A stretch of 21,893 nt of DNA. It comes from a virus. How positions within the stretch are numbered: the first letter of the stretch is position 1; every line of letters begins with the position of its first letter. Shown here one piece after another: positions 1 to 21,893 of this stretch. The notes beneath the pieces were generated by a model. That model was not told where the DNA came from, ran no database searches, and saw only the letters and a program-made list of their open reading frames with translations. Where the stretch lies: IMG/VR virus record IMGVR_UViG_3300035204_000146, positions 1 through 21,893 of that record; one strand, 5' to 3'. The position numbers were made by a program, and so were the translations under genes.

Positions 1-147
1 AGCACTATATATCCAGCAGGAATAACCAATAGAAACAACAACTTACCATATACTACTGGATGGATGCACAGGGCCGCATGGGCCACGGGGGGTACTAGCG
101 TTAGCGTATACAAACCACACCCAATTTTAGGTTTTTTCAGCCCGTAA
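1..147 (+). CDS. C-terminal fragment of an unrecognised protein (cut by left edge)
   Basis: Frame 1 is open from the first base to a TAA at 145-147, giving 48 residues, while the other two forward frames stop within 30 bases. The peptide is rich in Asn, Thr, Gly and aromatic residues (it includes NNNLPYTTGWMHRAAW), as seen in many phage structural or enzyme C-termini, but I do not recognise the family. The start lies left of the window. The gene is followed by about 160 bases without a gene before the next promoter. A chance 48-codon opening is possible, so this is a modest-confidence call. Confidence 0.4.
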   Translation, partial: STIYPAGITNRNNNLPYTTGWMHRAAWATGGTSVSVYKPHPILGFFSP

Positions 148-270
148 AATGGCACCCTCAAATACCCTGATGTCAAATCCACTACTTAGTGATTGTAAAT
201 TATCTCGTAAAGGTGGTTTTAGCGTAAACCCAGCGGCTAGATATTAATAGAGCCTATATAGCCCTCTTAA

Positions 271-279
271 TGGTATAAT
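271..279 (+). promoter_or_regulatory. Extended -10 promoter for the early small-gene block
   Basis: TGGTATAAT at 271-279 is an exact extended -10 element (TG-n-TATAAT). No good -35 lies 16-18 bases upstream, as is usual for extended -10 promoters. Transcription should start near 286, and the next gene begins at 311 behind an AGGAGAG ribosome site at 301-307. The 12-mer ATGGTATAATTG (270-281) recurs exactly at 6150-6161. The stretch 148-270 holds only a small inverted repeat (GGTTT at 215-219 with AAACC at 226-230) and nothing else I can support. Confidence 0.55.
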
Positions 280-310
280 TGGAACATACATATTACATTA
301 AGGAGAGTTA

Positions 311-502
311 ATGGAACACGTAGATAACACTACACCTTGGGATGCAGCTATAAATCTATTCAATGGGGATCATGTGAATGCCCTGAGATGGTTTAAACGC
401 CCTAATGCAGCCTTTAATTGGAGAAGTCCTAGCGCACATATTCGTTTAGAGGATGGTGAGAAGGATGTATTAGAGCATATAGCCCAGTTAAAGGCTAGAT
501 AG
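311..502 (+). CDS. Stand-alone DUF2384-type (MbcA/ParS/Xre) antitoxin-like protein
   Basis: This 63-aa protein has a strong Shine-Dalgarno (AGGAGAG) four bases before its ATG. Its residues follow the toxin-binding domain of Xre/MbcA/ParS antitoxins: a DAAINLFNGD helix, then ALRWFKRPNAAF, then RSPSAHIRLEDG and a final VLEHIAQL helix. In that family the WL-x-x-PN and T/S-P-x-x-x-x-x-x-E-x-G motifs contact a RES-type toxin. The usual N-terminal DNA-binding half is absent and no RES toxin gene lies beside it, so this is an orphan domain. A phage might use it to neutralise a host toxin and so escape abortive infection, but that is inference. The family call rests on motif resemblance only. Confidence 0.55.
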   Translation: MEHVDNTTPWDAAINLFNGDHVNALRWFKRPNAAFNWRSPSAHIRLEDGEKDVLEHIAQLKAR

Positions 503-513
503 CCCTACTAGGC

Positions 514-542
514 TTGCATATTTACCTTAATTAGTGTATTAT
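514..542 (+). promoter_or_regulatory. Sigma70-like promoter upstream of the acidic small protein
   Basis: TTGCAT at 514-519 and TATTAT at 537-542 are separated by exactly 17 bases. The downstream part, TAATTAGTGTATTAT at 528-542, recurs exactly at 14699-14713 in front of the capsid gene. The predicted start near 549 leaves a leader of about 46 nt that contains an inverted repeat (ATATCTA at 550-556, TAGATAT at 566-572). The next ATG at 595 has no visible Shine-Dalgarno. Confidence 0.45.
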
Positions 543-594
543 TGTAGTTATATCTATATATTATTTAGATATATGTATTATTTCGGTTACTATT

Positions 595-939
595 ATGAAA
601 CATGATGATTTAGAGAGCAAGAATACCTCCCTAGAAGTGCCTATTCAGGTGGAATGGGACTTAGAAGTAGACCCAGACGGTAGATTTGAGGTAGTTTCTT
701 ACATTTACTTACAGGATGGTGATGAAGGGGCTGAGGTTAGAGGTGATTTTGATGCTATAGTAGAGGATTTGATAGTCTACTATGCTGAATCTATGTCTTC
801 TTCAGATGGTTACGGTCAATTATATTGCATAGCCCATGAGTTATCTCGCCATGCAGAGAGATTACGTACTGTAGCGGAGCAAATTGAAGATGCTTATGCT
901 GGTTTCATGGATGAACAGACAGAAGATGACTGTATCTAA
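595..939 (+). CDS. Acidic protein of unknown function
   Basis: This 114-aa protein is strongly acidic, with many Asp and Glu residues, especially at its end (MDEQTEDDCI). I do not recognise a family. The middle (about residues 60-105) looks helical, including a SRHAERLRTVAEQIEDAY segment that could form a coiled coil. There is no signal peptide or membrane segment. The ATG at 595 is the only plausible start and has no clear ribosome site, so expression may be weak or depend on the AT-rich leader. Its last 14 bases overlap the start of the nuclease gene that follows, so the two are probably translated together. Small acidic phage proteins are sometimes DNA mimics or host-takeover factors, but nothing here proves that. 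Confidence 0.6.
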   Translation: MKHDDLESKNTSLEVPIQVEWDLEVDPDGRFEVVSYIYLQDGDEGAEVRGDFDAIVEDLIVYYAESMSSSDGYGQLYCIAHELSRHAERLRTVAEQIEDAYAGFMDEQTEDDCI

Positions 940-1309
940 CACTACAAGGTACTGTAATACCTGCAAAGAGACTAAGGATTTAGACTGTTTTGGTGGTTAC
1001 GGGGTTAACAAGCAGTATTATAAGGCTTCCTGTAAGGTGTGTGAGGCTAAGAATACGTATTTAAGGCGTACCCTAGAACGAGAAAACCCCCGACCAGTAG
1101 ATATATCCTGTGCTATCTGTGGTAAGACAGAGAAGGATGTACTGGAACGAGGGCGTAGGTTGAATCAAGCCTTTGTCTTAGATCATTGCCATGAGACAGG
1201 TAAGTTTAGGGCTTGGTTATGTAGTGGCTGCAATAAGTCGTTAGGGTATATGGAAGATAACCCTTTAATAGCACTTCAAGCGGCTAGTTATTTAATAGAA
1301 CATAAATGA
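926..1309 (+). CDS. Endonuclease VII / HNH-like zinc nuclease
   Basis: With the start at ATG 926 the protein is 127 aa. An upstream ATG at 884 would add 14 residues inside the previous gene and has no better ribosome site. The C-terminal half carries the endonuclease VII signature: LDHCHETGKFRAWLCSGCNK at residues 85-104, with His87, His89 and the CxxC pairs C62/C65 and C99/C102 suited to bind zinc. The N-terminus has another pair of CxxC motifs (C10/C13, C36/C39), making a second likely zinc finger. T4 endonuclease VII resolves branched DNA before packaging, and its small relatives include free-standing HNH nucleases. Lying just before the terminase operon, this one could debranch DNA or be a mobile homing nuclease. 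Family confidence is high; the exact role is uncertain. Confidence 0.8.
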   Translation: MTVSNTTRYCNTCKETKDLDCFGGYGVNKQYYKASCKVCEAKNTYLRRTLERENPRPVDISCAICGKTEKDVLERGRRLNQAFVLDHCHETGKFRAWLCSGCNKSLGYMEDNPLIALQAASYLIEHK

Positions 1310-1318
1310 GATTATAGT

Positions 1319-1351
1319 ATATGTACCGCTGGGCGGCACATATTTGATTTT
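1319..1351 (+). terminator. Rho-independent terminator after the nuclease gene
   Basis: ATATGT-A-CCGC (1319-1329) pairs with GCGG-C-ACATAT (1333-1343) around a 3-nt loop, with a single A/C mismatch. It is followed by the T-rich tail TTGATTTT. It begins ten bases after the nuclease stop codon and separates the small-gene block from the terminase operon promoter. Confidence 0.75.
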
Positions 1352-1425
1352 ACCATGGAAATCTCTTCCTGTCAAGTTTTTCTACTAACTATTTGGCTAT
1401 TATTTCCTAAGTAATTGATTTATTG

Positions 1426-1455
1426 TTGACACACCTAGTGTCCTAATGTTATAAT
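1426..1455 (+). promoter_or_regulatory. Strong consensus sigma70 promoter of the packaging operon
   Basis: TTGACA at 1426-1431 and TATAAT at 1450-1455 are both perfect matches, with an 18-base spacer and a TG extension (TGTTATAAT, 1447-1455). An imperfect dyad, ACACCTAGTGT (1431-1441), overlaps the end of the -35 and could be an operator. The predicted transcription start, about 1462, falls just after the ATG at 1459, so the first gene would be leaderless or start elsewhere. Confidence 0.85.
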
Positions 1456-1458
1456 TAT

Positions 1459-1719
1459 ATGAGAAACACTAATTCCCCAACAAGCTACATAAACCTGTAT
1501 TACATTCGTGCAGCTATCGAAGCTAAGACAGGTAAGACACTCTCATTTCAAGAGATAAGAGATTTATTGGTTGAAGAAGGTCTAGTTTCCGAGAGGCAGC
1601 TAAGGCGTTTCTCCCAAGACTTCCGAGGCTATGGGGAGTTCTATGAAGATTCCCCAGCTACGAAAGAAGTTACCACAGAAGAAATTGAAGAGTTAGACCA
1701 AATTTTAGGACAGCATTGA
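1459..1719 (+). CDS. Small unknown protein upstream of terS
   Basis: This 86-aa protein has no recognised family. It is mostly helical and mixed-charge, with a FQEIRDLLVEEGLVSERQLR segment (about residues 31-50) that resembles a small helix-turn-helix or protein-binding fold, and an acidic C-terminus (TTEEIEELDQIL). Its only ATG (1459) lies three bases after a perfect -10 box and has no Shine-Dalgarno, so if transcribed from that promoter it would need leaderless translation. A TTG at 1567 is a weak alternative start. It ends two bases before the terS ATG. The position fits an accessory packaging protein, but no function can be assigned. Confidence 0.6.
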   Translation: MRNTNSPTSYINLYYIRAAIEAKTGKTLSFQEIRDLLVEEGLVSERQLRRFSQDFRGYGEFYEDSPATKEVTTEEIEELDQILGQH

Positions 1720-1720
1720 T

Positions 1721-2104
1721 ATGACCACCCCCAAGAAAGAGAAGGTATACACCCAGAAGCAGTTGGACTTCCTAGAGCATCTATTTGGTGACGCTCAAGG
1801 GAACTTACGTTTAGCTATGAAGATGGCGGGTTATAGCCCTACAGCGAACACAGCAGACCTTCTGAAGTCTCTCCAAGAGGAGATCATTGAGGGTGCCAGC
1901 ACTATGTTAGCAGCTAACAGCCCTAAAGCTGCCTTTGGTTTGATAGGTGTGTTAGATGACCCTAGTACAGTGGGGGCCAAGAATGCCGTAGCAGCCGCTA
2001 AGGAAGTTCTTGATAGAGCAGGTTTGGTTAAGAAGGAGAAGGTTGAAGTATCTTCTGACCAAGGTGGCCTGTTTATTCTTCCACCTAAGAAAGTAGATGA
2101 CTAA
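1721..2104 (+). CDS. Terminase small subunit
   Basis: This 127-aa protein sits directly before the large terminase and overlaps it by 8 bases. The N-terminus (YTQKQLDFLEHLFGDAQGN followed by LRLAMKMAGYSP) is the helix-turn-helix seen in phage TerS proteins, which bind the packaging site on concatemeric DNA. The C-terminal half (GAKNAVAAAKEVLDRAGLVK, about residues 84-103) is the helical oligomerisation region typical of TerS in this phage type. The end (GGLFILPPKK) probably contacts TerL. TerS rings recognise the genome end and stimulate the large-subunit ATPase. The gene order, size and motifs agree, although TerS proteins diverge strongly in sequence. Confidence 0.8.
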   Translation: MTTPKKEKVYTQKQLDFLEHLFGDAQGNLRLAMKMAGYSPTANTADLLKSLQEEIIEGASTMLAANSPKAAFGLIGVLDDPSTVGAKNAVAAAKEVLDRAGLVKKEKVEVSSDQGGLFILPPKKVDD

Positions 2105-4004
2105 ATACGTCCCACCTAAAACTTGGGTAGATAGGACTAGGGTTAATAAATCAGCAGCAGTCCCTTACGCCTACAAACCAAAAGAATTTGAATCCTTAGA
2201 ATTAATCCCTGATTTAGATGTAGTGCCATTTGTCGAAGAGGCTATGGACTATATTGATAAGGGTAGTTCCTTCCGAGAGGTGTCTAATTGGTTAAGCAAT
2301 GCCGCAGGTAAGAAGATTTCCCATCAGGGCATATCAAACATCTGGAGAAGGCATAGAGGCACGAAGGACAACAAGCGTCTTAAACAGCTTAATAAGGCTA
2401 AGAGAAAGAAGGCTCCGAAGACACCAGCGGAGAAGTTTGAAGCCAGAGAAAAGCGAAAGATAGCTGATAGTAAGCGTAAGATTACTATATCGAAGAACAA
2501 GTTAAAAAAGCACCATGAGAACTTAGAGGGTGGCGATCCGCAAGAAGCCCCCATTAACGTCAGTAGCTTCTCAGATTCCCTAGACCATACGGCTGCGGAT
2601 CAGCAGCAGAAGGAAGTTATATTTGCTCCTAACCCCGGCCCTCAGACTGAGTTCTTAGCGGCTAGTGAGAGAGAGATACTATATGGGGGTGCAGCAGGTG
2701 GAGGTAAGAGTTATGGCCTACTGGCTGATCCTCTACGCTATTTCGGGCATCCTCAGTTCAATGGTTTGATATTACGTAGAACTAACGATGAACTACGTGA
2801 ATTGATTTGGAAGTCTCAGGAGATGTACCCTAAAGCATTTCCGGGGGCTAAGTGGGCTGAGAAGAAATCTCAGTGGACATTCCCATCAGGTGCGAAGCTA
2901 TGGCTTACCTACCTAGAGAGGGAGCAAGACGTATTACGTTACCAAGGTCAGGCATTTAGTTACATAGGGTTTGACGAGCTATCACAGCACCCTACCCCCT
3001 TTGCATGGAACTATATGCGTTCTCGTTTAAGAACGACAGCACCTGACTTGCCCATCTTTATGAGGGCGACAACAAACCCCGGTGGCCCCGGTCATGGTTG
3101 GGTAAAGCAGATGTTCATAGACCCTGCGCCACCCAACAGAGCGTTCACTGCGACTGACTTAGAGACAGGTAAGCCTATGGTTTACCCTGAAGGTCACGCA
3201 AAAGCTGGGGAACCTTTATTTCAGCGTAGGTTCATACCTGCGTCTTTGTATGACAACCCATACCTTACTGAGGATGGTGCATACGAAGCTAACCTAATGT
3301 CTCTACCTGAGAACCAAAGGAGACAGTTGTTAGAAGGGGATTGGGCTGTAGCAGATGGTGCAGCCTTCCCTGAGTTCCGTATTAACGATCATGTGATTGA
3401 GCCATTCGATATACCTACTGATTGGCGTAGGTTCAGATCATGTGACTACGGTTACTCTTCATTCTCCGCAGTACATTGGTTTGCGATAGACCCTGCCTTT
3501 GAGACATTAATAGTCTACAGGGAGTTATATCTTTCCAAGCATACGGGTAGAGCTTTAGCTCATGCAGTCATGGAAGCTGAAGGCCCAGAGAGAATAGCCT
3601 ACGGTATGTTGGATAGTTCTTGCTGGCATAACAGAGGGCAGATTGGCCCATCCATAGCTGAAGAGATGATAGGGCAAGGTTGTTTATGGCGACCTAGTGA
3701 CCGTAGTGCAGGTGCTAGGGTTGCAGGGCGTAACAGGCTCCATGAGTTATTAAAGGTAGACGAGGATACAGGTATCCCCGGCATTCAGTTTTTTAATACT
3801 TGCAGGCAGATAATAGCTGACCTGCCAGTAATCCCTAGTGACCCTAAAGGTTCTGACGATATTGATCCTAGATACGCCAGTGACCACGCCTACGATTCAA
3901 TTCGATACGGTATTATGTCTCGCCCGAAGGCGGCATCATTATTCGATATGGGTGGGTCTACAACTTCACGGTACAGACCTGCCGACAATAAATTTGGATA
4001 TTAA
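2097..4004 (+). CDS. Terminase large subunit (packaging ATPase and nuclease)
   Basis: At 635 aa this is longer than most TerL proteins because of a ~150-residue N-terminal extension. That extension holds a helix-turn-helix-like stretch (FREVSNWLSNAAGKKISHQG, residues 59-78) and a very basic Lys/Arg-rich helix (about 90-142). The ATPase follows: Walker A GGAAGGGKS at 197-205, Walker B YIGFDE ending at D293-E294, and coupling motif TTNPGG at 325-330. The C-terminal RNase H-like nuclease has plausible metal-binding aspartates at D450 (CDYGYS), D506 (MLDSS) and D597/D600 (SDHAYD). The enzyme translocates DNA into the prohead through the portal and cuts it at the end. Its start overlaps terS, so translation is coupled. 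Confidence 0.95.
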   Translation: MTKYVPPKTWVDRTRVNKSAAVPYAYKPKEFESLELIPDLDVVPFVEEAMDYIDKGSSFREVSNWLSNAAGKKISHQGISNIWRRHRGTKDNKRLKQLNKAKRKKAPKTPAEKFEAREKRKIADSKRKITISKNKLKKHHENLEGGDPQEAPINVSSFSDSLDHTAADQQQKEVIFAPNPGPQTEFLAASEREILYGGAAGGGKSYGLLADPLRYFGHPQFNGLILRRTNDELRELIWKSQEMYPKAFPGAKWAEKKSQWTFPSGAKLWLTYLEREQDVLRYQGQAFSYIGFDELSQHPTPFAWNYMRSRLRTTAPDLPIFMRATTNPGGPGHGWVKQMFIDPAPPNRAFTATDLETGKPMVYPEGHAKAGEPLFQRRFIPASLYDNPYLTEDGAYEANLMSLPENQRRQLLEGDWAVADGAAFPEFRINDHVIEPFDIPTDWRRFRSCDYGYSSFSAVHWFAIDPAFETLIVYRELYLSKHTGRALAHAVMEAEGPERIAYGMLDSSCWHNRGQIGPSIAEEMIGQGCLWRPSDRSAGARVAGRNRLHELLKVDEDTGIPGIQFFNTCRQIIADLPVIPSDPKGSDDIDPRYASDHAYDSIRYGIMSRPKAASLFDMGGSTTSRYRPADNKFGY

Positions 4005-4009
4005 AAATT

Positions 4010-6145
4010 ATGGCAATTATAGATAGACCCTCAGAAGACCTATCCTTTGACGATGGTGTGACCAATGATGAAGTGGTTGCATTAGCTGAAGATGGGGATG
4101 TAGAGCAGGAGAACATCGAATTTTCTTCTGTGGTTGATTGGGTGCAGAGTAACTTCCGCAAAGCTAAGGATGCCCGTCAGACCGATGAAGAACGATGGTT
4201 GATGGCGTACCGCAACTACAGAGGCATATACGGCCCTGAAGTGCAGTTCACTGAGGAAGAGAAGTCTCAGGCGTTTGTTAAGATCACCAAGACTAAGGTG
4301 CTTGCTGCCTTCGCACAGATCACAGATGTTCTATTTGCAGGTAACAAGTTCCCTATTGGTATTGATCGTACATTGGTGCCTACAGGCTCTGTGGATGCTA
4401 TTAATGCCGAATTGCAAGAAGGTGTCCCTGACGAACTAGCTTCTGAGATAGGCATGAAGACCTCCTCCTCCTCCAAGAAGGGTGGTGTACGTAAAGACAT
4501 TTTAGATGCCCTAGAAGCTGATCTAGCACCTGTAGAAGACAAACTAGAGGAAGGTACAGGGGCTACCCCCACTTCCATCACCTTTGACCCCGCCCAAGAA
4601 GCAGGTAAGGAAATGGAGAAGAAAATCCATGACCAGTTGGGTGAGAGTAGTGGTGATAAGCATTTACGCTCTGTAGCCTTTGAGATGTGTTTATTTGGCT
4701 CTGGTATTATGAAGGGGCCATTTGCTTTTGATAAAGAGTACCCCAAATGGGATGCAGAAGGTAACTACACTCCAGAGAAGCTGACGATCCCTAAGATTGA
4801 AGCTGTATCTGTATGGAACTGCTATGCTGATCCTGATGCACGTACCCCAGAAGAGTTAGAGTTTTTCATTGAGCGTCACAAAATGTCTCGCTCTGAGCTA
4901 CGCAAGTTGAAGAACCGTCCTTTCTTCCGAGAAGAGTCTCTAGAGTTGGCTATCACGTATGGCCCTGACTACCAGCCAGAATACTGGGAAGATATTTTAG
5001 AGGACAGCGAAGTACGTTCTGATACGACCCGTTATGAGGTTCTGGAATATTGGGGCATTATCGACACAGAGATTGCTGAAGAAGCTGGCTTGGAAATCCC
5101 TGAAGAATTAGAAGACAAAGACCAGATTCAAGTTAACGTATGGGTATGTAATGACCAAATTATTCGTTTGGTTATGAACCCATTCACTCCTACCCGCATA
5201 CCTTATCTTATTACTCCATACGAGCTTAACCCCTACTCCGTGAATGGTGTGGGTGTGGCAGAAAACATGGAGGACAACCAACTGCTAATGAATGGCTTCA
5301 TGCGTATGGCAGTAGATAATGGTGCCTTGTCTGGTAACTTGATTATTGAAATTGATGAAACCAACCTAGTCCCCGGACAAGATATGAGTATCTATCCCGG
5401 CAAGGTATTTCGCAGACAAGCAGGCGCTCCCGGACAAGCTGTATTTGGTACCAAGTTCCCTAACGTGACCAATGAGTGTCTACAGATGTTCGATAAGGCT
5501 CGTCAGTTAGCTGATGAAGCTACAGGTATGCCTTCATACTCACATGGTCAGACAGGTGTTACAGGCATTGGACGTACAGCCAGTGGTATGAGCATGTTGA
5601 TGGGTGCAGCACAGCAGAACATCAAATCTGTCGTGCGTAACATAGATGACTACCTGCTAACGCCACTAGGTAAAGCCTGCTTTGCATTCAACATGCAATT
5701 TAACTTTGACCCTAAGTATGTAGGGGATTTGGAAGTTGTGGCCAGAGGTACGGAATCCCTGATGCGGAATGAAGTACGTAGTCAGCGTCTACTTCAGTTC
5801 ATGCAGATGACAGCTAATCCTGCCATGCAGCCTTTTGTTAAGTATGATTACATCTTACGTGAATTAGCAGCCTCTATGGACTTAGATGAATCTCGTATTC
5901 TGAATGACCCTCGCCAAGCTGCAATACAGGCTAAGATGATGGCTGAGATACAAGCTATGATGCCGCCCCCACCACCACCACAACAGCAGGCAGGTGCAGC
6001 CCCACAAGGGCAACCTCCAGCAGAAGGTGCAGGTGTACCCCCAGTAGCTGATCCTACAGGGAGTGGTAACGGTAATATCGGCCCCGGAATGGCCCCAGAG
6101 CCTGCCGCTGATGGATTCTCAGGGAATGTAACGCTTTCCCCGTAG
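4010..6145 (+). CDS. Portal protein
   Basis: This 711-aa protein follows TerL by five bases, and its size fits the large portals of short-tailed phages. It has an acidic N-terminus, then a long mixed body with the helical stretch FDKARQLADEATGMPSYSHG leading into TGIGRTASGMSMLMGAAQQN, typical of portal stem and wing regions. The C-terminus is low-complexity: a run of six prolines at about residue 652 followed by Gln, Pro, Ala and Gly. Portals form the dodecameric vertex ring through which DNA enters and leaves and to which the tail adaptor binds. There is no strong ribosome site; TerL translation probably feeds it. Family assignment rests on position, size and overall character. Confidence 0.85.
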   Translation: MAIIDRPSEDLSFDDGVTNDEVVALAEDGDVEQENIEFSSVVDWVQSNFRKAKDARQTDEERWLMAYRNYRGIYGPEVQFTEEEKSQAFVKITKTKVLAAFAQITDVLFAGNKFPIGIDRTLVPTGSVDAINAELQEGVPDELASEIGMKTSSSSKKGGVRKDILDALEADLAPVEDKLEEGTGATPTSITFDPAQEAGKEMEKKIHDQLGESSGDKHLRSVAFEMCLFGSGIMKGPFAFDKEYPKWDAEGNYTPEKLTIPKIEAVSVWNCYADPDARTPEELEFFIERHKMSRSELRKLKNRPFFREESLELAITYGPDYQPEYWEDILEDSEVRSDTTRYEVLEYWGIIDTEIAEEAGLEIPEELEDKDQIQVNVWVCNDQIIRLVMNPFTPTRIPYLITPYELNPYSVNGVGVAENMEDNQLLMNGFMRMAVDNGALSGNLIIEIDETNLVPGQDMSIYPGKVFRRQAGAPGQAVFGTKFPNVTNECLQMFDKARQLADEATGMPSYSHGQTGVTGIGRTASGMSMLMGAAQQNIKSVVRNIDDYLLTPLGKACFAFNMQFNFDPKYVGDLEVVARGTESLMRNEVRSQRLLQFMQMTANPAMQPFVKYDYILRELAASMDLDESRILNDPRQAAIQAKMMAEIQAMMPPPPPPQQQAGAAPQGQPPAEGAGVPPVADPTGSGNGNIGPGMAPEPAADGFSGNVTLSP

Positions 6146-6150
6146 GATTA

Positions 6151-6159
6151 TGGTATAAT
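6151..6159 (+). promoter_or_regulatory. Extended -10 promoter-like element after the portal gene
   Basis: TGGTATAAT at 6151-6159 is an exact extended -10, in the short gap between the portal stop (6145) and the next ATG (6181). The surrounding 12-mer ATGGTATAATTG matches 270-281 exactly. A start near 6166 would boost the protease and membrane cassette downstream. There is no convincing -35. Confidence 0.5.
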
Positions 6160-6180
6160 TGTATTTTACTTGGAACTTTT

Positions 6181-6396
6181 ATGGATAAGAAACAGGCTAA
6201 AAGTCTATCTCCATTAATTAATAACAAAGAGGCATTGGATGCCCTTGTTACCTACGCAGAAATCCGAATGGATAGTTGCCGTACTTATCTTGAGACTGCC
6301 CAGACATGGGAGGCGGTTAAAGAGTTCCAAGGTGCCGTTAAGGAGTTGCGTAGATTTATGACACTCAGGGACGAGGTGTTAAAGAAAGCCGAATAG
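6181..6396 (+). CDS. Small helical protein of unknown function
   Basis: This 71-aa protein is predicted to be almost wholly helical, with heptad-like spacing (ALDALVTYAEIRMDSCRTYL and VKEFQGAVKELRRFMTLRDE), so it probably forms a helical hairpin or coiled coil. It has no membrane segment. It lies between the portal and the ClpP-like protease and ends 13 bases before the latter, probably in the same transcript, which starts at the element at 6151-6159. Small proteins in this slot can be portal-associated or protease-partner factors, but I recognise no family. Confidence 0.65.
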   Translation: MDKKQAKSLSPLINNKEALDALVTYAEIRMDSCRTYLETAQTWEAVKEFQGAVKELRRFMTLRDEVLKKAE

Positions 6397-6409
6397 GTGG
6401 GAGAAGTAT

Positions 6410-6985
6410 ATGAGTGGTAATCCTGCGGATTCCCAATTTGTACCGCCAGCCATTTTGAATAGAGCAGCAGGTTTTTATTATTTCGCTGACAATTTCACGC
6501 TGGAGACTACTGCCCCGATTGTGGAGTGGATTTTAAGTCACAACATGGCCCCTCAGAGTAAAAGGCTACCAAACCTGACTTTGATTATTAATAGCCCCGG
6601 AGGTAATCTACATAGCTGCTTTGCTTTGGTAGATGTTATGCGAGGAAGTGCCATCCCTATACACACAGTAGGTTTAGGAATGGTAGCTTCATGTGGTGTT
6701 GTAACCTTCATGGCAGGGGAGAAAGGTCATCGAACCCTCACCCCTAACACCTCCATCTTATCCCACCAATACTCTTGGGGATCAGGCGGTAAGGAACACG
6801 AACTACTTGCGAGAGTCAGGGAGTTTGAACTGTCTACGGAACGTATGATGGCTCATTATAGGAAATGTACAGGTCTGCCCAATAAGAAGATACGAGAGAT
6901 ACTTCTACCTGCGGAAGACGTATGGTTGTCAGCCCAAGATGCTGTGAAGCATGGAATAGCCGACAATATCAAAACCCTTAAATAG
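6410..6985 (+). CDS. ClpP-like serine protease (probable prohead protease)
   Basis: This 191-aa protein has the ClpP/crotonase fold signature. LIINSPGGN (58-66) forms the oxyanion strand. Ser94 in GMVASCG is the nucleophile, His119 in LSHQYSWG the base, and Asp170 in AEDVWLSAQDAVKHGIAD completes the triad at the usual ClpP spacing. There is no signal peptide, so it acts in the cytoplasm. Between portal and scaffold, a ClpP-type enzyme is most often the head maturation protease that trims scaffold or capsid proteins during assembly. A less likely alternative is a host-targeted protease. GGTGGGAG, a good ribosome site, lies about ten bases before the ATG. Confidence 0.85.
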   Translation: MSGNPADSQFVPPAILNRAAGFYYFADNFTLETTAPIVEWILSHNMAPQSKRLPNLTLIINSPGGNLHSCFALVDVMRGSAIPIHTVGLGMVASCGVVTFMAGEKGHRTLTPNTSILSHQYSWGSGGKEHELLARVREFELSTERMMAHYRKCTGLPNKKIREILLPAEDVWLSAQDAVKHGIADNIKTLK

Positions 6986-6994
6986 GAGTATGTT

Positions 6995-7087
6995 ATGAAG
7001 AAGTATATGCGTTATTTAATTATAGCGGCAGTAGTTGCCTTAGTTGCATATAATGTAATGTTTGGCGACCCTTCAGCCGCAGTGTAG
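6995..7087 (+). CDS. 30-residue single-span membrane peptide
   Basis: ATG at 6995 has a good Shine-Dalgarno (AGGAG, 6984-6988) and opens a 30-codon frame ending at TAG 7085-7087. The peptide has a basic start (MKKYMRY), one hydrophobic helix (LIIAAVVALVAYNVMF) and a short tail, so it should insert in the inner membrane with the N-terminus inside or act as a short secreted peptide. It ends one base before the next ATG, which suggests coupling to the membrane protease. Small phage peptides like this can be pinholins, chaperones of a membrane complex, or superinfection-exclusion factors. No homology is claimed; reality rests on the ribosome site, the hydrophobic pattern and the tight fit between neighbours. 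Confidence 0.6.
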   Translation: MKKYMRYLIIAAVVALVAYNVMFGDPSAAV

Positions 7088-7088
7088 T

Positions 7089-7874
7089 ATGCTTGCCTTA
7101 AAGAGGGCAGTACGAGAAGCAAGGATGCTTCTTTTTCTTATTGTTGCTATAGCAGGGGTCATCTTCGTACCTAAAGCGGTGAACACCTTTATTCTGGACA
7201 TAGAAGAAAGTGTTGAAGAAGAAGCCCCGCAAGAAGACCCCCAAGGGTTAGAGTTCAAGAAACTAAAGGGCAACCTCTATTCTTTAACAGGATCGGTACA
7301 GCAGGGAGACTGCGAGAAAATAGCGAAGGACTTTCCTGACCGCTTTGTCGTCATCTTAGAAAGTCCGGGGGGCAGTTTAGCAGAGGGGATATGCCTAGCC
7401 TCCCACTTAAAGATAAGAGAAGTAATTACAGTAGTAAGAGACACCCCCGTTTATAACGTGGAAGGTGAAGAGGTATACACCCCCGGATTGGTGGGCGAGG
7501 ACGGAGACAAGACAAGAGTAGTCTGTGCTTCAGCTTGCAGCTTAATGTTTCTGGGCGGTGACGAGAGATACCTTATGGGTAAAGTATGGTTCGGTATACA
7601 TGGGCCAAGAACCCCAGAAGAGCATTTGAGAAACCAAGGTAAGAGTGCCATAGAGCAGTCATCCTATCAAACAGCAGGAAGAATTTTACAGACACTAAAG
7701 CAACTAGGCGTAGAGAATGAGAGGGTACGGCTATCATTTATAATGATCCCCGGAACTTCCATGTATTGGCTAAATCCTAGAGATTTCAAACTGGAGCCAG
7801 ACTTAATTCACTTGGCCACCCACTATAAAGATTTCTGGGGTTTTAGCGCAGAGAACCTAAGAGCAGGTCTGTGA
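7089..7874 (+). CDS. Membrane-anchored ClpP-like (SppA/COG3904-type) protease
   Basis: I place the start at ATG 7089, one base after the small peptide's stop; a TTG nine codons upstream at 7062 would overlap it. The 261-aa protein has a basic N-terminus, one signal-anchor helix (MLLFLIVAIAGVIFVP, residues 13-28) and an acidic linker. The ClpP-like domain follows from about residue 60: VVILESPGGSLAEG (87-100), the nucleophile region CASACSLMFLGG with Ser148, and GIHGPR with His171. The C-x-S-x-C arrangement and following FLGG match periplasmic ClpP-like proteins of the COG3904 type. The domain should face the periplasm. It could process envelope proteins or peptides handled by the transporter next door. 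Activity is unproven; the aspartate is not certain (perhaps D232). Confidence 0.75.
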   Translation: MLALKRAVREARMLLFLIVAIAGVIFVPKAVNTFILDIEESVEEEAPQEDPQGLEFKKLKGNLYSLTGSVQQGDCEKIAKDFPDRFVVILESPGGSLAEGICLASHLKIREVITVVRDTPVYNVEGEEVYTPGLVGEDGDKTRVVCASACSLMFLGGDERYLMGKVWFGIHGPRTPEEHLRNQGKSAIEQSSYQTAGRILQTLKQLGVENERVRLSFIMIPGTSMYWLNPRDFKLEPDLIHLATHYKDFWGFSAENLRAGL

Positions 7875-7875
7875 T

Positions 7876-8892
7876 ATGATTAAGTCATTCTTCTTTTCAA
7901 AAAGTAATTTTCTGTACGCTTGGACATTCCTAGCAATCATAATGGGGATAACGTGGTATAACGTAGAAATCCTCGTAGCCCATAACCGTTTTGGGCGAGA
8001 GCTATGGGACGCTATTCAAGCCTACAACGAGACTAGGTTCTGGGATTTATTCTTGGGGTTTAGTCCTGATCGTTTTGCAGACATGGTAATGATGGACGAG
8101 GATGTAGTCCCGTCCTTCGTGGAGATATTAATTCTCTATACACCTCTATCAGTGTATGCCGTTTGGCAGACAAGGCGCTTTGTATTCCGCTGGAGAGAGG
8201 CTAACACCCACTATTATTTGGAACGGTGGCAGAAGTCTAATATCAAGATAGAAGGTGCCAGCCAACGCTTGCAGGAAGACCTGATGATCTTCGGCAAGAC
8301 TTTAGAATCCTTATTTGTAGGTTTCTTCTCAGCGGGTCTGGTGCTAGTGGCCTTCCTCCCAATTCTATGGGATTTGAGTGCGGCACTACCTATCTGGAAC
8401 GGTGAGATTATACCCGGCTTCCTAGTGTGGGTAGCCTTGGGGTTCAGTCTAGGTGGTACACTTATCAGCCTCTTGTTAGGTTGGTGGTTGCCCCGTCTAG
8501 AATATAATAATCAGGTGGTCGAAGCAGTATTCCGTAAGCGCCTAGTGCATTCAGAAGATGACTTTAGCGCAAGAGATATAAACACATTATTCCCCATGTT
8601 CGCAGCAGTTAAGCGTAACTACTACAAACTGTTTAACTACTACATGGGATTTGGCGTATGGCAGACAGCTTTCGGTCTGTGTTTAGGAAACGTAGCTCTG
8701 ATCGCCCTAGCCCCAGCGTACTTCCAACAACTAGTGACTTTGGGTGTACTACAGCAGGTCTTGGGTGCCTTCAGTCGAGTGGAGTCTTCTATGACATTCT
8801 TCATCGACAGGTGGACAACCATTGTGGATTTCCAATCGGTTATCATGCGTCTTCGGGAATTTAATAAAGCACTCAAGGAGGCAGGTGTATGA
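7876..8892 (+). CDS. SbmA/BacA-family inner-membrane peptide transporter
   Basis: This 338-aa multi-span membrane protein matches the SbmA/BacA family closely by memory of E. coli SbmA. FVFRWREA...YYLERWQ (102-119), IEGASQRLQEDLMIFGKTLE (125-144), LVAFLPIL (157-164), LEYNNQVVEAVFRK (208-221) and SEDD (226-229) all have near-identical counterparts there, as do AVKRNYYKLF and the FFIDRWTTIVD end. SbmA and BacA import antimicrobial peptides, microcins and modified peptides using the proton gradient, and lack an ATPase domain, as does this protein. It is about 70 residues shorter than SbmA (406 aa), mainly at the N-terminus, so one membrane helix may be missing. It starts one base after the protease stop and overlaps the next gene by ATGA. 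Function in a phage is unknown. Confidence 0.88.
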   Translation: MIKSFFFSKSNFLYAWTFLAIIMGITWYNVEILVAHNRFGRELWDAIQAYNETRFWDLFLGFSPDRFADMVMMDEDVVPSFVEILILYTPLSVYAVWQTRRFVFRWREANTHYYLERWQKSNIKIEGASQRLQEDLMIFGKTLESLFVGFFSAGLVLVAFLPILWDLSAALPIWNGEIIPGFLVWVALGFSLGGTLISLLLGWWLPRLEYNNQVVEAVFRKRLVHSEDDFSARDINTLFPMFAAVKRNYYKLFNYYMGFGVWQTAFGLCLGNVALIALAPAYFQQLVTLGVLQQVLGAFSRVESSMTFFIDRWTTIVDFQSVIMRLREFNKALKEAGV

Positions 8893-9347
8893 GTAAGTTC
8901 ATTAAGTGGTGGTTGGAGTTCTGTCTAATACTAGGGGGGACATATACCGCATACTCTTATGGACTTCTCACAATGGTCTTCGACAATGATATAACTAAGT
9001 TATCCTATTTAATACTAGGTTTATTCTTTGCCTTCACTGCCCTCCTTGGGTTGGACGTATTCGTGAAGAAGGTAGGTGATGGCCTGCTATATGTAGGTTG
9101 GTTTATATCTGAGATTCTACTGGGTCTTGGTATGCTGGGAACCGTCATAGGTTTTATCTACATGCTAAGTGGCTCTATGGGAGGTATGGACACCTCTGAC
9201 ACTGAAACGATCAAGGAAGCCCTCACCATAATGGCCTCTGGTATGGCAACTGCGCTCTATACAACGGCAATGGGTTTAATAACCAGCCTACTCCTAAAGG
9301 TGCAGTTAATTACTCTGGAGAATCCTAATGTCTCAGGCAAGGAGTAG
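8889..9347 (+). CDS. Minimal MotA/TolQ/ExbB-family proton channel subunit
   Basis: This 152-aa protein has four hydrophobic segments (about residues 7-31, 36-58, 66-95 and 111-140). The last two carry the family hallmarks: GMLGTVIGFIYML (81-93) and MASGMATALYTTAMGLITSL (115-134), corresponding to the pore helices of TolQ, ExbB and MotA. The large cytoplasmic loop of ExbB/TolQ and the long tail of ZorA are missing, so this is a stripped-down version. Such proteins form pentamers around a dimer of the MotB/ExbD type and turn proton flow into movement. A very strong ribosome site (AAGGAGG, 8876-8882) precedes the ATG. It overlaps the transporter by 4 bases and the partner gene by 20. Confidence 0.82.
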   Translation: MSKFIKWWLEFCLILGGTYTAYSYGLLTMVFDNDITKLSYLILGLFFAFTALLGLDVFVKKVGDGLLYVGWFISEILLGLGMLGTVIGFIYMLSGSMGGMDTSDTETIKEALTIMASGMATALYTTAMGLITSLLLKVQLITLENPNVSGKE

Positions 9348-9951
9348 GTTCAAGAGTTCTACAGCCTTTCAGGATTTATTATTTAATATGCTGCTGGGCT
9401 TTGTGTTTCTTTTTATGGTGGCTTTACTGCTTATCAACCCCATAACAAAGAAGGCAGATGTTCCCAAGAAGGCCGAGTATCTGATTACGCTCAGTTGGGC
9501 AGACGAGTCCACTACTGATGTAGATTTATGGGTTAAAAGCCCTAGCGGTAAGGTCGCTTCCTTCATCAACAAGAACGTGGGTCTACTGCATTTGGAGAGG
9601 GATGATCTAGGACTTAGAAACGATACTGTCACTGATCGTTTAGGTAAGGAACTTGAAGTTCGGATCAATGAAGAGACAGTCACACTACGAGGCATTGAGG
9701 CAGGTGAATACGAGGTCATGGCCCATATATATCGTAAGCCTGTAAATGAAACTGGTGGGGATATTACAATCAAGGTGATGCAGATTAATCCCTATGGCGT
9801 TAGATACATAGGCACCCTTTCTTTCACTTCAATGGGCCAAGCAATCAGTTTGGTGAGGTTTGAATTAGATGCAGACGGTAAGTTTTTGGGCTTTAATAAC
9901 TTACCTTCTAACTTCATCCCTTCCTATCGTGTTTCGGAGGCGGGGGCATGA
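9328..9951 (+). CDS. MotB/ExbD/ZorB-like partner with a DUF2135/YfaP-like domain
   Basis: This 207-aa protein has a short cytoplasmic start, then one membrane helix (FQDLLFNMLLGFVFLFMVAL, residues 14-33). Asp16 sits where MotB, ExbD and ZorB have their essential proton-relaying aspartate. The periplasmic part (about 48-190) is beta-rich and includes LSWADESTTDVDLWVKSPSG and LHLERDDLG, resembling DUF2135/YfaP-type domains rather than the peptidoglycan-binding OmpA-like domain of MotB. GGAG about ten bases before the ATG supports the start, which lies inside the end of the channel gene, as expected for a stoichiometric pair. The domain may grip an envelope target that the stator pulls or twists. 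The YfaP-like call is from motif resemblance only. Confidence 0.72.
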   Translation: MSQARSRFKSSTAFQDLLFNMLLGFVFLFMVALLLINPITKKADVPKKAEYLITLSWADESTTDVDLWVKSPSGKVASFINKNVGLLHLERDDLGLRNDTVTDRLGKELEVRINEETVTLRGIEAGEYEVMAHIYRKPVNETGGDITIKVMQINPYGVRYIGTLSFTSMGQAISLVRFELDADGKFLGFNNLPSNFIPSYRVSEAGA

Positions 9952-10427
9952 GCCTAGAAGAATATCAATTAATTATCCCTGCCTGTATCCTATTAACAGT
10001 GTGCGTATCTGTGTGGGCCTTACTGACCACCAAGAGGGTGAGGACACTAGTCATACTGATCCCCATCCTTGTTACGGCAGGGTATGGTTCTTTTAGTTCA
10101 GTAAATTCAATCTTAGGCTATCCCACCGAAGCCCACTTCACAGAAGAGCATGTGTACCTACACCACCGAGTAGATAAGGAAGCCGATAAAATCTACGTGT
10201 GGGCATTGACCAAAAGGCGCACCCCAAGGGCATTTGCTATCCCATACAGTAAAGATTCAGAGAAGAAATTGAACGAAGCCCAAGGGAAATCCCAAAAAGG
10301 CATCCCCCAGATTATTGAAGGTAAGGACAATAAGAACCGAAAGGTAAAAGAGTCCGACAGCAGGGACGAATCCCTTAGAATATATGATTTTAACATGAGC
10401 GCAGACATTCGTAAGAACGAGGATTAA
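9948..10427 (+). CDS. Two-helix membrane protein of unknown function
   Basis: This 159-aa protein overlaps the previous gene by ATGA. It has two membrane helices near the N-terminus (about residues 6-26 and 31-52), then a soluble region with a beta-like segment (HVYLHHRVDKEADKIYVWAL), a Lys/Arg-rich stretch and a charged tail with many Asp, Glu and Lys residues. I do not recognise a family. With a short loop between helices, both ends should be on the same side of the membrane. Its tight linkage to the channel pair suggests it is a third subunit or a regulator of that complex, perhaps a cytoplasmic plug or adaptor, but this is inference. Confidence 0.72.
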   Translation: MSLEEYQLIIPACILLTVCVSVWALLTTKRVRTLVILIPILVTAGYGSFSSVNSILGYPTEAHFTEEHVYLHHRVDKEADKIYVWALTKRRTPRAFAIPYSKDSEKKLNEAQGKSQKGIPQIIEGKDNKNRKVKESDSRDESLRIYDFNMSADIRKNED

Positions 10428-10430
10428 TTA

Positions 10431-13400
10431 GTGAGTTTAACACCTACAGAACTAGTAAAAAATGCAGCCAAACACGCTGAGAATGAGAGTAAGACAGGTT
10501 ATGACCCTGTATCAGGCGTTTGGTTTTCTCACGATTCCCCTGAAGGAGGTTTAGCTACGATTGGCTACGGACACAAAGGGGGTTCCTCAGATGAAGTAGC
10601 CTCATGGAGTATAGGTGGTTTAACGGACGAGCAGGTCAATAAGAACTTTGTTAAGGATTGGGATGAAGCCTTCCAAGTTGCTGCCAACCAATACAATGCA
10701 GCCCATGAAGATTCCTTCTCTGACCTGCCAGAAATAGGCCAAGCCCTACTTTCTGAAATTGCCTTCAATGTAGGTGGGGTAAACAATAGTTCAGGAGGGT
10801 TCGGCTGGCCTAACCTAGTGAAAGCTATCAAGGAAGACGACCTTGCTGGTATGAAGAAAGAGATTAATCGCACGTACACTGACTCTGATGGCAATGAACA
10901 TTCAATGGACAGACGTGTAGGCTTTCTACGTGATGCCATAGATGACTCTGTGGGTGCGCCTCTGACAGGTAACGCCCCCAACCCAGCTAACGGTGAAGAC
11001 GTAGGTTCCATAGAAGCCTTACCTGATAGTTACAGCCACAAGATAGGCGACTTCTTATCTGGTCTTATGGGAGGCAACCAAGCCACACGAAATCGCAGAA
11101 CACAAACAATTAGTGGCCTGATGGATTGGACACCTGTGGGTGGTAAGGATTTATGGGATGAAGGGAAGTGGGAGGCCGAGAAGGGTGATGTAGGTGACGG
11201 TGCTTTAGATATGTTCATGGGAGGTCTAGACTTTATACCCGGAGCTACCGTTGTAACTAAACCTGCAAAAGCAGCGGCAAAAGTAGTTTCTGAAGGTGCC
11301 GATAAAGCTACAGGCTTAATGTCAGCCAAACTAAGGGAGGCAGGCGAGAGCCTGTTCACCCCAGAGTCTATGGCTGCGGCTAAACGTGTTGCTGGTAGCG
11401 ACAGGTCTAGGGAAACCTTAGTGTACATGCCCCCCGAAGATTTCCTTAAAATGGCTGACGCAGGAGAAGATGCGAGCAAGGCGGCAGGAGTCAAGGCTCT
11501 ACGGGAAGAGGGTAAGCAATTCTCAGATGTGCCGTTTCTCAGCATAAGTGATAAAGGGGAAGGTACAGTGCAGGTAGTGGGGCATGAGGGCCGCCACCGA
11601 GCAAGGCAAGCCATCGAAGAAGGTGTGGCTACTATGCCTGTACGTTTAAACAGCGTGTACCACCCTAAAGGTGGGTATGAGTTTAGATGGGGGGAGTTAG
11701 CAGACGAGCCTATAGAGTCCCGTCCATACAAAATGGTAAGTGAGGACGGGGAGACTACTTTAGCCCTACCTAAGAATGAATATTTCCCCTACGAAACATT
11801 GGATTCAGTGCCTGCCACAACTTCAGAACCTGAAGATATATTAGGCGCACTCGTAGAAGATGCCGAGGTAGAGGCCATAAATGCTGCCGCAGGTGTATCT
11901 GATCTCCCTAGAGCAACGTCCCGAATAGACGAGGCTAAAGGTTGGGATTGGTCAACAGAAAAACCACAAGAATTTAACACTGGAGGAATGGTAGGCATGA
12001 TGACACCTACGCTAGAAGTAATCGTAGGACATGACGAGGAATCAGGCAATCCTATTCCAGCAGGTTCTACAGACAAAGAAGTACGAGATGATGTTGAAGC
12101 ACTACTTAGTGAAGGTGAGTATGTCTTGCCTGCTGATGTAGTTAAGTGGCATGGCTTAAAGCACATCCAAGAGATGCGTAACGAGGCTAAAGCTGGCCTT
12201 ATGTGCATGTGTATGGATGGCCAGATCAAGACACCTGAGAGTGACGAAGACTACGAAGAGCCTTCGGATGATGAAGATGTAGAAGTTACTGAAGAAGGCA
12301 ATGAGATTGAAGTAGTCGATAACACTGACGAGAAGAAGATCAAGGCGGCTGATGGTGGTCTTGTTACTTCTGGAGAAGATGGAGGCACTTCCTCTCTTGG
12401 TTACTTGATCCGTAGACTGGTACGAGGCCCAGATGGTCGTATGATTGTACGTTACTTTGATCCCCAGACAGGTATGTACGTAGATGATCCTACAGGCTAC
12501 GAAGTATTAGATCAAAGTGCTTACAACTCACTAACTGGCCCCGGTATGCAGGAACCTGATTCAGGTGAGGACACGGCAGCAGAAGAAGTGGTCGAGGAGG
12601 CTGCTACTACTAGTGGAGGTGGTAGTGACAAGGATGATGATAACTCATTTGAGGCTGCTACCCCAATAGAACGTAACCAGTGGAACGACTACGGCTTTAG
12701 TGACCCTAACACTCTAGCAACTATGGGTGCAGGGCTATTAGGTGGCCCTCTTGTCGGTGGTCTTACTCGGTTTGGCCAAAGCCACAATAATGCTGAAGCT
12801 GTAGATGCAGCCAGAGAAGACTTAGGCATGGAAGGCTTAGGCTGGTGGGATAAAGTCAAGGGTGGTTTCACAGGTAAATATAATACAGGTGAAATTGGCC
12901 GAGGAACCATAGGTGAGAACGACTATACGGCTGGGTTCGGTGGCCGAGTTCTGACTGATGAAGATGGTAATCAGATCACTACCCTAACCCCTAACGAATA
13001 CAAGAAGCGTACAGCGGCACAAGACATTGATATTAGCAAGCTGCCCAGCGCCACCGATAGCTCTTCAGGTTCTGGCATTATGTCGAGTCAAGTTAACGAC
13101 ACCCCTACTTCCATTTCCGATGATGTAGCAGAGAAAGAAGATGGGTACAGTACTCCGGCCTACACTGACCACAGTAGTGATGTAGAGATGGACACTGACT
13201 TTGGTTCTTGGTGGGATGACATAGAGACTGACGAGGTAGAGGTAGACACAGCACCCCATGCTGAAATTTCAGGGGAGTCCCGCTACTTTGTTCATGACAT
13301 GGAGCCAGAGGACTACACCTTAGAGGCTGGCCTTGTCCCTAGAGACACTGCCTCCCCAACGGACGAAATACAAGAAGTTGCGGATACCTTAGTCAACTGG

Positions 13401-13595
13401 GGTACAGACGAACCCTCTGAGGAGTTCTTTGAAGATCAGATGGTACGAGAAGGTATCTTCCAAAGGGGTGTCTTAGAAAACGGACTCAAGCGTGATCCTG
13501 TCCCGTCAGGCTCCCCCAAGACTAAGCAAGAGGTTAAAGACAGCCTCGACTACGCCAAGGAAAAATACGGCTTCCTTGCTAAAGGTGGTCGCTAA
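10431..13595 (+). CDS. Multidomain internal virion protein with N-terminal lysozyme domain
   Basis: This 1054-aa protein starts at GTG 10431, three bases after the previous stop. Residues 1-175 form a phage lysozyme-like domain: Glu17 or Glu19 as catalytic acid, TIGYGHK (43-49), and the C-terminal helix RRVGFLRDA. An Ala/Gly-rich linker follows. Residues 330-410 resemble a ParB-like nuclease or sulfiredoxin-type fold, with VVGHEGRHRAR at 382-392. A motif common in aquatic phage structural proteins (VEALLSEGEYVLPADVVKWH, 555-574) precedes a very acidic, low-complexity C-terminus ending FLAKGGR. Such giant proteins are usually packaged and ejected, and the lysozyme opens peptidoglycan during infection. 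It could alternatively serve in lysis, since no separate endolysin is visible. ParB-like activity is not shown. Confidence 0.75.
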   Translation: MSLTPTELVKNAAKHAENESKTGYDPVSGVWFSHDSPEGGLATIGYGHKGGSSDEVASWSIGGLTDEQVNKNFVKDWDEAFQVAANQYNAAHEDSFSDLPEIGQALLSEIAFNVGGVNNSSGGFGWPNLVKAIKEDDLAGMKKEINRTYTDSDGNEHSMDRRVGFLRDAIDDSVGAPLTGNAPNPANGEDVGSIEALPDSYSHKIGDFLSGLMGGNQATRNRRTQTISGLMDWTPVGGKDLWDEGKWEAEKGDVGDGALDMFMGGLDFIPGATVVTKPAKAAAKVVSEGADKATGLMSAKLREAGESLFTPESMAAAKRVAGSDRSRETLVYMPPEDFLKMADAGEDASKAAGVKALREEGKQFSDVPFLSISDKGEGTVQVVGHEGRHRARQAIEEGVATMPVRLNSVYHPKGGYEFRWGELADEPIESRPYKMVSEDGETTLALPKNEYFPYETLDSVPATTSEPEDILGALVEDAEVEAINAAAGVSDLPRATSRIDEAKGWDWSTEKPQEFNTGGMVGMMTPTLEVIVGHDEESGNPIPAGSTDKEVRDDVEALLSEGEYVLPADVVKWHGLKHIQEMRNEAKAGLMCMCMDGQIKTPESDEDYEEPSDDEDVEVTEEGNEIEVVDNTDEKKIKAADGGLVTSGEDGGTSSLGYLIRRLVRGPDGRMIVRYFDPQTGMYVDDPTGYEVLDQSAYNSLTGPGMQEPDSGEDTAAEEVVEEAATTSGGGSDKDDDNSFEAATPIERNQWNDYGFSDPNTLATMGAGLLGGPLVGGLTRFGQSHNNAEAVDAAREDLGMEGLGWWDKVKGGFTGKYNTGEIGRGTIGENDYTAGFGGRVLTDEDGNQITTLTPNEYKKRTAAQDIDISKLPSATDSSSGSGIMSSQVNDTPTSISDDVAEKEDGYSTPAYTDHSSDVEMDTDFGSWWDDIETDEVEVDTAPHAEISGESRYFVHDMEPEDYTLEAGLVPRDTASPTDEIQEVADTLVNWGTDEPSEEFFEDQMVREGIFQRGVLENGLKRDPVPSGSPKTKQEVKDSLDYAKEKYGFLAKGGR

Positions 13596-13600
13596 CTAAT

Positions 13601-13620
13601 TTGCGAATGGCTACTCGCAA
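13601..13620 (+). other. Small hairpin after the internal protein gene
   Basis: TTGCGA (13601-13606) pairs perfectly with TCGCAA (13615-13620) around an 8-nt loop, five bases after the stop codon. It has no T tract and is probably an RNA stability or processing element next to the larger hairpin that follows. Confidence 0.4.
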
Positions 13621-13624
13621 AACC

Positions 13625-13664
13625 ACTAGAATGGGGCATATTTCGCCCCTCTAGTCTACTTTTG
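13625..13664 (+). terminator. Hairpin terminator or attenuator before the scaffold gene
   Basis: ACTAGA-AT-GGGGC (13625-13637) pairs with GCCCC-TCTAGT (13645-13655) around a 7-nt loop, leaving a 2-nt bulge. Only a four-T run follows (TTTT at 13660-13663), so termination may be partial. No promoter is seen before the scaffold gene at 13684, so read-through is expected. It could set the ratio between internal protein and scaffold mRNA. Confidence 0.6.
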
Positions 13665-13683
13665 TGGCCCCATAGGAGAAATT

Positions 13684-14457
13684 ATGGCTAAGTATGGTCG
13701 TCCTCATGAAGAGGATGAAGTTATTGATGAAGTTATTGAACAAAAAGAAGAATTAGAAGACGCAACACCGCAAGACCCAGAGGAAGCATCATTTAAGAAG
13801 CGTTATGGGGATTTGCGGAGGCATATGCAAAACACTGTAGATCAGAAAGAGAAGGAACTAGCCAAAGTTCAAGATCAGTTAGAACAGGCAACACGTAAGC
13901 AGATCAAATTCCCTAAGTCAGAGAGTGAGATTAAAGATTGGGTAGATAAGTACCCTGACGTTGCTGCCATTGTGGACACCATTGCACAGAAACGTGCCTT
14001 AGAAGCCCTAGAGATGGGTGAAAAGAAGATGGAGCGTCTACAAGGCTTAGAGAAGAAGCTAGACAAAGACAAAGCTGAGATGGAGCTAAAGAAGTTCCAC
14101 CCTGACTTTGATGAATTACGAGCAGACAAAGGTTTTCATCAGTGGGTAGCAGCCCAACCTAAGTGGATACAGGATGCACTCTACGAAAATGAAACTGATG
14201 CTCGTTCTGCCGCAAGAGCCATTGATTTATATAAGGCCGATGTAGGCAAGAAGAAAAAGGGCCGACCTGCTAAGGAAGCCGCCCAATCTGTCAGCAGAAG
14301 CAAGGGTAATACCCCAGCCAATGCAGGCAAAAACTCTTTTAGTGAAAGCCAAATAGAGAAAATGACTGCCCAAGAGTACGAAAAGAATGAGGATGCGATC
14401 CTTGATTCAATGAAAAATGGTACTTTTGAGTATGATTTAACTGGCGCAGCACGATAA
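13684..14457 (+). CDS. Head scaffolding protein
   Basis: This 257-aa protein is highly charged and mostly helical. It has an acidic N-terminus (EEDEVIDEVIEQKEELEDAT), a long coiled-coil region (about residues 45-145) rich in Lys and Glu, a Trp-containing middle, and a basic stretch (KKKKGRPAKEAAQS) followed by a flexible Ser/Asn/Gly region and a small C-terminal helical hook. This is the usual pattern of phage scaffolds, which template capsid shell assembly through a basic C-terminal region and are then removed, possibly by the ClpP-like protease encoded upstream. It lies directly before the capsid gene. A good ribosome site (AGGAGA) precedes the ATG. Scaffold sequences are poorly conserved, so the call rests on composition and position. 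Confidence 0.85.
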   Translation: MAKYGRPHEEDEVIDEVIEQKEELEDATPQDPEEASFKKRYGDLRRHMQNTVDQKEKELAKVQDQLEQATRKQIKFPKSESEIKDWVDKYPDVAAIVDTIAQKRALEALEMGEKKMERLQGLEKKLDKDKAEMELKKFHPDFDELRADKGFHQWVAAQPKWIQDALYENETDARSAARAIDLYKADVGKKKKGRPAKEAAQSVSRSKGNTPANAGKNSFSESQIEKMTAQEYEKNEDAILDSMKNGTFEYDLTGAAR

Positions 14458-14461
14458 GGGG

Positions 14462-14491
14462 TTGTAATTACACTAGTAATAGTGTTATAAT
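14462..14491 (+). promoter_or_regulatory. Promoter for the major capsid gene
   Basis: TTGTAA (14462-14467) and TATAAT (14486-14491) are 18 bases apart, and TGTTATAAT gives an extended -10. Between them lies the inverted repeat ACACTA-GTAA-TAGTGT (14470-14485), touching the -10, which may be an operator. The predicted start, seven bases after the -10, is 14498, the first base of a stem-loop. Confidence 0.7.
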
Positions 14492-14497
14492 AATATG

Positions 14498-14750
14498 GAG
14501 CAACGATATAACTAGTTGCTCTATATTCCTTCCAAGAGCCGTTCCTTATTTCACGGAACCTACCTCCCAAAAAATCGAGAAGAAAAACAACAGTCACTGA
14601 GATTACCTGTTACCATTTGGCCCGTTTATTTTAACGACACCCAAACTGATACAGCCCTTAGTTAGTTTGATACTTCTATGCATGTTTTAATATTGCACTA
14701 ATTAGTGTATTATAAACAATTTATTTTATATATTTATAGGAGAATGCAAA
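14498..14750 (+). promoter_or_regulatory. Long structured 5' leader of the capsid mRNA
   Basis: No gene fits here. The leader opens with a perfect 7-bp hairpin (GAGCAAC 14498-14504 with GTTGCTC 14515-14521) that begins exactly at the predicted transcript start, an arrangement known to protect mRNA from 5' decay. A second small stem pairs GTTCC (14541-14545) with GGAAC (14555-14559). The leader ends with an AT-rich stretch and the ribosome site TAGGAGA just before the capsid ATG at 14751. No tRNA or other known RNA is recognised. Confidence 0.5.
14696..14713 (+). promoter_or_regulatory. Palindromic promoter-like element before the capsid gene
   Basis: CACTAATTAGTG (14696-14707) is a perfect 12-bp palindrome, directly followed by TATTAT (14708-14713). 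The 15-mer TAATTAGTGTATTAT (14699-14713) is identical to 528-542, where it forms the -10 end of another promoter. Here the -35 is weak, so it is either a second capsid promoter or an operator. Confidence 0.45.
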
Positions 14751-15824
14751 ATGGCATTTCAATCTGCTTCAGGCTATTCTAACCTACCAAATGGTAATTT
14801 TAGCCCTGTAATTTATTCCAAAAAGGTTCAAAAGACCTTCCGCAAGTCTTCCGTAGTTGAAGACATTACCAACAATGACTACTTCGGTGAGATCGCCAAC
14901 CATGGTGACTCCGTTAAGATTATCAAGGAACCAGAAATCACTGTGAGCGATTACGCCCGTGGTAGCACTCTGGCCACCCAAGATATTGCAGACGAAGATT
15001 TCAGCCTTATCATCGACCAAGCTAACTACTACCAGTTTGCTATTGATGATATTGAAACTGCCCACTCCCATGTTAACTTCATGGATTTGGCCACTGATCG
15101 TGCTGCATACAAGCTGAAGGACAAGTACGATAGCGAAGTGCTGGGCTACCTGTCTGGTTTCGAGCGTAACGCTGGAGACACTGCTTGGATCGCACGTAGT
15201 TCTGCAAACGGCACTAAGGCAGATTCTGCTGCTGGTGCTGACGAACTGTTGGTTGCTAATAAGATGAACGCTACTACCTTTGGCGGCTCTGCTGCTTCTG
15301 GTACTACTGGTACTTCTGTACACGCTCTGACTTCTGTTCCTCTAGCCGTTGGCGGTGGTTCTGGTGTGGTAACTTCTCCACTTCAGTTGCTGAACCGCAT
15401 CAACCGTATGATGGACGAAGCTGACGTTGATACAGATAGCCGTTGGGTTGTTCTTGATCCTATCATCATTGAGATGTTGATGGATGAAGATTCCAAGCTG
15501 ATGAACGCTGATTGGGGTGGCAATGGCCAGCTAATGAGTGGTTCTGAGCCTACTTCCCTGCGTGGCTTCAAGGTGTACAAGTCTAACAACCTGCCTTACT
15601 TCGGTACAGGTGCAGACACATCTTCTGCTACTGGTTCTCGTACCAACTTTGGTGTTATCTGTGCTGGTCACAACTCTGCCGTAGCTACTGCACAGCAGTT
15701 GGCTAAGACTGAGACTTTCCGCAGCCCTAACACCTTTGCTGACGTAGTACGTGGTATGCAGCTATATGGCCGTAAGATTTTACGTCCTAATGCGCTGTTC
15801 ACTGCACACTATAACGTAGCGTAA
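14751..15824 (+). CDS. Major capsid protein
   Basis: This 357-aa protein follows the scaffold and has the size and style of a short-tailed phage capsid protein (HK97-like fold expected). The N-terminal half contains TFRKSSVVEDITNNDYFGEI and the SVKIIKEPEI to NYYQFAIDDIETAHS region typical of the E-loop and A-domain start. A Gly/Ser/Ala/Thr-rich segment around residues 160-205 is probably a surface loop or insertion. The C-terminus (FRSPNTFADVVRGMQLYGRKILRP) is the usual closing strand and helix. Leu codon CTG and Ala codon GCT are used more than in neighbouring genes, which favour TTA, CTA and GCA, as expected for a highly expressed gene. It has its own promoter, structured leader and terminator. 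Confidence 0.92.
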   Translation: MAFQSASGYSNLPNGNFSPVIYSKKVQKTFRKSSVVEDITNNDYFGEIANHGDSVKIIKEPEITVSDYARGSTLATQDIADEDFSLIIDQANYYQFAIDDIETAHSHVNFMDLATDRAAYKLKDKYDSEVLGYLSGFERNAGDTAWIARSSANGTKADSAAGADELLVANKMNATTFGGSAASGTTGTSVHALTSVPLAVGGGSGVVTSPLQLLNRINRMMDEADVDTDSRWVVLDPIIIEMLMDEDSKLMNADWGGNGQLMSGSEPTSLRGFKVYKSNNLPYFGTGADTSSATGSRTNFGVICAGHNSAVATAQQLAKTETFRSPNTFADVVRGMQLYGRKILRPNALFTAHYNVA

Positions 15825-15836
15825 GCTCGTTGACTT

Positions 15837-15868
15837 AAAGGGGGGTGGTTTCGGCCATTCCCCTTTTA
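15837..15868 (+). terminator. Strong terminator after the capsid gene
   Basis: AAAGGGG-GG-TGG (15837-15848) pairs with CCA-TT-CCCCTTT (15855-15866), using two G-U pairs, around a 6-nt TTTCGG loop, and ends in TTTTA. It lies 12 bases after the capsid stop. It would separate abundant capsid mRNA from the tail genes, which must then rely on read-through since no clear promoter follows. Confidence 0.8.
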
Positions 15869-15889
15869 TACCTTTTAGAGATTATTTGT

Positions 15890-16579
15890 ATGTCCAGTCC
15901 TTTCCTAGACCTAACTAACAAAACACTTCGTAGACTTAATGAGGTGGAGATTTCACAATCTGATTTTGCTAGTGTACGTGGCGTACAAGCATTGGCTAAG
16001 GATGCTGTACGAGCAGCAGTTGCTAAAATTAACCAAGCTGAATTTGAGTGGCCCTTTAATGCGGCAGAACACACTCAGACATTAGCAGTAGGGCAAGAAG
16101 AATATTCATGGCCTACATACTTTAAGACAGTAGATTGGAATAGCTTCCAACTACAAAAAGATTCCAGTTTAGGTGTAGATTATACACATCTAGACTACCT
16201 AAGTCGTGATGATTGGTACGAAGATCATCGTGATGAAGATTACACAGCAGGATCAGCAGGCAGAACACAGCCTACCAAAGTATTCCCCGGTCACGGCATG
16301 GGTTTTGGTGTAACACCTACACCAGACAAAGCCTACAGCTTAAAGTTCCGATACTACATGAACTATGCTGACCTGACTAATTATGACGACCTAAGTCGCA
16401 TCCCTGAAGCATTTGAGGATGTGATTATAGATGGTGCCTTATACCATATGTATATGTTCCGAGATAACATGGAAGCGGCACAATTAACTCAGGTTGCATT
16501 CTTACAAGGCGTGAAAGAGATGCAATCTCTGCTTATCAATAAATTCACTAGCGTAAGTGATACTAGAGTTAAATATTAA
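15890..16579 (+). CDS. Head-to-tail adaptor (tail tubular protein A-like)
   Basis: I start this gene at ATG 15890. An in-frame GTG at 15845 would lie inside the terminator hairpin and add an unlikely leader. The 229-aa protein begins LTNKTLRRLNEVEISQSDFA, then VQALAKDAVRAAVAKINQAE and EWPFN, a pattern I associate with gp11-type adaptors of short-tailed phages in aquatic settings. An all-helical C-terminus (EDVIIDGALYHMYMFRDNME) follows the beta-rich middle. The adaptor forms a ring below the portal and joins it to the nozzle. The stop overlaps the next ATG (TAATG), so translation is coupled. The ribosome site is weak. Confidence 0.75.
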   Translation: MSSPFLDLTNKTLRRLNEVEISQSDFASVRGVQALAKDAVRAAVAKINQAEFEWPFNAAEHTQTLAVGQEEYSWPTYFKTVDWNSFQLQKDSSLGVDYTHLDYLSRDDWYEDHRDEDYTAGSAGRTQPTKVFPGHGMGFGVTPTPDKAYSLKFRYYMNYADLTNYDDLSRIPEAFEDVIIDGALYHMYMFRDNMEAAQLTQVAFLQGVKEMQSLLINKFTSVSDTRVKY

Positions 16580-18258
16580 TGGCTGACAGCATTGAATCCT
16601 TTAAGGTCATCTGTGCGGGTGGCCTCAACTCTAATGAGAACCACCTAGAGTTATCCGAGGCAACCCCCGGTGCGGCTACTCGACTAGTGAATTATGAACC
16701 GTCATTATTTGGCGGTTATCGTCGTATTAACGGTTATGAATTATACGATAGCACTTTCCCTGAAGTAGGCGACCATTCTTCAGTGGCGAACACAGCCGAG
16801 GGGAAGGTATTAGGATTAGCCCTGTACCGAGATGATGCGACAGACCAAGACATAGGTATAGCTTTCCGCAAGGATGCAGGTAGTAACTCCTACAGTGCTT
16901 ATAAGTACGTGAAATATGTAGGTTGGGTAAAGTACACCTTCGATCATTCCATTACACGCCAGTACACTAATAGCGCCAATATATCAGTAAAGAAGATACG
17001 CTACGCTACCTTTAACTTCGGTGATGGCAATAAGATTATCTTTGTAGATGGCGTTAACCCTGCAATGATATTTGACGGTACTGAATGGAATGAGATTACG
17101 GTTGCAGGCACAGGTCATCATACTACTACTTCGACTGCCAGCCCCGGTGGGGATCAAGCCTTAGATGCTCCTGCACTAGTAGACGTATTCAAGAACCACA
17201 TATTCTTGGGTGGGGATAGATTATATCAAGCTACTATGGCTCATTCAGCCCCTCTAGCAGCACATGATTTCACTGTAGCTAATGGCGCTGGGCAGTTATC
17301 CGTAGGATTTGATGTAGTTCAGTTCAAGCCCTTCCGAGATGATCTATTTATCTTTGGCGGCAACGGTATTAAGAAGGCTACAGCAGACACTACAGCAGGC
17401 TTCCTAGTTGAACCTGTGACAGCTAACGTAGGTTGTATCGCCAGAGATTCAGTTTTAGAAATTGGTGGTGACTTAGTATTCTTAGCACCAGATGGTATTC
17501 GCCCTGTGGCAGGTACAAGTCGAATTGGTGACGTAGAATTAGAAACTATATCCAAGCCTATCCAGCAGCTACTGACTGACCTACCTTTAGACTACGATCT
17601 AGACAATTTAAATGGCGTAGTCATTCGATCCAAGTCCCAGCTACGATACTTCATAGGGGACGACACTGACGCAGACACAGCCAACAGTTTTGGTATCATA
17701 GGTGGCCTACGTAGTGCTGACCAAAAGCTAGGGTGGGAGTTTGGCGAGTTAATGGGCTTCAGGGCCAGTTGCTGCACTAGTGGATACATTGGCCGCTTTG
17801 AGTATGTCTTACATGGCGACTATGACGGTAAGGTCTACCTACAAGAGCAAGGCACCACATTAAATGGTGACGACATTCTAGCAGTTTACGGCACTCCTTA
17901 TTATGACTTTGGGGACACTCAAGTTCGTAAGATTATGCGATCAGTCCACACCTTCATTAGGGCTGAAGGCCCACTAACAATTAACTTAGCCGTTGGTTAC
18001 GATTGGAAGGACGCTAATACAGCTACTCCAGCAGATTACTCTGCAAGCTCTGAAGGTGCGCCAGTTACCTACAAGGGCCGTAACATTAAGTATGGCGGCA
18101 CCAACATTAAATACGGTGGTAGTTCTAAACCAATAATGACAACCGAGATTCAAGGCTCAGGTTATTCTACCCAACTTACCTACGTGTCTTATGGGGACTT
18201 CGATCCCTACTCTATTCAAGGCATGGTTTTTGAATTTTCAGTTGCAGGAAGACGATAA
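16579..18258 (+). CDS. Tail nozzle-like protein (tail tubular protein B-like)
   Basis: This 559-aa protein begins within the adaptor stop codon. It is nearly all beta-structured, with repeated blade-like segments such as NKIIFVDGVNPAMIFDG, KNHIFLGGDRLYQATMAHSA and GDLVFLAPDGIRPVAGTSRI, consistent with the beta-propeller of gp12-type nozzles. An opening segment (GGLNSNENHLELSEATPGAA, then RLVNYEP and GGYRRINGY) is the usual start of such proteins, and the end (GMVFEFSVAGRR) matches typical C-terminal strands. The nozzle hexamer closes the short tail and opens on receptor contact. It is followed immediately by the fibre gene. The identification rests on position and fold-like pattern. Confidence 0.75.
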   Translation: MADSIESFKVICAGGLNSNENHLELSEATPGAATRLVNYEPSLFGGYRRINGYELYDSTFPEVGDHSSVANTAEGKVLGLALYRDDATDQDIGIAFRKDAGSNSYSAYKYVKYVGWVKYTFDHSITRQYTNSANISVKKIRYATFNFGDGNKIIFVDGVNPAMIFDGTEWNEITVAGTGHHTTTSTASPGGDQALDAPALVDVFKNHIFLGGDRLYQATMAHSAPLAAHDFTVANGAGQLSVGFDVVQFKPFRDDLFIFGGNGIKKATADTTAGFLVEPVTANVGCIARDSVLEIGGDLVFLAPDGIRPVAGTSRIGDVELETISKPIQQLLTDLPLDYDLDNLNGVVIRSKSQLRYFIGDDTDADTANSFGIIGGLRSADQKLGWEFGELMGFRASCCTSGYIGRFEYVLHGDYDGKVYLQEQGTTLNGDDILAVYGTPYYDFGDTQVRKIMRSVHTFIRAEGPLTINLAVGYDWKDANTATPADYSASSEGAPVTYKGRNIKYGGTNIKYGGSSKPIMTTEIQGSGYSTQLTYVSYGDFDPYSIQGMVFEFSVAGRR

Positions 18259-21200
18259 ATGACAGGTTATACTAGACAATCAGTAGCATCCATAATCAAC
18301 GGTGAGGACATTACAGCACCCCCGTTGAATGCGGAATTTAATACACTTCAATCTGCCTTTAATGGTACTTCTGGACACTCCCATGATGGTGGAACAGGTA
18401 ATGGCCCCAAGATCAATCTGGGAACATCATTAACTGGCTACCTCCCTTCCTTACATGGTGGTGTAGGTGGTTTGAACAATATGGCAGCTTCCACAGCGCC
18501 TACTACCACAAACGATAGTGCAAGTGGCTATGCCCCCGGCTCTATGTGGCTGGATACTACGACAGGACGTTTCTACCTCTGTGTCGTTAACGTAGCCAAT
18601 AATGCAGTGTGGACTGAATTGGTTGGCGTACAAGAAGCTAACCGTATTGTGCCTCATACTAATGATGCTGTTAGCTTAGGCACCACCACCTATAAGTTCA
18701 AAAATGGTTACTTCACAGGTACACTTTCAGCACCCAATGTTACTGCAACCTCTGCTCTAGCCTCTACAGGTACGCTCACAGTGTCTGGGGCATCTACCCT
18801 TGCCACCGTACAGGGTACTACCATAACGGCCACTACGGGCTTTGTAGGAGGCTTAACGGGGGATGTAGTAGGTAACGTCACAGGAAACCTTACTGGTAAC
18901 TCAACAGGTAATCTTACAGGTAATGTAACGGGTAATGTAACCGCAGGATCAGGTACTTCCACATTCAATGATGTAACTATTGATGGCACATTGAATATGA
19001 ATGGTAACTCCTCTGCTACTATTACTAACCTGACTGACCCTTCTAATGCACAAGATGCCTCCACCAAGAATTATACAGATACTCAAGATGCTCTGAAGCT
19101 AAACCTATCAGGCGGCACTATGTCTGGTGCGGTTGCTATGGGCAGCAATAAGATTACAGGTCTAGGTACACCCACAGCGTCCAGTGATGCAGCTACTAAA
19201 GGCTATGTCGATCAAGAAGTAAGTGCAGTAATTGACTCCGCACCGGGAGCTTTAGATACGCTAAATGAATTGGCTGCTGCTCTAGGTGATGACGCTAACT
19301 TCAGCACCACTATCACTAACTCTGTAGCCACTAAACTACCTAAAGCTGGTGGTACTATGTCTGGTGACATTGCAATGGGTACTAATAAGGTTACTGGCCT
19401 TGATACTCCCACAGATAGCGCAGACGCAACCACCAAGGCTTATGTAGATAACGCAGACGCTACTAAGGTTTCTAAGTCAGGCGATACCATGTCTGGCAAC
19501 CTGTCCATGAGTTCTAATAAGGTGACTGCACTAGCTAACCCTACTGCAAGTACAGATGCTGCCAATAAGAGTTATGTAGACAGCCAAGATGGTCTTAAAG
19601 TTACTAAGTCAGGTGATACCATGTCAGGTAACTTGGCTATGGGTTCCAACAAGATCACTGGGTTAGGTACGCCTACAGCTAATACAGATGCAGCCAATAA
19701 GACATACGTAGACTCCATCTTAGGTAGCTCTGCTGCTGCATCTACTTCCGCTGCAAATGCGGCTACCTCAGAGTCAAATGCTGATACCAGTGCATTAAAT
19801 GCTGCCGCATCAGAAGCTAACGCCTTGTCTTACAAGAATGCTACTGCTGCAAGTGCTACTGATGCCGCAAACTCAGCCGCCTCTGCTGCCAGTGCCTTAG
19901 ACAGTTTTGATGACAGATACTTAGGCTCCAAAGCATCTGCACCTAGCGTAGACAATGATGGTAACGCCCTAATTGAAGGTGCGCTATATTTCGACAGCAC
20001 CAGCAACGGTATGCAAGTATATGATGGTGCCAACTGGATTGCTGCATCATCCTCTGGCAACGTATCCTTCCTCAAGTATAAGTATGTCGCCACAAACAAC
20101 CAGACCACATTCAGCGGCCAAGATAGTAATGGCGTTACCCTGTCCTACACAGTCGGCAACATTGTCGTAATACTTAACGGCATAGTCTTAGATGCCTCAG
20201 ACTTCACTGCCACTAGCGGTACATCAATCGTTCTGGCTAGTGGTGCAAGCACAGGTGACGAACTATCCATCCGAGCATACAAGTCATTCACCACAGCCGA
20301 TATGGTTCCAGCATCTACTGGCGGTACTTTCGGTGGTGATGTTGACATTAGCGGCACAGTCACGGCTGATGGTTTGAATGTTAACACCATCGTGCAAGCT
20401 GTTTCTCAGTCGGGTGGAGTGCTGTTCGGCTTTAATAATCAGTACGGAATGCAGTTAAAACAATACTCAACTTCTGGTGGCGTTCCATACGCTTCAATTG
20501 TTGCCCCTGACGACAACAATGGGTGGTTATCCATTGAGGTTGGTGGAAGCCAAACTGAAGCGGCTCGCTTTGCCGCCAACGGAGACATCAGCTTCTACGA
20601 CACCACAGGCAGCGCTAAGTTCTTCTGGGATGCGTCTGCGGAGTCTTTGGGAATCGGTCAAGGTGTGTTCAGCGGTACACAAGCCTTAAATCTTAAAGGT
20701 GAAGGTATAGCTATCAAGAATGACAAATCTGGTAGCAACAACAACTGGTCACTGATACGGAACACAGGGACATCTTCAACCTCTAACATTAGCTTTGTTA
20801 CTGGCGCTGGCGAAGCAATGGTTCTTGACCACAACATGAACGTGGGGATTGGTTGTTCGCCTAATGCTAGTGCTGATTTGCACGTTGCTGATACTTCAGA
20901 TGCTCGTATATGGCTAGAGGCAACCAGTGGCGACACAATGGAACTTTACGCTGGGACAAATGTTTCTCTGTTTAATCGGAGTAACAATGCTTTAACTTTT
21001 GGTACAAACAACACAGAGCGACTTCGTATTGACTCAAGCGGCAATGTTGGGATTGGTACGAGCCTATCTAACCCTGAAAAGAAGTTGCACATTTTTGATA
21101 GCACACAAGCAAACCAAGCTATTCGATTTGGCAATCCAAGTGCTACGCCTTATGGAGAAATTAATTATAACTCAACGGGTGTTGAGCATTTATATATTAG

Positions 21201-21893
21201 GTCAAAAGGCACGACAACTGGTTACGGCAATATTGTGTTTGAAACTGGTTCGGCACTTGATGAAGCCATGCGTATCGACTCTAGCGGTAATGTGCTTGTT
21301 GGTAAGAGTACTACATCCGTAAGCACTGCTGGCACATTTATAGGTGGTGGTGGTAATAATGGGCTTGTTGAAATCACAAGAGATGGTAACTACCCATTAA
21401 GGCTTAATCGTAAAACTTCTGATGGTCAGATTTTGCGCTTTGATAAGGATGGCAGCACTGTGGGGAGTATTGGCGTAGACAACGGAGACAACCTGACAAT
21501 TTCAGGAAACTCCTCACACGCAGGACTAAACTTTAGCGATAATGCAATTAATCCTTATAAAAATGGTAGTTATACCGATGGAACTTGTGATTTAGGCTGG
21601 TCAGGTAGTCGCTTCAAAGACGCTTACCTCTCAGGCACAGTGAATGCTGGTGGTCTGGTGGTTAATGCAGGCGCTTCCAACGTAGTTGCCACTTTTGAAA
21701 GCACCGATGGTGTTGGCGCAATCGAACTAAAAGACTCGTCAGGTACTTGTGAACTGAGTACCTCAAGCGGAGGTTTCAGCGTCCAACCAAATGGCGGTGT
21801 AAGCGCACTGACGGTTGCCAGTAATGGTGATGTTGATATAGGCTCATTTTCATCCTCTGGTGCCAGTACAGGTGTGCATTTTGATGTGGGTGG
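18259..21893 (+). CDS. Tail fibre / receptor-binding protein (cut by right edge)
   Basis: The ATG directly follows the nozzle stop, and the frame is open to the end of the window (about 1211 residues). The N-terminus (SVASIINGEDITAPPLNAEF, then GHSHDGG) resembles the virion-anchoring start of many phage fibres. Then come a KFKNGYFTGTL module, a run of GNxTGN repeats (about residues 202-229), four MSGxxxMGxNKxTxL...YVD repeats (about 283-486), an Ala/Ser-rich coiled coil, and a DDRYLGSKASAP...YFDST head-of-shaft module (about 550). The distal part has RIDSSGNVGIGT-type repeats and a second FKDAYLSGT module near 1117. That architecture usually ends in a peptidase S74 self-cleaving chaperone, which would lie beyond the edge. 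The protein binds the host surface. Confidence 0.9.
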   Translation, partial: MTGYTRQSVASIINGEDITAPPLNAEFNTLQSAFNGTSGHSHDGGTGNGPKINLGTSLTGYLPSLHGGVGGLNNMAASTAPTTTNDSASGYAPGSMWLDTTTGRFYLCVVNVANNAVWTELVGVQEANRIVPHTNDAVSLGTTTYKFKNGYFTGTLSAPNVTATSALASTGTLTVSGASTLATVQGTTITATTGFVGGLTGDVVGNVTGNLTGNSTGNLTGNVTGNVTAGSGTSTFNDVTIDGTLNMNGNSSATITNLTDPSNAQDASTKNYTDTQDALKLNLSGGTMSGAVAMGSNKITGLGTPTASSDAATKGYVDQEVSAVIDSAPGALDTLNELAAALGDDANFSTTITNSVATKLPKAGGTMSGDIAMGTNKVTGLDTPTDSADATTKAYVDNADATKVSKSGDTMSGNLSMSSNKVTALANPTASTDAANKSYVDSQDGLKVTKSGDTMSGNLAMGSNKITGLGTPTANTDAANKTYVDSILGSSAAASTSAANAATSESNADTSALNAAASEANALSYKNATAASATDAANSAASAASALDSFDDRYLGSKASAPSVDNDGNALIEGALYFDSTSNGMQVYDGANWIAASSSGNVSFLKYKYVATNNQTTFSGQDSNGVTLSYTVGNIVVILNGIVLDASDFTATSGTSIVLASGASTGDELSIRAYKSFTTADMVPASTGGTFGGDVDISGTVTADGLNVNTIVQAVSQSGGVLFGFNNQYGMQLKQYSTSGGVPYASIVAPDDNNGWLSIEVGGSQTEAARFAANGDISFYDTTGSAKFFWDASAESLGIGQGVFSGTQALNLKGEGIAIKNDKSGSNNNWSLIRNTGTSSTSNISFVTGAGEAMVLDHNMNVGIGCSPNASADLHVADTSDARIWLEATSGDTMELYAGTNVSLFNRSNNALTFGTNNTERLRIDSSGNVGIGTSLSNPEKKLHIFDSTQANQAIRFGNPSATPYGEINYNSTGVEHLYIRSKGTTTGYGNIVFETGSALDEAMRIDSSGNVLVGKSTTSVSTAGTFIGGGGNNGLVEITRDGNYPLRLNRKTSDGQILRFDKDGSTVGSIGVDNGDNLTISGNSSHAGLNFSDNAINPYKNGSYTDGTCDLGWSGSRFKDAYLSGTVNAGGLVVNAGASNVVATFESTDGVGAIELKDSSGTCELSTSSGGFSVQPNGGVSALTVASNGDVDIGSFSSSGASTGVHFDVG
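18852..18942 (+). repeat. Short tandem repeats encoding GNxTGN in the fibre
   Basis: About six imperfect 12-base units of the form GGTAAYNTNACA/G encode G-N-x-T repeated (VGNVTGNLTGNSTGNLTGNV). The repeat probably forms an extended triple-stranded beta shaft, and slippage could change its length. Confidence 0.7.
19020..19715 (+). repeat. Roughly 130-base tandem repeats in the fibre shaft
   Basis: One partial unit (19020-19100) and four longer units begin near 19106, 19334, 19468 and 19597. Each encodes GGTMSG or SGDTMSG, then a short M-x-x-N-K-(I/V)-T stretch, (L/A)-x-x-PT, and DA(A/T)(T/N)K-x-YVD. The unit following 19106 is separated from the next by a GALDTLNELAAALGDD insertion, a known companion motif in phage fibres. 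The last two units are the most alike, suggesting recent duplication. Confidence 0.8.

Follow-up and report, generated by a model that had tools for sequence, protein, structure and literature searches.

Marine and rhizobial phages carry fixed-order genes for a predicted proton-powered inner-membrane motor, often with a protease and a peptide importer

Results

Gene content of the locus

The window, by which we mean the whole stretch of DNA analysed (21,893 nucleotides), is a fragmentary virus record of 21.9 kb. Its portal and coat proteins shared 63–69 % identity with those of Roseobacter phages CRP-3, CRP-212, CRP-235 and CRP-738, and approximately 57 % identity with those of SAR116 phage HMO-2011. 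These identities argue that the source virus is a podovirus of the HMO-2011 type whose probable host is a marine alphaproteobacterium.

Seven forward-strand genes were called between positions 6410 and 10427. The first, prot (6410–6985), encodes a predicted cytoplasmic serine peptidase of the ClpP family (S14). It is followed by a 30-aa membrane peptide with a single helix (6995–7087), clpP2 (7089–7874), encoding a putative membrane-anchored, periplasm-facing ClpP-like protease with a TM segment at approximately residues 13–31, and a gene for a proton-coupled peptide importer of the SbmA/BacA type without TM0 (7876–8892). The last three genes are motA (8889–9347), encoding a short, 152-aa motor subunit of the MotA/TolQ/ExbB type, tolR (9328–9951), encoding a motor B subunit with one TM segment and a periplasmic beta-sandwich, and tm2 (9948–10427), encoding a membrane protein with two helices and a small beta-domain on the periplasmic side. 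A sequence-only reading had described the six genes from the membrane peptide to tm2 as closely packed, and ORF calls confirmed each spacing: gaps of one base at 7088 and 7875, and overlaps of 4 bases (ATGA, 8889–8892), 20 bases (9328–9347) and 4 bases (ATGA, 9948–9951). One-helix peptides matching the 30-aa peptide in size and position were seen in L001, L125/L126 and L242. For clpP2, translation could begin earlier, at an in-frame TTG (7062). The gene after tm2 begins with GTG at 10431 and extends to 13595. It had been read as a lysozyme-bearing internal protein; it is indeed an internal virion protein, but the lysozyme call was weak (PF00959 E 0.0017, 19.1 bits against a cut-off of 22.3). 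Further along, a repeat-rich frame behind the tail gene (18260–21893), open to the contig end, probably encodes a tail fibre.

A predicted motor trio with a TerD-like periplasmic domain

The motA product matched PF01618 at 28.7 bits (cut-off 22.9, E 1.3e-6), and residues G81, G84, T126 and G129 were invariant in its alignment (A3). In tolR, D16 lies within the TM segment and was invariant across 44 sequences; TolR, ExbD and MotB carry a protonatable Asp at the equivalent position. The cassette therefore has in common with TolQR, ExbBD and MotAB a PF01618 A subunit with conserved glycines and Thr, a B subunit with an invariant Asp in its N-terminal TM segment, and adjacent A and B genes. Those systems have been described as 5:2 ion-driven motors or 'generic ion transporters' (PMC12505986). 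The cassette differs from them in being phage-encoded, in having a TerD-like beta-sandwich in place of the TolR/ExbD or peptidoglycan-binding domain, and in an extra, apparently obligate gene, tm2. No ExbD/TolR, OmpA-like or peptidoglycan-binding Pfam domain was detected in any of the 44 tolR members, no Pfam family matched tolR, tm2 or clpP2, and none of the Tol-Pal/Ton partners TolA/TonB and TolB/Pal was found among the cassette genes. By sequence, motA and tolR are best placed within the proton-driven MotAB/TolQR/ExbBD motor class, as a subfamily whose output domain is new and whose third gene would be tm2.

The AlphaFold model of tolR comprised one helix and a beta-sandwich (pLDDT 90.7). 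TerD was the best structural match of the sandwich (Z 11.2, 9.4 and 9.2, the first over 136 residues), other matches reaching Z of approximately 6.8 at most apart from a pair of large complexes at about 9.8. By profile comparison, tolR and TerD showed no kinship in sequence, and the apparent likeness is one of fold only. Leucocidin matches in the Foldseek list were rejected as artefacts of long, poor alignments, and Foldseek of the viral library gave no informative name. The 19-row tolR alignment contained no stretch conserved enough for scanning, and closer subsets were used instead. The tolR motif DxDxxVxxPxG...RDxG was also seen in a virion structural protein (PDB 11pb chain C, residues 273–314), at an E value of only 0.41. 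The tm2 model comprised two helices and a beta-domain (pLDDT 85.9), for which the matches were OB-like only and weak (Z below 7). Positive-inside residues suggest that the tolR, clpP2 and tm2 domains are periplasmic.

The peptide importer and the proteases

The SbmA product matched PF05992 at full length (match 13–333, E 2.1e-72). The proton-relay ladder of SbmA consists of glutamates E193, E203, E269, E276, E287 and E378 (PMC13316013). The first five are identical in the window protein and the sixth is replaced by D, whilst some relatives have Q at 203. The full-length domain and the relay glutamates are thus common to the window protein and the SbmA/BacA (SLiPT) transporters. Unlike Escherichia coli SbmA, the window protein is phage-borne, adjoins proteases and a motor, and lacks the N-terminal TM0, the first ~77 residues of the E. 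coli protein having no counterpart. We predict that the importer works, is driven by protons and so has an energy source of its own. Because its proton-relay glutamates are kept, it probably does not depend on the motor for energy, and the motor therefore probably serves a step other than powering SbmA. The SbmA tree required at least two label changes, and one group from trio-bearing phages fell with bacterial SbmA outside the main phage clade, which points to at least two recruitments of SbmA by phages.

Alignment of 19 clpP2 sequences (A2) revealed invariant SxGG, CASxC and GIH motifs. Comparison with the prot family gave E 4.6e-6 (hhalign, 86 %), and S148, H171 and D232 were present. Where the window has an anchored ClpP-like enzyme, contigs G020 and G022 have an N-terminally anchored, DegS-like Trypsin+PDZ protease ~0.8 kb from SbmA, and Rhizobium phages an HtrA-like gene, as counterparts of DegS/HtrA. 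In G036 a Trypsin_2 gene lies 85 kb away from SbmA. Two subtilase-family genes beside SbmA in a 200-kb trio-bearing viral contig (L235:8244–11407) perhaps form a third type of protease, or else belong to the virion. A conserved protein of ~90 aa is encoded directly upstream of clpP2 in large marine phages (L021:6759–7043 and 17 other loci); it has one hydrophobic N-terminal helix and two conserved Cys, and is possibly a further cassette member.

Insertion site and a probable seventh cassette gene

We examined 61 viral contigs that encode the internal virion protein as well as the 71-aa ORF (6181–6396 in the window). In most, the two genes abut (−17 to +104 bases). Ten contigs had larger gaps; in the six inspected, the gap held a divergent internal-protein ORF and no other cassette. 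The same empty gene order appears in the annotation of CRP-3, CRP-212, HMO-2011 and RHph_N3_13. Compared with these 61 portal relatives, only the window carries the 4.0 kb insert (6410 to 10427) at this site. Integration into the virion operon is peculiar to the window's lineage, because the 61 relatives have the same operon without the cassette. That the genes are built into the virion operon, as first read, accordingly holds for the insertion site of this phage but not as a defining feature of the cassette. In a near-identical contig (L242), prot and the small peptide are kept and clpP2 is broken after ~20 codons. The ORF that follows there (L242:4207–4605) encodes one TM segment followed in description by EPKPKIEPKVEPK repeats, reminiscent of a TonB/TolA linker, and the contig ends inside it.

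The insert includes prot, which had been taken for the prohead protease flanking the cassette. Its product satisfies the ClpP (S14) assignment, with PF00574 (E 6e-29) and the Ser-His-Asp residues S94, H119 and D170. It is absent from the head operon of the 61 portal relatives, and four contigs (G006, G011, G014 and G020) have it alongside a T4-type S77 prohead protease, for which reasons we rejected a prohead role. Elsewhere, 200 bp or less separates prot from another gene of the cassette (tm2, clpP2, motA or sbmA) in 29/35 viral loci. Because the site is empty in the portal relatives and prot travels with the cassette elsewhere, prot is very probably the seventh cassette gene, and the cassette would span 6410–10427.

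Conservation, gene order and co-occurrence in viruses

Loci were gathered by one SbmA search of IMG/VR and three tolR searches, with profiles widened by Rhizobium phage members found independently in a first tblastn (E 1e-9 to 2e-22). A comparison of gene order in relatives had been proposed with the sequence-only reading. The order motA-tolR-tm2 was present in 126/134 viral loci. Among testable loci, tolR had motA immediately before it in all 129 and tm2 immediately after it in 126 of 131, and sbmA had clpP2 immediately before it in 44 of 54. The modules themselves were arranged in more than one way, as clpP2-sbmA-motA-tolR-tm2 or as motA-tolR-tm2-(90-aa protein)-clpP2-sbmA in different phages. 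Since the arrangement recurs in more than 100 viral contigs at protein identities of 25–74 %, it is not attributable to chance. Most other phages carry the cassette in replication or metabolism regions or as an isolated operon, and a mobile phage accessory, rather than a virion module, best explains this distribution.

Co-occurrence was assessed in 23 whole contigs chosen by tolR alone. SbmA was present in 14 of them, including 12 of the 14 contigs of at least 60 kb; in cultured phages, by comparison, tblastn found it in 3 of 50,697 records. A protease, either clpP2 or trypsin-like, was found in 12/14 SbmA carriers and 0/9 non-carriers (Fisher p 7e-5, a rough value because lineages are not independent samples). 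Eight carriers had clpP2, four others a Trypsin_2 protease and none both. Of the remaining two carriers, G030 breaks off immediately behind SbmA, and G033 has a pair of subtilase genes close to SbmA. SbmA and both protease types were absent from trio-only contigs measuring 316 and 112 kb. These data show, at the level of gene content, a recurrent partnership of the trio with SbmA and a periplasm-facing protease. The idea that the genes form one co-inherited unit is borne out by this partnership and by the kept order; relatives were not scattered without co-occurrence.

Among cultured phages, tblastn of tolR matched 27 Rhizobium and Sinorhizobium phage records. The trio lies among replication or unknown genes in 16-3, NV1.1.1, TM3_3_14B, X2_25, N3_13, I1_9, I1_18 and RL2RES, and is preceded by a trypsin/HtrA-like gene in 16-3, TM3_3_14B and X2_25. 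Phage 16-3 is temperate, and its MotA (p038) was confirmed separately by ZorA/MotA models. SbmA had no match in the Rhizobium phage records, nor did blastn of the cassette against cultured phages or tblastn of clpP2 against phages return a match. The SbmA-less trio contigs and the Rhizobium phages suggest that the motor can act without an importer or ClpP-like protease.

Bacterial relatives of the trio

Orthologous chromosomal genes occur in the same order, motA-tolR-tm2, in 70/76 bacterial loci. This operon is undescribed in Pfam and differs from the phage trio in its longer MotA (~170–250 aa and more) and in its partner genes; it lies near genes for PQQ-alcohol dehydrogenase or L,D-transpeptidase. 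In example loci, neighbours included PqqB, PqqE and PQQ-dependent alcohol dehydrogenase with an ABC transporter, TonB-receptor genes, and YkuD, DUF302 and vWA/FHA genes. In L105, L123 and L051 the undescribed operon sits inside clusters for PQQ biosynthesis and quinoprotein dehydrogenases. Across 299 Pseudomonadota genomes, tolR was found in 13, the PQQ-ADH ABC binding protein in 40 and both in 10, against 1.7 expected (p 1e-7, kinship ignored). In the tolR tree, with MAG loci L045, L046 and L119 counted as phage from their gene content, phage rows were far more diverse than bacterial ones and the labels needed only two changes. This diversity and the few label changes argue that the tolR trio is an old phage family with no recent pick-up.

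Discussion

Our analysis indicates that many marine and rhizobial phages carry, in fixed order, genes for a predicted proton-powered inner-membrane motor, often with a protease and an importer. The best explanation, to which we assign a probability of about 50 %, is a proton-driven inner-membrane motor coupled to periplasmic proteolysis and peptide import, for envelope quality control or peptide recycling. The proton gradient would drive the motor to move the periplasmic domain of tolR together with tm2, and this motion may drive or position envelope substrates. Membrane-anchored clpP2 would cut periplasmic proteins or peptides, SbmA would bring the fragments into the cytoplasm, and the cytoplasmic ClpP-type prot would finish them. 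In the infected cell, the outcome would be envelope quality control and peptide recycling whilst virions are made. This purpose, be it quality control of the envelope or salvage of peptides, is an inference; the bacterial copies, which lie beside PQQ/quinoprotein genes and not peptide-uptake genes, count against the explanation. A more daring version falls somewhat short of even odds in our estimation. It holds that phages of alphaproteobacteria and marine bacteria have a rotary proton motor of their own, with a TerD-like head in the periplasm, which powers an undescribed virus-encoded machine for remodelling the periplasm during infection. Protease and SbmA would be interchangeable accessories of this machine, and the bacterial copies near PQQ genes a sister branch of a motor class that phages have long kept.

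Superinfection exclusion and the energizing of uptake are the main rivals of this explanation. Under the first, a Zorya-like proton motor would sense or perturb the envelope at a second injection and the protease would destroy injected proteins, for which periplasmic proteases are well suited. The trio is a portable accessory, temperate phage 16-3 included, and in PADLOC the best matches of the MotA proteins were to models of ZorA (E 3e-6; 16-3 p038 E 1e-8). Beyond this weak similarity and a mobile, phage-related setting, the resemblance to ZorAB ends: the 152-aa MotA lacks the long cytoplasmic ZorA tail, the B subunit has no ZorB match and no detectable peptidoglycan-binding domain, and the cassette has proteases and a peptide importer but no effector gene of the ZorC/D or ZorE kind. 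We rejected Zorya membership on these grounds. Since the importer has no obvious defence role and the chromosomal trios sit in PQQ clusters, a phage-borne defence is unlikely.

The second rival, a Ton-like energizer that would bring more scarce nutrients or cofactors into infected cells, draws on the bacterial trios beside TonB-receptor, ABC and PQQ-alcohol-dehydrogenase genes, and on the PQQ-ADH binding protein in 10 of the 13 trio-carrying Pseudomonadota genomes. We regard it as doubtful, as the cassette proteins all lack a linker of sufficient length to extend to the outer membrane and the phage partners are a peptide importer and proteases instead of TonB receptors. Nor do we favour independent host-derived genes merely travelling together, a motor trio and a separate SbmA-protease pair. 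The trio does occur without SbmA, and clpP2-sbmA lies ~30 kb from it in the 342-kb contig G011, but co-occurrence recurs in unrelated phages with varied arrangements, at least two SbmA origins and replacement of the protease, making such an account improbable. A virion or lysis device, the other idea of the sequence-only reading, is very hard to credit: the window cassette lies between portal and internal virion protein genes, would be co-transcribed late and yielded no convincing internal promoter when one was looked for, but the cassette is missing from the same virion operon in 61 relatives, and most other phages carry it elsewhere.

To our knowledge, phages are known as users of Tol and Ton and not as carriers of such a motor of their own. 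They hijack these systems for entry, as fd pIII does on TolQR (PMC10424213). Within the open-licence literature searched, we found no phage reported to encode such a motor. If the proposed coupling of the motor to periplasmic proteolysis and peptide import is true, viruses would reprogram the host envelope by means of the proton gradient. Cultured carriers, Sinorhizobium phage 16-3 foremost, make the function of the motor directly testable, as well as, by way of the orthologous operon, that of a still unnamed motor in bacteria with a link to PQQ-dependent dehydrogenases.

Follow-up and report, generated by a model that had tools for sequence, protein, structure and literature searches.

The whole stretch of DNA analyzed here, which we call the window, comprises positions 1 to 21,893 of the IMG/VR virus record IMGVR_UViG_3300035204_000146. 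It comes from a marine podovirus of the HMO-2011 type, with a portal protein about 56% identical to that of HMO-2011 and 63 to 65% identical to those of the Roseobacter phages CRP-3 and CRP-235. In podoviruses of this type, the genes for the portal, a 71-amino-acid (aa) protein, a large internal protein, the scaffold, and the capsid are contiguous and in that order, as we found in CRP-3, CRP-235, HMO-2011, and 44 further IMG/VR contigs. These 44 relatives came from a scan with the capsid protein and have both a portal and a capsid gene. The window alone carries six extra genes between the two, all on the plus strand (6410 to 10427): clpP1, clpP2, sbmA, a tolQ-like gene, a tolR-like gene, and g9948. 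No gene of this cassette lies between portal and capsid in any of the 44 contigs or in the three isolates.

The insert is ~4 kb long and separates the 71-aa gene from the gene for the large internal protein. Comparison with the empty site placed the left junction at 6397 to 6409, between the stop of the 71-aa gene (6396) and the ATG of clpP1 (6410), and the right junction at 10428 to 10430, between the stop of g9948 (10427) and the GTG start of the next gene (10431). Because the site is empty in the 44 relatives and the isolates, the six genes appear to have been inserted as a block at a precise point. The original prediction had placed a phage-encoded sbmA in the head operon. The gene is indeed phage encoded and lies between the portal and capsid genes, so the description is correct by position; it is incorrect by descent, since the cassette is missing from all of these relatives. 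We also rejected ClpP1 as a head maturation protease because it is not in the head gene set of this lineage and travels with the cassette.

The SbmA-like transporter

The third gene of the insert, sbmA (7876 to 8892), encodes a predicted H+-coupled peptide transporter of 338 aa, a compact SbmA/BacA-like (SLiPT) protein. In host-microbe studies, SbmA/BacA importers are known to determine bacterial survival of antimicrobial peptides. The gene had been assigned to this family from short motifs, all of which are present (FRWR, YY..W, IEGASQRLQED, AFLP, VVEA.FRK, and SEDD), and the Pfam search then suggested confirmed the assignment. The product matched SbmA_BacA (PF05992) with 244.7 bits against a cutoff of 24 (E = 2.1e-72) over profile positions 6 to 314 of 315, which is the whole transport core. 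A single-sequence phmmer search matched the structure of Escherichia coli SbmA, 7p34 (E = 5.9e-48), with residues 5 to 333 of the query on residues 76 to 393 of SbmA. As in other SbmA/BacA proteins, no ABC ATPase or nucleotide-binding domain was matched by Pfam or NCBIfam profiles anywhere in the 338 aa.

The phage protein differs from SbmA in several respects. Its alignment to SbmA starts at SbmA residue 72 to 76, and the peripheral helices TM0a and TM0b are absent. Two NCBIfam models matched, both under their equivalog cutoffs: the SbmA equivalog NF008306 gave 215 bits against a cutoff of 492, and NF009036 (PRK12369, putative transporter), the best match (E = 1e-81), gave 275 bits against 385. 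The latter model describes short bacterial SbmA relatives of 323 to 336 aa, the same length class as the phage protein, which is about 39 to 40% identical to them; unlike the phage gene, the bacterial copies have no cassette neighbors in the flanking sequence of about 1.5 kb to either side. Because the TM0 helices are missing and the score is below the NCBIfam cutoff, we class the product, as far as its sequence goes, as a compact and divergent family member rather than SbmA itself. The sole PHROGs phage family that it matched is the remote PHROG 11436 (E = 2e-10), of unknown function and with no function named.

The proton-ladder glutamates of E. coli SbmA are E193, E203, E269, E276, E287, and E378 (PMC13316013). 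Their equivalents in the window are E134, E144, E209, E216, E227, and D318, so the acidic ladder is kept as five Glu and one Asp. The equivalents of E193, E269, E276, and E287 were invariant across 58 distinct phage sequences. At the position of E203 the window has Glu, but 42 of 47 close relatives have Gln; at that of E378, 40 of these relatives have Asp, 4 have Glu, and 2 have Lys.

The ratio dN/dS for sbmA was 0.03 to 0.11 in six of seven pairs of relatives; in the seventh pair the synonymous sites were saturated. Purifying selection was also seen by this measure on clpP2 and tolR. The start and stop of sbmA had been described as interlocked with both neighbors, which is accurate downstream, where the stop overlaps the start of the tolQ-like gene (ATGA at 8889 to 8892). 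Upstream there is adjacency without overlap, a single base separating the clpP2 stop (7874) from the sbmA start (7876). The tolQ-tolR and tolR-g9948 pairs overlap too. The family matches, the gene spacing, and the dN/dS values together indicate that sbmA is a functioning, selected gene.

We found no support for a recent host-derived copy. The closest bacterial sequences among 398 Pseudomonadota genomes were 36 to 41% identical to the product, and 37 close phage SbmA sequences formed one clade (SH-aLRT, 99) apart from all bacterial sequences sampled, in a quick tree with long branches and unsure rooting. A cassette resident in bacteria was likewise rejected, because clpP2, when searched for in 84,980 genomes of bacteria and archaea, had as its sole match a phage contig inside a metagenome-assembled genome (MAG). 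As far as sampled, the clpP2-sbmA pair thus appears to be phage specific. The contig PBDY01000027.1, filed under a Gammaproteobacteria MAG, comes from a T4-like phage and includes the cassette.

ClpP1 and the putative ClpP-fold protein ClpP2

The first gene of the insert, clpP1 (6410 to 6985), encodes a cytoplasmic-type ClpP serine protease of 191 aa (Pfam CLP_protease, E = 6e-29) in which Ser94 and His119 are conserved. Its homologs adjoin the cassette in 13 loci of the early set and in 23 of the 76 loci found with the tolR-like gene (see below).

The next gene, clpP2 (7062 to 7874), encodes a 270-aa protein with an N-terminal membrane anchor and a putative ClpP fold. Ser157, His180, and the cysteines at positions 84, 111, 155, and 159 are invariant in the alignment. 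The N-terminal membrane helix and the four invariant cysteines, with the topology read from sequence, suggest that the protein is periplasmic. There was no significant match to Pfam, and a sequence profile search found no solved relative. A low-confidence model (pLDDT, 61) gave ClpP structures as the best Foldseek matches, with E. coli ClpP at the top (E = 4e-4), and hhalign comparison of the clpP2 profile with ClpP1 gave 86.5%; for the third ClpP triad residue, ClpP2 has no clear equivalent. We regard ClpP2 as a protein of modeled ClpP fold that is probably a peptidase. A membrane protease as the neighbor of sbmA was part of the original prediction, and in other phages this neighbor is conserved.

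A putative proton-stator trio

The tolQ-like gene (8889 to 9347) encodes a small stator subunit (152 aa) of the MotA/TolQ/ExbB family. It matched Pfam MotA_ExbB with 28.7 bits against a cutoff of 22.9 (E = 1.3e-6); all 15 members tested also matched this family, and in the PDB the family profile matched MotA, 8gqy (E = 2e-5). The tolR/MotB-like gene (9328 to 9951) encodes 207 aa with one transmembrane (TM) helix, bearing Asp16, followed by a beta-sandwich domain. Asp16 was invariant in 15 sequences, in an alignment that included homologs from Rhizobium phages. In the AF2 model (pLDDT, 75), a helix at residues 11 to 36 is followed by an all-beta region, whose top fold match was 2qng (E = 3e-4), a structure that we take to be TerD-like. 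A sequence profile search found no solved relative of this domain. The third gene, g9948 (9948 to 10427), encodes 159 aa with two predicted TM helices and a soluble domain.

These proteins resemble the TolQR, ExbBD, and MotAB stators in the Pfam match of the first protein and in the single TM helix with invariant Asp of the second. They differ in that the tolQ-like protein has only about 150 aa, the tolR-like protein has no Pfam match and its beta-sandwich is not a TolR, ExbD, or OmpA-like periplasmic domain, and the third member, g9948, has no significant match in Pfam and belongs to no known family.

The trio is more widespread than the transporter. We scanned with the tolR-like gene using a marine-only alignment; an alignment with Rhizobium rows had no sufficiently conserved stretch. 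Among 76 distinct loci, tolQ was a companion in 73, g9948 in 71, and sbmA in only 30, and so we rejected the idea that the trio is always tied to SbmA. TolR-like homologs that are 26 to 33% identical occur in 27 records of isolated Rhizobium and Sinorhizobium phages, including the temperate phage 16-3. In the six rhizobial phages examined, the gene is flanked by TolQ-like and g9948-like genes, all annotated as hypothetical. The trio of 16-3 consists of p038, p040, and p042 (locus L035, 5271 to 7132), and further rhizobial loci are L037, L038, and L040. In 16-3, NV1.1.1, and RHph_X2_25, a trypsin-like protease gene lies just upstream of the trio. These distributions suggest that the trio is an older, wider phage module and that clpP2-sbmA is an addition to it. 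Because most trio loci are without sbmA, the main job of the trio is probably not peptide import.

The cassette in other phages

With SbmA and ClpP2 as queries, three scans of IMG/VR turned up 56 distinct loci, of which six are rhizobial. In 37 of the 38 distinct loci that have both genes, clpP2 is directly before sbmA; in the 38th a small open reading frame lies between them. There are two main gene orders, clpP2-sbmA-tolQ-tolR-g9948-clpP1 and tolQ-tolR-g9948-c5-clpP2-sbmA. In five loci (L108, L118, L120, L121, and L154) the six genes of the first order form an isolated operon running against the surrounding strand. The c5 gene, which in one cassette type immediately precedes clpP2, encodes 90 to 94 aa that begin with a hydrophobic segment and include a conserved pair of cysteines. 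This protein (L022, 8759 to 9043, and 14 other loci of the early set) is possibly a secreted partner or substrate.

At E < 1e-8, no genes other than those of the cassette are common to the window and the cassette loci that we fetched. The carriers include marine phages unrelated to the window, some of them jumbo phages of over 300 kb that bear the T4-type capsid protein Gp23. We found Gp23 in 10 of 18 long records tested, including those of 328, 342, 347, and 192 kb; the records behind L363, L021, L169, and L012 carry it. The cassettes adjoin DNA replication genes in T4-type phages and packaging genes in the window. In the 342-kb phage, clpP2-sbmA and the trio lie at separate places; the 347-kb phage, whose sbmA is divergent, also has the trio at another site.

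Two other arrangements of phage sbmA were found. In three jumbo-type phages (L359, 4385 to 5692; L362, 9145 to 10415; L363, 9289 to 10623) the trio is followed by clpS and then by a different sbmA (E about 1e-133). In the two of these loci tested, clpS matched its Pfam family with E values of 3e-31 and 3e-27, and a canonical clpP is nearby in L359 and L363. In the same two loci dnaK lies just upstream of the trio. We infer that these three loci join a different SbmA lineage to a different Clp component and so constitute a second link between SbmA and Clp proteolysis. The other arrangement is a divergent group of phage sbmA genes (L029 to L033 and L160 to L171), 36 to 39% identical, many of them beside a T4-type clamp-loader gene. 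Within the sequence at hand there is neither clpP2 nor the trio near these genes, and near L029 to L033 no protease or stator of any kind.

A possible peptide-disposal line

We give a probability of roughly 0.5 to the reading that sbmA is a gene of a mobile, phage-specific cassette that would serve, most likely, as an envelope peptide-disposal or salvage line. From the cassette and the family assignments observed above, we infer its activities and purpose as follows. Anchored ClpP2 would cut polypeptides in the periplasm. The SbmA-like transporter, given its family and its acidic residues, would import the resulting peptides with protons. ClpP1, or in other phages host ClpAP supplied by phage ClpS, would destroy them in the cytoplasm. 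The trio, with its stator-family subunit, would couple the proton gradient to the envelope, serving the peptide line among other uses. That the peptides would be fed to proteolysis is proposed because the clpP2-sbmA order is fixed and because of the clpS-sbmA arrangement. An importer handling the products of the neighboring protease is the best surviving idea of the original prediction.

The benefit to the phage would be either that membrane-damaging peptides are cleared or that amino acids are recycled for virions. BacA lowers the membrane damage caused by host peptides in Sinorhizobium (PMC3186793), so that removing membrane-active peptides would be a plausible purpose for the line. We lean slightly toward clearing, although our analysis does not separate the two. 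Several observations weigh against a peptide line. The equivalent of E203 is Gln in most close relatives, and coupling could be altered in these proteins; clpP1 is not always nearby; the sbmA genes of L029 to L033 have no protease or stator within the sequence at hand; most trio loci are without sbmA; and ClpP2 is a protein without a significant family match or a clear third triad residue, for which the model is poor. A stronger version, which we hold more tentatively, is that the stator trio, the anchored periplasmic ClpP-type protease, and the SbmA-type importer act together as a self-contained, horizontally moving trans-envelope machine of marine phages. Such a machine would take periplasmic polypeptides into the cytoplasm for destruction, countering peptide-based host defense or acting as a nutrient line.

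Alternative explanations

The best of the alternatives, and still an unlikely one, is that sbmA is a stand-alone auxiliary importer of extracellular oligopeptides or similar compounds for a starved marine host, with the proteases and the stator doing separate jobs. The carriers are marine, the large phages hold many metabolic genes around their sbmA loci, and the divergent sbmA lineage has no proteases or stator nearby. However, the fixed clpP2-sbmA order and the independent clpS-sbmA arrangement are not what separate jobs would predict, and the SbmA family is known for importing antimicrobial peptides, not for supplying nutrients.

Next, and quite unlikely, is a role in superinfection exclusion or competition between phages, in which the stator and the membrane protease would remodel the envelope or destroy proteins injected by a second phage, with SbmA removing debris or sensitizing cells to competitors. 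Cargo that is membrane localized, mobile, and patchy would suit such a role, as would the presumably TerD-like fold match of the beta domain. For the Ter genes of jumbo phages, a role in countering superinfecting phages has been proposed (PMC7824862). The tolQ-like protein also matched ZorA of the Zorya system weakly (PADLOC, E = 3e-6), but this match reflects the common MotA/TolQ/ExbB core, and PADLOC detected no ZorB, ZorC, ZorD, or effector partner in the cassette, which is therefore not a Zorya system by this test. Moreover, exclusion has no obvious place for a peptide importer.

An aid to lysis or envelope breakdown is improbable. The phage stator would compete with the host Tol-Pal system and, with the protease, weaken the outer membrane, and SbmA would be incidental. 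The occurrence of the trio in both lytic and temperate rhizobial phages, and of the trypsin-like protease upstream of it in three of them, fits this role, but the cassettes adjoin replication or packaging genes, and the fixed clpP2-sbmA pair would be unexplained.

Least probable is an assembly chimera in which a podovirus contig was wrongly fused to the cassette, in this record only: an exact search for either junction found no second record and none of the 44 relatives has the insert, but near-copies of the record may be missing from the searched set, the GC content is even through both junctions, with window sbmA at 46% GC like its own flanks (34 to 43% in most other carriers), the genes keep their orientation and stay closely spaced across both junctions, and the cassette's existence does not depend on this window.

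Significance

We found no open-access literature in PMC on SbmA in phages or on the cassette. Jumbo phages have been reported to encode Clp protease subunits and adaptors, each of them singly (PMC7824862); here, in contrast, they are tied to an SbmA family importer and a membrane-anchored partner of putative ClpP fold. The phage importers constitute a separate clade. They are linked to proteases and to a phage proton-motor trio that is widespread and unannotated. If the peptide-disposal reading is correct, phages would manage peptide traffic over the inner membrane during infection, and peptide-based defenses or peptide nutrition would be forces in marine infections. Rhizobium phages that can be cultured, 16-3 among them, also carry the trio, and trio and importer can be tested in laboratory strains.

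Elsewhere in the window, an endonuclease VII-like gene (884 to 1309; Pfam, E = 1e-13) lies upstream of the packaging genes. The large protein encoded directly after the insert (10431 to 13595) carries a lysozyme-like stretch at its N terminus, and in the relatives its homologs range from about 184 to 1421 aa and have a conserved core near residues 510 to 675.

Follow-up and report, generated by a model that had tools for sequence, protein, structure and literature searches.

The question raised by this locus is whether two small overlapping genes of a virus, here called A and B, encode a minimal ion-driven motor, and what such a motor may do during infection. The genes lie in IMG/VR virus record IMGVR_UViG_3300035204_000146, whose 21,893 bases are referred to below as the window; it carries genes for a terminase, an SU10-like portal and a ClpP-family head protease, and a nucleotide search of the phage collection with it returned one short match only. 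As predicted originally, both ORFs are present on the plus strand (A, 8889–9347; B, 9328–9951), with ATG starts and overlapping neighbours. They belong to a stretch of five genes arranged head to tail on that strand (7062–10427), in which all four junctions overlap or are 1 base apart. The first encodes a membrane-anchored ClpP-like protease (7062–7874, start possibly at the ATG at 7089), identified by hhalign and an N-terminal hydrophobic segment, and the second an SbmA/BacA-family peptide importer (7876–8892; Pfam PF05992, E = 2.1e-72), which overlaps the start of A; A, B and C (9948–10427), all small membrane proteins, follow. Gene C and the five-gene context with the ClpP-like protease and SbmA are additions to the A-B pair noticed at the outset. 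The separate ClpP-family protease (6410–6985, plus strand; PF00574, E = 6.1e-29; PHROG head maturation protease) is probably the phage head protease and is a neighbour only. With terminase, portal and head protease upstream, the module stands in a late structural gene setting in the window. A lytic phage is not shown: with 21.9 kb the window is only a fragment, and the relative 16-3 is temperate, its record containing int and attP.

Gene A encodes a MotA/TolQ/ExbB-family channel subunit of 152 amino acids. The window protein matches the Pfam family MotA_ExbB (PF01618) with E = 1.3e-6 and 28.7 bits against a cut-off of 22.9, and 83 of 84 relatives match the same family at E ≤ 0.01. Matches to solved structures in a PDB profile search are weak, the best being TolQ (E = 0.0016), followed by ExbB, MotA and two chains with MotA/TolQ/ExbB domains. 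T85 (9141–9143), which lies in the first conserved helix (motif GTV.G), is threonine in 82/84 relatives, while T126 (9264–9266), within the A...T..G motif of the last helix, and D34 are kept in 84/84. The conserved Ser/Thr expected on the pore helices of 5:2 motors are present in the form of T85 and T126, which presumably correspond by motif to the pore threonines of ExbB and TolQ and would face the pore. Numbers for these pore residues were not found in one paper on Ton/Tol structure (PMC12215075). Four hydropathy segments are found in 46 of the 84 relatives, three in 27 and two in 11, and only two segments of the window protein pass the threshold. The loop between helices 2 and 3 is very short in phage proteins (10–20 residues, median 16, n = 42) compared with cellular ones (23–87 residues, median 74.5, n = 42), and 7–23 residues follow the last helix in phages versus 19–35 in cells, in line with the predicted minimal channel subunit that lacks the cytoplasmic domain and the tail. 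As the tree is unrooted, the loop may have been lost in phages or gained in cells. To our knowledge, phage A is among the smallest channel subunits of such motors.

Gene B encodes a MotB-like partner of 207 amino acids with one membrane helix (residues 11–36; 9358–9435) and a beta-sandwich domain. A single hydrophobic segment is predicted in 91/91 relatives, and D16 (9373–9375), the candidate ion-carrying aspartate, is aspartate in all 61 phage and all 30 cellular rows, in support of the proposed one-helix partner with an invariant aspartate. Profile comparison pairs the helix with that of MotB such that D16 meets the catalytic aspartate (E = 0.002), ahead of 31 membrane-segment controls (best E = 0.007); the corresponding value against ExbD is 0.056, and the positive control ExbD-MotB gives 8.3e-6. 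No ExbD or MotB Pfam family is among the matches listed. The likeness of this helix to MotB/ExbD is thus marginal, with the profile comparison speaking for it and the Pfam scan against it. Coevolution of A and B was set aside as support for a contact, as its two measures are contradictory: by mutual information, 10 of the top 40 pairs join the pore helices to the B helix (5% expected), whereas by mean-field DCA none of the top 40 pairs does.

The AlphaFold2 model of B (88 sequences) has a mean pLDDT of 90.1 and comprises helix 11–36 and an 11-strand domain (residues 51–190; 9478–9897), putatively periplasmic. This modelled beta-sandwich stands in place of a peptidoglycan-binding domain, no OmpA being among the matches listed, which agrees with the original prediction. 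The five top-ranking structures in comparison with the PDB have Z scores of 9.7–11.5, two of them titled TerD-like, and the next has 7.0; the closest is TerD (3ibz; Z = 11.5, rmsd 3.7, 136 residues). Foldseek gave no match of B to the PDB at E ≤ 1e-3, and the pore-forming toxins heading its output were disregarded, as their TM-scores are about 0.15. The modelled domain is thus closest to TerD in fold, while the profile comparison gives no support for kinship with TerD at this sensitivity (hhalign E = 0.092, within the range of the controls). Alignment with E. coli YfaP (DUF2135) gives E = 2.7e-6 over 85 columns with a probability of 88.6. The best of 120 control families reaches only E = 0.022, and YfaP in reversed form gives 0.16. 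A scan of 56 gammaproteobacterial genomes for PF09906 returned no match, and the comparison was therefore made with the single E. coli protein. Single-sequence Pfam scans detected DUF2135 (PF09906) in 6 of 91 B relatives (best E = 0.0012) and not in the window protein. The suggested resemblance to DUF2135/YfaP is thus retained as a distant relationship, apparent by hhalign only and weak in single sequences. Besides D16, residues W57, D64, D66, D92, D93, G95, E116, R121 and G126 are invariant in the 91 relatives. TerD binds calcium, and by analogy the invariant acidic residues D64, D66, D92, D93 and E116 suggest a putative metal site in the B domain.

Gene C (159 amino acids) overlaps the end of B and follows it in nearly all loci. 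Its model (92 sequences; pLDDT 84.4) consists of two membrane helices and a small alpha/beta domain, for which only weak OB-like fold matches (Z = 7.2) were obtained; Foldseek against the PDB yielded no match at E ≤ 1e-3. The loop between the two helices is positively charged as read by eye, and the domain is for this reason placed in the periplasm. C would then be the third membrane subunit of the module.

Ion-driven 5:2 motors power flagella, the Tol and Ton systems, gliding, type 9 secretion and Zorya. The proteins described here resemble TolQR and ExbBD in that A belongs to PF01618, with TolQ and ExbB as its best PDB profile matches, and in that the partner has one helix with a helix aspartate; they differ in the missing cytoplasmic domain of phage A and in the DUF2135/TerD-like outer domain of B, and none of the matches of gene C, obtained in general searches only, is TolA or TonB. 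MotAB is similar in the up to four predicted helices of A and in the alignment of the B helix at the MotB aspartate, but A lacks the expanded cytoplasmic torque interface and B the OmpA-like peptidoglycan-binding domain. In the accessible text of a MotAB survey, the expanded cytoplasmic torque domain is treated as a feature of flagellar stators (FIT class), non-flagellar relatives are put together as diverse 'generic ion transporters', and phages enter only through Zorya (PMC12505986). As for ZorAB, PADLOC matches A to ZorA models and to nothing else (best 3.1e-6), whereas the long cytoplasmic C-terminal tail of ZorA is absent from A; PADLOC returned no match for B or C and no Zorya effector (ZorC, ZorD or ZorE) among the five window and five cellular proteins scanned. 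YfaP shares with the B domain the DUF2135 profile kinship and, by eye, the order of the D-L-D-L and P-G motifs, but has neither a MotB-like helix nor an A partner among its neighbours. TerD has, besides the fold, aspartates at comparable places (by eye); terD genes of huge gut phages occur in a different context, as far as the available part of that report describes it (PMC12363816). The 'MotA' of a marine methylophage was rejected as a relative, being, in the accessible part of its description, the T4 transcription factor (PMC9004378).

In viruses the module is conserved in marine and in rhizobial phages. Searching with the A alignment yielded 343 viral relatives (80 kept), and A and B used as single queries gave 24 and 4, respectively. 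Among isolated phages, each of two B searches returned 27 records, all from phages of Rhizobium or Sinorhizobium, which include Pootjesviridae, RHph_N3_19 and the temperate phage 16-3. The module is also found in cells: the marine A alignment detected 203 relatives in genome_contigs (80 kept), many of them in loci that are plainly chromosomal on inspection, with suf, ispG or acyl-CoA dehydrogenase genes nearby; the Rhizobium-type B alignment found no relative there. B is encoded by 30 of 274 sampled genomes of Gammaproteobacteria, 30 of 240 of Alphaproteobacteria and 2 of 147 in the class of Desulfobacteraceae (one match weak). Twelve of the alphaproteobacterial genomes match far less strongly (E 1e-26 to 1e-33), perhaps through prophages. 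The chromosomal operon is present in about a tenth of the sampled Gamma- and Alphaproteobacteria, and no match occurs among 72,556 plasmid records. The order A-B-C is kept on the plus strand in 185 of 189 three-gene loci and on the minus strand in the other four, although some contigs or genomes are represented more than once among these loci, which are not all independent. The rows used from the de-replicated lists were 84/93 for A, 91/93 for B and 95/102 for C; some L031 and L033 rows were given their annotated starts, three further rows were left out of each of alignments A10 and A11, and L110, L111 and L119, from bacterial MAGs, were counted as phage by inference from their neighbours. No description of a phage-encoded member or of the A-B-C operon, and no function for this family, was found in titles and abstract openings outside subscription papers and most preprints, and the accessible text of the AP-16-3 paper does not discuss p038–p042 (PMC10460002), of which p038, p040 and p042 are the A, B and C genes of 16-3.

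The presence of a homologous chromosomal operon rules out A-B-C as a phage-only invention; the proposed minimal MotA/ExbB-type pair with a DUF2135/YfaP-like outer domain is supported. On a tree of the 59 rows common to the A and B alignments, obtained by a quick search, unrooted and with long branches, phage and cell labels need 2 changes versus a shuffled mean of 18.0, none of 500 shufflings being as low; two phage rows group with cells of Desulfobacterales. Phage and cell copies therefore appear to be largely separate lineages, and a recent pick-up from hosts was dropped as an origin on the basis of this tree. The median dN/dS of independent phage pairs is 0.098 for A (33 pairs), 0.143 for B (24) and 0.163 for C (19). 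Judged from the sequences, the module is under purifying selection, and is old in viruses and maintained.

The neighbouring genes hint at a function. When near-identical viral B proteins are grouped, flanks of at least 3.5 kb are available to either side for 45 of the 76 groups, and 16 of these 45 contain SbmA and/or a secreted protease near the module: five with SbmA and the ClpP-like protease, five with SbmA alone and six with a trypsin-like protease. The other 29 have neither SbmA nor a found protease nearby. Seen from the other side, A or B lies within 8 kb in 17 of 33 viral loci of the window-type SbmA, and a profile search places the ClpP-like gene beside SbmA in 27 of the 33; one 342-kb contig carries both sets about 30 kb apart (L041 and L307). 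Of 50,697 phage records, which cover marine phages poorly, 3 contain SbmA and none has a match to the ClpP-like gene; used alone as a pattern query, this gene found no relative in viral_contigs. The ClpP-like protein is related to the window's own ClpP (hhalign E = 1.2e-6), and its S157 and H180 are conserved in at least 95% of 27 rows. Just upstream of A, the phages 16-3, RHph_TM3_3_14B and RHph_X2_25 encode a trypsin-like protease (Pfam Trypsin_2). The module of Rhizobium phages has replication or early-type genes around it. Clusters matching the T4 neck and tail-sheath-stabiliser families (gp14/gp15-like) contain the two genes that precede A-B-C in 18 viral loci. The cellular operon is flanked in one gammaproteobacterial group by genes for an L,D-transpeptidase, a DUF302 protein and a VWA-FHA protein, and elsewhere has varied surroundings without SbmA or protease. 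As 29 of the 45 viral groups and the cellular operon do without them, coupling to proteolysis is not obligatory.

Homology to these motors is well supported, and a motor-type A-B complex is likely given the family membership of A, the helix of B with its aspartate and the constant linkage of the genes. We consider it slightly better than even (about 0.55) that A-B-C is a minimal MotA/TolQ/ExbB-type inner-membrane motor that works on the envelope in concert with a secreted protease. In such a motor, A would be the ring channel in the inner membrane and B the central axle, with the proton-binding D16 in its helix and its DUF2135/TerD-like beta-sandwich, probably metal-binding, standing in the periplasm; C would be the third membrane subunit, and the viral genes an old viral branch of the chromosomal operon. 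In an infected cell, ion flow through A-B would drive or gate movement of the outer domain of B on the host envelope, the motor would act together with the ClpP-like or trypsin-like secreted protease, and in some marine phages SbmA would import the resulting peptides. The 5:2 assembly, the ion flow, the periplasmic side of B and C, the metal binding and the role in proteolysis are parts that we infer. A peptide importer and secreted proteases of two unrelated kinds are repeatedly found next to the module, which suggests that it works on envelope proteins; this function is read from the neighbours only.

Other uses of the same proteins have to be weighed against this motor with its protease partner. 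The phage genes may tentatively be seen as an auxiliary set that supplements or replaces the host operon and keeps the envelope working during infection, whatever the cellular job of the operon is. The homologous chromosomal genes in 30/274 gammaproteobacterial and 30/240 alphaproteobacterial genomes and the two phage rows grouping with Desulfobacterales are consistent with this idea; however, in the tree the phage copies are an old lineage of their own (2 label changes over 59 rows), and their A has no cytoplasmic loop, which speaks against recent copying from hosts. It is rather doubtful that the module serves superinfection exclusion or a Zorya-like phage-borne defence, in which B would sense envelope damage, ion flow through A-B would relay the alarm and the secreted protease would be the effector. 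The ZorA models as best PADLOC matches of A, the protease neighbour recurring in unrelated phages and the presence of the module in temperate 16-3, where protection of the lysogen would pay, argue for such a role. According to the available part of one study, however, Zorya requires both the ZorA tail and the peptidoglycan-binding domain (PMC11890865). Neither is present here, B and C have no PADLOC match, and on inspection the surroundings of the chromosomal operon do not look like defence regions.

A lysis aid appears unlikely. In this case A-B would act as an ion leak or trigger for late collapse of the proton gradient or for disruption of the outer membrane, standing in for holin or spanin; A and B are indeed small membrane proteins, late structural genes surround the module in the window, and T4 gp14/gp15-like neck genes precede it in the 18 viral loci. 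MotA-type rings are normally gated, though, the Rhizobium phages show a replication or early-type setting, and a chromosomal operon in free-living bacteria is unexpected for a lysis device. Returning to the envelope motor acting with a protease, its most far-reaching form is quite improbable: an ATP-free, proton-powered machine for envelope proteolysis and peptide uptake, in which the motor would use ion flow to pull on, unfold or present envelope or periplasmic proteins to a ClpP-like protease anchored in the membrane, or to a secreted trypsin-like one, and SbmA would import the peptides.

If this last form is true, the virus would convert proteins of the host envelope into amino acids in the cytoplasm or would remove phage receptors, and motor proteins would fill the role which ATP-driven unfoldases have for cytoplasmic ClpP. 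As isolated Rhizobium phages, including temperate 16-3, carry the module, knockouts are feasible. A-B-C would represent a further family of ion-driven motors, distinguished by its outer domain and its third subunit and present across bacteria and many phages, and the minimal phage A may reveal what the core of such a machine needs.

Between the ClpP gene (6410-6985) and the gene for the ClpP-like membrane protease (7062-7874), the window contains an ORF of 30 residues (6995-7087) with a single hydrophobic segment, which overlaps the upstream start of the protease. A virion-type protein of 1054 aa is encoded at 10431-13592, in which an N-terminus weakly resembling lysozyme (Pfam Phage_lysozyme, 0.0017, under the cut-off) is fused to a long part of low-complexity appearance. 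Another viral group of SbmA-family peptide importers (L315-L319) shares 37-39% identity with the SbmA of the window (7876-8892), and within the available flanks of these loci the ClpP-like gene and the membrane module A-B-C (8889-9347, 9328-9951 and 9948-10427) are both absent.

Three loci carrying relatives of these genes (L110, L111 and L119) lie on contigs assigned to MAGs of Legionellales, Flavobacteriales and Methylophilaceae. Judged by the neighbouring genes, these contigs appear to be of phage origin and to have ended up in bacterial bins. At the phage locus L007 (3439-4659), the start of B, the one-helix partner of the MotA/TolQ/ExbB-family protein A, falls past the helix and B lies apart from A; this B may have been split by a frameshift or a sequencing error.

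In Rhizobium phage RHph_I1_18, a VWA-like protein (DUF7788/DUF2828; L225:7715-9148) is encoded downstream of both A-B-C and a tRNA cluster. In about 20 gammaproteobacterial cellular loci (group L128-L178), the neighbours of A-B-C encode an L,D-transpeptidase (YkuD), a DUF302 lipoprotein-like protein and a VWA-FHA protein. Some bacterial genomes (G010 and G001, other contigs) possess two copies of B; the second B of G010 is far more distant (1.3e-33) and is perhaps a prophage copy.
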